Positions 1 to 64,000 of a stretch of DNA of 64,000 bases are shown here, in pieces (within the stretch, counting starts at the first letter, position 1; each line of letters starts with the position of its first letter). Below the pieces are notes generated by a model. That model ran no database searches, had not been told where the DNA came from, and saw only the letters and a list, made by a program, of their open reading frames with translations. The DNA is from Bacteroidales bacterium. GTDB lineage: Bacteria > Bacteroidota > Bacteroidia > Bacteroidales > F082. Position numbers and translations under genes: made by a program. The DNA is taken from NCBI GenBank assembly GCA_024400305.1, contig JAKSMX010000003.1:1-64000 (forward strand), in the 5' to 3' direction.

Positions 1-60
1 TTATGGTTATGGTTATGGTTATGGTTATGGTTATGGTTATGGTTATGGTTATGGTTATGG
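1..60 (+). repeat. Hexanucleotide tandem repeat (TTATGG), at least 10 copies
   Basis: Ten perfect copies of TTATGG fill the first 60 bases and the array is cut by the window edge, so the true copy number is unknown. In the frame that stays open to position 133 each copy encodes Tyr-Gly. Unit loss or gain would keep the frame and only change the number of Tyr-Gly pairs. Confidence 0.95.
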
Positions 61-133
61 TGAAGGAGACGAAGATGGAGTGGACAAAAAAAATCGCAGG
101 TTCAATTTGCGTTTCTGGAAGAACAGAAGTTGA
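2..133 (+). CDS. C-terminal end of a protein with Tyr-Gly repeat tail (partial)
   Basis: The frame starting at base 2 is open from the window edge to a TGA at 131-133. It encodes ten Tyr-Gly pairs, then an acidic stretch (EGDEDG) and a basic end (KKNRRFNLRFWKNRS). It stops 20 bases before the convergent stop codon of the next gene, which is the spacing expected of a real gene end. A tyrosine-rich tail followed by charged residues recalls the C-terminal tyrosine cluster of polysaccharide co-polymerase tyrosine autokinases (Wzc/BY-kinase type), but no kinase sequence lies inside the window, so that identity is inference only. The alternative Met-Val frame through the same repeat is not favoured because its downstream part looks random. 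Confidence 0.55.
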   Translation, partial: YGYGYGYGYGYGYGYGYGYGEGDEDGVDKKNRRFNLRFWKNRS

Positions 134-153
134 TATCAGGCAACTTCCTCGGT

Positions 154-912
154 TCAGACAACACTCAAAACGAACTTCAGACCCATTGCGAAAACCAATA
201 CGGACGTGAGTTTCATCAGCAGCGACGACTTTGTCTTTGATGCGAGTCGCACTCCCATCTGCGCTCCGATGACGGCTCCCGTTGCAAGCCCGATCGCCGG
301 AATCCATAAGACGTGACCGAGAAAAGCATGTGACACCACTCCGGAAAACGCTGATACAGTGAGAATCGCGGTTGATGTGGCGATTGCGGTCTTCACGGGA
401 AACTTTAAAAGATACGTCATCATCGGGACATGTATGATTCCGCCACCGATGCCGAGGATGCTCGCGATGAATCCGACGGCGACGCTGCAGACGGTGCCGA
501 GTCTCCAATCGTAGTTTTCGGGAACAGTCGTGTTCGCCTCCGTCTTGGATCTGGCGTTTGCCTTCGTGAACATCATCGCCGCCATTATCGCGAAAAATAT
601 GCCGAAAACTATGAACAGCGTCTTACTTTCAAGATAATGAGCGATGTAGCTTCCGAGGAATCCGCCGGGGATTGTCGCTATGGCGAACTTCCACGCCGCA
701 TCCCAGCAGATGCGTTTCTGTCTGTAATAACCGAAAGCGCCGCTGAGTGAATTGAATAAGACCACCAACATTGAAGTGCCCGCAGCCTCTTGAGGCGTAG
801 CACCGAAAACAAACGACATCAACGGCAGGATTATTACGCCGCCGCCTATGCCGAGCATCGCACCAAGACAGCCGACTGCAAGGCCGATGACCAAAAACAA
901 AAGTATCTCCAT
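154..912 (-). CDS. TSUP family (TauE/SafE) membrane exporter
   Basis: 252 residues with eight or so hydrophobic segments arranged as two related halves, each starting with a glycine-rich loop (GAMLGIGGG near residue 18 and ASILGIGGG near residue 150). This duplicated Gly-rich pattern is the hallmark of the TSUP/TauE-SafE family (PF01925), inner-membrane carriers for sulfite, sulfoacetate or other small sulfur-containing and organic anions; the substrate cannot be read from sequence. The start at 912 lies about 13 bases after the transcription start implied by the promoter at 932-940. It is divergent from the AI-2E-type permease. Confidence 0.88.
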   Translation of the reverse strand: MEILLFLVIGLAVGCLGAMLGIGGGVIILPLMSFVFGATPQEAAGTSMLVVLFNSLSGAFGYYRQKRICWDAAWKFAIATIPGGFLGSYIAHYLESKTLFIVFGIFFAIMAAMMFTKANARSKTEANTTVPENYDWRLGTVCSVAVGFIASILGIGGGIIHVPMMTYLLKFPVKTAIATSTAILTVSAFSGVVSHAFLGHVLWIPAIGLATGAVIGAQMGVRLASKTKSSLLMKLTSVLVFAMGLKFVLSVV

Positions 913-931
913 TTCCGTTAATTTGACGGCC

Positions 932-940
932 GCAAAAATA
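932..940 (-). promoter_or_regulatory. Bacteroidota -7 promoter element for the TSUP gene
   Basis: The minus strand reads TATTTTTGC, a match to the TAnnTTTG element, about 20 bases before the ATG. Confidence 0.6.
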
Positions 941-979
941 TAAAATATTTCTTTGCACTAAATTTTAAATTTAAAAAAT

Positions 980-2089
980 ATGGATAAGTTTGCAAATTTC
1001 ATCAAGTCAATCTCAGGATTGTTGATTTTTATCGCAATCGCAGTTTTTTTCCCGGATATTTTCCTTTATTTCATTGCGTCATTGTTGCTTTTCCTGCTGT
1101 GCCGCCCGCTGACCAGCGTGCTTGAAAAAATCAAAATCGGGAAATTCAGATTCAATTCAACGATTTCGTCTTTGTTGGCGATTGTTTTGCTTTTCGTTGT
1201 TTTGATAATTGTCGTAATGGTTGCCGTCCCTATGTTCAACAGAGAGGTGAACTTGGTGAAAAACATTGATGTGCAGGATGTTTTCGACTATTTTGAAGAA
1301 CCAATCAACAGGTTTTTCGGTTTTCTCGCAAGCATCAATCTCGTGAAGTCGCGCGACGCCGCGATTGAATTTCTGGAAAACGAAGTTTATAACATAGTCA
1401 ACTGGGCCAATGTGAAAGTGGTTGTCGGTTCAGTGGTTTCAACGACAAGCTCCATTTTCATCGGGCTGTTTTCGACCATTTTCCTTGTGTTTTTCTTCCT
1501 CCGCGATCCAAATATCATCAAGATGATTTTCCTTGCCATCGTCCCCGACAAGTTTGAAGCCAAGACGTTGAAAGTCCTGACATCCACCAGGATGATGCTG
1601 TCGCGTTACGTCATCGGCCTGCTGATTGAGATTTTGTGCATGGCGACGCTCATCACGTTTGGCCTCATTATATTGAAAGTGCCTAATCCGTTGATGATCG
1701 GCATGTTTGTCGCACTTTTGCATGTGATACCGTATATCGGGCCGTTGATAGGTTGCATCGTCGGCATATCTTTTGGCGTTGTGGCAGTACTCAGCAACGC
1801 TTCCTACGATGCGCTCATGCATTGTGTCATTTCAATTCCATGCGTGATTCTTGTCGCCCTTCTTATCGACAACTTCCTGTTCCAGCCGATCATATATTCA
1901 AAAAGTGCCAAAGCGCATCCTGTTGAGGTGTTCTTGGTCATTCTGATGGGTGGAAGTCTGGGCGGCATTATTGGAATGATAATAGCAATACCGACATACA
2001 CCGTCATCAGAATAATAGGAAAGAACTTCCTCGGCAACGTCAAATTCATCGACCTGTTGACAAGAAATATGGATGAAAAGAACAAATAA
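980..2089 (+). CDS. AI-2E family transporter (PF01594-like permease)
   Basis: 369 residues with paired hydrophobic segments at the N-terminus (about residues 10-45 and 60-85), a soluble middle part (about 90-155) and a block of five to six membrane segments after residue 155. This layout and the conserved glycine/proline-rich segments near residues 235-270 (HVIPYIGPLIG) match the AI-2 exporter (AI-2E, formerly UPF0118) family. Members act as exporters of autoinducer-2, as Na+/H+ antiporters or have no known substrate, so the substrate is left open. The gene is divergent from the TSUP gene with 67 bases between starts, and a TTTCTTTGC element near 947-955 may serve as its promoter. Confidence 0.85.
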   Translation: MDKFANFIKSISGLLIFIAIAVFFPDIFLYFIASLLLFLLCRPLTSVLEKIKIGKFRFNSTISSLLAIVLLFVVLIIVVMVAVPMFNREVNLVKNIDVQDVFDYFEEPINRFFGFLASINLVKSRDAAIEFLENEVYNIVNWANVKVVVGSVVSTTSSIFIGLFSTIFLVFFFLRDPNIIKMIFLAIVPDKFEAKTLKVLTSTRMMLSRYVIGLLIEILCMATLITFGLIILKVPNPLMIGMFVALLHVIPYIGPLIGCIVGISFGVVAVLSNASYDALMHCVISIPCVILVALLIDNFLFQPIIYSKSAKAHPVEVFLVILMGGSLGGIIGMIIAIPTYTVIRIIGKNFLGNVKFIDLLTRNMDEKNK

Positions 2090-2215
2090 GCGATAATTTA
2101 AAGTGCATTTCCCCATGTGAACAATCTGGTGAAATGCTCAAAAACACCATAATTCATTGATATACATGAGCAATAAATTTTTTTAAAAAATGGTTGCTCG
2201 TATTGAAAAATGTAG

Positions 2216-2224
2216 TACTTTTGC
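2216..2224 (+). promoter_or_regulatory. -7 promoter element for SRP RNA
   Basis: TACTTTTGC sits four bases before the first base of the SRP RNA terminal stem, as expected for a Bacteroidota -7 element. Confidence 0.65.
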
Positions 2225-2227
2225 ATC

Positions 2228-2329
2228 GGGTAAGTCTTATACGACCAGCTCCTGTCAAACTCCCCCAGGACCGGAAGGTAGCAAGGGTAGATGGTTGAGC
2301 GGTGCGATATAAGTAGCTTACCCTTTTTT
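2228..2329 (+). ncRNA. ffs: Small bacterial signal recognition particle RNA (4.5S type)
   Basis: The 5' end GGGTAAG (2228-2234) pairs with CTTACCC (2317-2323), closing a hairpin of about 96 bases, followed by six T residues as terminator. The internal part carries the Ffh-binding apical region: AGCTCCTGTCAAACTCCCCC, then CAGGACCGGAAGGTAGCAAGGG, in which the GGAAG-type tetraloop and the asymmetric and symmetric loops of the SRP RNA are recognisable. The product binds Ffh and directs co-translational targeting to the membrane. The next coding region starts only eight bases after the T-run. Confidence 0.95.
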
Positions 2330-2337
2330 GTGTTAAT

Positions 2338-2802
2338 ATGATCATAACTCCTACATACACAAGCAAACAATTCTGGCTCACGGCCTCGCTGTCAGGCGTG
2401 CTGTTAAGTGTTGTGTTGTCAATAGTTTACATTATTTTTTACGAGCGTTTGTATGTTGAGTCGTCATATCTTTTTTCGGTAATTTATCTCATTCCTTTCG
2501 TCTGGATCAGCGCGACATCCGCGTTTTTCAAATGGAAATTCGTCTATTCTGAGTTTTCATACGGACAGGCTTTCCTGTTGGGTTTCCTGTGCGGACTTAC
2601 GGCGTCGTTGCTGTTCAGCGGTGCGGTTTATTTCGCATACGCATATATCGGATTGGAAAGCAGGATTGATATTTACAATGTCGGTGAGCGTTACAGATAT
2701 TTGTTTTCACCCAAGGCGACGGCCTTGTCATTCCTGGTGATAAATGTTGCGCTCACGCTGTTTTATTCACTAATAATTGCTATTTTTGCACGAAAAAAAT
2801 AA
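2338..2802 (+). CDS. DUF4199-like membrane protein
   Basis: 154 residues with four predicted membrane segments (about residues 12-33, 42-62, 78-103 and 130-151) and no catalytic motif. The size, four-helix layout and position directly before a polyprenol-phosphate type glycosyltransferase match the DUF4199 proteins of Bacteroidota; the family has no established function. It begins eight bases after the terminator of the SRP RNA and its stop is five bases before the glycosyltransferase ATG, so the two are probably co-transcribed, possibly by read-through from the SRP RNA promoter since no separate promoter is evident. Confidence 0.75.
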   Translation: MIITPTYTSKQFWLTASLSGVLLSVVLSIVYIIFYERLYVESSYLFSVIYLIPFVWISATSAFFKWKFVYSEFSYGQAFLLGFLCGLTASLLFSGAVYFAYAYIGLESRIDIYNVGERYRYLFSPKATALSFLVINVALTLFYSLIIAIFARKK

Positions 2803-2807
2803 AAGAA

Positions 2808-3743
2808 ATGAATATATCTGTTGTAGTACCTTTGTTGAATGAGGAAGAGTCGCTGCCGGAACTTGAATCATGGATCCGACGTGTCATGAATGAAAACAAC
2901 TACACCTACGAAATCGTCTTCGTTGACGACGGAAGCACTGACGGTTCATGGAACTGCATCCAGAATCTGAAAGCGAATAACGAAAATGTCAGAGGCATCC
3001 GTTTCAGACGTAATTACGGGAAGTCGGCGGCTCTCAATGAGGGTTTCAAGATTGTACAAGGCGACGTGGTTATCACAATGGACGCTGATCTTCAGGACAG
3101 CCCTGATGAGATTCCCGACCTTTACAAAATGATTACGGAAGATGGTTACGACCTCGTAAGCGGCTGGAAAAAAGTGCGTTACGACTCCAAAATATCAAAG
3201 AACATACCTTCAAAATTCTATAACTGGTCAACGAGAAAAATGACCGGCATCATGCTTCACGATTTCAACTGCGGACTCAAGGCATATAGGAACGAGGTCG
3301 TGAAGAGCGTTGAGATTTACGGTGAGATGCACCGTTACATTCCTGTGATGGCAAAAGCCGCGGGGTTCGGCCACATAGGGGAGAAGGTGGTTCATCATCA
3401 GAAGAGGAAATTCGGCACTTCAAAATTCGGGATGAGCAGGTTCCTCAGAGGTTATCTTGATTTGCTCACAATCACTTTCATCTCAAAATTCGGGAAACGC
3501 CCGATGCACCTTTTCGGAGGCCTCGGCACGGTAATGTTCCTCGTCGGTTTCATAATCGGAGTCATATTGGTTGTGAAGAAATTCGCTTTCGGCGTTTACG
3601 GAATGACAAACAGACCGTTGTTCTATTTCGCTTTGATTTGCATCATCGTCGGCGTTCAGTTCTTCATGACCGGTTTTCTGGCTGAACTGATACAGTCATC
3701 ATCACCGAAACAAAAGGTTTACGGAATCGCGGAGAGAATTTAG
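2808..3743 (+). CDS. Family 2 glycosyltransferase (DPM1/GtrB-like, membrane-anchored)
   Basis: 311 residues. The GT-A domain starts at once (SVVVPLLNEEESLPEL), with the nucleotide-binding FVDDGSTDGS near residue 39 and the metal-binding MDADLQD near residue 90. Two membrane helices follow at about residues 234-260 and 272-296. This layout is that of DPM1/GtrB/ArnC-like enzymes that move a sugar from a nucleotide donor to polyprenyl phosphate on the inner face of the cytoplasmic membrane; donor and acceptor cannot be told from sequence. It is preceded at five bases by the DUF4199 gene and followed by a strong terminator. Confidence 0.9.
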   Translation: MNISVVVPLLNEEESLPELESWIRRVMNENNYTYEIVFVDDGSTDGSWNCIQNLKANNENVRGIRFRRNYGKSAALNEGFKIVQGDVVITMDADLQDSPDEIPDLYKMITEDGYDLVSGWKKVRYDSKISKNIPSKFYNWSTRKMTGIMLHDFNCGLKAYRNEVVKSVEIYGEMHRYIPVMAKAAGFGHIGEKVVHHQKRKFGTSKFGMSRFLRGYLDLLTITFISKFGKRPMHLFGGLGTVMFLVGFIIGVILVVKKFAFGVYGMTNRPLFYFALICIIVGVQFFMTGFLAELIQSSSPKQKVYGIAERI

Positions 3744-3779
3744 TTTGGAGTTGTGATAAGAAAGTAGGGATAAGAGAAC

Positions 3780-3824
3780 GCGAAGCGGCATTTGGATTTT
3801 TCCGATGTCGCTTCGCGCCTTTTT
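3780..3824 (+). terminator. Intrinsic terminator after the glycosyltransferase gene
   Basis: GCGAAGCGGCAT (3780-3791) pairs with ATGTCGCTTCGC (3805-3816) with one mismatch, followed by five T residues at 3820-3824. Confidence 0.8.
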
Positions 3825-3846
3825 ACTTTTCAATTTTAACTTTTTA

Positions 3847-4254
3847 CTAATAGTTGTCGTTGTAAGGGTCATCGTATGGCTCGTCAAATTCAACGTCGTC
3901 AAGGTATTCTTCCTCTCCGAAAAGGTCCTCGTCTTCGTCGGCGAACATGTCTTCTCCCTTTTCCCAGTCGAAATCTTCTTCAAGTTTGCTTTCGTCGAAC
4001 TCATCAATGTCGTTCATGTCGTTCATGAATTCCTCCAGTTCGTCGTCGCTCATCTCATCAAGTTTTGCGGTCATGAGGCGGTTGTCACGGGACAAAGTCC
4101 TCAATTCCTTTAGGACGCTCGGAGAAACGTAGAACTCATCGATATTTTCCTCACAATATTTGATGTACTTTGGGTCTTTCTCAAATACTTCAGCCAAAGT
4201 TTCACCTTCATATTTCCCTGAAGTGAACAGGTCATCTATATCGTAAAATTTCAT
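3847..4254 (-). CDS. Hypothetical small acidic protein
   Basis: 135 residues, extremely acidic: the half after residue 65 is largely Asp and Glu in clusters separated by Phe, Leu and Tyr. There is no signal peptide, membrane segment or known motif. The first 60 residues (YDIDDLFTSGKYEGETLAEV...) look folded, with a pattern reminiscent of short cytoplasmic exodeoxyribonuclease-like modules in Bacteroidota, but I do not recognise a family with confidence. It has its own promoter (4293-4301) and is convergent with the glycosyltransferase gene. Low-complexity composition makes similarity searches unreliable for the C-terminal half. Confidence 0.7.
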   Translation of the reverse strand: MKFYDIDDLFTSGKYEGETLAEVFEKDPKYIKYCEENIDEFYVSPSVLKELRTLSRDNRLMTAKLDEMSDDELEEFMNDMNDIDEFDESKLEEDFDWEKGEDMFADEDEDLFGEEEYLDDVEFDEPYDDPYNDNY

Positions 4255-4292
4255 GTTGAATAATTTTTTATTATTTTTGAATTAAAAACTCT

Positions 4293-4301
4293 GCAAAGAT
4301 A
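4293..4301 (-). promoter_or_regulatory. -7 promoter element for the acidic protein gene
   Basis: The minus strand reads TATCTTTGC, about 39 bases before the ATG at 4254. Confidence 0.65.
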
Positions 4302-4332
4302 CTTCTTTTCTGAATAGTCGTGACTTAAATTT

Positions 4333-4695
4333 TTATTTTTTAAAAATAAAATAAACAGCAAGAATCAAGAACCCGAATCCAATAAGATGATTCCAATTGA
4401 ACTCGCCCATCTTGAACACTTTGATGGTGATAATCATGAAAACCGTCAGGCTTATAAACTCTTGGATCACTTTCAGTTGCACAAGAGAAAACGGTCCGCC
4501 GAAATTCTCGTGGCCGATTCTGTTTGCCGGAACCATGAAAGAATATTCTAAAAGTGCGACGCCCCAACTTGCCAAAATCACAAGGATCAAAGGCCAGCTT
4601 TTTGTGGTATCGGCCATTTTGATGTTCCCGTACCACGCGAACGTCATGAAAATGTTGGAAACAACCAACAACAAAATTGTGTATAACGCCTTCAT
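4333..4695 (-). CDS. DMT-like small membrane protein (DUF486)
   Basis: 120 residues with four membrane helices (about residues 5-22, 33-53, 73-95 and 100-118). The pattern FMTFAWYGN near residue 17 and SWGVALLEYSFMVPANRIG near residue 43 match the DUF486 family, a four-helix relative of drug/metabolite transporters. Such half-size proteins normally work as dimers; the substrate is unknown. The gene stands alone between an acidic-protein gene on the same strand and gmhA, from which it is divergent. Confidence 0.85.
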   Translation of the reverse strand: MKALYTILLLVVSNIFMTFAWYGNIKMADTTKSWPLILVILASWGVALLEYSFMVPANRIGHENFGGPFSLVQLKVIQEFISLTVFMIITIKVFKMGEFNWNHLIGFGFLILAVYFIFKK

Positions 4696-4767
4696 TATTT
4701 TAGATTTAAAACGGCTGCAAAAATCGTGAATTTTTCTTTATGATTACATAAAAAGAGTAAAAATTAT

Positions 4768-4776
4768 TATTTTTGC
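4768..4776 (+). promoter_or_regulatory. -7 promoter element for gmhA
   Basis: TATTTTTGC lies 14 bases before the ATG at 4791 and overlaps an upstream in-frame TTG, which rules out the longer version of the gene. Confidence 0.65.
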
Positions 4777-4790
4777 AAAAATTTTTAGAA

Positions 4791-5366
4791 ATGATTGACG
4801 TTGAAAAGACAATTCAGGAATCTATAGATGTAAAGAGCTTGATTATCAATGATAAAAAGCTGATTGAAAAGATTCGGGAAGCTGCGGAAATTTGCATATT
4901 TTCGTTAAGAAACGGAGGAAAGATTCATTTTTGCGGCAACGGAGGCAGTGCCGCAGACGCCCAGCACCTCGCCGCCGAACTGAGCGGAAGGTTTTATTAC
5001 GACCGTCCGCCACTCAACGCCGAGGCGCTTCATGTGAATTCGAGTTACCTTACAGCTGTCGCAAACGACTATTCTTACGATGTGATTTATTCGAGGATGC
5101 TCCAATGTTCCGCCAAGGAAGGCGACGTGCTTTGGGGAATAAGCACTTCCGGAAACTCAAGTAACATATTGAAAGCCACTGAAATAGCCAAGTCGATGGA
5201 TGTCAAGGTGATAGGCATGACAGGGGAGAGCGGAGGCAAGATGGCGGAGATGTGCGATGTGCTGCTGAACGTTCCTTCAAAATGCACGCCGAGAATCCAG
5301 GAGTCGCATATCATGATCGGTCATATTATTTGTGAAATCATTGAATCAACAATTTTCCCGAGATAA
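4791..5366 (+). CDS. gmhA: D-sedoheptulose-7-phosphate isomerase
   Basis: 191 residues with a SIS domain. The phosphosugar-binding signature FCGNGGSAADAQHLAAELSGRF lies near residue 45 and a second one, GISTSGNSSNI, near residue 112; the C-terminal HIMIGHIICE supplies the metal-binding His expected in GmhA. The enzyme converts sedoheptulose 7-phosphate to D-glycero-D-manno-heptose 7-phosphate, the first step of LPS-core or surface-glycan heptose synthesis in the cytoplasm. I start the gene at the ATG rather than at the TTG 18 bases upstream because the promoter element covers that TTG. Its stop codon overlaps the next start by one base (TAATG), linking it to the heptose phosphatase gene. Confidence 0.9.
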   Translation: MIDVEKTIQESIDVKSLIINDKKLIEKIREAAEICIFSLRNGGKIHFCGNGGSAADAQHLAAELSGRFYYDRPPLNAEALHVNSSYLTAVANDYSYDVIYSRMLQCSAKEGDVLWGISTSGNSSNILKATEIAKSMDVKVIGMTGESGGKMAEMCDVLLNVPSKCTPRIQESHIMIGHIICEIIESTIFPR

Positions 5367-5905
5367 TGGACTGGAGAAACGAAACAGACAGCAGCTGGAC
5401 ACTGTTCCTTGACCGCGACGGCGTTATCAACGTCCGACTTATCGACGATTATGTGAAGAATATCAACGAGTTTGAATTTCTGCCCGGAGTTATCGACGCA
5501 TTTGAGATTTTTGCGAAAAAATTCAATAAAATCATCATCGTTACCAATCAGCAAGGCGTCGCAAAAGGCCTGATGACACTCGAAACAGTTCATTCCATTC
5601 ATGATTTCATGGTTAAAGCGATTGAAAACCAGAAGGGTAGGGTGGACGGAATTTATATTTGTCCGCAGTTGAAATCAGATCCAGATAACTACCGCAAGCC
5701 AAGCCCAAAGATGGCTTTCATGGCTAAAGAGGACTTCCCGGAAATTGACTTACAAAAATCAATCATGGTCGGCGATTCAAATTCTGACATCGAATTCGGG
5801 CAAAATGCAGGGATGCACACAATATTAATAGGTGATGAACAGATAAAATCACTTCCTGACGACAAATTCGACTCACTTATCTCATTTGCTAACAGTTTAA
5901 AGTAA
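5366..5905 (+). CDS. gmhB: D-glycero-D-manno-heptose-1,7-bisphosphate 7-phosphatase, HAD-IIIA type
   Basis: 179 residues. HAD motif I is FLDRDGVIN near residue 14, motif II is VTNQQGVAKG near residue 59, the lysine of motif III is in KPSPKM near residue 111 and motif IV is VGDSNSDIEFG near residue 132. The DRDGVIN/TNQQG pair is typical of GmhB and of histidinol-phosphatases; next to gmhA the GmhB role is the better reading. The Cys cluster that binds zinc in the Escherichia coli enzyme is mostly absent. The enzyme removes the C7 phosphate of heptose bisphosphate. A heptose kinase/adenylyltransferase is not in the window. Confidence 0.88.
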   Translation: MDWRNETDSSWTLFLDRDGVINVRLIDDYVKNINEFEFLPGVIDAFEIFAKKFNKIIIVTNQQGVAKGLMTLETVHSIHDFMVKAIENQKGRVDGIYICPQLKSDPDNYRKPSPKMAFMAKEDFPEIDLQKSIMVGDSNSDIEFGQNAGMHTILIGDEQIKSLPDDKFDSLISFANSLK

Positions 5906-5913
5906 TACTTTAT

Positions 5914-7386
5914 ATGTCAACGTTAATTCTTTCAGTTTTTGTCATTTATACGATTATCATACTGCTAATTGCACGTGTCACATCGCATAAATCAAATAAT
6001 GAAACGTTCTTCACTGGCAACAAAAAATCGCCGTGGTTTGTCGTCGCATACGGAATGATCGGCGCATCACTTTCCGGCGTAACGTTCATGTCGGTGCCTG
6101 GAAATGTTTACACGAGCCAATTCACATATTTGGGTATCGTTTTAGGCTATATCATTGGTTATGCGGTGATTGCGTTCCTTTTGCTGCCACTGTATTACCG
6201 CCTGAATCTCACCTCCATTTATTCTTATCTTGAAATGAGATTTGGGAAGCAATCGGAAAAAACCGGTGCGTTGTTCTTCATTTTGTCAAGGCTTCTCGGT
6301 TCAGCACTTCGTATGTATTTGGTTGTCTTTGTGTTATATGAATTTGTTTTCAAGGCATGGGGTGTTCCGTTTTGGGTTCCGGCAGTTATTTTCATCGTTT
6401 TTATCCTCGCATACACTTTCAAAGGCGGAATAAAAACCGTTGTCTGGACGGACACCTTGCAGACGACATTCCTCCTGCTCGCCGCGATAATCACAGTTGT
6501 CTGCATCCTCAAAGAATTGGGAATCACGATTCCAGAATTGCTCGGCGCTTCGTCTGAAAATGGTTATACCAAGATTTTTGAAACAGATCCGAATCATAGT
6601 AAATTCTGGCTGAAACAGATATTAAGCGGTGCTTTTATCACAATTGTGATGACAGGTCTCGATCAGGATATGATGCAGAAAAACATGACGTGCAAGACCT
6701 TGCGTGACGCGCAGAAAAACGTGATTACATCAAGTGTGCTTTTCATTTTCGTAAATGTAATCTTCCTGTGTCTCGGTGCTTCGCTGATATATTACGCCCA
6801 ACAGACTGGTTTTCAACTGCCTGTAAACGAGAGAGGGGTGGTGATGAACGACAAAATCTTCCCGTCTGTCGCTTTCTCATTCAACAAATTCACAAGTGTC
6901 GTTTTCGTAATCGGACTTGTAGCGGCCGGTTATTCGTCCGCCGACGGAACATTGACTGCGTTGACAACCACGACATGTTATAACTTCTTGAATTTCAATG
7001 GTAGAACGGATATTTCAGAAGAGAAAAAGATGTCTGTCAGGAAACGCATTCACATCGCTTTCGCAATACTTTACCTATTGGTAATCATAGCGTTCCGTCC
7101 GTTCCACAACCAGTCTTTGATTGACAAGGTTTTTGAAATCGCGGGTTACACTTACGGGCCATTGCTCGGAATGTTTTCGTTTGGTCTTTTTGTAAAAAAC
7201 AGATTTCCAAATGACAAAGCGGTTCCGTTCATCGCAATTGCTTCACCTATAATAAGTTACATCTTGAATTTGTATTCAAGGCAACTGTTTAACGGATATC
7301 AGTTCGGATTTGAAATATTGATTGTCAATGGTTTACTAACATTTATCGCTTTATTGGCTGTGAGCCATAAAGCTGAAGCAAAATGA
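5914..7386 (+). CDS. Sodium:solute symporter family protein
   Basis: 490 residues with about 13 membrane helices. The unwound first helix region GASLSGVTFMSVPG (near residue 50) and the SSS signature region around RLLGSALRMYLV (near residue 128) match the SSS (SLC5) family, with a late GYSSADGTLTALTT stretch near residue 330 that carries the Ser/Thr residues expected at a sodium site. It uses the sodium gradient to bring in a solute; the substrate is not identifiable, although related Bacteroidota symporters often serve sugars or sialic acid. It starts eight bases after gmhB and ends at a strong terminator, so the three genes form one operon. Confidence 0.88.
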   Translation: MSTLILSVFVIYTIIILLIARVTSHKSNNETFFTGNKKSPWFVVAYGMIGASLSGVTFMSVPGNVYTSQFTYLGIVLGYIIGYAVIAFLLLPLYYRLNLTSIYSYLEMRFGKQSEKTGALFFILSRLLGSALRMYLVVFVLYEFVFKAWGVPFWVPAVIFIVFILAYTFKGGIKTVVWTDTLQTTFLLLAAIITVVCILKELGITIPELLGASSENGYTKIFETDPNHSKFWLKQILSGAFITIVMTGLDQDMMQKNMTCKTLRDAQKNVITSSVLFIFVNVIFLCLGASLIYYAQQTGFQLPVNERGVVMNDKIFPSVAFSFNKFTSVVFVIGLVAAGYSSADGTLTALTTTTCYNFLNFNGRTDISEEKKMSVRKRIHIAFAILYLLVIIAFRPFHNQSLIDKVFEIAGYTYGPLLGMFSFGLFVKNRFPNDKAVPFIAIASPIISYILNLYSRQLFNGYQFGFEILIVNGLLTFIALLAVSHKAEAK

Positions 7387-7429
7387 TACTATAACAATCT
7401 ATTCTGATTAGAAAATCAGAAATTAAAAC

Positions 7430-7466
7430 GCGAAGTTGTTGATTACCAGAACTTCGCATTTTTTTT
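7430..7466 (+). terminator. Intrinsic terminator after the symporter gene
   Basis: GCGAAGTT (7430-7437) pairs with AACTTCGC (7450-7457), followed by eight T residues. A smaller hairpin CTGATT/AATCAG lies just before it at 7404-7419. Confidence 0.8.
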
Positions 7467-7482
7467 GATTTAAAGTTTTAAA

Positions 7483-7908
7483 CTAAAACGGGAGATCGTC
7501 GCCGTTGTCGGATGTGGCGAAATAAGCCTCATTTACCGGTGGCAACGGAGTCTGACTGAAATTCTGCTGCGGTTGTGCCATAGGCTGCTGTTGCATTTGC
7601 GGCATTGCAGGTTGCTGCTGTGCGACAGGCTGTGCCGGTTGCTGGTCGAATCTTATAGCACGGACATCAGTGTACCATTTCCCGTTAAACTCACGTGATT
7701 CGACACTGATCTGTATTGTGATGATCTGTCCGACAAAGAAACCGTTAGCCTCGTTGACGCGTTCGTTCCAGCATATAACGCAGACTTTTTTCGGATAGGT
7801 TTCCATTGTTTCGATGATTAATTCCTGTTTTTTCCATGGACCGCGCGGACTGCTTCCTTCGGTCAATGTGCCTAATTGTAAAACTTTACCAATGAGTTCC
7901 ATATACAT
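7483..7908 (-). CDS. DUF3127 domain protein with SSB-like C-terminal tip
   Basis: 141 residues. The first 90 form a compact beta-rich domain (ELIGKVLQLGTLTEGSSPRGPW..., VCVICWNERV) that matches DUF3127, an OB-fold-like family of Bacteroidota. Residues 92-130 are a Gln/Pro/Ala/Met-rich linker, and the protein ends in DNGDDLPF. A folded OB-like domain, a disordered Gln-rich linker and an acidic tip ending in Pro-Phe is the architecture of single-stranded DNA-binding proteins. A role at single-stranded DNA or as an SSB-tip mimic is therefore a reasonable inference, not an established fact. The start may be at residue 1 or 3, both ATG. Gene has its own promoter. Confidence 0.85.
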   Translation of the reverse strand: MYMELIGKVLQLGTLTEGSSPRGPWKKQELIIETMETYPKKVCVICWNERVNEANGFFVGQIITIQISVESREFNGKWYTDVRAIRFDQQPAQPVAQQQPAMPQMQQQPMAQPQQNFSQTPLPPVNEAYFATSDNGDDLPF

Positions 7909-7959
7909 ATATTTTTAATTATTTGATATTCACTTGTTATTTTTTTGAATTTTTACGCT

Positions 7960-7968
7960 GCAAATATA
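7960..7968 (-). promoter_or_regulatory. -7 promoter element for the DUF3127 gene
   Basis: The minus strand reads TATATTTGC, about 52 bases before the ATG. Confidence 0.55.
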
Positions 7969-8113
7969 AGTTAAAAATTTTAAATATGAGAATTTTTTAC
8001 ATAAATTAACATTCATTTTTATTTGTCTGAAAATATAATCGACATTGTAAAAATCCATTTACAAACAGTGACACAATTTAAAAATAATATACATTATGTT
8101 AAATATCACATTC

Positions 8114-8148
8114 AAAAAGAATGCGGAACGCACTTCTGCATTCCGCAT
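8114..8148 (-). terminator. Intrinsic terminator after the TPR gene
   Basis: ATGCGGAA (8121-8128) pairs with TTCCGCAT (8141-8148) and an inner GCA/TGC; on the minus strand the stem is followed by five T residues (8114-8118). Confidence 0.75.
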
Positions 8149-8160
8149 CTTGTTTATAAT

Positions 8161-9381
8161 TTAGTTGAGTTCTGCTGCCTTGTCGTTCATCTTCAGACGG
8201 ACATACAAAGTCTTGAGAGCCTGTTTGATTGCCGGATCGTCTTTAAGCAGTTCGTATGCTTTTTCAACGTATGGAAGCGCTCTTTCATCAAAAGCCTTGC
8301 CTTCCGCCATCATTGCGTTGTACTCATCGACTTTGTCGAACGGAAGGTCGTTCGCCGCAGTGTATTTTTCAGCTGCCCTGTCAATCAGGATGCTGCCGGC
8401 GTTGATGTATGCATCAACATAATTCGGGTCAATCTCAATTACTTTGTTGTAGCTTTCAAGTGTTTTCTCTACATCGAAAAGTTCAGATTCAGTGTTGGCA
8501 TAGATTGTGCCAAGGATGAAATAATAAACCGGCTGTGTCGGATTTTTCTGTGCCATTTCAACAATCTGGTCGATGATTTCGCCTTCTCTGTGAACAGTGA
8601 TGTATGAGTTGATCATCTCGTTCATGAGGTTCGTATCGTCCGGATACTTTGTTCTGCCGGCCTGAATTGTTTCAATCATTTTGTCGTTTTCGCCCATGCT
8701 GCGATAGCAGATTGCCAGACTCTGATAAACGGTTGGATCTTCGTAACCATTGGAAATCAATGTGTTGAGCATATTGACACTTTCATCATATTTTTCGACT
8801 TTCATTGCGCAGAAAGCAGCATTAAGAAGTGCCGAGTTGTCATTGCCGCCAACAACAGCTGCTGCATCGTATGCCTTTTTGAAGTTGACGTATGCCTCTT
8901 CAAATTTTTGCTCATTATAGAAATTTGCGCCCATATCGTAGTAATTACCGCCGATTGAAGCGATATACTGCTGAAATTCACCGGCATTCTGGCTGTAGTA
9001 TTTCGGATCGAGATTCATGATTTTCCCGAATGCGTTCAATGATTTCTCAAATGCGTTTTCGTCAAGATCTCTGAATTCCGGATACAAACCGATTTTGTAG
9101 TAAATAACTGCCAGATAATGCCATGTCTTTGCCTGATTGACAGTTGCTTCATGTTGAGAAGCCGCGTCGATGGCGTCTTTTGCCTTCTTAATCATAAGTT
9201 TGGCGTTATCCATCTGTTTCGTTGCTTTTTCAAGCTTGTTCTGCGTCTTGAAAGCATCAGCCTGGTCAATGTATTGCTGGGCGGCTTTCTGATTGTTGTA
9301 AGCGTTCTGAACCTGTACGCTCTGTGCGAATGCGAATGTTCCCATCAATGCAATCGCCAATGTTAAAACTAATTTCTTCAT
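8161..9381 (-). CDS. Exported tetratricopeptide repeat protein
   Basis: 406 residues. A signal peptide covers about residues 1-19 (LVLTLAIALMGTFAFA, cleavage before QSV). The rest is almost all helical TPR repeats, clear in YYDMGANFYNEQKFEEAYVNFKKAY near residue 150 and YYFILGTIYANTESELFDVEKTLESYNKVIEIDPNYVDAY near residue 285. Such proteins act as protein-protein scaffolds in the periplasm or at the outer membrane; the partner is unknown. The start is 23 bases after the gyrA stop, so it is probably read from the gyrA promoter, an arrangement commonly seen in Bacteroidota. A terminator follows at 8114-8148. Confidence 0.88.
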   Translation of the reverse strand: MKKLVLTLAIALMGTFAFAQSVQVQNAYNNQKAAQQYIDQADAFKTQNKLEKATKQMDNAKLMIKKAKDAIDAASQHEATVNQAKTWHYLAVIYYKIGLYPEFRDLDENAFEKSLNAFGKIMNLDPKYYSQNAGEFQQYIASIGGNYYDMGANFYNEQKFEEAYVNFKKAYDAAAVVGGNDNSALLNAAFCAMKVEKYDESVNMLNTLISNGYEDPTVYQSLAICYRSMGENDKMIETIQAGRTKYPDDTNLMNEMINSYITVHREGEIIDQIVEMAQKNPTQPVYYFILGTIYANTESELFDVEKTLESYNKVIEIDPNYVDAYINAGSILIDRAAEKYTAANDLPFDKVDEYNAMMAEGKAFDERALPYVEKAYELLKDDPAIKQALKTLYVRLKMNDKAAELN

Positions 9382-9404
9382 TTTTCAATTTTTTTGTTAT
9401 ACAA

Positions 9405-11957
9405 TTATTCTTCTTTATTGTTCAATTGGCTATCAGGATTTTCGTTGTTTTCCTCTTCAACGTCGTTTTTTTCATTTTCGTATGCGTCATCCTCGTCATC
9501 TTCAAAGTGTTCGGCCTTGACCTTTGTGACAGCGGCTATTTCGTCATTGTCGCGCAGATTGATCAAGCGGACACCTTGTGTGGCGCGTCCCATGACTCTC
9601 AATGTGTCAACGGCGATTCTGATGAGAATACCTGACTTGTTGATAATCATAAGGTCATCACCGTCCACAACGTCTTTTATTGCGACGAGCTGACCTGTCT
9701 TGTCGGTGATGTTCATTGTCTTTACACCCTTTCCGCCGCGGTTTGTGATCCTGTATTCTTCAAGTTCCGAACGTTTTCCGTAACCTTTTTCAGAAACAAC
9801 AAGGACGTTGGTCTGCGGGTCGTCGATGCAAATCATGCCTACGACTTCGTCATTGTCGCCGTCGTCGATGCTGATTGCGCGCACGCCGGAGGCTGTTCTT
9901 CCCATCGGTCTCACCGTCGATTCAGGGAATCTGATCGCCCTGCCCGACCTCAACGCTATGAGTATTTCGCTGTTGCCGCTGGTCATCTTCGCCTCAAGAA
10001 GTTCATCGCCTTCACGGATTCCGAGTGCGATGATACCTGTTGAACGCGGCCTCGAATACGCCTCAAGTGTCGTCTTTTTGATGATGCCTTTCTTCGTGAT
10101 AAGTGTAAGGAAATGATTTTCAACAAATTCCTGACTGATGTCTGCCAAGTTGATGTAAGCTTTGACATTGTCATCCTTGTCGAGATTGATGAGGTTCTGG
10201 ATTGCGCGTCCCTTGCTTGCCTTGGTGCCTTCAGGAATCTCAAACACCCTGAGCCAATAGCACTTGCCTTTTTCGGTGAAGAACAGCATGTAGTTATGGT
10301 TCGTTGCGACGAAAATCTGTTCTATGAAGTCTTCATCACGAGCGTCGGAGCCCTTGGATCCCTTGCCTCCCCTACTCTGGCGACGATATTCGCTCAGGTT
10401 GGTTCTCTTAATATAATTAAGGTGTGAAATTGTCACTACAACCGCATCGTCGGCGATGATGTCTTCAATCTTGAAGTCATCGGCGGTGCGCTCGATTGTG
10501 GTTTTTCTTTCGTCGCCGTATTTGTCTTTGATGACGAGAAGTTCGTTCTTGATGATGTCGAACTGCATGCTTGTGTTCGCAAGAATTTCCTTGAGATGAT
10601 GGATCAATTGATGCAGTTGCTCCAGCTCGTCCATGATCTTCTTGATTTCGAGTCCGGCGAGCTGTCCGAGACGGTAAGCAACGATTGCGGAGGCCTGCGG
10701 GTCATCGAAACCGAACTTGTCCATGATGGCTTGCTTCGCTTCCGGCGATCCGCCTTTGCAAGCGCGGATTGTAGCGATGATCTCATCAACGATGTCGATT
10801 GCACGTGCCAATCCTTCGAGGATATGGGCGCGTTTCTCCGCTTCACGCAAGTCATGTTGGGTGCGGCGGACGACAACCTCATGTCTGTGTTCAACATAAT
10901 ATTGAATCAACTGTTTGAGGTTCAATGTGTAAGGACGACCTTTGACCAAACACACGTTATTCACGCTGAACGAGCTTTGAAGTCCTGTGTATTGGAAAAG
11001 TTTGTTCAGCACGACGCTTGACACGGCGTCACGTTTCAAGTCATAGACGATGCGGAGGCCGTTACGGTCTGATTCGTCGCGGATGTCGGCGATGCCTTCA
11101 ATCTTCTTTTCGGATATGAGGTCGGCGGTGCGTTTGATCATCTCGGCCTTGTTTGTCTGATAAGGCACTGACGTTGCGATGATTCTCTCGTGTCCGCCAT
11201 GTTCCTCAATTGTTGTGTTGGCGCGCAGTACGATACGTCCGCGCCCTGTCTCAAAGGCCTCGCGAACGCCTTCGTATCCGTAGATAATCCCGCCTGTAGG
11301 GAAATCAGGCGCTTTGATATATTCCATCAACTCACTGACAGTGATGTCGTTGTTGTCGATATAAGCGATGATTCCGTCAACGACCTCGCGAAGGTTGTGA
11401 GGCGGCATGTTGGTGGCCATACCGACGGCGATGCCGCTTGCTCCGTTGACCAAAAGATTCGGGATGAGTGCCGGCAACACTGTCGGTTCCTGTTCGGAGT
11501 CATCGTAGTTGTTCATAAAATCGACGGTGTCCTTGTCGAGGTCGGCAAGCATTTCCTCCGCGAGTTTGCGGAGTCTTGTCTCGGTGTAACGCATGGCCGC
11601 AGGCGGGTCGGCATCGATGGAACCGAAGTTTCCCTGACCGTCAATCAGGGGATAACGCATGCTCCAATCTTGCGCCAGACGAACCATCGCATCATAAACT
11701 GAAGAGTCACCATGCGGGTGATACTTACCTAAAACTTCGCCGACAACCTTTGCGGATTTCTTGTACGGACGGTTAGACAATACGCCCATGTCCATCATTC
11801 CGTAAAGAATACGGCGGTGTACAGGTTTCAAACCGTCTCTGACATCAGGTAACGCACGCGCCACGATAACCGACATAGAATAATCTATGTAGCTCGTTTT
11901 CATGTGGTCTTCAATGCCTATCGGGACGATTCTTTCGCCTTCAAACTGTTCTTCCAT
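9405..11957 (-). CDS. gyrA: DNA gyrase subunit A
   Basis: 850 residues, normal for the family. The breakage-reunion domain has the catalytic tyrosine Tyr124 in AMRYTETRL, and the quinolone-determining region reads HGDSSVYDA with Ser85 and Asp89 in the positions equivalent to E. coli Ser83 and Asp87, the susceptible form. The C-terminal beta-pinwheel carries the GyrA-box ([11 protein letters not shown]) near residue 540, which separates it from topoisomerase IV ParC. The last 40 residues are an acidic Asp/Glu/Asn tail. Together with GyrB it introduces negative supercoils using ATP. It is divergent from clpC and followed closely by a TPR gene. Confidence 0.97.
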
Positions 11958-11995
11958 TTATCTTTTTCCTTTAGTTGTTAAATTTAAAATAAAGT

Positions 11996-12004
11996 ACAAA
12001 AATA
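11996..12004 (-). promoter_or_regulatory. -7 promoter element for gyrA
   Basis: The minus strand reads TATTTTTGT, about 39 bases before the gyrA ATG. Confidence 0.5.
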
Positions 12005-12093
12005 CATATTTTTTCGATAGGCGCTGAATAAAAATTGAATTTTTTATTTGAACTAAATTATTCGTTTTTTACCTCCAAACCAAAATTTGTTTG

Positions 12094-12102
12094 TATCTTT
12101 GC
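12094..12102 (+). promoter_or_regulatory. -7 promoter element for clpC-cca-miaA
   Basis: TATCTTTGC lies 20 bases before the clpC ATG, with a TTTG at about 12086-12089. I see no inverted repeat of the CIRCE or CtsR kind nearby. Confidence 0.6.
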
Positions 12103-12121
12103 CGCTTGAAAAATTTTATAT

Positions 12122-14674
12122 ATGGATCAGAAATTTTCACCAAGAGTGCGCGAAATAATGTTTCATAGTCATGAGGAGGCTGTGAAGATGGGCAATCCAT
12201 ACATCGGTTTGGAACACATTTTCCTTGGCATTATTGATGATGAAGACAGTAATGCGGTTCGGATTCTGAGAAACATGAATCTCGATGTTGAAATATTCAG
12301 GAAGAAATTGGAGGCATCGATAAAGTCAACGCCTGTTGTATCGGCCAACAATGACAACATGCCTTTGACCAAACAAGCGGAAAGAGCTTTGAAATTCACA
12401 TATTTGGTTGCAAAAGAATTTAACAGCGACCAAGTGACTTCAGAACATCTCATGCTTGCCATCCTCCATGATGACAATAATATTATTTCTCAACGTCTTG
12501 AATATGAAGGTATTTCGTTTGACAAGTATAAAAATGAGGTCAAAAAAATGATGCCAGACATACCGAAAAAAAAGGAAAATCCGATTGAGACACCTCAGAA
12601 TATTTTCATGGACGAGGACGATGACGACGATGACATCAAAGTGACGGAGACACCGCAGCGCAAGGGTAATTCGAAATCTAACACACCAGCTCTCGACAGT
12701 TTCAGCCGCGATTTGACACGTGCCGCCGAGGAAGGACGCCTCGACCCTGTTGTCGGACGTGACAAGGAACTTGAACGCATCGCGCAGATTCTGTGCAGAC
12801 GCAAGAAAAACAACCCGATTCTGATTGGCGAGCCTGGCGTGGGAAAGTCAGCGATAGCCGAAGGTCTCGCAATAAGAATCACTGAACACAAAGTGCCGCG
12901 CACGCTGTTTAACAAACGTCTCGTGATGCTTGACCTCGCTTCTGTCGTTGCCGGAACAAAATACAGGGGGCAGTTTGAGGAACGTATCAAGTCGATACTC
13001 AATGAGTTGGAGAAAAATCCTGACATAATTCTGTTTATCGATGAGATTCACACAATCGTCGGGGCTGGCAACGCCAACGGTTCTCTTGACGCTTCAAACA
13101 TGTTCAAACCGGCATTGGCACGCGGCGAACTGCAGTGCATAGGCTCAACGACATTGGACGAGTATCGTCAGTATATCGAAAAAGACGGTGCCCTTGAACG
13201 TCGTTTCCAGAAGATTTTGGTGGAGCCGACAACACCCGAAGAGACGATACAGATTCTTCATAACATAAAAAGCAAATACGAAGAGCATCATCTCGTTAAA
13301 TACGATGATGATGCAATCGAAGCTTGCGTGAAACTCACAAACCGTTATATGTCAGAGCGTTGTCTTCCTGACAAAGCCATCGATGCCTTGGACGAAGCCG
13401 GAGCCAGAGTGCATATCAGCAACATCAAAGTTCCAGTCGAAATCAACGATTTTGAAAATCAGATAGAAGACGTACGTCAGAACAAGAAAATTGCCATCAA
13501 AGAGCAGAAGTTTGAAGAGGCCGGAATGCTGCGCGATCAGGAGAAGAAACTTATGTACGCTCTTGAACATGCCAAGACGAAGTGGGAGAACGAGTTGAAG
13601 ACACACAAGGAAGTCGTTACAGAACAGAACGTTGCTGAAGTCGTCGCCATGATGACGGGCGTGCCGGTGCAACGCATCGCCCGCAACGAAGGCGACCGCC
13701 TCATGAATATGGAGAACGAGCTGAAAGGAACGGTCATCGGGCAGGACGAAGCAATCAAGAAAGTGGCTCGCGCGATACGCCGCAACCGAGCCGGACTTAA
13801 AGACCCGAACCGCCCAATCGGGACGTTTATGTTCCTCGGCCCAACAGGTGTCGGAAAAACATATCTTGCCAAGGTTCTGGCAAAGTATCTTTTTGATTCT
13901 GAAGACGCTTTGATAAGAATCGACATGAGTGAATACATGGAGAAATTCGCCGTCTCGCGTCTCGTCGGCGCGCCTCCAGGATACGTCGGATATGAAGAAG
14001 GCGGACAGCTGACCGAGAAAGTGCGTCGCAAACCCTACTCCATCGTGCTTCTTGACGAAATCGAGAAAGCGCATCCTGACGTTTTCCATTTGATGCTTCA
14101 GGTTCTTGACGACGGTCAACTCACTGATTCTCTTGGTCGTAAAGTCGATTTCAAGAACACAATCATCATCATGACATCAAACATCGGATCGCGTCAACTT
14201 AAGGATTTCGGACAAGGTGTCGGTTTCGGCACGCAGGCCGTCAAAGATGCGAAAAGCGTTCACGACCACAGCATCATTGAAAACGCTCTGCGCCGCCAGT
14301 TTGCGCCGGAGTTTCTGAACCGCATCGATGACCTCGTAATCTTCGATTCTTTGAGCAAAGAAAGTATCAATAAGATTATCGACATCGAACTCAAAAATGT
14401 GTATGAGCGTGTCAAAGATATGGGTAACACATTGGTTCTCACTGACAAAGCACGCGATTACATAGCAGAGAAGGGCTGGGACGAACAATATGGAGCCAGA
14501 CCGCTCAAACGTGCGATCCAACAGAATGTCGAAGACGTTTTGGCGGAAGAAATCATCAAGACAAAATTAGAGAAAGGTGACAGAATCATCATCGACTACG
14601 ACAAGGAAAAAGACGATATGACGGTTGTTGTCGAACACGAAACATTGCCCGAACCCGAAAAAGAACAGGAATGA
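12122..14674 (+). CDS. clpC: ATP-dependent Clp protease ATP-binding subunit ClpC
   Basis: 850 residues. Two Clp N-repeats occupy residues 1-145, an acidic linker (EDDDDDD) lies near 165, and the first AAA+ module has Walker A GEPGVGKS near 237 with Walker B FIDEIHT near 303. A UVR-type motif ([18 protein letters not shown]) near 460 replaces the long coiled-coil of ClpB, which marks it as ClpC. The second AAA+ module has Walker A GPTGVGKT near 574 and Walker [10 protein letters not shown] near 643. It unfolds substrates and feeds them to ClpP. The stop overlaps the cca start by four bases (ATGA). Confidence 0.94.
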
Positions 14675-16140
14675 ATTTATCAGACAAGATAAACAACAGG
14701 TTTTTCAGATTGATAGCGGAATGCAGCCGTGACATGGGATACAGGACGTATGTCATCGGCGGTTACGTCCGCGATATACTTTTGCAACGCGAATCGCATG
14801 ACATTGATATAGTTACAGTCGGAAGCGGCATCGCGTTGGCGAAAAATGTAGCCGGAAAGATTCACGGAAAGAAAGACGTGAAGTTCTATGGACATTTCGG
14901 GACTGCGATGATAAACGTCGGCGGTCACGAAATTGAGTTCGTAGGCGCACGGAAAGAATCGTACAGCCCCGACAGCCGCAAGCCTGTTTGCGAAAATGGC
15001 ACTCTTGAAGATGACCAGAACCGTCGTGACTTCACCATCAACGCATTGGCGATCAGCTTGAATGAGGATGATTTCGGTGAACTCGTCGATCCTTTCAACG
15101 GAGTCGAAGACCTCGAAAACAAAATCATCAGAACGCCACTCGACCCGGATATAACCTACTCCGACGACCCGTTGAGGATGATGCGTGCGATACGTTTTGC
15201 GACACAGCTTCATTTCAGAATCGAAGACGAGTCATTTGAGTCAATCAGACGTAACGTTCAGAGAATCAAGATTATATCAATGGAACGCGTCACCGAGGAA
15301 ATCAACAAGATGCTCATGTCGAGTGTTCCGAGCATCGGATTCAGACTCCTTGACAAATCAGGGCTTCTTCCTGTGATTTTCCCGCAGATGGCAGCACTGA
15401 AAGGTGTGGAACTTCAGGAAGGCAAAGGCCATAAGGACAATTTCTATCATACTTTGGAAGTGCTTGACAACGTGGCTAATAGCGGCGGTGACCTCTGGTT
15501 GAGATGGGCTGCCGTGCTTCACGACATCGCCAAACCGCAGACAAAACGTTTCGAGAAGGAAATCGGCTGGACTTTCCACGGTCACGAAGTGAAAGGCTCA
15601 AAGATGGTTCCGAAGATTTTCGCCAATTTCCGCCTGCCGTTGAACGAAAAGATGAAGTTTGTGCAGAATCTCGTTTATCTCCACCTCCGCCCCATCGTCC
15701 TCGCACAAGACATCGTAACTGACTCAGCAGTAAGACGTTTGCTGTTCGACGCGGGCGATGACATTGATGCTTTGATGATTCTTTGCGATGCTGATATTAC
15801 ATCGAAGAACGAAGAGAAAAAAGCACGTTTTCATCATAACTTCCAGATTGTCAGGCAGAAGTTGAAAGAGATTGAAGCTAAAGACCATTTGCGCAACTGG
15901 CAGCCGCCCGTCAATGGTGAGGCAATCATGGAAACATTCGGGATTCCTGAAGGCCGCGAGGTCGGTGTGATAAAGACAGCGATCCGCGAGGCAGTTCTTG
16001 ACGGAATAATCGGTAATAATTTCGCCGAGGCATACGACTTTATGAAGAAAAAAGGTGCTGAAATTGGACTTCATGTTGTGAAAGAGATTTCAGAAACAGA
16101 AGTGGAAGTAAAAAACAACGGTCCTGTCCCTGTTAAATGA
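14671..16140 (+). CDS. cca: CCA tRNA nucleotidyltransferase / poly(A) polymerase family with HD domain
   Basis: 489 residues. The nucleotidyltransferase signature GGYVRDILLQRESHDIDIVTVG lies near residue 29, followed by the RRDFTINAL motif near 113 and the DPLRMMRAIRFATQL motif near 168. An HD phosphohydrolase domain follows, with WAAVLHDIAKP near 284. It adds or repairs the 3' CCA of tRNAs; the HD part may act as phosphatase or phosphodiesterase. In Bacteroidota the same family also covers poly(A) polymerases, so the assignment to CCA addition is by family and by its partner miaA. It overlaps clpC and miaA by four bases each, so the three are one operon. Confidence 0.92.
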   Translation: MNLSDKINNRFFRLIAECSRDMGYRTYVIGGYVRDILLQRESHDIDIVTVGSGIALAKNVAGKIHGKKDVKFYGHFGTAMINVGGHEIEFVGARKESYSPDSRKPVCENGTLEDDQNRRDFTINALAISLNEDDFGELVDPFNGVEDLENKIIRTPLDPDITYSDDPLRMMRAIRFATQLHFRIEDESFESIRRNVQRIKIISMERVTEEINKMLMSSVPSIGFRLLDKSGLLPVIFPQMAALKGVELQEGKGHKDNFYHTLEVLDNVANSGGDLWLRWAAVLHDIAKPQTKRFEKEIGWTFHGHEVKGSKMVPKIFANFRLPLNEKMKFVQNLVYLHLRPIVLAQDIVTDSAVRRLLFDAGDDIDALMILCDADITSKNEEKKARFHHNFQIVRQKLKEIEAKDHLRNWQPPVNGEAIMETFGIPEGREVGVIKTAIREAVLDGIIGNNFAEAYDFMKKKGAEIGLHVVKEISETEVEVKNNGPVPVK

Positions 16141-17042
16141 ATAAAAAACATCTAATAGTCATCGCCGGACCGACAGCATCAGGCAAGACCGCCACCGCAA
16201 TCAAGGTCGCGAAAGCCTTTGATACCGTCATCATTTCAGCTGACAGCCGCCAGTTTTACAAAGAACTTTCGATAGGAACGGCGGCGCCGACTGAAGAAGA
16301 ATTAAGCGAAGTAAAACACTATTTCGTTTATAATCTTAGTATTGAACAATCGTATGATGTCGCTGATTATGAACAAGATGTATTATATTTGTTAAATGAA
16401 TTATTTAAACAGCATGATGTCGTTGTGATGACCGGCGGCTCCGGGCTTTTCATTGATGTTGTTTGCAACGGACTTGACCTGATTCCTGATATTTCAGTTG
16501 AAACAAGGGACAAAGTCAATGAGATTTATGCGAAAGGCGGACTTGCAGCTTTGCAAACTGAAGTTGAAAAAGCGGACCCTGAATATTTCAAAATCGTTGA
16601 CCGTCAGAATCCGCGCAGGTTGCAACGTGCCATTGAAGTCTTTCTGCAGACAGGCAGACCTTATTCGTCTTTCAGGCAAAACAAACGTGTTGAACGTGAT
16701 TTTGGAATTGTAAAAGTCGCATTGCTTTGGGAACGGGAAATCCTGATAGACAGAATCAACAAACGTGTTGACTGCATGATGAATCTCGGACTTCTCGACG
16801 AGGTGAAGTCAGTTTATGACAAAAGACACCTAAATAGTTTAAACACAGTCGGTTACAAGGAATTATTTGAGTATCTTGACGGCAAAACCACACTCGAGCA
16901 AGCGGTTGAGCAAATCAAGATAAATACTCGCCAATATGCGAAACGACAGATGACATGGTTGAGGAAAAACAATGATTACCAATGGTTTGGCATTGATGAG
17001 TACGATAAAATGTTGAAATATATAAAGGAACAATTAGCGTAA
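16137..17042 (+). CDS. miaA: tRNA dimethylallyltransferase
   Basis: 301 residues, normal for the family. The P-loop GPTASGKT lies near residue 11, followed by the tRNA/catalytic motif SADSRQFYKEL near residue 34 and the TGGSGLF motif near residue 101. MiaA transfers an isopentenyl group from dimethylallyl diphosphate to A37 of tRNAs that read codons starting with U. The ATG overlaps the cca stop. The stop is followed at once by a new promoter (17055-17063) for the queuosine-precursor transporter, so that gene is probably under separate control. Confidence 0.95.
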   Translation: MNKKHLIVIAGPTASGKTATAIKVAKAFDTVIISADSRQFYKELSIGTAAPTEEELSEVKHYFVYNLSIEQSYDVADYEQDVLYLLNELFKQHDVVVMTGGSGLFIDVVCNGLDLIPDISVETRDKVNEIYAKGGLAALQTEVEKADPEYFKIVDRQNPRRLQRAIEVFLQTGRPYSSFRQNKRVERDFGIVKVALLWEREILIDRINKRVDCMMNLGLLDEVKSVYDKRHLNSLNTVGYKELFEYLDGKTTLEQAVEQIKINTRQYAKRQMTWLRKNNDYQWFGIDEYDKMLKYIKEQLA

Positions 17043-17054
17043 AGAAAAATTGCG

Positions 17055-17063
17055 TATTTTTGC
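17055..17063 (+). promoter_or_regulatory. -7 promoter element for the queuosine-precursor transporter
   Basis: TATTTTTGC, implying a transcript start near 17069 and a leader of about 60 bases. It covers a TTG at 17060 that would otherwise give a 23-residue longer protein. Confidence 0.65.
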
Positions 17064-17078
17064 GACTCGAAACAAACA

Positions 17079-17127
17079 TTGACGTGAATGCGTCCGTGTG
17101 CTTGAACACCACGTTAAAAACAAGGAC
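17079..17127 (+). promoter_or_regulatory. Candidate pseudoknotted leader (preQ1-type topology) of the queuosine-precursor transporter
   Basis: The leader can form an eight-pair helix 17079-17086/17110-17117 (one G-U), an inner four-pair hairpin 17096-17099/17106-17109 and a four-pair pseudoknot in which GTCC (17092-17095) pairs with GGAC (17124-17127), the ribosome-binding region directly before the ATG. An A-rich strand (17116-17123) connects the helix to the pseudoknot. This is the H-type order of preQ1 riboswitches, with an extra hairpin in the loop. It is inferred from base pairing and gene context only. Confidence 0.4.
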
Positions 17128-17128
17128 A

Positions 17129-17818
17129 ATGAAAGCAAAAAACAAAAGCGTGAGTGTGCCGTTTTTTCTGATAGGTACACTTTTTTGCATCAGTCTCGTG
17201 ACTGCCAACTTATTGGAAACCAAAGTAATGCAGATTTGGAACATTACTTTTACGGGCGGTTTTCTCGTATTCCCGATCTCCTACATTCTTAACGACTGCA
17301 TTGCGGAAGTGTATGGTTTCAAGAAAGCCCGTCTGATTATCTGGACCGGCTTTCTAACGAATTTCATTTTCGTTTTATTTTGTAAAATTGCAGTCGCCAT
17401 TCCATCAGCTTCATTTTGGGAAGGCGAAGATTCTTTCAGATTTGTCTTTGATCTTGCGCCAAGGATTTTGGTTGCGAGTTTGTGTGCTTTTCTTATTGGC
17501 TCTTTCCTTAATGCATTAGTAATGAGCAAGATGAAAGTCGCAAACAATGGAAAATATTTTTCAATGCGTGCGGTTTTGTCATCGCTTGCCGGAGAATCAG
17601 TTGATTCGATTATTTTCTTTCCAATTGCATTCGCCGGACTTATGCCGTTACGTGAATTAGTGAAAATCATGATGATACAAGTAATTGCAAAAACGCTTTA
17701 CGAAGTGCTGATGCTGCCATTCACAAAGCGTTTCGTAAACTATCTGAAGAAAGTTGAAGATGCCGATATTTTTGACAATGATATTTCTTACAATATCTTT
17801 AAAATCAAAGATTTATAA
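17129..17818 (+). CDS. Queuosine precursor transporter (YhhQ/VUT family)
   Basis: 229 residues from the ATG at 17129, with six membrane helices. The segments GTLFCISLVTANLLETKV, GFLVFPISYILNDCIAEVYGF and RAVLSSLAGESVDSIIFF are characteristic of the COG1738/YhhQ family, which imports queuosine precursors (preQ0, preQ1 or related deazaguanines) through the inner membrane for tRNA modification. The longer frame starting at a TTG is rejected because the promoter element lies within it. The leader of this gene has a pseudoknot-capable fold that covers the ribosome-binding region. The end overlaps the convergent HAD gene by six bases. Confidence 0.88.
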   Translation: MKAKNKSVSVPFFLIGTLFCISLVTANLLETKVMQIWNITFTGGFLVFPISYILNDCIAEVYGFKKARLIIWTGFLTNFIFVLFCKIAVAIPSASFWEGEDSFRFVFDLAPRILVASLCAFLIGSFLNALVMSKMKVANNGKYFSMRAVLSSLAGESVDSIIFFPIAFAGLMPLRELVKIMMIQVIAKTLYEVLMLPFTKRFVNYLKKVEDADIFDNDISYNIFKIKDL

Positions 17819-18412
17819 TAGTTGTTTTAAGTCTTCCTTTAACTTTTTTACATTTTCAAATCTGATTGATTTCATGCCAACGTTTATCGCTCCATTGACA
17901 TTGGCTTGGTTGTCGTCAATAAAAAGGCATTCTTCTGGAATGAGATCGTATCTGTCAAGCAAGGCTTTGTAAAGCAATGGGTTAGGCTTAAGAACTTTTT
18001 CTTCGCCTGACATAACGATATGGTTTATCAATTCAAAGATATGGTATTTTTCACGTACAGGAGCAAACGTTTCCACCGACCAGTTTGTTAGCCCGTAAAT
18101 GACAGGAAAACCATTGTTTTTCAATGATTTAATCAGCTCATACATTCCTGGAATCTCCTCACCCATCATTTTCATCCATTCAGTTTGGTAAAGTCTGATA
18201 GCCTCTTCATAATCAGGGAATTGCGCGATTCTTTCAGCTACTGCCACGGAAAACGGCTTGCCGCAATCCATCTCGGCGTTCCACTCGCTGTTGCAGATGT
18301 TCTTGATGAACCAGTCTGACTTTTCTTTGTCTTTGAAATAATCATCATAAAGATAATGTGGATTCCAATCGACGAGAACGCCTCCGAAGTCGAAAATAAT
18401 GTTTTTTATCAT
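17813..18412 (-). CDS. HAD superfamily hydrolase, subfamily IA (haloacid dehalogenase-like phosphatase)
   Basis: 199 residues. Motif I is IIFDFGGVLVDWNPHYLY at the N-terminus, motif II is YGLTNWSVE near residue 105, the motif III lysine is in GEEKVLKPNP near 139 and motif IV is ECLFIDDNQANV near 160. The cap is a small helical C1 domain. Related proteins (YihX/HisB-like IA enzymes) dephosphorylate sugar phosphates or nucleotides; the substrate is not predictable. It sits 12 bases after the Fic gene stop on the same strand and may be co-transcribed with it. Confidence 0.88.
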   Translation of the reverse strand: MIKNIIFDFGGVLVDWNPHYLYDDYFKDKEKSDWFIKNICNSEWNAEMDCGKPFSVAVAERIAQFPDYEEAIRLYQTEWMKMMGEEIPGMYELIKSLKNNGFPVIYGLTNWSVETFAPVREKYHIFELINHIVMSGEEKVLKPNPLLYKALLDRYDLIPEECLFIDDNQANVNGAINVGMKSIRFENVKKLKEDLKQLL

Positions 18413-18423
18413 TCTTTAAGTAT

Positions 18424-19608
18424 TTAATTATCAACGTTGTTTATCTCCCAATGGCCGCCTTTCAACGGTCCGACTCGTAAAATTATATCAGCCTCTTTCA
18501 TGATCTCAATAAGAGTTGACACATATCTTCTTGAAATTTTTAGGCTATTAACCATTGATTCGATAGTCACAAACTTATCTTCTTTTATCAAATTCAAGAT
18601 ACCCTTTGATTTTTCGAATGCTTTTTTCAATGTTTTGTCAATTTCAAACAGATGGTCGATTCCATAAATGTCGTCTTCGTAATCCTTTGTTTTTAGTGCA
18701 TTTTTTAATGCATTTTTTAGTATCAAATCTTTTTTGTTTTGTTTTTTCTTATTCTCATTGATGACAAGTTTGCCATTTACAATCATGTTTTTCAATGTGT
18801 TAAGAATACAATCAAGCATAAATTTGATGAATATCGTGCTTTCTCCGCGGTTGTCGGCGATGAGCAGCACCTTATAATAATTCTGCTGGTTCTCCCTGAT
18901 GATATTTTCGATCGGGATCCATGCGAAGATCGGTTTCCATTTTGCGAGGAGTGCTGTCTGCCAAAGCCGTCCCATGCGTCCGTTGCCGTCGAGGAACGGG
19001 TGGATGAACTCAAATTCATAATGAAACACGCAGCTTTTGATCAGCGGATGCACGTTGCTGTTCCTGACCCAGGCGAAGAGGTTCGACATGTTGGCAGGCA
19101 CGATGTTGCTTGGCGGCGCCAAATGTATGATATTCATGCCATCAGTGACACCGACGCTCTTGCTGCGGTATTTGCCGCTCGTCTCCACGAGGTCGCCCAT
19201 CAGGACACCGTGTGCCTTTTTGAGGTCTTTTTCGAGATAAGGATTCAGGTCGGGAAGCATGTCGTAAGCCTTGAATGCATTTTTCACCTCCTTGATTTCC
19301 TTTTCGGAACCGGCGACATGTTTCCCGTCGAGGATGTCGGTCACCTGTTCAATGGTGAGCGTGTTATTCTCAATCGCCAACGAAGCCTGTATTGTCTTGA
19401 TTCTGTTTTCCTTACGGAGAAGCGGATGCATTCCGTCAGGGTTGAGGATTTCCATTTCGGAAATAAGTTCTACAATTTCCGCCACCTGATTCATAATCTC
19501 GTCGGTGATTTTATACGGCGGGATGTTGTAGTCGGCCTGTTTTTCCTGAAGGTCGTATCCGAACGTCTCGACAGTTGTCCAATCGGGGTATTGATGTGAA
19601 TTTTTCAT
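18424..19608 (-). CDS. Fic family protein, N-terminally inhibited (class II)
   Basis: 394 residues from the ATG at 19608. The N-terminal Fic_N region carries the inhibitory motif SLAIEN (Ser76...Glu80-Asn81), and the catalytic motif HPFLDGNGRMGR starts at His203. A Lys/Asn-rich stretch near 300-330 leads to a C-terminal winged-helix (KFVTIESMVNSLKISRRYVSTL). Fic enzymes transfer AMP or another nucleotide moiety to hydroxyl groups of target proteins; the N-terminal Glu normally blocks this by clamping the ATP gamma-phosphate site. The longer frame from 19644 is rejected because a TATCTTTGC promoter (19632-19640) lies inside it. The winged helix suggests DNA binding, perhaps autoregulation. Confidence 0.92.
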   Translation of the reverse strand: MKNSHQYPDWTTVETFGYDLQEKQADYNIPPYKITDEIMNQVAEIVELISEMEILNPDGMHPLLRKENRIKTIQASLAIENNTLTIEQVTDILDGKHVAGSEKEIKEVKNAFKAYDMLPDLNPYLEKDLKKAHGVLMGDLVETSGKYRSKSVGVTDGMNIIHLAPPSNIVPANMSNLFAWVRNSNVHPLIKSCVFHYEFEFIHPFLDGNGRMGRLWQTALLAKWKPIFAWIPIENIIRENQQNYYKVLLIADNRGESTIFIKFMLDCILNTLKNMIVNGKLVINENKKKQNKKDLILKNALKNALKTKDYEDDIYGIDHLFEIDKTLKKAFEKSKGILNLIKEDKFVTIESMVNSLKISRRYVSTLIEIMKEADIILRVGPLKGGHWEINNVDN

Positions 19609-19631
19609 ATTAAAAAGGTCCAAAAATCGCT

Positions 19632-19640
19632 GCAAAGATA
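19632..19640 (-). promoter_or_regulatory. -7 promoter element for the Fic gene
   Basis: The minus strand reads TATCTTTGC, 24 bases before the ATG at 19608. Confidence 0.65.
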
Positions 19641-19770
19641 GCAAAAAAAATCAAAAAGCACTCCAAAGACGTTGTGAAAATTGATGCTCAATGGCAATTT
19701 TTTTTGACGATGAGTCTTGAAAATTTCCATTTTTTTTAAAGATTTTGGTTGCCTGATTAAATTAATTTCA

Positions 19771-19779
19771 TATTTTTGC
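19771..19779 (+). promoter_or_regulatory. -7 promoter element for the nitroreductase gene
   Basis: TATTTTTGC, 21 bases before the ATG at 19800. This short leader supports the start that includes the lipoprotein signal. Confidence 0.65.
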
Positions 19780-19799
19780 GCTCAAAATAAGTTGAAAAA

Positions 19800-20417
19800 A
19801 TGAAAAATATCATTTTGACAATTATCACGGCGGCACTGTTATTATGCAGTTGCGATAAGTGCGAAAAAACAAACGAAAAAGCAATGAATTCAACAATGGA
19901 AGACCTGCTGACGCGCCGCAGCGTGCGCAGCTACACCGACGAAGTGCCTCCGATGGAGGTGATTGAAGAAATCTGTAAGGCCGGCACATACGCCCCGACA
20001 GGAATGAACAGACAAGCCCCTGTCATCATCGCAGTGACAAACCGCGAGGTGCGCGACAAGCTGAGTAAACTCAACGCCGACGTGTTCGGCAAAGACAACG
20101 ACACGGACCCGTTCTACGGCGCTCCGGTGGTGCTGGTGGTGCTGTCCGACACAACAGCCGCGCCCACATGGAAAGAAGACGGCTCACTCGTGATGGGCAA
20201 CCTTTTAAACGCAGCACACGCCAAAGGGCTTGGCTCATGCTGGATACACCGCGCCAAAGAGGTGTTCGAGACTGAAGAAGGCAAAGCAATACTCCGCGGT
20301 CTCGGCATCGATGACACCAAATACGTCGGAATCGGCAACTGCATCCTCGGCTACGTGAAGGGCGACTATCCGGTGGCAAGACCGAGAAAAGACAACTATG
20401 TTTACTGGATTAAGTGA
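19800..20417 (+). CDS. Nitroreductase family protein with lipoprotein signal
   Basis: 205 residues. Residues 1-18 look like a type II signal peptide (two Lys/Asn, hydrophobic run, then LLCSC with Cys18 as lipid acceptor). The rest is a nitroreductase fold: RRSVRSYTDE near residue 38 binds FMN phosphate, TYAPTGMNRQ near 62 and GLGSCWIHRA near 146 are usual family positions. Most nitroreductases are cytoplasmic FMN/NAD(P)H enzymes, so an exported lipoprotein form is unusual. A cytoplasmic form could begin at Met29 (MNSTMEDLLTRR), but the promoter lies just before the first ATG. The substrate is unknown. Confidence 0.85.
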   Translation: MKNIILTIITAALLLCSCDKCEKTNEKAMNSTMEDLLTRRSVRSYTDEVPPMEVIEEICKAGTYAPTGMNRQAPVIIAVTNREVRDKLSKLNADVFGKDNDTDPFYGAPVVLVVLSDTTAAPTWKEDGSLVMGNLLNAAHAKGLGSCWIHRAKEVFETEEGKAILRGLGIDDTKYVGIGNCILGYVKGDYPVARPRKDNYVYWIK

Positions 20418-20431
20418 TGGCGGACAAATTT

Positions 20432-21682
20432 TTAGTCTATTTTCACGCGGTCGATGTATGAAACCCATGTTCCGCCGCTGTCAATTTTGCGCTTTAAGGT
20501 GAAAAGCATTCCTTTGTAAATGACAATCTTATTGTTTGTCCATTGGTTTACTTCAACCTTGGGTGTCGTCGTGCCTTTGTAAATGTCTATCTCGTTAAGC
20601 GTTGTCCCAAAAATGGTGTAGTACCTGTCAAAAGCCGCGTCGTGAAAAATTCTGTATCGCCAGAACTCCTTTTTCGTCGGATATGAGATGTCGCATTTCC
20701 CCAAAAGTTTTAAGCTCTCATCGTAACGTTCTATGGTCTGGTTTGAATGATTGAAAAACACGAGGGTGTCGCCTTGGGCGAACAAGAAGGCGGGCTTTGG
20801 GTGAATCCATGCGTTTTGAAGAAAAACGGACCACTCCTCAAGCGTAGGGCCGTGCCCGAGTGGGTGCTTGCTATAATAATTCATTTCGTCGAAATATTCT
20901 TTTCGCGATTTTTCATCAACGTTCCTGAAAATACATTCCGATTTCTTGTCTTCAAGGTTCACGCGAAAAAACAAGTCGGAGTAAATGTCAGTGTTTGCCT
21001 GCTTGTAGTAAAGGTATTTTTCAGTAAAGAAAAGACTGTTTTGCATAACTTCAAAATAATGTTTCCTTTCACTCGGAAATTCGACGCGATAGCCTTTTTC
21101 GCAGCCAACAACCTGATAGACACTGTCTTGGCAAACGATTTGGCATTGTCCGAAGCAGTCAGCATGAAGGCTCTCGGGCTTGTGATTTCTTGCAATCGGG
21201 ATGGTGTCAACGGCGTTGAAAAGTATGTCCGTTACGAGAATGCGGGAATCTGTTTTGGAGCCGTCCTTTCGCTGGAGCATCATCACCTTGTCATCCACAA
21301 TCTCGAAGTCCATCAGCACGTATTTAGGTTCCCTGTACCTGACCGTTTTTTCAGACGAGACAAGGGCTTCGTCGAGCATATAGTTCATGCGTTTCATATT
21401 GAAACTTATCCTAACCGTATCATTTTCAAGTATCTTCGGCGTGAGAAACACCGAGGTGTCGTGGTAGCCAATGCAGGTGTAGATGAGTTCTATGGTTTTG
21501 TCTTTGCCGAAAAGAAGAAGTTCGTAGTCGCCTTTCGCGTCGGAGGCTGTTCCGTAAGGCGTTCCGGCAACGGATATGTTCACGTTCTCAACGCCGATGT
21601 TGCCGACAATGATGTTTTTTTGTTGGGCACATACATTGACACAGACCAAAAAGAAGAGAGAAATGGCGAATGTTCTTTTCAT
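20432..21682 (-). CDS. Exported protein with carboxypeptidase-regulatory-like domain and propeller-like region
   Basis: 416 residues. A signal peptide covers residues 1-19 (ISLFFLVCVNVCAQ). Residues 21-105 (NIIVGNIGVENVNISVAGTPYGTASDAKGDYEL) form the CarboxypepD_reg-like beta-sandwich common at the N-terminus of Bacteroidota outer-membrane proteins. The remaining 300 residues are beta-strand rich with Tyr and Asp, in a pattern like a six-bladed propeller (KYVLMDFEIVDDKVMML..., ERYDESLKLLGKCDI). There is no barrel or TonB box, so it is probably periplasmic or surface-attached. The role is unknown; it lies downstream of feoB on the same strand with 135 bases between them. Confidence 0.75.
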   Translation of the reverse strand: MKRTFAISLFFLVCVNVCAQQKNIIVGNIGVENVNISVAGTPYGTASDAKGDYELLLFGKDKTIELIYTCIGYHDTSVFLTPKILENDTVRISFNMKRMNYMLDEALVSSEKTVRYREPKYVLMDFEIVDDKVMMLQRKDGSKTDSRILVTDILFNAVDTIPIARNHKPESLHADCFGQCQIVCQDSVYQVVGCEKGYRVEFPSERKHYFEVMQNSLFFTEKYLYYKQANTDIYSDLFFRVNLEDKKSECIFRNVDEKSRKEYFDEMNYYSKHPLGHGPTLEEWSVFLQNAWIHPKPAFLFAQGDTLVFFNHSNQTIERYDESLKLLGKCDISYPTKKEFWRYRIFHDAAFDRYYTIFGTTLNEIDIYKGTTTPKVEVNQWTNNKIVIYKGMLFTLKRKIDSGGTWVSYIDRVKID

Positions 21683-21817
21683 AACGATTTTTCTTTAAAG
21701 ATTATTGTGGCTTCTGTTTTCACTTATTCCATGCCGCCCATTTGAATTTCGCGAAGTCCGTGTTTTCCGTTTTTATCGGACAGCAATAAGAAATAAATCA
21801 TTTGTTCAGCATAACAG

Positions 21818-23920
21818 CTATCCGAAAATCTGATACACTCCGAAAGCCACGATCCAAGCCAAAAGCAAAGAATTCACCACCGTAAACGCCGCCCAGCCTC
21901 GACCTATTTCCCTGCGCAGTGTCGCTATCGTCGCGATGCAAGGAAAATACAAAAGAACAAACAACATGAAAGCCCAACTCACCGCCGGCGTGAAAACATG
22001 CTGCCCGATTCTTGGCCCTGAAGTATAGACATCATCACGCATCGCTTTGGCCAATGAAGCCGTACCTTCTTCTTCATCAATGTGATACAATATCCCCATT
22101 GTGCTGACGATGGCTTCTTTGGCAGGAAGGCCGGTAAGAATACAGACGTTCATTTTCCAGTCGAAACCAAGCGGACGCATCACAGGCTCCATGCTTCGGC
22201 CGATCATCGCGAGATATGATTCCTCCTTGTTCGCGCCGTTGTCGGTCTTGTCATTCGGGAAATATTCCAAAGCCCAGATTACGACCGAGGCCGCGAGTAT
22301 CACCGTCGAAATCTTCTTAAGGTAATCAGAAGTGCGCTCCCAAATATGTGCACCTGTGTTGCGCAATGTCGGCTTTCTGAACGGCGGCAGTTCGGAAACG
22401 TAGTCATTTTCAGACTGTCTGAAACATTTCGTGCGTTTCATTATAAAAGCGAAAATTATTGCGAAAACAATGCCAATGACATACATCGACATCATTACCA
22501 ATGACTTGTATTTTGCAAAAAACGCCGCAACAAACAACATATATACAGGCAACCGCGCCGAACACGACATGAACGGAATCATGAGCATTGTCAGCGTTCT
22601 GTCTTTTTTGTTGTCAATTGATTTTGCTGCAAGAATCGCCGGGACGTTGCAGCCGAAGCCGATGAGCATCGGGATGAACGAACGTCCGTGAAGCCCTATC
22701 GGGTGCATAATCTTGTCCATCACGAAGGCGGCGCGCGACATGTAGCCGGAGTCTTCAAGCATCGAGAGGAAGAAGAAAAGGATGATGATGTTGGGCAGAA
22801 AAGCGAGCACCGCCCCCACTCCCATCACCACGCCGTCGATGACCATGCTGCTGAACCAACCGTGAGGCATGATGCCGCGGAGCCAGTCGGCGACGAAGTT
22901 CACACCGCTGTCAATCCAGTCCTGCGGATATGCGCCGAGCGTGAAAGTCGCTTCAAAAACAAGGAAAAGCACCAAAAGCAGCAACGGCAGTCCGAGCCAA
23001 CGGTTTGTCAAAACGGCATCGAGTTTCTGCAGAAAAGTATGGTCGCTGTCGTCTTTGCTGTGACGCAACGTCTCCTGCAACGCACCGTGGACGAAACCAT
23101 AACTCGCCGATTTCAAAAGCTCAGCGGGCGAAATATGAAACTCACGCCTCAACACTTTCGCCTCATTGCTTACCACAGCCTCAATCTCTTTATCATGGCC
23201 GTTTAAAAATTCCCGGCAATTCTCAAAATCCTGCAACAGTCTGATTGCCACATATCTTTTGTCATAATCGCGCAAGTCAGGAAATGACAACACCACTTCT
23301 TCAATCTTTCCGATGGAACGTTCAAGATCCTGACCGTACGGGACATGAGTGTGTTTCACACCTTCGTTTTTCACGATGGCACCGATTATCACATTCAGAA
23401 GCTCGTTGATTCCTTTTCCGCTCGACGAGTCAGTAGGTGTCGCCTTGAAACCCATCATATTGCCAAGCTGTTCATAATCAACGGAATGATCAGTAGCGAG
23501 AAGGTCATCGTATTTGTTCAAAGCGACGACAAGGCGCGAGTGCATGTCGATAAGGTGTGCCGTGAGATGAAGGCTTTCCTCAAGATTTGTCGAGTCAACG
23601 ACATTCAGAATCAGGTCGGGCTTGTGATTTTTAACGAAACCAGCCACACGTCTTGCAGTGACATGAGGATCTGCGGCAACATTAACGTCTTGTATATCAA
23701 CGAACCTGATGGTCTGTCCATTAAAGATGACAGCATCAGGCTCGTCAGTTAGATCTGTTTTCTTGTATATTTGTTCGAGCAACGCAGTATGATTGCTGTC
23801 AGGCATTCCAACAACAAGCACCAGCAGCTTGCGCCCGCGTAAATTCGCCATTCTGATGCATGACAAACCATTTGAGCATTTTTCGCATTGTCCGCTACAA
23901 ATAAAATCCTGTTCGATCAT
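21818..23920 (-). CDS. feoB: FeoB-like ferrous iron/metal transporter with degenerate GTPase domain
   Basis: 700 residues. The membrane domain is a good FeoB: gate motifs GFGCNVPAILAAKSI and GLPAKEAIVSTMGILY are present with about eight helices. The N-terminal G domain is altered: the P-loop reads GMPDSNHT (38-45) instead of GxPNxGKT, the DxxG motif reads DIQD (75-78), while NKYD (G4) and SSSGKGI (G5) are kept. Before it is a four-Cys motif, CX3CX2CX5C (8, 12, 15, 21). GTP hydrolysis is probably weak or absent. No feoA-like domain or gene is next to it. Metal could be Fe2+ or Mn2+. It has its own promoter. Confidence 0.88.
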   Translation of the reverse strand: MIEQDFICSGQCEKCSNGLSCIRMANLRGRKLLVLVVGMPDSNHTALLEQIYKKTDLTDEPDAVIFNGQTIRFVDIQDVNVAADPHVTARRVAGFVKNHKPDLILNVVDSTNLEESLHLTAHLIDMHSRLVVALNKYDDLLATDHSVDYEQLGNMMGFKATPTDSSSGKGINELLNVIIGAIVKNEGVKHTHVPYGQDLERSIGKIEEVVLSFPDLRDYDKRYVAIRLLQDFENCREFLNGHDKEIEAVVSNEAKVLRREFHISPAELLKSASYGFVHGALQETLRHSKDDSDHTFLQKLDAVLTNRWLGLPLLLLVLFLVFEATFTLGAYPQDWIDSGVNFVADWLRGIMPHGWFSSMVIDGVVMGVGAVLAFLPNIIILFFFLSMLEDSGYMSRAAFVMDKIMHPIGLHGRSFIPMLIGFGCNVPAILAAKSIDNKKDRTLTMLMIPFMSCSARLPVYMLFVAAFFAKYKSLVMMSMYVIGIVFAIIFAFIMKRTKCFRQSENDYVSELPPFRKPTLRNTGAHIWERTSDYLKKISTVILAASVVIWALEYFPNDKTDNGANKEESYLAMIGRSMEPVMRPLGFDWKMNVCILTGLPAKEAIVSTMGILYHIDEEEGTASLAKAMRDDVYTSGPRIGQHVFTPAVSWAFMLFVLLYFPCIATIATLRREIGRGWAAFTVVNSLLLAWIVAFGVYQIFG

Positions 23921-23939
23921 CTTAAAATAATTTCAGTTT

Positions 23940-23948
23940 GCAAAAATA
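23940..23948 (-). promoter_or_regulatory. -7 promoter element for feoB
   Basis: The minus strand reads TATTTTTGC, 19 bases before the feoB ATG. No clear Fur-type palindrome was recognised around it. Confidence 0.6.
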
Positions 23949-24012
23949 CTAAATTTTAAGACAAAACGACCTCTTATTTAGAATTATTATAAATAATTTT
24001 TCAAAAATGTGA

Positions 24013-24825
24013 TTAGTCGTTCCAAAGATCGAAAAAATGTTTCACGGGACCGAATCCGTGACCGATTTCGTAGTCAGCACCGGCGACAATTGCATTATTG
24101 ATGTATTTTTTGGCTTCGGCGGCGGCTTCATGCAAAGAAAGTCCTTTTGCGAGGAACGAAGCGAACGCCGATGACATCGTACAACCGGTTCCGTGAGTGT
24201 TTTTTGTATAGACACGTACCGATGGAAGTTCATAAAAGCACTTATTCTCAATGTCATAGAAAATGTCAACGAGTTTTTCTTCCGTCAGATGACCGGCTTT
24301 GAGTAGCACCGAAGTACCGATTTTTCCGGCTAATATTCGTGCAGCATCGGGCAGTTCCGACTGATGTTCAAGTTTCACGCCACCGAGAAGTATTTCCGCT
24401 TCGGGGATGTTCGGGGTTATGACACGAGCCATTGGCATCAATTTTGCGACAAGCATATTTACTGCGCTTTCTTCAATAAGACGGTGTCCGGATGTCGAAA
24501 CCATCACTGGATCAAGGACAATGTTTTTAACTTCAAATTTGGCAAGTGTCTTTGCAACTCCGCAAACCACTTCCGCCGAATGCAACATTCCGATTTTCAC
24601 AGCGTCAACGCCGACGTCTTCGATAACGGCTTCAATCTGTTGTTCGATTATCTCAACGGGAATCGGGTGTACTGCCTTGACACCCAACGTGTTCTGCACC
24701 GTAATCGCCGTTATTGCCGACGCGGCGTAACATCCGCAGGCCGAAATAGTCTTTATGTCAGCCTGGATTCCGGCTCCGCCGCCGGAGTCACTTCCGGCTA
24801 TTGTCAATACTCTGTTGTATTTCAT
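24013..24825 (-). CDS. thiD: Hydroxymethylpyrimidine / phosphomethylpyrimidine kinase
   Basis: 270 residues from the ATG at 24825 (MKYNRVLTIAGSDSGGGAGIQAD), which is where the family normally begins; the frame extends 11 codons further but without a conserved sequence. The N-terminal AGSDSGGGAGIQADIKT motif binds the pyrimidine and phosphates and the C-terminal NTHGTGCTMSSAFAS is the ribokinase-fold anion hole with its catalytic Asp region replaced by Gly-Cys as in ThiD. It phosphorylates HMP to HMP-PP for thiamine synthesis. It is the last gene of the thiM, thiE-tenA, thiD operon, controlled by the TPP riboswitch at 27026-27103. Confidence 0.94.
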   Translation of the reverse strand: MKYNRVLTIAGSDSGGGAGIQADIKTISACGCYAASAITAITVQNTLGVKAVHPIPVEIIEQQIEAVIEDVGVDAVKIGMLHSAEVVCGVAKTLAKFEVKNIVLDPVMVSTSGHRLIEESAVNMLVAKLMPMARVITPNIPEAEILLGGVKLEHQSELPDAARILAGKIGTSVLLKAGHLTEEKLVDIFYDIENKCFYELPSVRVYTKNTHGTGCTMSSAFASFLAKGLSLHEAAAEAKKYINNAIVAGADYEIGHGFGPVKHFFDLWND

Positions 24826-24902
24826 AATTTGAATTTTTTCATGAGTTTTTTTACGCAAGTTCTATGTTTTCTTTCACCTTTATAACTTTACAACTTCTCA
24901 CC

Positions 24903-26171
24903 TCAATAGCACTGTTCCCAGAACCTTAATTCCATTTCCGTTGAAATCACAAATGCCTCTCTCATTGCGGCACGACGCTGCGGTGATTCTTTTTCCGCCA
25001 TTTCATTTATGATACTCAATGCTTTACGAACACCGTCATCCATCATATCCGAAGCATAGCATGAGATCCATTCGTGATACGGATTCTTGTCGCCGCCTTT
25101 TTCAATGCTGATGATGTATTTCCCGACCTCGCTGTAAACCCACATGCACGGCAGCAAGGCCGCCAACGCCATACTTAAATCTCCTGACTCAAAATACTGC
25201 CTTGTATGGTTCATGTATTCGGTTGTTTTCTTCATTGGCACGATATTTGCGGCAATATTATCACCTATCATTTGCTCATGCATGACATGTTCGGCCTCCA
25301 TACCTTCCATCGCAAATTTCATAAAGCTGTCCTTCATTTCGCCATCTGGCAACATTTCAGCTAAACGTAACAATTCGCCGCAATAATTAATAAGGTATAT
25401 GTCATCTTGATAAAGATAACGAAGAAATTTCTCGTAAGGCAATGTACCTGCCGCCATCTCCTGGATGAAAGGCGACTTGCGGATTTCGTCCATAAGTTGC
25501 TGGATGACACGCCACGCATTGTCAGACCAACGTCCTTGTGAATCTTTCACGATTTTGAGAAGCGTCGCAGCCGAATTCTTCGGTGAATCGGCGGAAACGA
25601 TGTCCGAGACCACGGCGATTCCATCCAAACCACTGAATATAACATCTTTAGCAGTCTTATGATTAATTCCTCCGATTCCAACGGTAGGATGCTTTGAGAG
25701 TGCGGAGACGAACTGAGCACCAGCAAGCAAAAACGGCGATTTCGTGTCTGTCTTTGTCGGGGTGGAGAAAATCGGGGAAACGCCAATGTAATCAACGTCA
25801 ATAAGATTCGCAGCTTTGACATCGTTAAGATTCTCGACGGAAATCCCTATTATCTTGTCAGGACCGAGAAGTTTCCTCGCAATTTCGTATGGCATGTCGC
25901 TCTGCCCGATATGCACGCCGTCGGCATCAACGGCAAGAGCGATGTCGATACGGTCGTTGATGATAAGCGGCACGTTATAAGGACGAAGAATCTCCTTCAG
26001 GTCTTGTGCGATTTTCAGGAAATCCCTTGTGCAGCAATACTTTTCGCGAAGCTGAACCATGGTGCAGCCGCCTTTCACAGCCTCTTCGACAACCCAGCGG
26101 ATGTCACGGCCTTTTGAAAGTTCGCGGTCGGTGACCAAATAAAGTGACAAGTCAAAATTGTTTCTACTCAT
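24903..26171 (-). CDS. thiE: Thiamine phosphate synthase fused to TenA-like aminopyrimidine hydrolase
   Basis: 422 residues with two complete domains. Residues 1-213 are ThiE: LYLVTDRELS, QLREKYC near 40, DGVHIGQSDMP near 84, TPTKTDTKSP near 138 and VGIGGI near 164. Residues 216-422 are TenA/thiaminase II: the active-site Cys342 in AALLPCMWVYSEVG and the terminal ELRFWEQ with Glu414. ThiE joins HMP-PP and thiazole phosphate; TenA recovers HMP from degraded thiamine. The fusion combines salvage and coupling in one polypeptide. The ATG overlaps the thiM stop by four bases. Confidence 0.93.
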   Translation of the reverse strand: MSRNNFDLSLYLVTDRELSKGRDIRWVVEEAVKGGCTMVQLREKYCCTRDFLKIAQDLKEILRPYNVPLIINDRIDIALAVDADGVHIGQSDMPYEIARKLLGPDKIIGISVENLNDVKAANLIDVDYIGVSPIFSTPTKTDTKSPFLLAGAQFVSALSKHPTVGIGGINHKTAKDVIFSGLDGIAVVSDIVSADSPKNSAATLLKIVKDSQGRWSDNAWRVIQQLMDEIRKSPFIQEMAAGTLPYEKFLRYLYQDDIYLINYCGELLRLAEMLPDGEMKDSFMKFAMEGMEAEHVMHEQMIGDNIAANIVPMKKTTEYMNHTRQYFESGDLSMALAALLPCMWVYSEVGKYIISIEKGGDKNPYHEWISCYASDMMDDGVRKALSIINEMAEKESPQRRAAMREAFVISTEMELRFWEQCY

Positions 26172-26962
26172 TGTCTTAAAGTTTTTAACAAAATATCTGG
26201 TGTTAATAAATAAAGTTCGTCAATAAAATTGGCAGGCATTGAGCCGGGACCGACTGACTTCCCAGCGGCGAGTTCGCCGGCGACACCCATCACCGCCATC
26301 GCATGGACAACAGCCTCGAAGATGTTTTTGTTCACCGAAGCGAAAACGCCAACCATCGATGAGGCTGTGCATCCCATCGCGGTGATGCGTGTCATCATCG
26401 GAGAGCCGTTGGAAACAGTCTCAACACGCTCGCCATCAGTGATGTAATCTGTTGGACCGGTGATTGTTACAACAGAATTTGAAAGTCTTGCCAAAAGTCT
26501 TGCCGACTCCAATGCACCGTTTGAAGTCTCCGTGCTGTCAACGCCACGGCTTCTGACATTACTGTTTGTCAAAGCCCCTATCTCTGAAGCGTTTCCGCGG
26601 ATGACATCGGGGTGGCATGTCTCGATGATTCTCCATGCTGTTTGGGTGCGAAATGTTGTGGCACCTGCGCCCACAGGGTCGAGAACTATCACGCCGCCAC
26701 GTTTTCTCATCGCAATCCCGGCTTTCAGCATTCCGTCAATCCATTGAGAATCAAGCGTTCCGATGTTTATCACCAATGCGTCGGCGATGGCGGTCATCTC
26801 TTCCATCTCCTCAACGGCGTGTGCCATGACCGGCGACGCACCGATTGCGAGAAGCGCGTTGGCACTGAAATTCATCGCGACATAATTGGTGATGTTGTGA
26901 ACCAACGGCGACTTTTGCCGGACGGCGTTCAAATCATCGACAAGATGTTCTTTGTTTATCAT
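26168..26962 (-). CDS. thiM: Hydroxyethylthiazole kinase
   Basis: 264 residues from the ATG at 26962; a TTG 12 bases upstream is less likely. Family motifs are PLVHNITNYVAMNFSANALLAIGASP near residue 20, VLDPVGAGAT near 92, RGNASEI near 118 and the ATP/anion-hole region TAMGCTASSMVGVF near 190. The enzyme phosphorylates hydroxyethylthiazole for salvage into thiamine. It is the first gene of the operon, immediately downstream of the TPP riboswitch, and overlaps thiE-tenA by four bases. With thiE-tenA and thiD the operon looks built for salvage; the de novo genes thiC, thiG, thiH and thiS are not in the window. Confidence 0.94.
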   Translation of the reverse strand: MINKEHLVDDLNAVRQKSPLVHNITNYVAMNFSANALLAIGASPVMAHAVEEMEEMTAIADALVINIGTLDSQWIDGMLKAGIAMRKRGGVIVLDPVGAGATTFRTQTAWRIIETCHPDVIRGNASEIGALTNSNVRSRGVDSTETSNGALESARLLARLSNSVVTITGPTDYITDGERVETVSNGSPMMTRITAMGCTASSMVGVFASVNKNIFEAVVHAMAVMGVAGELAAGKSVGPGSMPANFIDELYLLTPDILLKTLRQ

Positions 26963-27025
26963 ATTGCAAATCAATATTTTAATTTCAAAGAAGCATCCGA
27001 TTCGGAGAATTTCAAGAAATCTTGT

Positions 27026-27103
27026 GACTCAATTCCTACGGCAGCATTACCTGCATCAGGTTTTGAGGGTATAATCTCAGTCCGCGAGGACACCCCTTTG
27101 ATA
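27026..27103 (-). promoter_or_regulatory. TPP riboswitch (THI element) controlling thiM-thiE/tenA-thiD
   Basis: On the minus strand the sequence holds GGGGTG (near 27092-27097), CTGAGATTATACCC (27066-27079) and CCTGATGCAGGTAATGC followed by CCGTAGGAA, the conserved arms of the TPP aptamer. TCAA/TTGA at 27098-27101 and 27028-27031 close the P1 helix. It lies between the promoter and thiM. Confidence 0.93.
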
Positions 27104-27113
27104 TTTTGACGGT

Positions 27114-27122
27114 GCAAAGATA
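27114..27122 (-). promoter_or_regulatory. -7 promoter element for the thiamine operon
   Basis: The minus strand reads TATCTTTGC, starting a transcript near 27107, just before the riboswitch. Confidence 0.7.
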
Positions 27123-27175
27123 GTAATATTTTTTCAATCAGATAAAAAAGTTTGTCAATTTTTTCTTTTAAAAAA

Positions 27176-28606
27176 TCACAGCCATTTACCGAACTTCTTA
27201 AGAATGAACATTTTAACCTTCCCCGCCTTGCCGGAATACGGATGTTCCCGCAACGAGAGATTGAAGAATGTCTTGCCTTTGAGAACCGTCTGCGGGTGCG
27301 TGAACTCGCGGAAGCCCCACTCGCCGTGATAGGCTCCCATGCCAGAATGACCGATTCCGTTGAACGGCACTCCCTTGACCATCAAGTGAATACATACCTC
27401 ATTGATACAACCGCCGCCGAATTGCTGGCTGCTCATTACACGGTTTGCCCAACGGATGTCTTTGGTGAAGAGATACATCGCCAACGGATGTTCGCGGCAA
27501 GCTAACGTCTCCATTAAAACGTCAACTTCACTGTCTTTAAACGAAACAACAGGCAGTATCGGGTTGAAAAGCTCGTGCTGCACAATGTCCTCATCAATAT
27601 TGACGGGATATATCAATGTTGGCGAAAAACGGCGTGAGTTTCTATCGCCTTCGCCGCCGTAAACAATTCTGTCTCTGTGACTTTCAGCGATTTTTACACA
27701 TTTTTCGTAAGCGGCATCAGTGATGAGTTTCGGGTAATCTTCATTTTCCGTCGGCTTCTCCCCTATCTGACGAATGAATTCCTTTTTCAGCTCTTCAAGA
27801 AACTTCGGAGCGACCTCTTCTGCGACCGCTATCTGATTGATATTGATGCAAATCTGTCCGGCGTTGCACAATTTGAAGAAAGCGATTTTCCGTGCTGCGT
27901 CTTTCAAATCAGCGTCTTTCCGGACGATGCACCAGTTGCCGTTTTCGCCGCCGAGTTCCAAGGCGACGGAAGTGAGGTTTTTGGCTGCTTCGGTTAAAAC
28001 GTGCCTGCCGACGGATGGCGAGCCGGTGTAGAAAATCTTGTCGAAACGCTGTGCCAAACATATATCAGCGACCTCATGTCCGCCGTCGATGACCGTGACA
28101 TAATCCTCTGAAAACACTTCCGCGATGAATTTTTTCAGCACTTCCGTACATGCCGCCGACTTCGAACTCGTCTTGATGACGGCGGTGTTTCCACCGGCGA
28201 TGCTTGCCGTCAAAACGCCTAATGTGAGCAGTATCGGGAAGTTGAACGGACTGATTATCAACGAGACACCGTAAGGCATCTTATATACTTTCGTAACGAT
28301 GCTCGGAAAACACAGCACCCCGCTGAAATGTTTTTCAGGCCTCGCCCATTTTCGCAGTCCGCGAATCGTCTCGTTGATTTCGATTATCGTCGGAATGACG
28401 TCGCAGAGATAACCTTCGACATCGGAGCGTCCCAAATCGGTTTTCAACGCTGCCATGAAATCGTTTTCATGAGCTATCACGGCTTTCTTAAGTTTTTTAA
28501 GTTGGGCGATACGCCATGAAACATCAAGCGTCGTCCCAGTTCGGAAAAACGTCCTCTGTCTTTCCACTATCTCTTTGATTGTCTGTTCGTTGTATTTCAT
28601 AATCAT
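27176..28606 (-). CDS. Aldehyde dehydrogenase family protein
   Basis: 476 residues, ALDH superfamily, closest in layout to the class 3 / fatty aldehyde type. The catalytic Glu lies in ALELGGENG near residue 217 and the catalytic Cys in NAGQICININQ near residue 252; the NAD-binding ISPFNFPILL motif is near residue 117. It oxidises an aldehyde to an acid with NAD(P)+; the hydrophobic-basic C-terminus (KVKMFILKKFGKWL) may touch the membrane. Two ATG codons two residues apart are possible starts. It is the last gene of the minus-strand run that begins near 32744, 66 bases after the AlkD-like gene. Confidence 0.93.
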   Translation of the reverse strand: MIMKYNEQTIKEIVERQRTFFRTGTTLDVSWRIAQLKKLKKAVIAHENDFMAALKTDLGRSDVEGYLCDVIPTIIEINETIRGLRKWARPEKHFSGVLCFPSIVTKVYKMPYGVSLIISPFNFPILLTLGVLTASIAGGNTAVIKTSSKSAACTEVLKKFIAEVFSEDYVTVIDGGHEVADICLAQRFDKIFYTGSPSVGRHVLTEAAKNLTSVALELGGENGNWCIVRKDADLKDAARKIAFFKLCNAGQICININQIAVAEEVAPKFLEELKKEFIRQIGEKPTENEDYPKLITDAAYEKCVKIAESHRDRIVYGGEGDRNSRRFSPTLIYPVNIDEDIVQHELFNPILPVVSFKDSEVDVLMETLACREHPLAMYLFTKDIRWANRVMSSQQFGGGCINEVCIHLMVKGVPFNGIGHSGMGAYHGEWGFREFTHPQTVLKGKTFFNLSLREHPYSGKAGKVKMFILKKFGKWL

Positions 28607-28672
28607 TTATTATTTGTATTTTGCAATGATTCAATTGTTAATAATTTTTAAGAATCGTATAATAAACACGGA

Positions 28673-29374
28673 TTATTTCAAATAGTTTTTTCTTTCTTCC
28701 TCCGGGAATTTCTCAATTGCGTATCGTAGCATCGTCCGCGGCATTGTCTTATAACGTGGAATCAGCCATTCGCGAAGTCGGTTCATGTCACGTTTGCCCG
28801 CATCCCTGACGAGCCAGCCGACGGCTTTTTGCAGCAGATCATGCAAAGGCAACGGTTTCTCAAGGAAAATTTCGGCGATTTTATAAGTGTCATCAAGCTC
28901 GCCGTTTCTGATGAACGCCATCGTGCTGACGATTCCGATTCGTTGTTCCCAAATGGTTTTTCCGTTTCCGGCAAGGTCATAAAGCAACGTCCTGTCTTTG
29001 TCGAGAAGCCACGTGCCGAGAATTTCATAACAGCTCAAATCAACCAAATCCCAATTATTAATGTATTGAGTATGAGAAAGATAAAAATTAACGCACTCGT
29101 TACGGGATTCCCTCCTGTGTTTAAAGATTTGTACAAGTGCCAGAAGCGCAGCGAGTCTGACCTCATGATATTCGCTTGAAACGCATTCTTCAAGTTCATC
29201 GAAAGTCGTTTCTTTCCAAAGTTCCTTGACCACGCTTCTTGTCACCGGAACTTTTATGCCAAGAAACTTGTCGCCTTCGCCGTATTGTCCTTTGCCGGTT
29301 TTGAAGAAACGCGACAATCCTAAAACTTGAGAGTCATCGCGTTTTGACAGCATTGTCTCGTATAAGTTATTCAT
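28673..29374 (-). CDS. DNA alkylation repair protein (AlkD/HEAT-repeat family)
   Basis: 233 residues from the ATG at 29374; a TTG 18 bases upstream is unlikely. The protein is all-helical, with ALLALVQIFKHRRESR and KTIWEQRIGIVSTMAFIRNGE in the position of HEAT-like repeats, and NNWDLVDLSCYEILGTWLLDKDR near 117 carries the Trp-Asp pair used by AlkD-type glycosylases. The family removes bulky or cationic N3/N7-alkylated bases from DNA. A repair role fits the nearby MmcQ/YjbR-like and other small genes only loosely. It follows the DUF3089 gene at 91 bases. Confidence 0.9.
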   Translation of the reverse strand: MNNLYETMLSKRDDSQVLGLSRFFKTGKGQYGEGDKFLGIKVPVTRSVVKELWKETTFDELEECVSSEYHEVRLAALLALVQIFKHRRESRNECVNFYLSHTQYINNWDLVDLSCYEILGTWLLDKDRTLLYDLAGNGKTIWEQRIGIVSTMAFIRNGELDDTYKIAEIFLEKPLPLHDLLQKAVGWLVRDAGKRDMNRLREWLIPRYKTMPRTMLRYAIEKFPEEERKNYLK

Positions 29375-29465
29375 TCTGAAGTGATTTTGCAATGTTTGTA
29401 TATTTTTTTACGAAATCCGTTGTCGCCATTGTAAAGATTTATTAACTTTTAATTGCAAATAAAAA

Positions 29466-30392
29466 TTAACGTTTGTAAGCTCTAAATAAGACGTTCTCTC
29501 TCAACGAGTTATTGTAAAACTGTATGTCATAGAAATGCAGGCAGTCTTTCGGCCATACTTCTGCAAATTTCGGTTCCGGCTTTTCAAAATTCTCAACCAT
29601 CACAACATTCAAGACGGTATCAACCGTTGCTGTCACATTCTGTTCGCCGAAACTGAAATCGGCTGGAGTTGCGTCGGTGGTCCAAGTAATTGGATTTATG
29701 CATGTTACGGAGTTTTCATAAACAGGTGTCCAGATGCCGTCGGAGCTTTTCACGGAGTTGAACGAAATTGTCACGCCGGTGTCTGATGCCGATTCAGCAG
29801 GGACAATATGTTCGCATTTCAAATCCTCCTCACTGATCCCGTCTCCGATCACGTATGCAGCGACAAGACGGTTATATTGTTCATTGTCAAGATGTTTCAG
29901 AAGTTCCTTTGTCATCATGGCCCCTTGGCTGAAGCCGATTATTATAAAACGGCGACCGTTGTTCCAATTGTTCATATAAAAGTCGAAAGCATCGAAGATT
30001 TCCTTTTTCACACTATCATAAATTGCCTTGAAATCATCTTGAGGCAATGCCAAGGAACTCATCGTAAACTGATGATAATAAGACGAATAGTAATTTATCG
30101 AATCCGGGAAAATTGTCTTTTGGACAAAATCCATTTCGATTGCCAATGTCTTTCTTTCGTTTTCGCCGAGAACCGCCGTATAATGTTCATTTCCCTGAGA
30201 ATCAAACGATTGCATGACATTTGTTGAGACAATGTAAAATGCATCAACAAAGTTGTCGTCAACTTCTTTTCCTGTCTGAAACCAGGCTTCGTCAGTCTCC
30301 CAATAATTCACAGTTTTTCTTTCATTTTTGCAAGATGCGAATACAATTGCGATTATAGCAATTAGAAGTAATGATTTTAAATTTTTTAACAT
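29466..30392 (-). CDS. DUF3089 alpha/beta-hydrolase lipoprotein
   Basis: 308 residues. The first 21 form a lipoprotein signal (IAIIAIVFASC, Cys21 as lipid acceptor). The mature part has the nucleophile elbow GFSQGAMM near residue 153, the GxSxG of an alpha/beta-hydrolase, and matches DUF3089 in overall pattern (WFQTGKEVDDNFVDAFYIVSTN). Activity is probably esterase-like, at the outer or inner membrane facing the periplasm; the substrate is unknown. It is separated by 31 bases from the upstream CAT-like gene. Confidence 0.87.
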   Translation of the reverse strand: MLKNLKSLLLIAIIAIVFASCKNERKTVNYWETDEAWFQTGKEVDDNFVDAFYIVSTNVMQSFDSQGNEHYTAVLGENERKTLAIEMDFVQKTIFPDSINYYSSYYHQFTMSSLALPQDDFKAIYDSVKKEIFDAFDFYMNNWNNGRRFIIIGFSQGAMMTKELLKHLDNEQYNRLVAAYVIGDGISEEDLKCEHIVPAESASDTGVTISFNSVKSSDGIWTPVYENSVTCINPITWTTDATPADFSFGEQNVTATVDTVLNVVMVENFEKPEPKFAEVWPKDCLHFYDIQFYNNSLRENVLFRAYKR

Positions 30393-30423
30393 TTCCTTTA
30401 TTTTTGTAAATTTTTATTAACAA

Positions 30424-31053
30424 TTAAATTCTCAATGATTTTATAGTTTCCTGCAACTTCTCCAAAAACATTGCTCCCTGCATCCCATCCATCTGAACAT
30501 GATGGAACTGAAATGACACCGGCAACATTGTTTTGAATATGCCTTTTCGATATTTCCCCCACATCACCATCGGATTTGCAAATTTTTCAGTATATTGGTT
30601 TACAATGCAATCCAACTCTGTCTGCACCATCGCCGACGTTCCGATAATCATCGATTCTGGTTTGAAAACACTTACGCCTTCTTCAATAACTTTCGTTGTC
30701 AAATGTTGATACTCATCATTAAATTGTAATAAATCATTAACAAATGAAACATCGCAAGAGTTTATCCCGCCGTTTTTATTGACGACTATTGTGTTTATCG
30801 CAAGAGAATCGTATTTAAACAGACTGCCGTCTTCGGGCAATGTCATAAACTCCTCGATCCCCGCCGCGGCCTTGCCGACACACCAGCACATCAGCATTGT
30901 AAACTTCATTTTCTTCTTTCTTGAAATTTTACATAAATTACTGACATCCAGTGTCTTGACGAGTGTCACCATCGGCATCGGCGACTTCATCCAAAGATTG
31001 AACGCCGCAGCACGGTTTGTGTCTTCAGGTTTTATTTCCGTCTTCATAATCAA
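30424..31053 (-). CDS. Chloramphenicol acetyltransferase-like (CatA fold) acyltransferase
   Basis: 209 residues, the size of classical CAT subunits. The catalytic motif HHVQMDG (His184-His185...Asp189) and the following MQGAMFLEKLQ match CAT type A. The fold works as a trimer that acetylates chloramphenicol or other hydroxyl compounds using acetyl-CoA. Genomic CatA-like proteins in Bacteroidota are often not resistance enzymes, and several residues that line the chloramphenicol pocket cannot be judged here, so a resistance function should not be assumed. Starts at Met1 or Met3 are equally possible. Six bases separate it from the DUF5131 gene. Confidence 0.88.
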   Translation of the reverse strand: MIMKTEIKPEDTNRAAAFNLWMKSPMPMVTLVKTLDVSNLCKISRKKKMKFTMLMCWCVGKAAAGIEEFMTLPEDGSLFKYDSLAINTIVVNKNGGINSCDVSFVNDLLQFNDEYQHLTTKVIEEGVSVFKPESMIIGTSAMVQTELDCIVNQYTEKFANPMVMWGKYRKGIFKTMLPVSFQFHHVQMDGMQGAMFLEKLQETIKSLRI

Positions 31054-31058
31054 TCAAA

Positions 31059-31862
31059 TCAATCGTGATAATCATCATTTTTCCATTCAAACCTAACGTT
31101 TTCCGGCATCATATATTTCCCGATTTTGTAATCGATGTTCGCTTTATGCGCCTGACTCAGTTGGAAACACCGCTTTATCCTGTACAATTTTCCGTCCTTT
31201 ATTAATTTTGCGCCGGTCTGATGAAATCTGAACGCGACATTTTTCTCAACACACTGCCGACGCAAATCCAAAATCCAGTCGTAATTGCAAGGTCTCGCAT
31301 CAACGCCCGACTCGCCGCTTACGGCAACTTCCTCTATGGTCTCGTCAAGATATTTTGAAATGTCAACAGATGATAACATCGGGGCGACAATAACACTTTT
31401 ATGCTTGATTGGCAACGACTTAAATATGGACAGACGATAATCCGCCCGGTCTTGGTTCTCGATTGTGCAACCGATGATAACGTTGTCATAACCATCGCCC
31501 CAGTCGTCGGGGACGCAGTCCATGAACCTATCGATTCTCTTCGTAAAGAAATAAAATAACAAATCGCCGCGAACTTTCATCATCCGCCAGCAGTCTCTGC
31601 GCCACGCATCGGCGTCTTTCAAAAGGAAATCGGAAGTGAAGCATGTGAAAACGATTTTTCCGCTTCCAATTTTCCAGCTCTTGTCACGTTTCCGTTTCAC
31701 CGGAAGGTTGAAATTCGCGGTTTTCCGGCACTCGCTGCTCGAAATCTCGCTGCCGTACATCTCATCCTGCCGATAGACATAACAATATTTGCAACCCGGA
31801 CTCAACTTCGTGCAGCCGTGCCACGGATTCCAGTCAGCGTATATTTCCCAGCTTTCAGACAT
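31059..31862 (-). CDS. DUF5131 (phage Gp37/Gp68-like) Cys-rich protein
   Basis: 267 residues. The N-terminal DWNPWHGCTKLSPGCKYCYV has Cys17, Cys24 and Cys27 (CX6CX2C), the mark of the DUF5131/Gp37-Gp68 family, which is found in phages and many bacterial chromosomes and looks like a divergent radical-SAM type iron-sulfur protein. Later conserved parts are FTCFTSDFLL, LFYFFTKRIDRF and AVSGESGVDARPCNYDWI near residue 183. The reaction is unknown. It is the central gene of the compact minus-strand run and lies 29 bases after the MmcQ gene. Confidence 0.88.
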   Translation of the reverse strand: MSESWEIYADWNPWHGCTKLSPGCKYCYVYRQDEMYGSEISSSECRKTANFNLPVKRKRDKSWKIGSGKIVFTCFTSDFLLKDADAWRRDCWRMMKVRGDLLFYFFTKRIDRFMDCVPDDWGDGYDNVIIGCTIENQDRADYRLSIFKSLPIKHKSVIVAPMLSSVDISKYLDETIEEVAVSGESGVDARPCNYDWILDLRRQCVEKNVAFRFHQTGAKLIKDGKLYRIKRCFQLSQAHKANIDYKIGKYMMPENVRFEWKNDDYHD

Positions 31863-31891
31863 ATTTGAAAATTTAAATTTACAAATTTATA

Positions 31892-32242
31892 TTAACAATT
31901 AAACTCGATCTGTTCTTTTTTCGGCAGTTTCTTGTTCACTTCATCGAAAGAATGTCTGCAAAGTGATTCAACAAGTTCATCAGGAATTTGCCCGTCGAGA
32001 TGAATCTGATTCCAATATTTTTTGTTCCAATGGTGAGCGCCTTCGATTTCCGGATAACGTTCTCGAAGTTCAAGGGCATATTCAGGTTCGCATTTCAAAA
32101 CGACCAAATTCGGTTTATCTAAAATTATCGCACCGAAAATCTTGCCTTTAAGCCTGAAAACCAACACGGCATCATCGAAAGGCATGTCTTCTGTCGCGAA
32201 AGGAAGCGACAGGCAGTATTCACGGAATTGTTCAATGTTCAT
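31892..32242 (-). CDS. MmcQ/YjbR family protein
   Basis: 116 residues with the CyaY-like fold of the MmcQ/YjbR family: NIEQFREYCLSLPFATEDMPF at the start, then KIFGAIILDKPNLVVLKCEPEYALELRERYPEI and HHWNKKYWNQIHLDGQIPDELV. The double Trp/His segment HHWNKKYW is a conserved family signature. These small proteins are annotated as DNA-binding on structural grounds; their cellular role is not settled. It starts three bases before the PAS gene stop region and clearly belongs to the same operon. Confidence 0.9.
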   Translation of the reverse strand: MNIEQFREYCLSLPFATEDMPFDDAVLVFRLKGKIFGAIILDKPNLVVLKCEPEYALELRERYPEIEGAHHWNKKYWNQIHLDGQIPDELVESLCRHSFDEVNKKLPKKEQIEFNC

Positions 32243-32245
32243 TGA

Positions 32246-32581
32246 TTACTTTTTTATAACCATATAATTATCAGGCAGATCCATTGCAATTTCGACAAGT
32301 CCGGCCACAGTGTCCGCCGGTTTTTCAAACCACGGCGTGTGATGGATGAGTCTCCGTTTGCCGTCACGGACGACCTCGTAAGTGTTACTTGCGCCGGTTT
32401 CCATCATGTGCCTGATCATTTCGGCCGACTTTTTGCCGTGGCATCCGTAAAGATTCTTGCCGACAACGTCGCCGTCACGTTCACGGGCAACGGCATTCTG
32501 ATACAAAACGACACCGTCCTTGTCACAAACGGTGACTGAAAAAACAGCGTTTTCAAAATAGTCAAACATCACTTTAATCAT
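32246..32581 (-). CDS. Stand-alone PAS domain protein with NLYGCH motif
   Basis: 111 residues forming one PAS domain and nothing else. VFSVTVCDKDGVVLYQN is the first PAS strand pair, and NLYGCHGKKSAEMIRHMME near residue 43 resembles the NLxxCHxxKSxxxV motif of DUF438-type PAS domains, where Cys and His lie at a possible heme, iron-sulfur or nitric oxide site. Without an output domain it could act as a soluble sensor that touches a partner protein, but no kinase or regulator is adjacent. The gene lies between the Pmp3-like and MmcQ genes with spacings of seven and three bases. Confidence 0.85.
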   Translation of the reverse strand: MIKVMFDYFENAVFSVTVCDKDGVVLYQNAVARERDGDVVGKNLYGCHGKKSAEMIRHMMETGASNTYEVVRDGKRRLIHHTPWFEKPADTVAGLVEIAMDLPDNYMVIKK

Positions 32582-32588
32582 TTGAAAA

Positions 32589-32744
32589 TCAAGAGTTTTT
32601 ATTCAAGATAACCAATGCACCGATTACTCCGGGAACCCAGCCGCAGAGCGTCAGAAGAAAAACGATGAGGACAGAGCCGCAGCCGCAGTCAATGACTGAA
32701 AGCGGCGGGAAAAATATTGCCAAAAGTACTCTTAAAAATGACAT
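32589..32744 (-). CDS. Small YqaE/Pmp3 family membrane protein
   Basis: 51 residues: MSFLRVLLAIFFPPLSVID, then CGCGSVL and a second hydrophobic segment ending in CGWVPGVIGALVILNKNS. Two membrane helices joined by a Cys-Gly loop, with the FFPPL and PGxIGAL signatures, identify the Pmp3/YqaE family, tiny inner-membrane proteolipids linked to membrane potential and cation stress in yeast and plants. It is the first gene after the promoter at 32765-32773, so it heads the minus-strand run down to the CAT-like gene and possibly further. Confidence 0.9.
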   Translation of the reverse strand: MSFLRVLLAIFFPPLSVIDCGCGSVLIVFLLTLCGWVPGVIGALVILNKNS

Positions 32745-32764
32745 ACGATTTTGAATTTTGAGTT

Positions 32765-32773
32765 GCAAAGATA
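32765..32773 (-). promoter_or_regulatory. -7 promoter element for the pmp3-like operon
   Basis: The minus strand reads TATCTTTGC, 21 bases before the ATG at 32744. Confidence 0.65.
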
Positions 32774-32875
32774 CTTATTTTTTATATTTCAGGGCGAAAA
32801 ATGTGAAAACTTGAAGATAAAACAGATGAATCAAAAAAATCACTCGCATTTTGCTGCCATAACAATTAAAGATAC

Positions 32876-32884
32876 TATCTTTGC
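32876..32884 (+). promoter_or_regulatory. -7 promoter element for the nuclease gene
   Basis: TATCTTTGC, about 73 bases before the ATG at 32957. Confidence 0.6.
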
Positions 32885-32956
32885 AAAGCCGAAATATCTC
32901 TATCTTATCAGTTATATTTCTTGCTTTAAGATTGTATTTTATTGAAACACAAAGCA

Positions 32957-33769
32957 ATGAGCAAAAAGAAGAAAAAACCAGGAGTAATCGCATTGATGTT
33001 ATGCATCGCAATTGCATGCTTTTTGATTGAATATTTTCCTGCCGGAGAAACAGGACAGACAAGCACAAGCCTTTGCAACGTTGAGATTCCTGCGGCACTC
33101 TACGACCGCACCGAACGCATCATCACACACAAAGGCTACACTGTTTCGTATAACTGCGACTGGAAAATCCCGAATTGGGTGGCATACGAAATCACTGATT
33201 ATGAAGTAGATGGGCGCGAAGAACGTTCGGACAAATTCGTCCCCGACCCGATGGTGCCGAAATATTTGTCGGCCACCACCAACGACTACAAGAACTCCGG
33301 CTACGACCGCGGTCACATGGCGCCGGCTGCCGACATGAAATGGGACGAGCAAGCGATGAAAGAATCGTTTTATCTCTCGAACATCTGCCCGCAGCTGCAC
33401 AACCTCAACGCCGGCGTCTGGAAAGATCTGGAAGAGCAAGTCCGCGACCTCGCCGTTCAGAAAGGAAGCATCTATGTGGTGTGTGGCCCTATAGTTTCCG
33501 ATGATTATCAAACCATTGGAGAGAACAACGTCGCCGTGCCGGATGCGTTTTTCAAAGTTTTGCTTCAAAAAGAAAAAGAAAAAATTCACACGATAGGTTT
33601 CATTTACGAGAACAAAAGCGGCAAACGTCCGATGTCATCATACGCAAGGACTGTTGATGAAATCGAAGAACTGACAGGCATCGATTTCTTCCCCGCCCTT
33701 CCCGACGAAATCGAAAACAAGGTTGAGGCAGAAGTTGACTTCTCGAAGTGGACTGTCAGCAAAAAATAA
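32957..33769 (+). CDS. DNA/RNA non-specific endonuclease, membrane-anchored or exported
   Basis: 270 residues from the ATG at 32957; the longer frame uses a TTG and lacks support. A basic start (SKKKKKPG) and one hydrophobic helix at residues 9-26 form an uncleaved anchor or signal. The beta-beta-alpha metal nuclease motif is GYDRGHMAPAADM with catalytic His120, followed by FYLSNICPQLHNLNAGVWKDLE, where Asn helps bind Mg2+. This is the NUC (Serratia nuclease) family, which cuts DNA and RNA without sequence preference. Placed outside the inner membrane it would serve nucleic-acid feeding or defence; no immunity gene is next to it. Confidence 0.92.
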   Translation: MSKKKKKPGVIALMLCIAIACFLIEYFPAGETGQTSTSLCNVEIPAALYDRTERIITHKGYTVSYNCDWKIPNWVAYEITDYEVDGREERSDKFVPDPMVPKYLSATTNDYKNSGYDRGHMAPAADMKWDEQAMKESFYLSNICPQLHNLNAGVWKDLEEQVRDLAVQKGSIYVVCGPIVSDDYQTIGENNVAVPDAFFKVLLQKEKEKIHTIGFIYENKSGKRPMSSYARTVDEIEELTGIDFFPALPDEIENKVEAEVDFSKWTVSKK

Positions 33770-33906
33770 TATCATGTGTAATGAATGCAAAAATTTATTA
33801 ACAATTTGATTGTTAAAGATTTTTGACATATTTTATGTGTATTTTACATTTTTTGTATTTTGCATTTATAAATCCAAAAAAAGGAACGAACAAACAAAAA
33901 ATTAGT

Positions 33907-33915
33907 TAATTTTGC
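33907..33915 (+). promoter_or_regulatory. -7 promoter element for the T9SS cargo gene
   Basis: TAATTTTGC, giving a leader of about 110 bases that holds two small stacked hairpins, GCCGC/GCGGC at 33934-33948 and GGCG/CGCC just after it. Confidence 0.5.
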
Positions 33916-34031
33916 GGACTGATTGAAGACACAGCCGCAGTCAGCGGCGACTTCGCCAAGCTGGTTTTAGGGTTCTGATCGGCGTGGCGGAGGAAAATAA
34001 AATTACAGAATCCGACTTAACATAAATTATC

Positions 34032-35996
34032 ATGAAGAAAGTTTTACTTTTCTCGCTTGCCCTGTCTATGTTCGCCATTGCATCGCAAGCCCAACAAGTG
34101 GTCCGCGCCTCGATGAACGAAGACGGACAAATCGTCACCGAAGTGGTTGAAGGCGTGCAGCTCCCGCCCCAAGCCCGCGACGGCCTCAACCCAATGCCAG
34201 GATTTCCGCTGACTTTCCCTTCAAACACAACCTACAAGCCGATGCGGGGTGTCACCCTCGCCGACCTTGATGGTGACGGCGCCGATGAAATCATAGTCAA
34301 CCATAACGATGCCATCAACGTCGTCAGAGGTGACGGCAGCATCCTTTGGACACAGCCTCTCGCAGGCGGGATGGCACAGTACCCTGCCTCGGTCGCCGAC
34401 CTTGACAACGACGGTCATCTCGAAGTAGTGGCTCTCTGCGCTTACGGCAACGCCCGCGGTGGCTTCAACATTTTCAACCACGACGGCACAATACGTCTTG
34501 CCGTGGAAACCACCAACAACCCTTTGATCTGCGCCCCCGCACTCTCCGACATCAACGGCGACGGCATCATGGATGTCGTCTTCTGCGGACGTGGTCGCAC
34601 TGCACAAGGCATCGCCCCCGGCATCCACGTCTGGGATCTTGAAGGCAATGAAATAGAAGGATTCCCGTTCGAGCTGCCAGGCACTCCCGCCTTCACTCCA
34701 ACAGTGGCCGACATCAACAGTGACGGTAAGCCCGAAATCTTCGCCGCGACCACCAGCGCACTATACTGTATCAGCAACACTGGTCATGAAATTTATTCCA
34801 TTGACGGACAAGAAGCCTACAAATATTCCTACCAATCGCCACTCGTCATCAACCTCAACGACAGCGACGAATACAGTTTAGTAGGTGCATGCCATGGTGA
34901 CAATCCGAATCACTATGTGCGCAACGCCGCCACCGGCGAATACCGAGAAGGCTGGCCGAAGAGCGTGTCCAACTGGACTTATTCGGCTCCTACCGTGGTG
35001 AAAGAAGACGACGGCTGCCACATCTTTGCCGGCGTTTCTGGCGAAGGCAACGTGTTCTATCAATACGATGCCGATGGCAGCATCGCTGACGGTTTTCCGC
35101 TCAATCTTGACTCAGGCATTGAAGGCTTCGTCAGTGTGGCAGATATAGATGGCGACATGGCGGATGAAATCATCACCACCTTCAACCTGATGGAAGGCGG
35201 CAACGGCTATATACGCGCTTGGGAGATGGACGGCACAGAGATAACAGACGGATTCCCACTCCGCCCGCAAGGTCTGACATATATGAACGGAGCCAATTTC
35301 GGCGACATCAACGGCGACGGCATGTTGGAAATAGTCACCCTGAGCTACGAACAGAACTTCTCGCCCGACGACCCGGTCATCGTCACCGCATACGCCCTCA
35401 ACCAGTACGTCGTCAACTTGAGATTCGGCTGCTATAAAGGCAGCAACGACCGCTGTGGCTGGTTTCTCAATTTGCCACCATTCATCAGCTGCAACCCGGT
35501 GCGAAACCTGACCGCTGCGTATGAAGCAGAATCTGATGCCATCGCAATCAGATGGGATGCGCCGGAGAACGGATCGACCAGCGAATTATCGGGCTATTAT
35601 ATCTACAAGGACGGTGCGATACTCACTACCATTTTGGAGGAAGAAGGCTTCTATGACACGGATTTTGCCGAATACCACACATACGAATACTATGTTGTTG
35701 CAGTTTACGATGACGGCTGCGAAGCACTTTGCGATCCCGTCACCATAGAGTTGGGCGAGTTGTCTGTTGGCGAACACGACAACAATATTTGCATCTATCC
35801 CAATCCCGCCGACAACAACATTTTGGTTACGGATTCCAACTTCCAAAGTGTTGAAATCTACAACGCCGTTGGCCAATGCGTGCTGCATTCAGTGACTCCT
35901 GAAATAAATGTCGGCAATCTGCCAGATGGAATTTATGTTGCACATCTTCGTGGCATGAATGCCGACAAACAAGTTAAGTTAGTAATAAAGCACTGA
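34032..35996 (+). CDS. FG-GAP/VCBS-repeat protein with fibronectin III and T9SS sorting domain
   Basis: 654 residues. A signal peptide covers residues 1-20 (LLFSLALSMFAIASQAQ). Residues 70-470 hold repeated DxDGDG-type calcium loops (DLDGDGADEI, DLDNDGHLEV, DINGDGIMDV, DINSDGKPEI, DIDGDMADEI, DINGDGMLEI), a seven-bladed FG-GAP propeller. A fibronectin type III domain (PVRNLTAAYEAESDAIAIRWDAPENG) follows near 495, and the end (ICIYPNPADNNILV... YVAHLRGMNADKQVKLVIKH) is a type A T9SS C-terminal domain that sends the protein through the type IX secretion machine to the surface. It probably binds glycan or protein; no catalytic site is visible. Confidence 0.92.
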   Translation: MKKVLLFSLALSMFAIASQAQQVVRASMNEDGQIVTEVVEGVQLPPQARDGLNPMPGFPLTFPSNTTYKPMRGVTLADLDGDGADEIIVNHNDAINVVRGDGSILWTQPLAGGMAQYPASVADLDNDGHLEVVALCAYGNARGGFNIFNHDGTIRLAVETTNNPLICAPALSDINGDGIMDVVFCGRGRTAQGIAPGIHVWDLEGNEIEGFPFELPGTPAFTPTVADINSDGKPEIFAATTSALYCISNTGHEIYSIDGQEAYKYSYQSPLVINLNDSDEYSLVGACHGDNPNHYVRNAATGEYREGWPKSVSNWTYSAPTVVKEDDGCHIFAGVSGEGNVFYQYDADGSIADGFPLNLDSGIEGFVSVADIDGDMADEIITTFNLMEGGNGYIRAWEMDGTEITDGFPLRPQGLTYMNGANFGDINGDGMLEIVTLSYEQNFSPDDPVIVTAYALNQYVVNLRFGCYKGSNDRCGWFLNLPPFISCNPVRNLTAAYEAESDAIAIRWDAPENGSTSELSGYYIYKDGAILTTILEEEGFYDTDFAEYHTYEYYVVAVYDDGCEALCDPVTIELGELSVGEHDNNICIYPNPADNNILVTDSNFQSVEIYNAVGQCVLHSVTPEINVGNLPDGIYVAHLRGMNADKQVKLVIKH

Positions 35997-36036
35997 TTAT
36001 CTGTAAACTAATTTTGAACAATTACTTAATACTCAG

Positions 36037-37320
36037 TCAATACCCGTACTTGTCTTTCCATTTCGCCTTCAGCGAGCGGCGCAGCTCAATCTCCTTGGGA
36101 TTATCCTGAGGTGAGTAAAGCCGCGTGCCGGAGATCTCCGCCGGCAGAAACTCCTGTTCGACGAAGTTGCCTTGGTAATCATGTGCGTATTTGTATCCGT
36201 CACTGTAACCGATGTCTTTCATCAGTTTTGTCGGGGCGTTTCGCAGATGCATCGGGACGCTGAGGTTTCCGGTCTTTTTCACCAAAGCCTGTGCCGAATC
36301 TATCGCCACGACAGCAGCATTGCTCTTGGCTGAAGATGCGAGGTAAGTCGCTGTTTGTGAGAGTATTATCCTGCTTTCCGGGAAGCCGATCTTGCTCACG
36401 GCATCAAAGCAGGCGTTGGCGAGCAGAAGTGCGTTCGGGTTGGCGTTCCCGATGTCTTCAGATGAAAGTATCAGCATACGCCGCGCTATGAAAAGCGGGT
36501 CTTCGCCGGCCTCAATCATCCTTGCGAGGTAATAAACCGCCGCATTCGGGTCGCTGCCACGAATCGACTTGATGAAGGCGGAGATGATGTCATAGTGCAT
36601 CTCCCCCATCCTGTCGTACTTCAGCAGGTTACTTTGTATGTATTTCGTCGTCACATCATTGGTGATAACAAGTTTATCTGCATCTTGGTTTTCGTCATCC
36701 AACATACTGACAACCAAGTCGATGGCATTCAGAAGTTTACGTGCGTCGCCGCCGCTTATCTGCATCAACGCCTCGTCTTCCTCAATGACAATCTCCTTGC
36801 CGTAATCTGTCTTTAATGTTTCAACAGCATTGACAATCAGCTGCTTAAGGTCATCTTTTTCAAGACTTTTCAGGATATATACCTGACAACGTGAAAGCAA
36901 AGGAGAGATAACCTCAAAACTCGGATTCTCCGTCGTTGCGCCGATGAGTGTGACGAGACCTTTCTCAACCGCACCGAGCAGCGAGTCCTGTTGCGCCTTC
37001 GAGAAACGATGTATTTCATCGATGAAAAGAATCGGCGCTTCAGGTGCCATCCGCGCGCGGTCATATATCTCACGGACGTCCTTCACGCCGCTGCTCACCG
37101 CGCTCAGAACGAAAAACTGCCGTTTCACCTGCTTTGAAATAATGTATGCCAACGTTGTTTTCCCTACACCCGGAGGCCCCCAGAAAATCATAGAAGGGAT
37201 GTGACCGCTCTCAATGGCGCGACGCAACACCGCATTTTCGCCAATCAAGTGTTTCTGGCCGATATATTGGTCAAGCGATGTCGGACGGAGCCGCTCCGCC
37301 AAAGGCTTTGAATTTTTCAT
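36037..37320 (-). CDS. rarA: Replication-associated recombination protein A (MgsA/RarA, AAA ATPase)
   Basis: 427 residues. Walker A is GPPGVGKT at 48-55, Walker B is [10 protein letters not shown] near 99, sensor 1 is in LIGATTENPS near 128 and the arginine finger in SPLLSRCQVY near 142. The C-terminal MgsA tetramerisation region is complete (RGSDPNAAVYYLARMIEAGEDPLFIARRM near 255). RarA acts at stalled replication forks with SSB and RecA. It is convergent with the T9SS gene and starts three bases after the stop of the upstream C69 peptidase gene, so both may share a transcript. Confidence 0.95.
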   Translation of the reverse strand: MKNSKPLAERLRPTSLDQYIGQKHLIGENAVLRRAIESGHIPSMIFWGPPGVGKTTLAYIISKQVKRQFFVLSAVSSGVKDVREIYDRARMAPEAPILFIDEIHRFSKAQQDSLLGAVEKGLVTLIGATTENPSFEVISPLLSRCQVYILKSLEKDDLKQLIVNAVETLKTDYGKEIVIEEDEALMQISGGDARKLLNAIDLVVSMLDDENQDADKLVITNDVTTKYIQSNLLKYDRMGEMHYDIISAFIKSIRGSDPNAAVYYLARMIEAGEDPLFIARRMLILSSEDIGNANPNALLLANACFDAVSKIGFPESRIILSQTATYLASSAKSNAAVVAIDSAQALVKKTGNLSVPMHLRNAPTKLMKDIGYSDGYKYAHDYQGNFVEQEFLPAEISGTRLYSPQDNPKEIELRRSLKAKWKDKYGY

Positions 37321-37323
37321 GGT

Positions 37324-39009
37324 TTACCTCTTATATCTTTCCCCGCTTTCTTCAATCACGGCTTTTTTCCAGGAATCCGGATAGCCTGGCTGCTGCGGAC
37401 GTACAGGATAACCCCACGGATTGCGTTTGAACTCTCCGTTTTCCTCCTGTTTCACATTGCTGTCCAAATATTTGACCAACAGATAGTTGTCAAGTTCCTT
37501 CCATCTCGCGACAGTGTTCGCTCCGGCTTTCGATGAAAACTCCGTCAGCATTGCGACCGTTTCATCAATCTTATTGTTTTTAAAAGGCTCCAATGCTTGA
37601 TTATCAATTGCTTTAACTTGATTTTGATATAAATTTTCAAGTTCGTTCTGAACCTTTTGAATATCGCCAATCACACGGTTGTAAAACAGATATTTGAAAT
37701 GAGCCAGACGGTTGAACACCCAGAAAGCGGCGTTGTCGGAATATGTCAGCATATCGCCATTTCCTTGACGGAATTCAATCGGCACTTCGGAAATCGAGCA
37801 GTAAAATGGCGTGTAAACCGTTGAGTTTGTGTCATCAACGCCAAACCAGATGATTCCGCCAATCTGATTCGGAAGCCAGTTTCTTGTCTGCGCGATGAAC
37901 GAGAATCCTGTTTGCAGGGCGACGGTGCTTCTCTCGTTGAAATATTTTTCGCCGTCGTATTCCCAATAAAGCGGGTTCATCCGGTAAGGCGAGCCGCACG
38001 GTCCGGCGCCGACACCCTGCGATTTGTCGAGTTCAGTCCCCTGATAATAATTACGCATGAAACCCATCATGTCACTCAAAGAGATTTTACGGTTCGGCTT
38101 GATATACAACGGCATACGTCCGTGTTCAAGGTCTTTTCCGGTCACGTAATCCCAATATTGGCCCATGTCGTCGCACACCTCATTGAACATCGCCCAGACG
38201 CGGAGGTCGCAGATTCGGGCGGCGGAGAAGTCAACCGGCGCGTATGCTGCACTGAAATCGAAGTCAGCGTCCTTGCCGTTGAAATAGCCTTTCTTGCGTG
38301 CGAAAGTAATGACATCATGTTTGTAAATCACCTCAACATCTTGATTATAAAGCTTTTTCCAGTCTTTGTCGGTAATGGATTTCTTGCCGTCTCTCAACGG
38401 GAAATTCTGTATTCTCGCGGCGTTGGCATGACCCGATACGCAGCCGTCGGGGATACGGATTGCGACCCACACGCAACCTCTCTCCTCTCCTTTCCCGATG
38501 ATTTCCATATACCAAACCTCATCTTTGTCGGAAATCGAGAATGACTCGCCGTCGCTTGCGTAGCCGTATGTTTCAACGAGGTCAGCGATTATTTTTATCG
38601 CCTCACGCGCCGAGGTGCTGCGTTCGAGCGCCATGAACATCAAGCTGCCGTAGTCTATTAGACCATTTTTATCAATGAGTTCCTCTCGCCCGCCAAAAGT
38701 CGTCTCACCCATAGCCACTTGATTTTCATTGATATAGCCAACAACTTGATAGGTATGCGACGGTTGAGGCACCTGTCCGCGCGGCTCTGCGGTCCCGCGG
38801 TCATAAATCGTCCTCATGCTTCCTTCCGGCCAGTCTGCGGCGGAAGTGAAATACAACTCACCATATCTGATATGCGAGTCGGCGGCGTAGGTTATGAAAT
38901 TCGAGCCGTCAACGGAAGCACCTTTTGTGACAAGGAAATTCGTGCAGGCAGAAGAATTGAAACCTGCGAAAATCAATAAAGCCGTGATAAACTTTGTTAT
39001 TTTATTCAT
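37324..39009 (-). CDS. C69 family dipeptidase (PepD-type)
   Basis: 561 residues. A signal peptide covers residues 1-21 and the first residue of the mature protein, Cys22 in ACTNFLVTKGAS, is the N-terminal nucleophile expected in the Ntn-hydrolase fold of family C69. Conserved stretches include GINENQVAMGETTFGG-like residues near 93, SISDKDEVWYMEIIG near 157 and PFYCSISEVP near 400. Family members cut dipeptides and other small peptides; export implies a periplasmic or surface role in peptide feeding. Autoprocessing at Cys22 would coincide with signal cleavage. It is followed by rarA on the same strand. Confidence 0.92.
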   Translation of the reverse strand: MNKITKFITALLIFAGFNSSACTNFLVTKGASVDGSNFITYAADSHIRYGELYFTSAADWPEGSMRTIYDRGTAEPRGQVPQPSHTYQVVGYINENQVAMGETTFGGREELIDKNGLIDYGSLMFMALERSTSAREAIKIIADLVETYGYASDGESFSISDKDEVWYMEIIGKGEERGCVWVAIRIPDGCVSGHANAARIQNFPLRDGKKSITDKDWKKLYNQDVEVIYKHDVITFARKKGYFNGKDADFDFSAAYAPVDFSAARICDLRVWAMFNEVCDDMGQYWDYVTGKDLEHGRMPLYIKPNRKISLSDMMGFMRNYYQGTELDKSQGVGAGPCGSPYRMNPLYWEYDGEKYFNERSTVALQTGFSFIAQTRNWLPNQIGGIIWFGVDDTNSTVYTPFYCSISEVPIEFRQGNGDMLTYSDNAAFWVFNRLAHFKYLFYNRVIGDIQKVQNELENLYQNQVKAIDNQALEPFKNNKIDETVAMLTEFSSKAGANTVARWKELDNYLLVKYLDSNVKQEENGEFKRNPWGYPVRPQQPGYPDSWKKAVIEESGERYKR

Positions 39010-39036
39010 ATTCAGTCAATTATAATTATATAAAAT

Positions 39037-39999
39037 TTAAAAATTTTTGTCTTGTGTAATTTCAGAATACACCTTGTTGTATATGGCTTCAGCGTCGAGT
39101 CCGAAATGATGCATCAATTCATCAGCCTTCCCCGACTCGCCGAAACGGTCATTAACGCCGATTCGGATTATTCTCGTCGGCATTTTTTCAGAGAGAAACT
39201 CCGCCACCGCACTGCCAAGTCCACCAATAATCTGATGTTCCTCAACGGTATAAATCGTTTTAAAATTTCGTGCCACACCAAGCAGAAGCTCCTCGTCAAG
39301 CGGCTTTATCGTATGCATGTTGATGACCGTGGCATGAAGTCCGTTCTCCTCAAGTCTATCGGCGGCCTTCAACGACTCCCACACTTCATGACCCGTTGCA
39401 ATGATACAAGCGTCATTGCCATCTCTCATTATCTGACCTTTCCCGATTGTAAAGTCTTGATTTTCAGACGTAAAGTCGGCTACAGGTTCACGACCGAAGC
39501 GGATATAGACGGGACCGTTGAGTCCGAGAATGGCTTTTTCCGTCGCGATACGAGCCTGTGTCGCATCGCAAGGCGAAATCACGGTCATTCTCGGAAGCAC
39601 ACGCATTGTCGCAAAGTCTTCCAACGCCTGATGTGTGGCGCCGTCAGGACCGACAGAGATGCCGGCGTGTGCGCCACCTATTATTGCATGTAAATTATTA
39701 TAACACAACGAAATGCGAATCTGGTCATTGGCTCGGTGTGCAGCAAAGACACCGTAAGTGCTGAAAACCGGAATCTTGCCTGAAAGCGCCAAACCTGCAG
39801 CTGTCGCGACACAGTTCTGTTCGGCTATCCCCAACGAAATGAAACGTTTAGGGAACTCTTCAGAGAAAATATTCATTCCCACCGATGCCGTAATGTCCGC
39901 ACCGATGCCGACAACGTTATCGTTTTTCCTCGCCGCATCGCGGACACCTTCACCGAAACCCGTTTTGGTCGGTTTATCACCTTTATTAATATACGTCAT
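39037..39999 (-). CDS. Transketolase, C-terminal (pyrimidine-binding) subunit
   Basis: 320 residues covering the Pyr and C-terminal domains. GIAEQNCVATAAGLALSGKIPVFSTYG near residue 76 holds the catalytic Glu that activates the thiamine cofactor, and HAGISVGPDGATHQALEDFA near 111 is the sugar-phosphate loop. The C-terminal EEHQIIGGLGSAVAEFL is typical. It works with the separate N-terminal subunit whose gene lies directly upstream and overlaps by four bases (ATGA). Together they move two-carbon units in the pentose phosphate pathway. Upstream thiamine genes supply its cofactor, but there is no sign of shared control. Confidence 0.93.
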   Translation of the reverse strand: MTYINKGDKPTKTGFGEGVRDAARKNDNVVGIGADITASVGMNIFSEEFPKRFISLGIAEQNCVATAAGLALSGKIPVFSTYGVFAAHRANDQIRISLCYNNLHAIIGGAHAGISVGPDGATHQALEDFATMRVLPRMTVISPCDATQARIATEKAILGLNGPVYIRFGREPVADFTSENQDFTIGKGQIMRDGNDACIIATGHEVWESLKAADRLEENGLHATVINMHTIKPLDEELLLGVARNFKTIYTVEEHQIIGGLGSAVAEFLSEKMPTRIIRIGVNDRFGESGKADELMHHFGLDAEAIYNKVYSEITQDKNF

Positions 40000-40799
40000 A
40001 ATTGTCTATTTATCCATTCAACAGCCTGTTCTTTCGTAGGCACTCTCCCATGCCATTTGTTGTCATTCTCAATTTCAGGAACGCCCTTTCCCATAATCGT
40101 ATGTGCAATGATAATCGATGGTTTTCCCTTGCATTGTTCAGCCTTGACCAAAGCCTCTTTTATCTCAGAATGGTTATGTCCGTCAATCTCAATGACATTC
40201 CATCCAAAAGCGTGCCATTTGTCGGCAAGCGGTTCAAGAGCCATCACATCTTCGGTGTTTCCATCAATCTGAAGACGGTTTCTGTCGAGAATCGCACAAA
40301 CGTTGTCAAGTTTGAAATGTGCCGCCGCCATTGCAGCTTCATAGACGCTGCCTTCCTGAATTTCGCCGTCGCCCATCACGCAATAGACGCGATAATCTTT
40401 CTTGTCAAATTTTGCCGCAAAAGCCATGCCATTGGAAATCGACAGGCCTTGCCCGAGCGAACCCGCCGATGTCTCAACACCAGGCAGTTGAGAGTCAAGA
40501 CTCGGATGTCCCTGCAATCTGCTTCCGAATTTACGGAGCGTCATCATCTCATCTTCATGGAAAAATCCCGCCGCCGCCAAGGTCGCATAAAGTACAGGCG
40601 CAGTATGACCGATAGACAACACCACCCTATCGCGGTCTTCCCACTTCGGGTTTGAGGAATCATAACGTAAATGATTGAAATACAACACAGTGAAAATATC
40701 AACCAAATCCAAAGAGCCGCCGGTATGACCGGAGCCGGCTTCAGCCAATGCTTTGATTATCAAATTTCTGATATGTTTCGCTTTATCTTCTAAATTCAT
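39996..40799 (-). CDS. Transketolase, N-terminal (diphosphate-binding) subunit
   Basis: 267 residues covering the PP domain only. EAGSGHTGGSLDLVDIFTVLYF near residue 20 and VMGDGEIQEGSVYEAAMAAAHFKLDNVCAILDRNRLQ near 142 include the GDG...N thiamine diphosphate/Mg2+ motif. A one-chain transketolase has about 660 residues; here the protein is split in two genes, as in many anaerobes and archaea. It is preceded on the same strand by the DUF456 gene with nine bases between them, so the three are probably one transcript. Confidence 0.93.
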   Translation of the reverse strand: MNLEDKAKHIRNLIIKALAEAGSGHTGGSLDLVDIFTVLYFNHLRYDSSNPKWEDRDRVVLSIGHTAPVLYATLAAAGFFHEDEMMTLRKFGSRLQGHPSLDSQLPGVETSAGSLGQGLSISNGMAFAAKFDKKDYRVYCVMGDGEIQEGSVYEAAMAAAHFKLDNVCAILDRNRLQIDGNTEDVMALEPLADKWHAFGWNVIEIDGHNHSEIKEALVKAEQCKGKPSIIIAHTIMGKGVPEIENDNKWHGRVPTKEQAVEWINRQL

Positions 40800-40808
40800 A
40801 TTATCATT

Positions 40809-41330
40809 TTAATTAAATGCCAACATTACAACATCTTTCACCATGAAAAACCCTATAACGAGAGTATAAACTATCTTCATCAATGTTCCAGTCAGAAAAC
40901 CGAGGAACGAGCCGAACGCCGAACGCCATGCCAGAGTGTCGTCATGACCGGCGTTTTTCTCGGCGATATACGCCCCGACAAATGGTCCGCCAAGAAGCCC
41001 GATAATCCCGAAAGGTCCGATGACAATTCCGAGTAACGGAAGAACTATCACACTGACAATCAGACCGATAGTACTTCCACGTGCACCAGCTTTTGTCCCG
41101 CCGAATTTCTTTGTCCCCCAGACCGGAACAACATAATCGAGAATTGTTATCGCAACGGCGACAAGTCCTGTGACTACAAGAAACTGTGCTGAATAACTGA
41201 TTTTGTCGGTCCAATGGACAATCAGTAAAGCAAAATAAGTTACCGGTGTGCCAGGAATGCCTGGCAAAATGTCACCAACCAAGCCAATAACCAGTACAAT
41301 AAAAGCTACAATAATCAATAGAATATCCAT
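40809..41330 (-). CDS. DUF456 membrane protein
   Basis: 173 residues from the ATG at 41330; the longer frame begins at a TTG in the intergenic region. The protein has five to six hydrophobic helices with Gly-rich segments GLVGDILPGIPGTPVTYF near residue 17 and FGIIGLLGGPFVGAYIAE near 108, both characteristic of DUF456. The family has no known function; some members resemble small permeases. It is divergent from the PorV-like gene and lies nine bases before the transketolase N subunit. Confidence 0.88.
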   Translation of the reverse strand: MDILLIIVAFIVLVIGLVGDILPGIPGTPVTYFALLIVHWTDKISYSAQFLVVTGLVAVAITILDYVVPVWGTKKFGGTKAGARGSTIGLIVSVIVLPLLGIVIGPFGIIGLLGGPFVGAYIAEKNAGHDDTLAWRSAFGSFLGFLTGTLMKIVYTLVIGFFMVKDVVMLAFN

Positions 41331-41385
41331 ATAAAAAAATTTGCACAAATTTACACAAAATAATTGACATGTCAGAAAAAATATG

Positions 41386-41394
41386 TATTTTTGC
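41386..41394 (+). promoter_or_regulatory. -7 promoter element for the PorV-like/HHH operon
   Basis: TATTTTTGC with TTGAC about 17 bases before it (41364-41368), giving a leader of about 50 bases. Confidence 0.65.
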
Positions 41395-41406
41395 GGCGAT
41401 TTAGCA

Positions 41407-41429
41407 TGTGAGGCCAGCCTCGCGTTTTT
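41407..41429 (+). promoter_or_regulatory. Terminator-like hairpin in the PorV-like leader
   Basis: TGTGAGG pairs with CCTCGCG around a CCAG tetraloop (two wobble pairs) and is followed by five T residues, within 30 bases of the inferred transcript start. It may reduce or time expression of the genes downstream. Confidence 0.4.
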
Positions 41430-41450
41430 AATTTTCTAACACAAAGAGCC

Positions 41451-42266
41451 ATGAGAAGGAATCTTTTGACAATAGGCTTATGCCTGTTTTGCACTTTCTG
41501 TCATGCATGGGAGCTTGGCAGTCCGGTCGGCAGCCGCAGTTCGGCAATGGGCAACTGCTCCGTAGCACTCCAGGACTTCTGGAGCATTTACAACAATCCG
41601 GCTGGTTTCGCCGGGTTAAACAGCATTTCAATCGGCGTTTCTTACGAAAACCGTTTCATGATGAAGGAACTTTCGTATCTGAATGCAGGATTCGCCACAC
41701 CTATCAATAAAACGGGTGGTTTAAGCCTGACATTCAGCAGGTTCGGCTTTACGAATTTCAACGAAAACAAAATCGGAATCGGTTATGCCCGCAGTTTCGG
41801 ACCTCATCTGAAAATAGGCTTACAGATTGATTATCTGCTGTTTACGTTTTCAAATGATTATAAAAATAGAAACGCCTTCACTTTTGAACTCGGCGTTCAA
41901 TCCGACATAACTGAAAAACTATGCGTCGGAGCTTACATTTTCAACCCTGTCAACGTGAAAATAAAATCCTTAAACAACGAGAAAATCCCTATAGTTTTCC
42001 GAATCGGACTTTCGTATAAAATAAACAAAGATTTCTTGGCGACAACGGAAACAGAATACAATTCCGACAAGGCACTCGATTATCGTATCGGATTGGAATA
42101 CAATGTGTTAAAGGAATTTTTTATACGTACCGGCGTTTATACAAATCCGGCTACGGCATGTTTCGGTGCAGGATATTCAATGAGATCTTTCACCATTGAT
42201 GTTTCCGCAAAAATGAACCAGATTACAGGCGTTTCACTACAAGGAAGTTTGATTTTCAAGTTATGA
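41451..42266 (+). CDS. PorV/PorQ-like outer-membrane barrel protein
   Basis: 271 residues. A signal peptide ends near residue 18 (CLFCTFCHA). The segment GSRSSAMGNCSVALQDFWSIYNNPAGFAG near residue 26 is the family signature of PorV/PorQ-type FadL-like barrels, and the remainder alternates polar and hydrophobic residues in strands ending with Phe-Lys-Leu. PorV itself shuttles T9SS cargo; shorter relatives such as this one have undefined roles. The stop overlaps the start of the helix-hairpin-helix protein by four bases, a gene pair often seen together in Bacteroidota. Confidence 0.82.
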   Translation: MRRNLLTIGLCLFCTFCHAWELGSPVGSRSSAMGNCSVALQDFWSIYNNPAGFAGLNSISIGVSYENRFMMKELSYLNAGFATPINKTGGLSLTFSRFGFTNFNENKIGIGYARSFGPHLKIGLQIDYLLFTFSNDYKNRNAFTFELGVQSDITEKLCVGAYIFNPVNVKIKSLNNEKIPIVFRIGLSYKINKDFLATTETEYNSDKALDYRIGLEYNVLKEFFIRTGVYTNPATACFGAGYSMRSFTIDVSAKMNQITGVSLQGSLIFKL

Positions 42267-44374
42267 AAAAATTTTTAGCAACCATTATCTTATTCGTTCC
42301 GATGGTTGTTTTTTGCCAAAACAACATCACTGACGAATTGATTATCAATCAAATAGAAAAGTTGATTGACAACAATGAAGAAGAAACCGACTACACCGAA
42401 CTAATCGAGTCGTATTGGGATTTATGTGAGCAAAAAATAAATGTAAACGATCCTGAAGAATTATCGCAACTGATTGAATTTCATTTAATCAGCACATACA
42501 TTATTGAAAGTATAAATGAATACAGAAAGAATTACGGCGACATTATATTTTTCGATGAACTTAAAACAATTGACGGAATCGACGAAATGACAATTTCCAT
42601 TCTCGAACCGTTGCTTTGCTTTGAGAAAAAAGACATTTCCAAGAAAGATTCATTCAAAAACATTTTCAAATACGGCAAACATCAACTCGTTCTTCAAATT
42701 GACCAAAATTTGAATAAAAAAGCTGGTTATCAAGATGTTAGCGATTCTATTCTTTACAAAAATCCGAACAAGAAATATCTCGGTGGTCCGCAAAGAATAT
42801 TTTCGAGGTATAATTTTTCTTATCGCGATAAAATCGAAGCGGGTTTTGCTTTGGAAAAAGACGCAGGTGAATATTTGTTTCATCCAAGAATAAATGACTC
42901 AATAAGAAATCTTCTCGACGGACACCTTTATAATACATTTGATTTCTGTTCTGTTCACTTCCTTGTCAGAGACATTGGCATTTCTAAAATATTAAAAATC
43001 AGCACTTTGGCAATCGGAGATTTTCAGGTCGGCTTTGGACAAGGTGTCACAATGGGATCCGGAGTAGCTTTCACCGGCGGTGGCGGCTCACTTCTTCGAA
43101 AAGCGAAAAACATTAGGGCATCAAAATCAGCGAACGAGGTGAATTATCTGCGTGGCGCAGCAGCAACAATCAAACTTTGGAAATTTGACATCACCGCTTT
43201 TTATTCAAACACAAAAGCCGACGCCAACGTAAGTGCCGTTGACAGTTTGTACGAACCAGAACAAATTTCATCGCTCCAACAGACAGGACTTCACAGAACG
43301 TATGGCGAACTCATTGACAGACACGCAATTACAAAACGTCTATTCGGCGGGAACATGAGTTATAAAACAAGCAACTTACAAATCGGATACACTATCCACA
43401 GAACAGATTTGAGTTGCGGATTATTTCCAGATCCGAGAGTTTACAACACATTTTACTTCAAAGGCAAAAGCCTTGTGAATCAAGGAGTTGATTTTTACTA
43501 CGTATTGAAAAAACTTTCAATTTACGGTGAATTTGCAATAAGCGACAACATGGCACCAGCCGGACTCTTTGGGGCAACAGTGCAACCAGCAGGATACATT
43601 GATTTCACGATACTTTACAGATATTACGACAAGAAATATCAGAATTTCTACAGCAACGCTTTCGCCGCCGGAAGCGGTACACGCAATGAAAAAGGGTTTT
43701 ATCTCTCAACATCAATGACTTTCGCACCACGATGGCGACTCGTCGCCACCGCAGATTTTCCGCAATCCGATTGGCTTAAATCAACTGCATACGCACCGAG
43801 CAAAACACAAAATTACAGCCTTCAAATCAGTCATCAGTTTGACAGCAAGTCATTGTTTTCCATACAGTTAAAATACAAAGACAAAGAAAAAAACGGCAGC
43901 GGCGAATACACATACATGAGAAAGCTGATTCACGAGCGGAAACTGATGTTGAGATTCCATATCACCTATCCAGCCGGAGAATCGGTCACATTGAAAAACA
44001 GAGTTGAATATCATTTAAACCGCACTGATTATCAAATAAATACAAATTCATATCTGATTTATCAAGACATTATTTTCCAACCCAAGACAAAACCTTTCAG
44101 TTTCGCTTTCAGATATGCTTTGTTCGACAGTCCCGACGGCTCGGTCTATGCATACGAAAACGATGTATTATATTCATTTTCAATCGGTTCATTAAATCAC
44201 AAAGGAATGAGAATTTATCTTTTGGGGAAAGTAAAGATTGCGGGCAGACTGTTGATAAACGCAAAAGTCGGCTGCACGATTTACAGCGACATCGATGAGA
44301 TAAGCTCAGGACTCGAACTGATTGAAGGGAATGTGAAGACAGACGGCAAACTGCAAATGATTCTGAAACTTTAA
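42263..44374 (+). CDS. Helix-hairpin-helix containing outer-membrane barrel protein
   Basis: 703 residues. A signal peptide covers residues 1-18 (TIILFVPMVVFCQ). Residues 22-125 are helical with two ComEA-like hairpins (INVNDPEELSQLIEFHLIS and GDIIFFDELKTIDGIDEMTISILEPLL). From about residue 150 on the protein is a beta-barrel with aromatic girdles (GFGQGVTMGSG, RYYDKKYQNFYSNAFAAG, FRYALFDSPDGSVYAYENDVLYSF). The same architecture occurs widely in Bacteroidota beside PorV-like proteins. Function is unknown; the hairpins may contact peptidoglycan or another periplasmic partner rather than DNA. It ends exactly where the convergent DUF58 gene ends. Confidence 0.82.
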   Translation: MKKFLATIILFVPMVVFCQNNITDELIINQIEKLIDNNEEETDYTELIESYWDLCEQKINVNDPEELSQLIEFHLISTYIIESINEYRKNYGDIIFFDELKTIDGIDEMTISILEPLLCFEKKDISKKDSFKNIFKYGKHQLVLQIDQNLNKKAGYQDVSDSILYKNPNKKYLGGPQRIFSRYNFSYRDKIEAGFALEKDAGEYLFHPRINDSIRNLLDGHLYNTFDFCSVHFLVRDIGISKILKISTLAIGDFQVGFGQGVTMGSGVAFTGGGGSLLRKAKNIRASKSANEVNYLRGAAATIKLWKFDITAFYSNTKADANVSAVDSLYEPEQISSLQQTGLHRTYGELIDRHAITKRLFGGNMSYKTSNLQIGYTIHRTDLSCGLFPDPRVYNTFYFKGKSLVNQGVDFYYVLKKLSIYGEFAISDNMAPAGLFGATVQPAGYIDFTILYRYYDKKYQNFYSNAFAAGSGTRNEKGFYLSTSMTFAPRWRLVATADFPQSDWLKSTAYAPSKTQNYSLQISHQFDSKSLFSIQLKYKDKEKNGSGEYTYMRKLIHERKLMLRFHITYPAGESVTLKNRVEYHLNRTDYQINTNSYLIYQDIIFQPKTKPFSFAFRYALFDSPDGSVYAYENDVLYSFSIGSLNHKGMRIYLLGKVKIAGRLLINAKVGCTIYSDIDEISSGLELIEGNVKTDGKLQMILKL

Positions 44375-45304
44375 CTAACCAAGTTTTTCCCTTTTGATAA
44401 GATATGCTGTCAGCACCTGGTCATATAGTTTATTTATGTCGGCTTCCACGTAATCAACTTGATATTGGTAACAATGACGAAGGAGTTCATCTTTTCGTTG
44501 TCTCATAATTTCCTCGTATTTCTCTTTGATTTCCAACGGGTTAAGCTTCACCACATCGCCTGATTCGAGGTCAATGAAACGATACGGACGGTTCTCAAAT
44601 TCAAGTTTCTGTTCACGGAGTCCGTCGTGAACGTGGAATAGCACGACCTCGTGTTTGTTGTAACGCAGATGTTCCAATGCCGCAAAAAGGTCATCGTACG
44701 AATTGAGATTTTGGATCATATCGCTGAAAATGATTACAAGAGAACGCTGATGTGTCATTTCCGCAATTTTATGGAGACACGAAATTGCATTTGTTGATTT
44801 CTTTTCTGACTTGTTGTAAGCAAGCAGCAACTCATCCAACTTACTGTAAATCATGCTTATATGAACAGGCGACAGTTTTGCGTCGGCATGAAAATCAATC
44901 TTTTCATCGAAAAGATCAAGCCCGACAGCATCACGTTGACGGCGCATCAGCTCCATCAACGCTGCGGCACTGTATGCCGAGAACCACAACTTATTAGGAT
45001 GTTGATAATCAAGCTTTTGCCATACCGGAAAAAACATACTGGAACTGGTGTCAACAACAATCTGACAACGGAGATTTGTTTCTTCTTCGTAACGTTTCAC
45101 AAATAGTTTTTCTGTACGCCCGAAGAGTTTCCAGTCAATATTGCGAATCGGTTCGCCGGTATTGTAAAGGCGATGTTCAGCAAATTCAACGGAAAAACCA
45201 TGGAACGGGCTTTTATGGAGACCCGTGATAAAGCCTTCAACAATTTGTCTCGCATGAAATTCGAGACTGCCGAGATTCGCAATATCGTTCCTTTGTATTG
45301 GCAA
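44375..45304 (-). CDS. DUF58 domain protein (vWA-like)
   Basis: 309 residues from a TTG at 45304. The motif HGFSVEFAEHRLYNTGEPIRNIDWKLFGRTEKLFVKRYEEETNL near residue 35 defines DUF58, and the vWA part has a MIDAS-like DTSSSM near residue 88 and SDMIQNL near 196. Members usually work with a MoxR AAA ATPase and vWA membrane proteins in metal insertion or protein assembly; no moxR is in the window. The start is doubtful: no ATG is in frame, the frame stays open upstream through a 9-base repeat (45302-45364) into the thioredoxin stop region. The family start is expected within about 15 residues upstream of ANLGSLEF. Confidence 0.85.
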   Translation of the reverse strand: MPIQRNDIANLGSLEFHARQIVEGFITGLHKSPFHGFSVEFAEHRLYNTGEPIRNIDWKLFGRTEKLFVKRYEEETNLRCQIVVDTSSSMFFPVWQKLDYQHPNKLWFSAYSAAALMELMRRQRDAVGLDLFDEKIDFHADAKLSPVHISMIYSKLDELLLAYNKSEKKSTNAISCLHKIAEMTHQRSLVIIFSDMIQNLNSYDDLFAALEHLRYNKHEVVLFHVHDGLREQKLEFENRPYRFIDLESGDVVKLNPLEIKEKYEEIMRQRKDELLRHCYQYQVDYVEADINKLYDQVLTAYLIKREKLG

Positions 45305-45364
45305 TTTCAGGAAATTGAGAAGTTTAAGGAATTTGTGGAGTTTAAGGAGTTTGAGGTATTTAAG
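45302..45364 (-). repeat. Degenerate 9-base tandem repeat, seven units
   Basis: On the minus strand seven consecutive 9-base units of the form CTTAAACTC/CTCAAATTC run without a gap into the TTG start of the DUF58 gene. In the DUF58 frame they would read LKY-LKL-LKL-HKF-LKL-LNF-LKL. A further related string (CTCAAACTCCTGATTACC on the plus strand) lies near 45393. Confidence 0.8.
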
Positions 45365-45411
45365 TGTTGAAAACCTAAAGTTACTGATTGCCTCAAACTC
45401 CTGATTACCTG

Positions 45412-45729
45412 TTAGATGAGTTTTTTCAATTTGTCTTCAAACACTGTTTTTGCAGCGCCGCCGACGTTTTTGTCAACAACCTGACCGCCTTTGAAATAAA
45501 GGACTGTCGGAACGTTTCTGATGCCGAATTTTGCGGCAAGACCTGCGCAATCGTCAACATCAGCCTTGAAAACCAATGCCTTACCAGCATATTCCTCGCT
45601 GAGTTGTTCCATATAAGGAGCAATCATCTTGCAGGGTCCGCACCATGTCGCACCGAAATCGACCATAACCGGAAGTTCAGCCTTGAGGACTTCCTGTTCA
45701 AAAGTTTCTTCTGAAATTTGTTTTGCCAT
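45412..45729 (-). CDS. trxA: Thioredoxin
   Basis: 105 residues, the normal size. The active site is WCGPC (Trp29, Cys30, Cys33) in MVDFGATWCGPCK, with the cis-proline in the RNVPTVLYF segment near residue 75. It reduces protein disulfides in the cytoplasm with electrons from thioredoxin reductase, and no signal peptide is present. It has its own promoter (45772-45780), which overlaps the end of dnaE by a few bases, so it is not merely a dnaE read-through product. Confidence 0.95.
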   Translation of the reverse strand: MAKQISEETFEQEVLKAELPVMVDFGATWCGPCKMIAPYMEQLSEEYAGKALVFKADVDDCAGLAAKFGIRNVPTVLYFKGGQVVDKNVGGAAKTVFEDKLKKLI

Positions 45730-45771
45730 AATTTAATTATTTAAAGTTTATAATTTTATTTTTAAGATTTC

Positions 45772-45780
45772 GCAAAGATA
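45772..45780 (-). promoter_or_regulatory. -7 promoter element for trxA
   Basis: The minus strand reads TATCTTTGC directly after the dnaE stop, about 42 bases before the trxA ATG. Confidence 0.6.
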
Positions 45781-45782
45781 AA

Positions 45783-48700
45783 TCATTTCGACAAATCGTA
45801 GGATATCAAATCCGCAAAGCCAGCATTTTTTTTGCAAACATCATCAATCTTTTTGAATACCGCCTCTATGTTGATCTTCGTTTTCTCCGGATGAAGCGAG
45901 CATGTCATATTCTGCCGTCTGTCAACAAGCATCACCGAGAACTTCTGATCGCCCTTGTTTTCCGCAAACAAACCAAGTATTTCCTTAACGTTCACGCTGT
46001 CAAGATTGTTCACATTGAAAGTGAATTTCGCCTCTCGCCTTGTCTTCGCAAATACATTTTCAAGAAGGTCAACATCAGTGATTTTCAACTCATTAGGACG
46101 TTTTTTATCTTCAGGCACATCTCTGTTGTAAAAAGGTTCCTGGACGATTCCTGTAATGAACAAAGGTGTTCCGACCACGAACATGTAACCGAATTTCATG
46201 AAATCCTTTGAGAACAACGGGAATTCAAAACTGCCGGACATGTCTTCCAACGTGTATTTCCCGAATTTGTTTCCAGATGATTTGGCGACCATTTCCGCAC
46301 TCGCCGTGACAATTCCAGCAAAATGAACCGTCGCCCCCTTCTTTGCCGATATTACCTCGTTGATGTTTTCAAGCTTGACATCGGTGAAAAATTTTATCGT
46401 ATGTGCGTATGTTTCAAGCGGATGCGAACTCAAGTAGAAACCGATCACCTCCTTTTCCTCGTCAAGCATTTTGATATTTGACCAACGTTCACATTGCGGC
46501 ACATCAAGTTGGAACAAATCTTCACCCTGGGCTTCAAGTTCGCCGAACAAGTCAATCTGCGCATTGTTTTTTCGCTCATTACTTGCATTGACCTGACGTA
46601 TTGATTTTTCGATGAAAGTTGCTTTCTCTCCCGGTGCAATATAAAAATATGCCGCACGGTGAAGTTCTGTAAAATCTCCGAAAGCACCAGCTTTTGCCAA
46701 TGATTCCAACACTTTACGATTGAGGTTCTTCGCTCCCACCCTCGCCATGAAATCAGCGAAACTTGTGTAACGACCGTTTGCCTCACGTTCCACCCTTATA
46801 ATATCTACGACTTCACCAACACCCTTGATGCCTCCGAAACCATAATAAATGTTGCCATTTGTATCAACAGAGAATTTATATCCTGACTTATTGACATTAG
46901 GAGGTAAAACATTGATTTTCATCCTCTTGCATTCATCCATCATAAACACGACCTCCTTTGCATCAGTGATGCAGCTGTTGAGGACGGCAGCCATAAACTC
47001 GGCCGGATAATGTGCTTTCAGATATGCCGTCTGATAAGCGACCCAAGAATAGCAAGTCGCATGAGATTTGTTGAACGCATACGAAGCGAATTTCTCCCAG
47101 TCAGCCCAAATTTTCTCAAGAGTCTTGGCGTCATGTCCAAGCTCCTGTCCTTGTTTCATGAACTTGTCCTTCAACTCCATCATCTTGGCTATCTGCTTCT
47201 TACCCATTGCCTTACGCAATGTATCAGACTCACCGCGGGTGAAATTGGCCAATTGTCTCGAAAGAAGCATCACCTGTTCCTGATAGACCGTAACGCCATA
47301 CGTATCCTTGAGATATTTTTCCATTTCAGGGAAATCGTACTCAATAGGCTCTTTTCCCTGCTTACGTGCGATGAATGTCGGGATGTAATCCATCGGGCCA
47401 GGACGATACAAGGCATTCATTGCGATAAGATCTTCAAACACAGTGGGTTGCAGTTCACGAAGATATTTTTGCATACCAGCAGATTCAAACTGGAACGTGC
47501 CTATCGTATTGCCTGAACTGTAAAGCTTGTATGTTTCAGCATCGTCAATCGGGATATTATCGATGTCCAAATCGATGCCGTGTGTTTTCTTGATATTGGC
47601 AAGAGCGTCCTTGATTTGCGTCAAAGTCTTAAGGCCCAAGAAGTCCATCTTGATGAGGCCGACACTTTCGACGACATGCCCATCATATTGAGTAACAAGG
47701 ACATCCTCGTTTGTTTCTTTATCCTTGATGGTGCAGACCGGTGCGAACTTCGTCAAGTCATCGGCACCGATGATGACACCGCAGGCGTGGATTCCGACCT
47801 GACGGTTCGTGTCTTCAAGTTCCTGTGCGTAAGTGAGCATCGATGAGATATTCTCATCGTCACCCTCCACAAGAGCCTTCAGTTCAGGAACATATTTAAA
47901 GCAGTTTTTAAGATTTACTTTCGGAGCCTTCCCCTTTTCATCTTTAATATTGTCTGGAAAACTCTTATCAGGAATATAACTCTTTATCTCCGCGACCGTC
48001 GGCAGCGGTATTTTCTGGACACGGCTCACGTCTTGAATGGACGATTTTGTGGCCATCGTGCCGTAAGTGATGATATGCGCGACTTTCTCCTTCCCGTATT
48101 TATGAGTTATCCAATCAAGCACCTTGCCACGACCGTCGTCATCAAAGTCAACGTCGATATCAGGCAAAGATATACGGTCCGGATTCAGGAAACGCTCAAA
48201 AAGCAAATCGTATTTAAGCGGGTCAACATCGGTGATTTTCAGGCAGTAGGCCACGACAGAGCCTGCTGCCGAGCCACGTCCCGGACCAACGCTGACACCC
48301 AATTCCTCACGGGCTCCTCTAATATAATCCTGAACAATAAGGAAGTAGCCGGGAAAACCCATTGTCTTCATTATATGTAATTCAAAGACAATGCGTTCAT
48401 GCTGTTCCTCGGTGAGATTCTCGCCGTAACGCATCTTCGCGCCTTCCCATGCAAGTTTCGCTAAATAATCGGCTTCGAGCTTGATTCTGTATAACTTATC
48501 GTAACCGCCGAGTTTCTTGATTTTTTTCTCCGCCTCCGCCTGACCCATCACGACTTCGCCATGTTCATTGCGGGTAAACTCGTTAAAAAGATCCTCTTCA
48601 GTAAATTTCGTACGATATTCCTCAACAGTTCCAAAGTCCTTCGGAATATCGAACATCGGCATAATCGGGTCAGAATCAATCGAATAAGATTCAACCTTGT

Positions 48701-50402
48701 CGGCAATTTCCATTGTATTGGAGAGAGATTCAGGCACATCGCTGAAGATGCTCCACATCTCCTCCGGCGACTTCAGCCATTCCTGCTTGGTATAATGCAT
48801 GCGAGACGGGTCGTCGAGATCCTTTCCGGTACTGAGGCAGATAAGTCTGTCGTGCGCCTCACCATGCTCTTCCTCCACAAAATGAGTGTCGTTGGTGGCG
48901 ATAATCTTTGTGTTTGTCTTCCTTGCAAGTTCAAAAATGACCTTGTTCACCTCAACCTGACGTTCATACACATCTTTGTCGCCGCCGGGCTTGTCAGTCT
49001 TATGTCTTTGAATTTCAAGATAATAATCATCACCGAAAAGGCTCTTGAACCAAAGTATCGTCTCTTCCGCGCCCTTTATGTCGCCGTTCATTATCTTCTG
49101 CGGGACTTCACCGCCGAGGCAAGCCGAGCTGCAAATCAACCCCTCATGATATTTTTCAATCAGCGAATGGTCAATTCGGGGATTGTAATAAAAACCGTCG
49201 GTGTATGCTATTGACGCAAGTTTGCAGAGATTTTTGTAACCGGTTTTATTTTTCGCCAGCAGGATAAGATGCCAGCCGCGGTCCTGACGTCCGTCGCGTT
49301 TAGCAATATCTACTGGCGCACAATATGCCTCTGTTCCGAATATCGGCTTGAAAAACCGGCCTTTCAGTTTTTCGATTTCGGCAGCTGCGGCAGATTTTTC
49401 ATCGTCGGTCGCATCCTCCTTATTTAATATAGCCTCCTGCTCCTTGATGCTTTCCTTGACTTTCCCGTTCACCTTGTTGGAGTAATCAGCGAACTCCTTG
49501 ATTCCGAACATATTACCATGATCAGTAAGAGCCATGGAATACATTCCGCAACGTTTGCATTTATCAACCAGATCAGGAACTTTTGACATTCCGTCGAGAA
49601 TCGAAAAGTGTGAGTGGACATGAAGATGTGTGAATTGTATTTTTTCAGGTTCTGACGACAACGCTTTTGCATCAACGGCTGTTGGTTCGGATACATTTTC
49701 CCTATTACCCTTCGCCGGCTCCGCTGAATTTGAAACAATCTCAATATTCGCCGACTGTATTGTTTCAGGATTGGCATTTTTGAAATTCTGAAAGAAAAGC
49801 TCTCCTTCAGGAATATCGCTGTTGTCCAAAACACCGATTCTGATTAATTCAAGAAATATCCTGGCGGTCGCCTCAACGTCTGCGGAGGCGTTATGCGCCG
49901 AATCAAATCCACATCCAAAAAGGAGTTTATAGAAATTGATGAGTTTCGGGAATCTGAAACCGTTGTGTGTGCCGCCTGGAATCTTGCAGAAAACGGCTGT
50001 TTTTTCTGTACAAGTGTCAACGATTTTCCAATTCGGCAAAGGGTTTTTACCTCTGTTCCTCAAAAACTCACAGCCAAGTGCGCTCAAGTCAAAATTGATG
50101 TTATGTCCTACAAGATATTTCGCTTTTCTCGCTGATTCAAGGAACATGTCAAGGATCTCACCAAGCGGTTTACCGACCTCCAAGGCATGTTCAGTGGAAA
50201 TCCCATGAACCATCATGGCATTGATTGGAATGGTGAAGCCGTCAGGACGGATAATATGGTTTTGCGCCTCAACAAAATTACCAAGTTCGTCATGCACCTG
50301 CCACGCAAGCTGCACGACTCTCGGCCAATTGTCAAAATCGGTCAGTGGAGCACCTTTCCGGAGAGGAAGGCCTGTTGTTTCTGTATCAAAAACTAAAAAC
50401 AT
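45783..50402 (-). CDS. dnaE: DNA polymerase III alpha subunit with N-terminal proofreading exonuclease
   Basis: 1539 residues. Residues 1-195 are a DnaQ-like 3'-5' exonuclease of DEDDh type: DTET (Asp6, Glu8), NINFDLSAL (Asp105), HNASADVEA (His170, Asp175). A low-complexity linker (about 200-255) follows. The PHP domain begins with HLHVHSHFSILDG near 259; the polymerase palm has PDIDVDFDDD near 775 with PSDK-like finger and palm regions after it; the C-terminus holds helix-hairpin-helix and OB parts. Bacterial DnaE usually has about 1150-1250 residues with a separate DnaQ, so this is a fused polymerase-exonuclease. Five bases separate it from the upstream PEGA gene. Confidence 0.93.
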   Translation of the reverse strand: MFLVFDTETTGLPLRKGAPLTDFDNWPRVVQLAWQVHDELGNFVEAQNHIIRPDGFTIPINAMMVHGISTEHALEVGKPLGEILDMFLESARKAKYLVGHNINFDLSALGCEFLRNRGKNPLPNWKIVDTCTEKTAVFCKIPGGTHNGFRFPKLINFYKLLFGCGFDSAHNASADVEATARIFLELIRIGVLDNSDIPEGELFFQNFKNANPETIQSANIEIVSNSAEPAKGNRENVSEPTAVDAKALSSEPEKIQFTHLHVHSHFSILDGMSKVPDLVDKCKRCGMYSMALTDHGNMFGIKEFADYSNKVNGKVKESIKEQEAILNKEDATDDEKSAAAAEIEKLKGRFFKPIFGTEAYCAPVDIAKRDGRQDRGWHLILLAKNKTGYKNLCKLASIAYTDGFYYNPRIDHSLIEKYHEGLICSSACLGGEVPQKIMNGDIKGAEETILWFKSLFGDDYYLEIQRHKTDKPGGDKDVYERQVEVNKVIFELARKTNTKIIATNDTHFVEEEHGEAHDRLICLSTGKDLDDPSRMHYTKQEWLKSPEEMWSIFSDVPESLSNTMEIADKVESYSIDSDPIMPMFDIPKDFGTVEEYRTKFTEEDLFNEFTRNEHGEVVMGQAEAEKKIKKLGGYDKLYRIKLEADYLAKLAWEGAKMRYGENLTEEQHERIVFELHIMKTMGFPGYFLIVQDYIRGAREELGVSVGPGRGSAAGSVVAYCLKITDVDPLKYDLLFERFLNPDRISLPDIDVDFDDDGRGKVLDWITHKYGKEKVAHIITYGTMATKSSIQDVSRVQKIPLPTVAEIKSYIPDKSFPDNIKDEKGKAPKVNLKNCFKYVPELKALVEGDDENISSMLTYAQELEDTNRQVGIHACGVIIGADDLTKFAPVCTIKDKETNEDVLVTQYDGHVVESVGLIKMDFLGLKTLTQIKDALANIKKTHGIDLDIDNIPIDDAETYKLYSSGNTIGTFQFESAGMQKYLRELQPTVFEDLIAMNALYRPGPMDYIPTFIARKQGKEPIEYDFPEMEKYLKDTYGVTVYQEQVMLLSRQLANFTRGESDTLRKAMGKKQIAKMMELKDKFMKQGQELGHDAKTLEKIWADWEKFASYAFNKSHATCYSWVAYQTAYLKAHYPAEFMAAVLNSCITDAKEVVFMMDECKRMKINVLPPNVNKSGYKFSVDTNGNIYYGFGGIKGVGEVVDIIRVEREANGRYTSFADFMARVGAKNLNRKVLESLAKAGAFGDFTELHRAAYFYIAPGEKATFIEKSIRQVNASNERKNNAQIDLFGELEAQGEDLFQLDVPQCERWSNIKMLDEEKEVIGFYLSSHPLETYAHTIKFFTDVKLENINEVISAKKGATVHFAGIVTASAEMVAKSSGNKFGKYTLEDMSGSFEFPLFSKDFMKFGYMFVVGTPLFITGIVQEPFYNRDVPEDKKRPNELKITDVDLLENVFAKTRREAKFTFNVNNLDSVNVKEILGLFAENKGDQKFSVMLVDRRQNMTCSLHPEKTKINIEAVFKKIDDVCKKNAGFADLISYDLSK

Positions 50403-50407
50403 GGCCT

Positions 50408-51820
50408 TTAGAATATCTTAACGCCAACACCAAACTGGAAATAAATCAGCTTGTGATCCACATCGCCGAACACCCTTGACATCTCCATCACGACACGGGC
50501 GTTGGCCGAACACACAACATCAAACAGTTTGAAGTCGTACCCCGCACCGGCGACGAGCCCCCAGTTGAACGAATCATATTTTTCCTTCAAATGACCTTCT
50601 TCTCCCGTTGATGCGGTGTATTTTAAATTGTAATACTTCTTGTAATTGACTATTCCACCGAGTTCAACCATCGGGCCAAGTCCGTTTTCAAAGAAATACG
50701 CACGCGCCACAACCGGCAACTCAACACCATTGAATATATACTTGTTTATGACACCAAACTCCAAAAGCATGTTATTGAATTCCACGACGACGTCACTGTA
50801 GTAATACTTGTATCCGGTTCTTGAGTAATTCAAATCAATTGCAAGGCCGACATACCTGTTGAATCTTGCCGTGAACTGCCCGCCGATATAAAACGTCGGA
50901 TAATTTGAATAGTAATCACCTGTTGACCAACTGATTGTTTCACCATTCTCGCCTTTTCCATAAACATGTGACAGACCGAGACCGCCTTTCACCCAAAAAG
51001 CAGGTTTTCTTTTTAAAATTCTTTTCTTAAGATTTTGAGCATAAGTACGCAACAGGACGTCCGGCGATTTCCGCGGCTTGTATGTTGACTTACGTGGAGG
51101 TCTGTATGTTGGCATATTTGAAGGCTTGCGCGAAGACACGTATTTCGGCACCGGTGAATTTCCATGAACGGAAGCGTAAACTTTCTTCAAACCCGCAGTA
51201 TCAACCACAACAACATTTCTGTCCTCATTGGTATTATACACTTTACCCAATTGGTAATCATACATTTCTCTTGTCATGGACTCATACACATTCTGTTTTT
51301 CCATCTTTACATTCAGAATTGAAATCTTACCTTCCTTGACTGTAACGACAGAATCAATGGTACGATAATCTTCAAGTTCAATCTTGACGTTAACGTCACC
51401 TGCACTGATTTTTCCGGAGATACATGGAGTAAGCGTCGGATAATAAATCCCATTGAATGATACCACCGCTCCGTAAGGTTTGGTGTCAATCTTAATCATT
51501 CCAAACCTCGGTTTCATCTTTATTTTCAAATCTGTTCTGATATCGCCGACCATAATTGTTTCGTGATGATCGTAATACAAGTCCTTTTTCACCGTAAGTT
51601 CATGTTTTCCGACCTCCACTTTTTTCATGAAAGGAGTATGTCCCACAAAATCGCCGTCAATAAAAACTTCAGCATTATCATCTGGTTCCGTGAAAATATA
51701 CAACTCACCGACGATTACAACTTCCTGATTTTGAGCTTTTAATATATCGGGCTTGAATGCAACCACACCAAATGCAACACAGAAAAAAAAGAATTTTATC
51801 AATAAAAACCTAAACCTCAT
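50408..51820 (-). CDS. PEGA-domain outer-membrane protein
   Basis: 470 residues from the ATG at 51820. A signal peptide spans residues 1-31. PEGA repeats follow: LYIFTEPDDNAEVFIDGDFVGHTPFMKKVEVGKHELTVKKDLYYDHHETI near 40 and a second, MIKIDTKPYGAVVSFNGIYYPTLTP near 110. A basic, disordered Pro/Tyr/Lys stretch (225-275) leads to a C-terminal barrel-like domain with aromatic strands and a terminal Phe (QFGVGVKIF). PEGA domains are thought to bind surface glycan or sit between membrane layers. The frame extends 18 codons upstream, but a TATCTTTGT promoter (51839-51847) lies in that extension. Confidence 0.87.
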   Translation of the reverse strand: MRFRFLLIKFFFFCVAFGVVAFKPDILKAQNQEVVIVGELYIFTEPDDNAEVFIDGDFVGHTPFMKKVEVGKHELTVKKDLYYDHHETIMVGDIRTDLKIKMKPRFGMIKIDTKPYGAVVSFNGIYYPTLTPCISGKISAGDVNVKIELEDYRTIDSVVTVKEGKISILNVKMEKQNVYESMTREMYDYQLGKVYNTNEDRNVVVVDTAGLKKVYASVHGNSPVPKYVSSRKPSNMPTYRPPRKSTYKPRKSPDVLLRTYAQNLKKRILKRKPAFWVKGGLGLSHVYGKGENGETISWSTGDYYSNYPTFYIGGQFTARFNRYVGLAIDLNYSRTGYKYYYSDVVVEFNNMLLEFGVINKYIFNGVELPVVARAYFFENGLGPMVELGGIVNYKKYYNLKYTASTGEEGHLKEKYDSFNWGLVAGAGYDFKLFDVVCSANARVVMEMSRVFGDVDHKLIYFQFGVGVKIF

Positions 51821-51838
51821 TGTCTCAATTTTTGAGCG

Positions 51839-51847
51839 ACAAAGATA
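51839..51847 (-). promoter_or_regulatory. -7 promoter element for the PEGA-dnaE transcript
   Basis: The minus strand reads TATCTTTGT, 19 bases before the ATG at 51820. dnaE probably depends on it, since only five bases separate the two genes. Confidence 0.6.
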
Positions 51848-51926
51848 AGGATTTTTTTTGACAGAGTTCATCAAATATTCAAAAAATATTTTTCATTTGA
51901 TATTGATTTCATTTCAAAAAAAGTTG

Positions 51927-51935
51927 TATTTTTGC
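51927..51935 (+). promoter_or_regulatory. -7 promoter element for rpsP
   Basis: TATTTTTGC, with the transcript expected to begin at about 51941. Confidence 0.65.
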
Positions 51936-51940
51936 AGCCG

Positions 51941-51959
51941 CAAACCTCGGGTAGGTTTG
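51941..51959 (+). promoter_or_regulatory. 5'-terminal hairpin of the rpsP transcript
   Basis: CAAACCT (51941-51947) pairs perfectly with AGGTTTG (51953-51959) around a CGGGT loop, at the very start of the inferred mRNA. Such a hairpin could protect the 5' end or bind a ribosomal protein. Confidence 0.5.
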
Positions 51960-52002
51960 AAGTAACTAATTATAAATCAATTAAACACTAAAACATTTAA
52001 TT

Positions 52003-52542
52003 ATGCCAGCAAAAATCAGATTACAGAGACATGGTAAAAAGGGACAGCCTTTCTATCACATTGTAATTGCAGACGGTCGCGCACCGCGTGATGGTAGATT
52101 TATCGAAAAAATCGGAACTTACAATCCGGTTGCAAATCCAGCTGAGATCAGTCTTAATTTCGACAAGGCTCTTGATTGGTTAAACAAGGGCGCTCAGCCA
52201 ACAGACACTGTCCGTTCAATCCTTTCGCACAAAGGCGTTTTGCTCAAGAAACACCTTCTCGTCGGTGTAAAGAAAGGCGCATTGACAGCTAAACAGGCGG
52301 AAGTCAAATTCCAGGCATGGATGAAAGAAAAAGAGGCCAAGGCAGCAAACGACAACAAGATTTCAGCGGAAAAGAAGAAAGCTGACATGAAAGTCAGACT
52401 CGAAGCTGAAAGCAAAGTCAACGCAGCACGCGCTGAAGTGATCGCCCAGAAGAAGGCCGAACTCGCAGCAAAGGCGGCGGAAGAAGCAGCGGCAAAGGCA
52501 GCAGAAGCGGCAGCTACAGAGGAGCCGGCAGCCGAAGCCTAA
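52003..52542 (+). CDS. rpsP: 30S ribosomal protein S16 with C-terminal Ala/Lys/Glu extension
   Basis: 179 residues; the conserved S16 core is residues 1-82 ([39 protein letters not shown]). Residues 83-179 add a charged helical region ([34 protein letters not shown]) and an Ala-rich end ([22 protein letters not shown]). Long S16 tails are common in Bacteroidota and probably lie on the ribosome surface. S16 helps assemble the central part of 16S rRNA. The gene stands alone with a promoter, a hairpin leader and a strong terminator, without the usual rimM-trmD-rplS neighbours. Confidence 0.95.
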
Positions 52543-52565
52543 GACATTCTTATCTTGAAAGAGGA

Positions 52566-52599
52566 CAGGAAGGAAACAGAGTTTTCTTCCTGTTTTTTT
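52566..52599 (+). terminator. Intrinsic terminator after rpsP
   Basis: CAGGAAG (52566-52572) pairs with CTTCCTG (52586-52592), with a further AAAC/GTTT inner stem, followed by seven T residues. Confidence 0.85.
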
Positions 52600-52656
52600 G
52601 TTTCTTTAAATCCAAAAATTTATTTACAATTTTTTGTGTGTATTTGACAATTTTTG

Positions 52657-52665
52657 TATTTTTGC
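52657..52665 (+). promoter_or_regulatory. -7 promoter element for the structured RNA / XRE gene
   Basis: TATTTTTGC with TTTGAC at 52643-52648 as the -33 element, a close match to the Bacteroidota consensus; the transcript would start near 52671. Confidence 0.7.
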
Positions 52666-52734
52666 ACACGAAAAAAAAGAAAACAAGGAACAATTAAACT
52701 GTAATAAAAGACACATAATAAAAGCATAAAGCTG

Positions 52735-52895
52735 TATTCTTTCGACTCTGGAAGTTTGGCCACTAATAGAGGTGTTTGTAGAAAGAATAAGTTCGATGCT
52801 CACGCTCAAAGCGTGAGCCTAACTTAATCGCTACAAACAAGGCCCTGGCCAAACGCCTCAGAGTGGTGAGTTGAAGTTAAGTTTCACGCTTTTTT
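52735..52895 (+). ncRNA. Long structured RNA (6S-like rod or attenuator) before the XRE gene
   Basis: Fold A is a rod with internal loops: 52745-52750/52859-52864 (6 pairs), 52754-52762/52846-52854 (9), an 11 + 7 base bubble, 52774-52781/52831-52838 (8), 52788-52793/52821-52826 (6) and 52798-52806/52810-52818 (9, loop CAA). Fold B pairs AGCGTGA (52810-52816) plus AACTTAA (52821-52827) with the uninterrupted strand 52877-52890 and ends in six T residues (52890-52895), a terminator. A third helix, TATTCTTTC (52735-52743) with GAAAGAATA (52781-52789), excludes parts of fold A. A rod with a central bubble resembles 6S RNA; two exclusive folds before a coding gene resemble an attenuator. Confidence 0.6.
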
Positions 52896-52914
52896 ATGTC
52901 CAAAACCATTAGAA

Positions 52915-53151
52915 ATGGAATATAACATCGGACAGGCAGTCACAGACTATTTGAGGGAAAACAAAATAAGGCAGGTAATGTTGGCCCAGATGCTAAATTA
53001 TGATCCGGGCAACTTGAGCCGCCTGTTAAGAAAAAACAGCATGAGCCTTGACATGATCGTAAAAATATCGGTTGCGCTCAAGTACAATTTTCTACGTGAA
53101 GTTTCATGCAAGCTCACCGAGGAGATTTCGAAGGCGGAACATGATTCTTGA
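52915..53151 (+). CDS. Small XRE/Cro-like helix-turn-helix protein
   Basis: 78 residues. The whole protein is a five-helix lambda-repressor type domain: IGQAVTDYLRENKIRQVMLAQMLNYDPGNLSRLLRKNSMSLDMIVKISVALKYN, with the helix-turn-helix at about residues 20-42 and a short basic/acidic C-tail (KLTEEISKAEHDS). It has no second domain, so it probably binds DNA as a dimer, or acts as an antitoxin-like regulator. It starts 20 bases after the T-run of the structured RNA and ends six bases before the convergent YolD-like stop codon. A regulatory link to the polymerase pair next to it is an inference from position alone. Confidence 0.85.
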   Translation: MEYNIGQAVTDYLRENKIRQVMLAQMLNYDPGNLSRLLRKNSMSLDMIVKISVALKYNFLREVSCKLTEEISKAEHDS

Positions 53152-53157
53152 TCTGTT

Positions 53158-53370
53158 TCATGAACTTTCATCGGCGGCATCGACGTTGAAACTGTCAACA
53201 TGTTGCTGTTCGGTTTGCCTGATTGCGTCCCCGTGACCGTTGAGGGCGGCGAACGGTGCGAACTGCGCGGCGCGGGCGAGCATCGACATGCGCGGATGCG
53301 CCGACGAGACGTGATGCGGCAGGTCGATGATGTCGGAATAGTCGTTTTCGGTGATGTTTTTTTCGTTCAT
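53158..53370 (-). CDS. YolD-like protein
   Basis: 70 residues. The segment DLPHHVSSAHPRMSMLARAAQFAPFAALNGHGDAIRQTEQ holds the HPRMSxxxRAAQFAPFAAL signature of the YolD-like family that accompanies UvrX/YqjW-type Y-family polymerases in Firmicutes and some Bacteroidota. It is thought to be a UmuD-like accessory factor, although without the protease domain of UmuD. The ATG overlaps the polymerase stop by four bases (ATGA), so both are translated from one message. The high Ala, His and Arg content and G+C-rich codons differ from nearby genes and suggest transfer. Confidence 0.85.
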   Translation of the reverse strand: MNEKNITENDYSDIIDLPHHVSSAHPRMSMLARAAQFAPFAALNGHGDAIRQTEQQHVDSFNVDAADESS

Positions 53371-54878
53371 GCCTTGTGCCCTCCAATCTGGTTGTTGCGT
53401 TCGATGGCCGTCGCTCCATCTTCAAAATTGATGCCTTTGAGAATGGCGTTCTTTCCGAATCTCTTCTTCAACTCGATAATGGTCTCCTGCATCTTATGCT
53501 CTTTTGCGAGAGTCTCCTCCTCCACCATGTTTTTCCTTTCCAATTCGTCAAAATCCGTGAAAAGGTCGATGTTTGCAGATGCAGCCCTGCGGTCGGCTTT
53601 TGACTCGTCAGTGACATGGTTCGCCGTCACGTTGATGTATCTGACCAACAGATCTTGATTAATGATTTTGTCGTAAAGACTCATCGTCGCGTCGATGATG
53701 AGCCGCGATGATGAAGTCTGACGGTCGAGGTTCACGGTGCCGTGCGCGTGCTTCGGTGTCCTACGGCCATAGCGGTCAATTGTGGTTTCACCATTGAATT
53801 TGGCACGAATATTGGGATTTGCAAGAGATTCGGCATCGTAACTTATAGTGAGGACAATCTGGTCGGCGACAAGGTGTTTTTCAACCAAGTTCAACGCAAT
53901 TGCATCGGTCATTTCCTGAACGACGACACGGGCTTTCCGGGTGTCGTAAGCGCACGACAGAACCTGTCCGCTGCTGATGGAATTGGTTTCCGGCTTGTAC
54001 TTTTTGATACAATCAATGGTACACGGCTCCCAGCCCCAGGCGTGGTCGATAATCAGTTCCGCATTGATACCGAATATCTTGTATAACATCTCCTCATCAT
54101 TGACCGACTGGCGTGCGACGTCGCCCATCGTGTGCATTCCGTAATATTCGAGCTTCTGCGCTATTCCCCGTCCGATTCGCCAGAAATCAGTCAACGGACG
54201 ATGACTCCAGAGTTGCTTCCTGTACGACATCTCGTCAAGTTCGGCGATACGTACTCCGTCGGCATCAGGTGGCAAATGTTTTGCAACGATGTCCATGGCT
54301 ATTTTGCAAAGATACAGATTCGTGCCGACCCCCGCCGTCGCAGTGATTCCGGTGGTATTCAGAACATCGCGGATCATCGTCATGGCGAGCTGGTGTGCGG
54401 TCATTTTATGAAGCGCGAGATAATCGGTCGCGTCGATGAAAACCTCGTCTATTGAATATACGTGGATGTCATCGGCGCTAATGTATTTCAGGTAAACGTT
54501 GTAAATACGTGTGCTGTACTGAATATAGTATGCCATCCGCGGCGGAGCGACGATGTAGTCAACTGCAAGGGTCGGATTCTTTTTTAGTTCGATGTCGGAA
54601 ACGGATTTTCCCGTCAATTTCCTGTACGGCGCTTCGAGCTTCCTGCCGTAATTGACGTAATCGACACGCTGTATGACTTCAAAAAGCCGCGGTCTTCCCG
54701 GTATCCCGTAAGACTTCAGCGACGGCGAGACCGCAAGGCAGATCGTTTTCTCGGTTCTGCTCTTATCTGCGACCACAAGATTGGTCGTCAACGGGTTAAG
54801 TCCTCGCTCGACGCACTCAACGGAGGCGTAGAACGACTTGAGGTCAATGGCGATATATGTGCGAGAATCCGATTCCAA
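53367..54878 (-). CDS. Y-family DNA polymerase (UvrX/UmuC-like)
   Basis: 503 residues. Palm motifs are AIDLKSFYASVEC near residue 10, with the catalytic Asp, and VYSIDEVFIDAT near residue 142 with the second acidic pair. TATAGVGTNLYLCKIAMD near 177 and FWRIGRGIAQKLEYYG near 225 belong to the fingers and helix-hairpin-helix. The C-terminal region (little finger and a Lys/Glu coiled end) carries SPbeta UvrX/YqjW features rather than DinB, and there is no RecA/beta-clamp tail that I can be sure of. It copies past DNA damage with low fidelity. It has its own promoter and is joined to the YolD-like gene. No LexA-type box was recognised. Confidence 0.9.
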   Translation of the reverse strand: MESDSRTYIAIDLKSFYASVECVERGLNPLTTNLVVADKSRTEKTICLAVSPSLKSYGIPGRPRLFEVIQRVDYVNYGRKLEAPYRKLTGKSVSDIELKKNPTLAVDYIVAPPRMAYYIQYSTRIYNVYLKYISADDIHVYSIDEVFIDATDYLALHKMTAHQLAMTMIRDVLNTTGITATAGVGTNLYLCKIAMDIVAKHLPPDADGVRIAELDEMSYRKQLWSHRPLTDFWRIGRGIAQKLEYYGMHTMGDVARQSVNDEEMLYKIFGINAELIIDHAWGWEPCTIDCIKKYKPETNSISSGQVLSCAYDTRKARVVVQEMTDAIALNLVEKHLVADQIVLTISYDAESLANPNIRAKFNGETTIDRYGRRTPKHAHGTVNLDRQTSSSRLIIDATMSLYDKIINQDLLVRYINVTANHVTDESKADRRAASANIDLFTDFDELERKNMVEEETLAKEHKMQETIIELKKRFGKNAILKGINFEDGATAIERNNQIGGHKA

Positions 54879-54896
54879 CGTTTAAAAAATTTTGTC

Positions 54897-54905
54897 GCAA
54901 AAATA
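54897..54905 (-). promoter_or_regulatory. -7 promoter element for the Y-family polymerase operon
   Basis: The minus strand reads TATTTTTGC, 19 bases before the ATG. Confidence 0.65.
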
Positions 54906-55227
54906 AAGATTTTTTCCGAGATTTATCGGAATATACATTTGTATTATTTTGAAAACTTCACAATGAAAAATGCCTTTTACATTAAAAAAATCGATTTCAA
55001 TCTGCAAAAAAATAAAAAAAACAGTTTTACCATAATATGCAAAAAAAAATGATTTTCAGACGGGAAAAGCGTAATTTTACAAAATCAAAGCCACGGAAAA
55101 ACATAAGATCCGCTGCCATTTCATCAGACACAAACAAACAAAAAAGCCATAATCTCATTATGTATCAATCAGATAATTAAGCACTTTTTTATTTGCTAAA
55201 TTATGGCGAACGCCTGAAAAAAAGGTC

Positions 55228-55236
55228 TATCTTTGC
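55228..55236 (+). promoter_or_regulatory. -7 promoter element for the YitT gene
   Basis: TATCTTTGC, about 42 bases before the ATG at 55278. Confidence 0.65.
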
Positions 55237-55277
55237 AACTTGAAAAATTTTGAAGAAAAATAGTAAATTTTAACATA

Positions 55278-56291
55278 ATGAACACAAAAAGCATCATCAG
55301 TTATCTCGCGACAAAGAAGTTCTGGACGGAGTTGCTGCTCATGACAGTCGGAATGGTTTTCATAGCAATCTGTGTCTATTATTTTCTTGTTCCAAGTCGT
55401 CTAATCGTCGGCACGATATCGGGTTTGTCCATTGTCCTTGCGGAAGTCTCCGAGCAACTGTTCGGCGTCAAACTCGAAGTCTCGGCCATGATTTTCATCA
55501 TCAATGCGATTCTTTTGGTTCTCGCGTATTTCCTCATCGGAAAGGAGTTCGGGATAAAGACGGTATATACCGCTCTCATCCTCGGACCTTTCACGGCATT
55601 GTTCGAGAAGTATCTCCCTTATCAGAAAGCCATCACTCTACTTTATGGCGAAAAAAGTGCCTACTACGACGCTTCGACAGGCGGCTGGTCGTTGGAGAAA
55701 CTGCAGGACGGCTTCACGACACTTATGGGCGACCCTTGGTTTGACCTCTGCTGCTTCGTTCTCATCCTCAGCATCACGCAGGCTATCTTATTCAAAATCA
55801 ACGCCTCGACGGGTGGTCTCGACATCCTCGCGAAGATTGTGAACAAATATCTTCACTTCGACATCGGCGTGTCCGTGACAGTGGCCGGCACCATCATCTG
55901 CTGCACCGCTTTCGCAATCAACCCGTTCAACATAGTGGTCATCGGTCTCATCGGCACATGGATCAACGGGCTTGTGGTTGACTACTTCACGGCGGGTCTG
56001 AACAACAAGAAACGCGTATGCATCATCTCACCACAATACCGTCACATTCAGGATTATATCATCAAAGAACTTCACCGCGGCGTGACGATTTACGAGGTCA
56101 CCGGCGGTTACAGCAATGAAAGGAAGGTTGAGATTGAAACACTTCTCACCAAAGACGAGTTCTCACAGCTGATGAACCACATCAACGAGAACAGCATCAG
56201 CGCCTTCACGACAGCAGGAAACGTCAGCGAGGTTTACGGTCTCTGGTCGAACAACAAGAAAAGCACGAAACATGGAAGAGCAAGACTCTAA
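55278..56291 (+). CDS. YitT family membrane protein (DUF161 and DUF2179)
   Basis: 337 residues. Five membrane helices occupy residues 15-240, with TVGMVFIAICVYYFLVPSRLIVGTISGLSIVLAE near the start and INASTGGLDILAKIVNKY near 173, the family signature of YitT proteins. The C-terminal DUF2179 domain (ISPQYRHIQDYIIKELHRGVTIYEVTGGYSNERKVEIETLLTKDEFSQL) is a ferredoxin-like fold that may bind a nucleotide or metal. A 55-residue loop (100-160) is longer than in Bacillus relatives. Transport substrate is unknown. It is followed by a bidirectional terminator. Confidence 0.92.
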   Translation: MNTKSIISYLATKKFWTELLLMTVGMVFIAICVYYFLVPSRLIVGTISGLSIVLAEVSEQLFGVKLEVSAMIFIINAILLVLAYFLIGKEFGIKTVYTALILGPFTALFEKYLPYQKAITLLYGEKSAYYDASTGGWSLEKLQDGFTTLMGDPWFDLCCFVLILSITQAILFKINASTGGLDILAKIVNKYLHFDIGVSVTVAGTIICCTAFAINPFNIVVIGLIGTWINGLVVDYFTAGLNNKKRVCIISPQYRHIQDYIIKELHRGVTIYEVTGGYSNERKVEIETLLTKDEFSQLMNHINENSISAFTTAGNVSEVYGLWSNNKKSTKHGRARL

Positions 56292-56327
56292 TCCGCATAA
56301 ATGATTTAAAACACGACAGTACAAAAG

Positions 56328-56360
56328 ATGAGGCTTTTACTATAAAAAAGCCTCATTTTT
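56328..56360 (+). terminator. Intrinsic terminator after the YitT gene
   Basis: ATGAGGCTTTT (56328-56338) pairs with AAAAGCCTCAT (56346-56356), 11 perfect pairs, then T residues; A residues on the other side make it usable from both strands. Confidence 0.85.
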
Positions 56361-56504
56361 AATTGCTTTAGTGCGGTGAGACTTGATGAAAAATAAACGA
56401 GGAGTGTTTTGTATAGAATTTATTGCAAATCAAGTTGTTTGATGTTTTTCTTATATGAAATTGTGTGCCTTTCTTTATTATGGGGCATGTATTCTTTTTC
56501 AATT

Positions 56505-56627
56505 TCAGTCTTCTTCGTCACGCCGATAGAACTCAATCTCAACGAGATTAAATTCTTTGCCGCCTGACTTAATGCAATAATTTGACATCAGTTCTAAAGC
56601 CAGATTTTTCAGTTCATAATCTTCCAT
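56505..56627 (-). CDS. Possible 40-residue protein or gene remnant
   Basis: An ATG at 56627 opens a 40-codon frame ending in TGA: MEDYELKNLALELMSNYCI, then KSGGKEFNLVEIEFYRRDEED. The composition is protein-like and the AGATAAAATACCG before the ATG has a weak ribosome-binding site. The end pattern (GGKEFNLVEIEFY) resembles the first strand of larger proteins with a G.xF.xxEIEFY motif, so it may be the truncated N-terminus of a lost gene rather than a functional peptide. No promoter is evident. It lies in a 489-base gap between convergent genes, where decay remnants are commonly found. Confidence 0.35.
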   Translation of the reverse strand: MEDYELKNLALELMSNYCIKSGGKEFNLVEIEFYRRDEED

Positions 56628-56638
56628 CGGTATTTTAT

Positions 56639-56756
56639 CTTTAAGATTTCTCTGTAACTTAAGTTGCGTATATCATTGATCTTCAGCATATTTATGAGAC
56701 AAAACACAAAATGGCTAATATTCAATAACATACGCAACTTTATTACAGATTTAAAG
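56639..56756. repeat. Long imperfect inverted repeat (possible MITE or structured RNA)
   Basis: Three blocks pair in register: CTTTAA (56639-56644) with TTAAAG (56751-56756), CTGTAA (56652-56657) with TTACAG (56743-56748), and the perfect 11-mer AAGTTGCGTAT (56661-56671) with ATACGCAACTT (56730-56740), around a 58-base centre. No transposase is present. Confidence 0.6.
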
Positions 56757-56778
56757 TGAGCATGGAAAACCTCACTTT
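56753..56778 (-). terminator. Weak hairpin after the tricorn-like gene
   Basis: AAAGTGAG (56753-56760) pairs with CTCACTTT (56771-56778), two bases beyond the stop codon; the T-run on the minus strand is short, so termination may be partial. Confidence 0.45.
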
Positions 56779-56780
56779 TC

Positions 56781-59700
56781 TTACTTCACGTTCGTCTTAT
56801 CCGGATATTCCGGTATCGCGGGCTGCTGCGGCCAGCCTTTCATCTGCTCCATGATGACCTCGATGGCCTTGTCAAGCTGCGCGTCGATGCCGTTGAACTC
56901 GTCGTAAGGGTTGTTGTCGATGACGATGTCGGGGTCAACGCCGTGTCCTTCGATGATCCAGTTGCCGTCGGCGTCGAACGGAGCGAACTCCGGACGGTTC
57001 AGCGTGCCGCCGTCGATGAACGGCAGGCTGCCCCTGATGCCTACCACGCCGCCCCACGAGCGCGTGCCGATGGTCGTCCCGAGCTTGTAATGTTTGAACT
57101 GCCACGGGAACAGGTCACCGTCGGATGCCGAGTATTTGTTGAATATCAAGACTTTCGGGCCGTTCATCATCTGGAAAGGCTTTATCTCCGCGCCGCTGTT
57201 GCGTGTCATGGTGTACATCGCCACCTCACGGCGCAGACGCTCGATGATCATCGGGGAGACGTTGCCGCCGCCATTGCCGCGGTCGTCAATGATCAACGCT
57301 TTCTTGGTGAGCTGCGGATAGAAATACTTCACGAACTCGTTCAGTCCGTCAACGCCCATGTCGGGGATGTGGATGTAACCGACCTGCCCGTCGGTCGCCT
57401 CGCTGACCTTGCGGATGTTCTCCTGCACCATGTTGTAATAATATAAGGAGTTCTCGCTGCCTATCGGCTTCACCACCACGTCGCGTGCGCCGCTCTCCGA
57501 AGCCTCGCCGTTCAACGAGAGCATCACCGCCATGCCGACCTTGCCCACCAACGCCTCATAGATGTTCGTCATCTCTTTCGTGGAGACGCCGTCGATAGCC
57601 ACGATGTAGTCGCCTTCCTTTGCGTTGACACCGATCTCCGCCAACGGCGATGTCGTCGCCCTGTTCCAGCTCTCGCCTTTCAATATCTTGACAATCTGAT
57701 AGTAACCGCTGTCGTCGCGCCTTAGCTGTGCGCCGAGCAGACCTTGTCTGATACGGTCGGCCTCCACCCTGTCGCCGCCGCCTGTATAAGCGTGTCCGAT
57801 GTTGAGTTCACCGATCATCTCACCAATGAGATAGTTGACGTCGTTGCGGTCGCCGCAGTACGGGATCAAAACCGCATATTTCTCGTAAATCGCCGGCCAG
57901 TCGTTGCCGTGCATGTTCGGCGCATAGAAGAAATCGCGCATCTGACGCCACGCCTCACGGTAAATCTGCGCCCATTCCTCGTGGAGGTTCACCCATTTCT
58001 TCATGCCGGAGAGGTCTGCGCCTTCTTCAGGAAGTTTCGTCTCACCTTTCGGTGCGTTTATCAATGAGTATTTCCCGCGGTTCATGACAACCATCTTTGA
58101 GCCGTCAGGCAACAGGTCATAACCGATGTTTTTGCAGATTTTCTTGGCTTCCTTTCCGTTCATGTCGAAATAATACAGGCCGTTGTTGTCGCCCCAGGCG
58201 CAGAAATAAACGCCGTTTTCAACAGCCTTCACATTGTAATAATATGCGGTCTTAAGTCCTGGAAGCGGAATAACTCTGTCGATAATTCCTTCAAAATCAA
58301 TGTTTATCGACTTTGCATCATCAGCCTTGGATTCGTCTTTCTTGTTTGATTTCTTCTTCGATTCTTTCGTTTCATTTGCTTCAGATTTCTCAACTTTCAC
58401 CTCGTCATTTTCCGTAAGGAACGGCGACGGCGTGTCTTTCTGCAAGGTGACGAAATAGACGCGTGCCATCTCCTGATATGCGTGATTCCATTCGGTGTTG
58501 CTGTAAATCGGGTTGAAGTCACGTTCCGAAACAAAATACAGATACTTGCCGTTCTTGTCGAAGGCCGGACTTGATGAGTTGAACCATGTGTCGGTGACAG
58601 GTTCAGTCTTTTGTGTATCAATGTTATAGACAAAAATCTGACTGAACTCCGAAATCTTCCTGTCGGAATAAGCCACCCACTTGCTGTCGGGTGAAATAGT
58701 GTAATCACCGATTTCGCCGGCCTCGCTTCTCGCAATCTCGGTGATTTTCTTTGAAGCGACATCAATCATCATAAGGCGGTTCTCCTTGTCATACCAGAAG
58801 ATTTTCTTGCTGTCGGGCGACCATTTGGGAGAATATTTATAAGTCAGTGAGACGGTTTCAGGTGACGTGAGTTGTATTGCTTCTTCCCTACCGTCTTGAT
58901 TCTGAATGAAAAGTTCATCGTTGCCGGTTCTGTCGGAGATGTAAGCGATGTATTTCCCGTCGGGTGACCAAACCGCATTGCGGTCGTGCGTGCCGTCCGA
59001 TTTCGTGAGATTACGAGTGATGCCCGACTCGAACGGCACCGTCCAGATGTCGCCGCGACCGCTGACGACGAGACGTTTGCCGTCGGGAGAGACATTGACG
59101 GAAGTGATGTTCTTCGATGCATCGACATATTTGGTTCTTGAAGTGATGCCGTCGTTCTTGATTTGGACAGGAATAGCGTGTATCGAATTGTCTTTCAAAC
59201 TCATGCGGAACAGTTCTCCGCCGTTTTCAAAGATGATGTCGTTGTCGCCGAGCGACGGGAATTTCACATCGTAATAGGTGTAGTCAGTCACTTTTTCGGT
59301 CTTCTGCGTCGCGACGTCGTAGCAGAAGATGTTCATTGTGCGGTCACGGTCGGAACAGAAATAAATCTTGTCGCCGGCCCACATCGGGAAGATGTCCTGC
59401 GAATCGTTGTTTGTGATGTTTTTGAGTTCTTTGGTGTTGAAATCGAAAATCCAGATGTCGTCGGCCATTCCGCCTTTATAGTATTTCCATGTGCGGAACT
59501 CACGCATGACGCGGTTGAACGCAATTTTCGTGCCATCCGGCGAATAGCTGATCCAACCTCCTTCATTGAATGGAAGTTGCTCGCTCAATCCGCCGTTTAC
59601 ATTCGCCACAAAAAGCTGGCCAACGAAGTCATCCCACGTAATTGCGCGTGTGCGATACACGATGTTTTCGTTGTCTTTCCATGTCATGACGATGTTGTTT

Positions 59701-60062
59701 GGTCCCATGCGGTCCGACAGATCATCACGGTCGAGTGTCGAAGTGTAAGTGAGACGTTGCGGCACGCCGCCTTGTGAAGGCATGACGTAAACCTCGGTGT
59801 TGCCGTCGTACTGACCAGTGAACGCGATGTTCTTCCCGTCGGGCGAGAAACGCGCGAAGATCTCGAAGCCGTCGGCGTCGTTTGTAAGTTGTTGAGCCAC
59901 ACCGCCTTTCGCATCGACGGTATAGATGTCACCGGCATAGCTGAACACGACCTGGTTGCCGTGAATCGCCGGAAAACGAAGCATCTTGGCCTCGTCCTGC
60001 GCCTGCATCGACAATGCGCCGAAAGCAAGCAACATACTGATAATCAAAGATTTTGTTTTCAT
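56781..60062 (-). CDS. Tricorn-type S41 family protease, exported
   Basis: 1093 residues. A signal peptide ends near residue 21 (LLAFGALSMQAQ). Residues 25-330 and 340-640 form two beta-propellers with repeated FSPDGKNIAFTG, YSPDGTKIAFNR, VSPDGKRLVVSG and WSPDGKYIAYIS units. A linker rich in Lys and Ser (about 550-590) precedes the core: a C1 helical region, a PDZ domain (YQIVKILKGESWNRATTSPLAEIGVNAKEGDYIVAIDGVS near 800) and the S41 catalytic part with LIIDDRGNGGGNVSPMI near 940, and NKYSASDGDLFPWQFKHY near 1000, where Ser-Asp is expected. It cuts peptides in the periplasm. It follows the helicase gene at 13 bases. Confidence 0.92.
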   Translation of the reverse strand: MKTKSLIISMLLAFGALSMQAQDEAKMLRFPAIHGNQVVFSYAGDIYTVDAKGGVAQQLTNDADGFEIFARFSPDGKNIAFTGQYDGNTEVYVMPSQGGVPQRLTYTSTLDRDDLSDRMGPNNIVMTWKDNENIVYRTRAITWDDFVGQLFVANVNGGLSEQLPFNEGGWISYSPDGTKIAFNRVMREFRTWKYYKGGMADDIWIFDFNTKELKNITNNDSQDIFPMWAGDKIYFCSDRDRTMNIFCYDVATQKTEKVTDYTYYDVKFPSLGDNDIIFENGGELFRMSLKDNSIHAIPVQIKNDGITSRTKYVDASKNITSVNVSPDGKRLVVSGRGDIWTVPFESGITRNLTKSDGTHDRNAVWSPDGKYIAYISDRTGNDELFIQNQDGREEAIQLTSPETVSLTYKYSPKWSPDSKKIFWYDKENRLMMIDVASKKITEIARSEAGEIGDYTISPDSKWVAYSDRKISEFSQIFVYNIDTQKTEPVTDTWFNSSSPAFDKNGKYLYFVSERDFNPIYSNTEWNHAYQEMARVYFVTLQKDTPSPFLTENDEVKVEKSEANETKESKKKSNKKDESKADDAKSINIDFEGIIDRVIPLPGLKTAYYYNVKAVENGVYFCAWGDNNGLYYFDMNGKEAKKICKNIGYDLLPDGSKMVVMNRGKYSLINAPKGETKLPEEGADLSGMKKWVNLHEEWAQIYREAWRQMRDFFYAPNMHGNDWPAIYEKYAVLIPYCGDRNDVNYLIGEMIGELNIGHAYTGGGDRVEADRIRQGLLGAQLRRDDSGYYQIVKILKGESWNRATTSPLAEIGVNAKEGDYIVAIDGVSTKEMTNIYEALVGKVGMAVMLSLNGEASESGARDVVVKPIGSENSLYYYNMVQENIRKVSEATDGQVGYIHIPDMGVDGLNEFVKYFYPQLTKKALIIDDRGNGGGNVSPMIIERLRREVAMYTMTRNSGAEIKPFQMMNGPKVLIFNKYSASDGDLFPWQFKHYKLGTTIGTRSWGGVVGIRGSLPFIDGGTLNRPEFAPFDADGNWIIEGHGVDPDIVIDNNPYDEFNGIDAQLDKAIEVIMEQMKGWPQQPAIPEYPDKTNVK

Positions 60063-60075
60063 ATTTTATTTAATT

Positions 60076-63000
60076 TTAGTTTGTTTCTGTTGCCGGGCAC
60101 ATGTCGGCTTCGCCTCCATGTACCCGGTTATTAAGATAGTGCCTTACAGGCACCTCTTCCACTTCTATTTCATCGCTAAGATAAACAAGGTACGCCTTAA
60201 TGTCTTGATTTCCATTCATTTCACGAAGCGCAACCATGTAATCCTGAAGCTGCTGATGATATTTCTCGTTGTGTTTTCCAGTCTTGTAATCTATCAGGAT
60301 GACACCGTTTCTCGTCACCGCATAACGGTCGGGACGGACAACACTGCCGAAGGAGGTGTGAATATCCATCTCGTTCAATACAACGGCATCGTCAGAATAT
60401 GCGGGCTTAAGGCATTCGATATCAGTCATTTTCTTGAATATCGAAATGAGCTTGGCCGCCTGTTCTTCGTCCAATGTCCCGTCGTTGATATACGGTCTCA
60501 CGGCACGTCCGGCATCGGCAACAGTTCGTATTTTCGAGAAAATCTCATGCACGAGCGAGCCCCATTCATCGGGCATGAACGTGCCGTTCTTCGACCAAAT
60601 CATCGTCGGGTCGGGTTCAACGGAAAGTTTCTCAAACCAATTCAACGATTTCGGAGCCGGTTCTGATTCGTCAAGTTCAAGAATGTCAATATCTTTGCCC
60701 TTTGAATCGGATTCGTTTTCATTTCTGAAATCAGCGTTGCCAAATGTAAAGATTCTGCGGTCATCTCTTTCCTCAACGTTTATCTCATCCCTTTTCAAAA
60801 AATAATCATCAAACCGAATTTCTTCGTCTTCCTTTTTAATATGTTGAATATCAAGGTTATCTTTAAAGAAATCGTTGAAGATATTATAACCGGTATCGGT
60901 CTTTGAAACCTTGTCGGTCGTGTAAATGTAAAGCCGTTCCTTGGCACGTGTCATTGAGACATACATCACGTCAAGGGTATCGAGCATCGATTTCTGTTCT
61001 TCACGCTTCAGAATGTCTTCATATTCAGTGCCTTGCAGTTCGGTTTTGCTTATCGGAAGGAGGAAAGCGTCAAGATACGGAATGTCTTTCGCGTTTTTGT
61101 CGTCAGCGCATTGAATCCACATCTCTTTCTTTGTAAAACCCTGTTTCGTCTTCAGCATTGTGTCGGCGAAAGGATACATCACAATCTTAAATTCAAGTCC
61201 TTTGGATTTGTGTATCGTCATGATATTCACGCAGTTAAGTTCGCCAGTAATTTGAACCGAAAGGCTGCCTTTCTTCCTTTCCCAATAATCCATGAAAGCG
61301 TCAACGCCACCGCTGTGACTGCATTGCCAGTCGTAAAGCATATTCATGAAATACTGGACAAAAACATCTTCCAAGATATTGAAATCATAAAACTTACAAA
61401 GCTGAACGCACAAATCATAAAGGCTATACGCTTGATTATGAATTGATTGCAATTCATTGTGCAATGATTTTTCAAGTCTGACATTTTTGTTATCGAAAAC
61501 CAACGGCATGAAGCGGTCTTCGTGTGTCTTTTCAAAAAAGTAAGACATCGTCTTCATGGTGACAGGGTTATCGTCATTGACAAAATACTGTAAAGTACTG
61601 ACAATCAATTGAATTTTGTCAGATGTTTGAAGTTGCACCGACTCGGCGGAAATCACCTCAACGCCATTTTCGACAAGATAATTCGCGATTTCCGTTCCTT
61701 CGCGATTTGAGCGAACTTGAATCGTAATATCTTTATATTCAACACCTTCTGAATGCAATTCCGCAATCCTCGAAAGCATTGACTCATAAACTTTCTCCTT
61801 GTAATCCTTTGTATCAAGCTCACCCGAAAAAAGTTCAACCGAAACAAGTCCGCCGTCCTTGGAATTATAAATCTGTTCCGTGTCGTCGAAAACATGTTCA
61901 AGATTTGTATTGACATCCGCAGTTGCCAAATATCGTTCGGCGAAACGGAAAAACGTGTTGTTGAACTTGATGATGTTCCTGCATGAACGGTAATTCGTTG
62001 ACAACGACTTTTTGTCAGCCGAACTGACGAATTGCTCCTCACAGCTCGCCGCAAATTCGCTTTTCGGAAGGTTGTAAATCTTCGGGAGACTGATAATCTG
62101 CTCGACCTCGCCGCTCCTGAAACGGTAAATGGACTGTTTTGCGTCGCCGACGATGAGGTTCATGTTGCCTTGCGCGAGGCTGTTGTCAACCAGCGGAAGG
62201 AAATTCTGCCATTGAAGCACCGAAGTGTCCTGAAACTCATCGATGAAATAATGCTTGTACCTCTCTCCGATCCGCTCATAAATAAACGGCACCGAGCAGT
62301 CGCCGAGGACATCGGAAATTCGTTTGTTAAACTCCGAGATATGAACCTGCGAGCTGTCGGCGATATATTCTTTTATCAGCTCAAATATATGATTCCTAAG
62401 TACATACAGATACAAATCCTTTTCAATCAGTTTGAAAACGAATTGTCGGCACGAAAGATTCCTGTATCTTTCGACGGCGTTTTGGAAACAACAAAGCATC
62501 TCGTCACCAACGATTCTGCTTTTCTTGTTTTTCCAATCGTTCTCGCCGGAAAGAATCTTGTCTGTCGTTGCCGTAGTGACGCAGTTTTCGCGTTTCTGCA
62601 TCTTTTTAATGACACTCGGCAAACCTCTCGACTTCAGGGCATAATCGTCATCAGAAACGCCGAGTTCGTTTTCTTTTTGTCGTAACTCATTGATTATGTT
62701 GTCGATATTTTCATCGATGACTTTGTATTCACTGTGAACGTATTTCTTTATTTCGTTGTATTTCTGTTCGTCAATCTTGGTTATTTCCTTGTCATCACCT
62801 TTTTTATATGCGTCTTCCTTCAACAGTTTCCCTATGAAATCGCCGATTATCGACTTCACATTCCACGAAGTCTCTTCAGAAAGATTATATTCGACAAATT
62901 GAGATAAGACGTTGGTAATAAACTTGTTATGACCGATTTCGTCTGAAAGAAGCTGGATTATTTCATCAACGAGGTCATCGTCATCGAGCATGACGGAATA

Positions 63001-63423
63001 CTGGCTTGGAAGGTCGAGTTCGCGGGCGAAACTGCGTGACAAGTGCTGCACAAAGCTGTCGATAGTACTTACCGACATATCGCTGTAGTTATGTAAAATC
63101 TTGGTATATAATATTTTACATCTTTCAATGAGGACTTGCTCCGTCACGCCGGTCTTCTCCAACAGAAAGTTTTTCATCAGTTTGATTCCGGTTTCCGTTG
63201 AATTATCAATAATTCCGAGAAGGAAATTTAATATCTTGGTTTTCATCTCGTTGGCGGCTTTATTCGTAAACGTCACCGCAAGAATTTCGCGGTAGGCGTC
63301 AGAATTGTCGCCGAGACAAATCGCCAAATATTCCTTCACTATCGTGAAAGTCTTTCCAGATCCAGCCGAAGCCGTGTAAATCTTAAAAGGTCTGTCATTT
63401 GGGTTCATTTGCTTCATTATCAA
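60076..63423 (-). CDS. RecB/AddA-like UvrD-family helicase-nuclease
   Basis: 1115 residues. Motif I is TASAGSGKTFTIVKEYL near residue 17, motif Ia/Ib region is LAVTFTNKAANEMK near 49, motif II is YFIDEFQDTSVLQW near 378, motif III is VGDAKQSIYRFR near 420 and motif VI is YVSMTRAKERLYIYT near 825. The C-terminal 230 residues are a PD-(D/E)XK nuclease with VRPDRYAVTRNGVILIDYKTGKHNEKYHQQLQDYMVAL near 1030. This is the AddA/RecB architecture for processing double-strand breaks; the partner AddB is not in the window. The start overlaps the end of the TamB-like gene by up to 29 bases, with Met1, Met3 or Met6 possible. Confidence 0.92.
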   Translation of the reverse strand: MIMKQMNPNDRPFKIYTASAGSGKTFTIVKEYLAICLGDNSDAYREILAVTFTNKAANEMKTKILNFLLGIIDNSTETGIKLMKNFLLEKTGVTEQVLIERCKILYTKILHNYSDMSVSTIDSFVQHLSRSFARELDLPSQYSVMLDDDDLVDEIIQLLSDEIGHNKFITNVLSQFVEYNLSEETSWNVKSIIGDFIGKLLKEDAYKKGDDKEITKIDEQKYNEIKKYVHSEYKVIDENIDNIINELRQKENELGVSDDDYALKSRGLPSVIKKMQKRENCVTTATTDKILSGENDWKNKKSRIVGDEMLCCFQNAVERYRNLSCRQFVFKLIEKDLYLYVLRNHIFELIKEYIADSSQVHISEFNKRISDVLGDCSVPFIYERIGERYKHYFIDEFQDTSVLQWQNFLPLVDNSLAQGNMNLIVGDAKQSIYRFRSGEVEQIISLPKIYNLPKSEFAASCEEQFVSSADKKSLSTNYRSCRNIIKFNNTFFRFAERYLATADVNTNLEHVFDDTEQIYNSKDGGLVSVELFSGELDTKDYKEKVYESMLSRIAELHSEGVEYKDITIQVRSNREGTEIANYLVENGVEVISAESVQLQTSDKIQLIVSTLQYFVNDDNPVTMKTMSYFFEKTHEDRFMPLVFDNKNVRLEKSLHNELQSIHNQAYSLYDLCVQLCKFYDFNILEDVFVQYFMNMLYDWQCSHSGGVDAFMDYWERKKGSLSVQITGELNCVNIMTIHKSKGLEFKIVMYPFADTMLKTKQGFTKKEMWIQCADDKNAKDIPYLDAFLLPISKTELQGTEYEDILKREEQKSMLDTLDVMYVSMTRAKERLYIYTTDKVSKTDTGYNIFNDFFKDNLDIQHIKKEDEEIRFDDYFLKRDEINVEERDDRRIFTFGNADFRNENESDSKGKDIDILELDESEPAPKSLNWFEKLSVEPDPTMIWSKNGTFMPDEWGSLVHEIFSKIRTVADAGRAVRPYINDGTLDEEQAAKLISIFKKMTDIECLKPAYSDDAVVLNEMDIHTSFGSVVRPDRYAVTRNGVILIDYKTGKHNEKYHQQLQDYMVALREMNGNQDIKAYLVYLSDEIEVEEVPVRHYLNNRVHGGEADMCPATETN

Positions 63424-64000
63424 TTATATCGTTTTCGTTGTTTTTCTTGTTTTTCCTGTCTTTTTTCTCCTTTTTGTCTTTCTTCTTGTCGTTGTTTTTT
63501 TTCTGTTTCGTGAATATTTCGCTGAATCTGTCGAAGTTTTGCGACAAGGAGATACCAAGCCCCTGCGTGTAATCAGAGATATTTTCGTAAGAATAATAGT
63601 TCGAGTTATTATTTGTATTTGTGTGATTATAAGCCTTGAGACTCAGTCTCTTACTTAATTTGTAAGTCACGTCAATGTCGCCCACTATATTATTTGTGTT
63701 GTTTGTTGTGCTGTTGGTTTCTCTAATCACCCCGAAGTTTCCTTCGACGGTGAGGCGGTCGTCGAACAGCTGTGTTGACAATGCGACTTCGATTTCTTCG
63801 TTGGAAAAGTTGTCGAACGACTTGTAATTGACACCGATGTCGAAATTATTTGAAAGCTGTGATAACCAGCTGTTTAACGCACCGGTAATGACATTGTAAT
63901 AGGCCGATGTGCCCATGTTTGCAAAGTTCAGGGCATTAGAATTTGCAAACGAGCCGAGCACCATCAGCGAAAGTACATGCTGCGCCATGACGGTTTGATT
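63395..64000 (-). CDS. TamB-like translocation/assembly protein, C-terminal part
   Basis: At least 201 residues; the frame is still open at the right edge, so the N-terminus lies outside. NQTVMAQHVLSLMVLGSFA and the following SWLSQLSNNFDIGVNYKSFDNFSNEEIEVALSTQLFDDRLTVEGNFGV match the conserved end of the TamB (DUF490) domain, which forms a beta-taco that carries lipids or helps assemble outer-membrane proteins. After it, the protein has an unusual very basic Lys/Asp/Asn tail (KKKDKKEKKDRKNKKNNEND) of about 40 residues. The end overlaps the start of the helicase gene. Confidence 0.85.
   Translation of the reverse strand, partial: NQTVMAQHVLSLMVLGSFANSNALNFANMGTSAYYNVITGALNSWLSQLSNNFDIGVNYKSFDNFSNEEIEVALSTQLFDDRLTVEGNFGVIRETNSTTNNTNNIVGDIDVTYKLSKRLSLKAYNHTNTNNNSNYYSYENISDYTQGLGISLSQNFDRFSEIFTKQKKNNDKKKDKKEKKDRKNKKNNENDIIDNEANEPK

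Follow-up and report, generated by a model that had tools for sequence, protein, structure and literature searches.

The window, i.e. the whole stretch of 64,000 nucleotides from a Bacteroidales contig that was analysed here, contains an RNA region of about 160 nucleotides (at about 52734-52895) that is flanked by rpsP, the gene of the 30S protein S16 (52003-52542), and by a small XRE/Cro-type helix-turn-helix gene of 78 amino acids (52915-53151). These genes and the elements of the leader are all on the forward strand. rpsP lies 5' of the leader RNA and is followed by two promoter-like boxes, TTTGACA in the -33 region (52643-52649) and TATTTTTG in the -7 region (52657-52664), which together (52643-52664) we take to be a promoter of the Bacteroidota type. 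Further downstream come P0, a small hairpin of the form AGC-N5-GCT (52723-52733, with AGC at 52723-52725 and GCT at 52731-52733), then the 5' strand of the anti-rod helix H_alt (TATTCTTTC, 52735-52743), and a rod composed of the helices P1 to P5 (52745-52864) with the conserved joints GAAA/RCC and GGY. The 3' strand of H_alt (GAAAGAATA, 52781-52789) overlaps P3 and the 5' strand of P4, and the P5/P4 3' strand of the rod (52810-52827) is at the same time the 5' strand of a terminator, the 3' strand of which, AAGTTAAGTTTCACGC with six T residues, occupies 52875-52895. The long helix of this terminator joins about 52811-52826 with about 52875-52889, the T6 run is at 52890-52895, and there are 19 bases between the run and the ATG of the XRE gene (52915). 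An earlier note on this DNA had named a promoter (52657-52665), a five-helix rod, a 5' helix, a long helix and the T6 run, and all of these elements are present in the sequence.

The XRE protein matches the Pfam families HTH_3 and HTH_26 below the curated cut-off, and no likeness to solved structures was found by sequence at E<=0.1. Convergent with its gene, on the reverse strand (53158-54878), are a 70-residue open reading frame (ORF) without a Pfam match and a Y-family DNA polymerase (impB/mucB/samB) of 503 residues. The window also contains a TPP riboswitch (27016-27107, reverse strand, 68.5 bits) and a Bacteroidales small SRP RNA (2221-2327, forward strand, 98.5 bits). Inspection of the window leader by eye gave nothing suggestive of a leader peptide or of a type III toxin-antitoxin system. 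The minimum free energy of the leader is -70.2 kcal/mol as compared to -45.5 (sd 4.6) for shuffled sequences (z = -5.41, none of 200 shuffles being equal).

A BLAST search over related genomes with the window DNA gave one other real copy, which lies in the same genome, shares 76% identity with the query over 241 bases, has a similarly low folding energy against shuffles (z = -4.97) and is likewise followed, after about 20 bases, by a small XRE gene. The two XRE proteins of this genome are 42% identical, as opposed to the 76% identity of their leader DNA. The remaining BLAST matches were mostly short, AT-rich pieces of promoter regions, and the tally of 59 out of 100 genomes that included them was set aside. 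Loci of XRE relatives in the genus added further copies. Covariance models were built from five close copies (R1), from 33 copies (R2) and from 100 copies (R3). The genome of the window yields 12 matches, two of which are antisense mirrors, leaving 10 copies. Among 99 genomes of the genus, R1 finds the RNA in 81 (E<=0.05); R2 finds it in 112 out of 295 genomes sampled from the order (E<=0.001), spread over 74 of 177 genera, with at most ten candidates scored per genome. At the level of the phylum, where at most seven candidates were scored per genome, R2 matches 45 of 392 genomes at E<=1e-4 and R3 matches 65, the other 327 being without a match; 17 of these 65 belong to other classes, and most of them score lower (76.9 bits at best).

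The copy number at E<=1e-5 ranges from 0 to 26 in 16 genomes, 15 of which have at least two copies; these genomes were picked by hand, many of them for their high copy number, and the counts may include a few antisense mirrors. In fragmented assemblies several copies (in G075, G255, G233 and G160) are found close to the ends of contigs, at a distance of a few hundred bases or less, which is how repeats behave. A DNA pattern search in named genomes returned 108 stretches, and R2 matches all 80 that were examined (L141-L220). The titles of these 80 carry Bacteroidales names, except for five that are given as Bacteroidia only and one as Flavobacteriales, and ruminant guts are a frequent source. 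Plasmid BLAST with three queries found nothing, nor did phage BLAST with one of them; a fourth query led to five plasmid-labelled records with the RNA, from Bacteroides ovatus, B. finegoldii, Parabacteroides distasonis and Phocaeicola massiliensis, all five matched by R2 (44.7-59.4 bits). In viral contigs a strict pattern gave no stretches and two other patterns gave 2 and 30, of which 2 out of 32 match the model at E<=0.01; the 30 that do not match serve as a modest negative control for the model.

Covariance-model alignments were used for the comparison because MAFFT misaligned the rod in the divergent set (RNAalifold on the MAFFT alignment gave the terminator helix only). Alignment A9 has 100 rows, one per locus, with an effective number of 75 at 80% identity, and the results based on it refer to the family outside a divergent XRE subgroup (L042, L048, L050, L054, L058-L061). 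These alignments follow the rod model, and the counts for the rod are favoured by this: in the 33 rows of alignment A6 91.5% of the cells are paired, with two-sided changes at 34 of 40 rod pairs, and in A9 93.1% of 3820 cells are paired, with two-sided changes at 38 of 40. The covariation score of the rod in A9 is 0.702, against 0.221 for shuffles, and it does not exceed 0.123 when the partners are slid. A mutual-information screen was also run that ignores structure, though the underlying alignment uses the rod structure; of its 23 highest-ranking column pairs, 22 belong to the rod. Further rod pairs follow below these ranks, interspersed with correlations around P2 that do not correspond to pairing and resemble a subfamily signal. 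Two terminator pairs, 130-230 and 135-222, come up at ranks 48 and 49, and each of them is pairable in 97% of the weighted rows.

There are also letters conserved outside the helices, which the rod helices do not explain: the joint between P1 and P2 has GAAA and RCC, and that between P2 and P3 has GGY. GGY (A9 columns 168-170) and RCC (182-184) flank the 3' strand of P2; they match each other at the third pair in 56 out of 73 rows, and the pair is at rank 56 in the mutual-information screen. It is possible that they form an extra small hairpin of the stop state, a pairing that would not easily coexist with P2. As for variability within the rod, the copies L085 (1501-1651) and L100 (1501-1647) have nearly identical flanks, P1, P2 and tail, and wholly different P3-P4 arms, which looks as if the arm had been replaced as a block.

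The two helices that compete with the rod were analysed by a swap test, in which the duplex of each copy was compared with duplexes formed with other copies less than 65% identical (100 copies, 2000 permutations, kinship ignored), the tip and tail segments being taken from the columns of the rod model. For the terminator, i.e. the tip strand with the tail, the native mean is -19.41 kcal/mol and the swapped mean -14.22, the native duplex being better in 98 of 100 copies. The corresponding values for H_alt are -6.18 and -3.43 kcal/mol, with the native duplex better in 90 copies and not better in 10. None of the 2000 permutations was as good in either case, and the three pairings used as controls showed no signal (1607, 1811 and 990 permutations as good). 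An earlier swap test with 33 rows had the native duplex better in 33 cases for the terminator and in 28 for H_alt. With respect to P0, the stretch from -28 to +6 folds better than the mean of its own letter-shuffles in 84 out of 100 members.

The strand shared by rod and terminator can be followed position by position. Six columns of the P5 3' strand form base pairs with both the rod partner and the tail partner in 585 of 599 cells, and there are concerted changes at all three positions (A-U-A in 47 rows, G-C-G in 17), next to triplets in which the rod partner may be unchanged (U-G-C in 60 rows, U-A-U in 13). Comparison and energy show that the rod on the one hand and H_alt with the terminator on the other compete for the same bases, and that compensating changes preserve both. 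The three mutually exclusive helices proposed in the earlier note are thus all maintained by evolution, and the covariation among homologues that it asked for was found in 100 copies, strongly for the rod and with both competing folds preserved. Of 144 members, after removal of seven antisense rows, 130 have TTTT at their end and 14 lack it. A stable helix (mean duplex energy -19.4 kcal/mol) followed by a T-run ahead of a gene, as expected of an intrinsic attenuator, is seen together with a conserved alternative structure on the same bases.

In terms of energy, the rod is more stable than the best terminator-holding fold in 98 of 100 copies (median difference 9.7 kcal/mol), so the terminator should be rare at equilibrium, and a stop would need either a kinetic delay or a factor. 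Folding of successively longer prefixes of the window RNA predicts H_alt in transcripts ending at 52789 to 52834, and rod helices replace it at 52844; within the folding model this is a kinetic delay of the required sort. H_alt takes up one or more bases of P3 in 91 copies out of 100 and two or more of P4 in 66; the terminator engages three or more bases of the P4 3' strand in 96. In the fold of the terminator state at least four H_alt pairs are present in only 77 of 100 members.

The position of the RNA in the genomes is directional. The promoter-like sequence TAN2-3TTTG occurs upstream in 72 of 99 members; block-shuffled windows give a mean of 19 (maximum 30), and the reverse strand gives 20. 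Out of 88 loci, 70 have an ORF of at least 80 residues that starts no more than 160 nucleotides 3' of the RNA, as opposed to 19 in the reverse direction, so that 18 loci have no such close downstream ORF, and in none of the 88 is the RNA overlapped by an ORF of at least 120 residues. The DUF805b RNA (RF02914, of the Rfam type cis-reg) lies in some loci 26-118 nucleotides 3' of the rod and before the gene; it reaches gathering score in L093, L192 and L168 and stays below it in L080, L077 and L075, so that one leader can contain two cis elements. It is a separate motif of about 35 nucleotides, and the rod is outside its model.

A crude sort of 139 downstream ORFs, in a sample partly seeded by the XRE search and after removal of 13 near-duplicate proteins and one doubtful ORF (L149), gave 80 signal-peptide-like proteins, 17 restriction-modification enzymes or methylases, 9 small XRE proteins and 33 others; the signal-peptide rule is a crude one that also fires for 119 of 335 background ORFs of at least 200 residues. 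The Pfam, PADLOC and NCBIfam tallies (first 25 families each) agree in listing DNA methylases, HSDR_N, BspA-type leucine-rich repeats, CsgG, the TonB plug, ECF sigma factors and HTH domains. The same switch precedes secreted or surface proteins, restriction-modification enzymes and small XRE regulators. The assignment of the leader to the XRE regulator in the earlier note is too narrow, given the share of small XRE genes among the downstream ORFs. Of the XRE-type loci, 40 were inspected and 14 carry the RNA; these were recognised by eye, and all 14 were found by a covariance model as well. XRE-specific regulation as a general rule was rejected, as the R1 matches in the genus lie mostly before other kinds of genes in the loci that were read. 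In three annotated plasmid-labelled records the RNA is found before a dihydrofolate-reductase-family or deaminase gene and beside RteC, primase, topoisomerase or integrase genes, neighbours of a kind known from conjugative elements. A similar arrangement was noticed in L272, L278, L279 and L280, with the RNA before a dihydrofolate-reductase-family or deaminase gene and with RteC, topoisomerase or integrase on the element or, in L272, an rteR sRNA nearby.

Taken together, comparison and folding models make it probable that the RNA is a cis-acting transcription attenuator and one member of a phylum-wide family, in which the rod would be the read-through form and H_alt with the terminator the stop form. 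Of the two interpretations offered in the earlier note, a terminator/antiterminator leader and a 6S-like RNA, the former is strongly supported by the conservation of all three competing helices. We envisage that the promoter, about 70 bases upstream, starts the leader and that H_alt forms first, holding a part of the P4 5' strand. The P4 3' strand would thereby be left free as a toehold, at which the late 3' tail could start the terminator and open P5, and once the terminator has formed RNA polymerase would stop at the T-run. If, on the other hand, P3, P2 and P1 zip first, the rod would close P4 and P5, the terminator would be blocked and transcription would enter the gene. The choice may be set by a putative factor, which could be a protein, a small molecule or the speed of RNA polymerase. 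Since the joints GAAA/RCC and GGY around P2 are conserved outside the helices, they are the most likely sites at which such a factor would act.

One special case of the attenuator is a riboswitch for a metabolite or a second messenger built on this platform. The two-state anatomy and the joint letters conserved beyond the rod helices would fit such a device, but the joint conservation is modest for an aptamer and no common metabolic pathway is visible among the downstream genes, which argues against an ordinary metabolite riboswitch, and we consider this version unlikely. A different possibility is that the RNAs are a family of trans-acting small RNAs, for which the terminated leader would be the product and read-through would be secondary. 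An own promoter, a strong terminator and many paralogues per genome would agree with this, and wholly different P3 arms in otherwise similar copies such as L085 and L100 would suit distinct partners. However, the preference for an ORF downstream on the sense strand speaks against it, and a plain small RNA would not need a rod that is kept by selection as a blocker of the terminator, so that we think it quite unlikely. The RNA could also be a mobile or repeated DNA hairpin (REP- or MITE-like) that folds as RNA by accident. It is multi-copy, some copies are near contig ends in fragmented assemblies, and the antisense strand also matches weakly; the latter is explained by the rod being a palindrome, and direction-specific placement, promoter enrichment and strand-specific pairing of the terminator are not expected of such an element, which makes this explanation very improbable.

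It is worthwhile to compare the switch RNA with known families. Rfam 15 was run over the window and 65 loci (9, 18, 20 and 18), and no family reached gathering score over the rod. The window has nine sub-threshold matches at E<=10, the best of which is RUF4 on the antisense strand (28.6 of 55 bits, E = 0.0012); RUF4, TtnuCD8, rli22 and the other weak matches were taken as chance. Leu_leader overlaps the rod of L093, again below gathering (25.8 of 50 bits, E = 0.38). Among the matches of the members there is no 6S family (at E<=10 for the window and at E<=0.1, 1 and 1 for the loci scans).

The 6S RNA (RF00013) and 6S-Flavo (RF01685) do resemble the switch RNA in having a long rod with an internal loop. 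6S RNA is a stand-alone gene present in one or a few copies, whereas the switch RNA has 10 copies in the genome of the window, is located in leaders and possesses an alternative terminator. RF00013 gives no match in this genome, while the same model matches 5 of 14 control genomes. The search of the genome with RF01685 gave no match and the control genomes were silent too; the window RNA has no RF01685 match at E<=10. Even though the long rod with its asymmetric central loop and the common Bacteroidota type of the promoter might suggest an RNA that binds RNA polymerase via rod and bubble, the lack of RF00013 matches in this genome and of 6S families in the Rfam scans of members, the up to 26 copies per genome in leaders and the conserved alternative terminator make the 6S-like half of the original proposal the least probable reading of all.

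The nearest relatives in terms of architecture are the terminator/antiterminator leaders, i.e. riboswitches and protein-dependent attenuators, e.g. of the T-box, ANTAR, trp and pyr types. The likeness consists in mutually exclusive helices in a 5' leader, one of which is an intrinsic terminator ahead of a gene. The differences are that the antiterminator is a rod of about 120 nucleotides whose tip strand is the terminator strand itself, that there is a third covarying helix at the 5' side, that the genes belong to the surface, restriction-modification and regulator classes, and that no Rfam family is reached at gathering score.

In the literature, Fremin and Bhatt (2021, PMC8040213) reported HTH_XRE as the commonest domain directly downstream of candidate RNAs in human microbiomes (15 candidates), as well as palindromic, terminator-like candidates of 80-132 bp in Bacteroidetes. 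The passages compared contain no switch model of this kind, and overlap with its candidates is possible. For Flavobacterium psychrophilum, 64 structured 5' regions have been described, a number of them without Rfam matches (PMC9723704); the passages compared describe no common switch family. The motif Flavo-1 named in the same paper is not among the Rfam matches in 20 further loci of the phylum sample. The map of B. thetaiotaomicron (PMC7366714) contains long 5' UTRs, riboswitches and a validated 6S RNA. This switch is not described in the passages of these three papers that were compared. The large Bacteroidota RNA switch family is apparently undescribed, and partial earlier detection is possible. 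We regard it as a new family within a type of device that is already known; it is exceptionally large and has good comparative support.

We also speculate about what such a family might be for. A new phylum-wide class of three-helix switches might constitute a common layer of control over the accessory genome of Bacteroidota, i.e. surface proteins, restriction-modification systems, small XRE regulators and the cargo of conjugative elements, in which every copy would respond to a single general signal, for instance a second messenger or the state of RNA polymerase, that is sensed at the conserved joints around P2. This is a tentative suggestion, possible rather than probable. If the attenuator reading is true, the standard RNA library would lack a kind of RNA switch of which genomes in an important phylum of gut and environmental bacteria carry as many as 26 copies. 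It would then provide a direct handle on the timing of surface-protein and DNA-modification expression in Bacteroidota, and the trigger would become a question that can be addressed with one RNA, one reporter and one in vitro transcription assay. A single strand that tracks two partners in evolution would, moreover, be a clean model for the study of co-transcriptional RNA folding.
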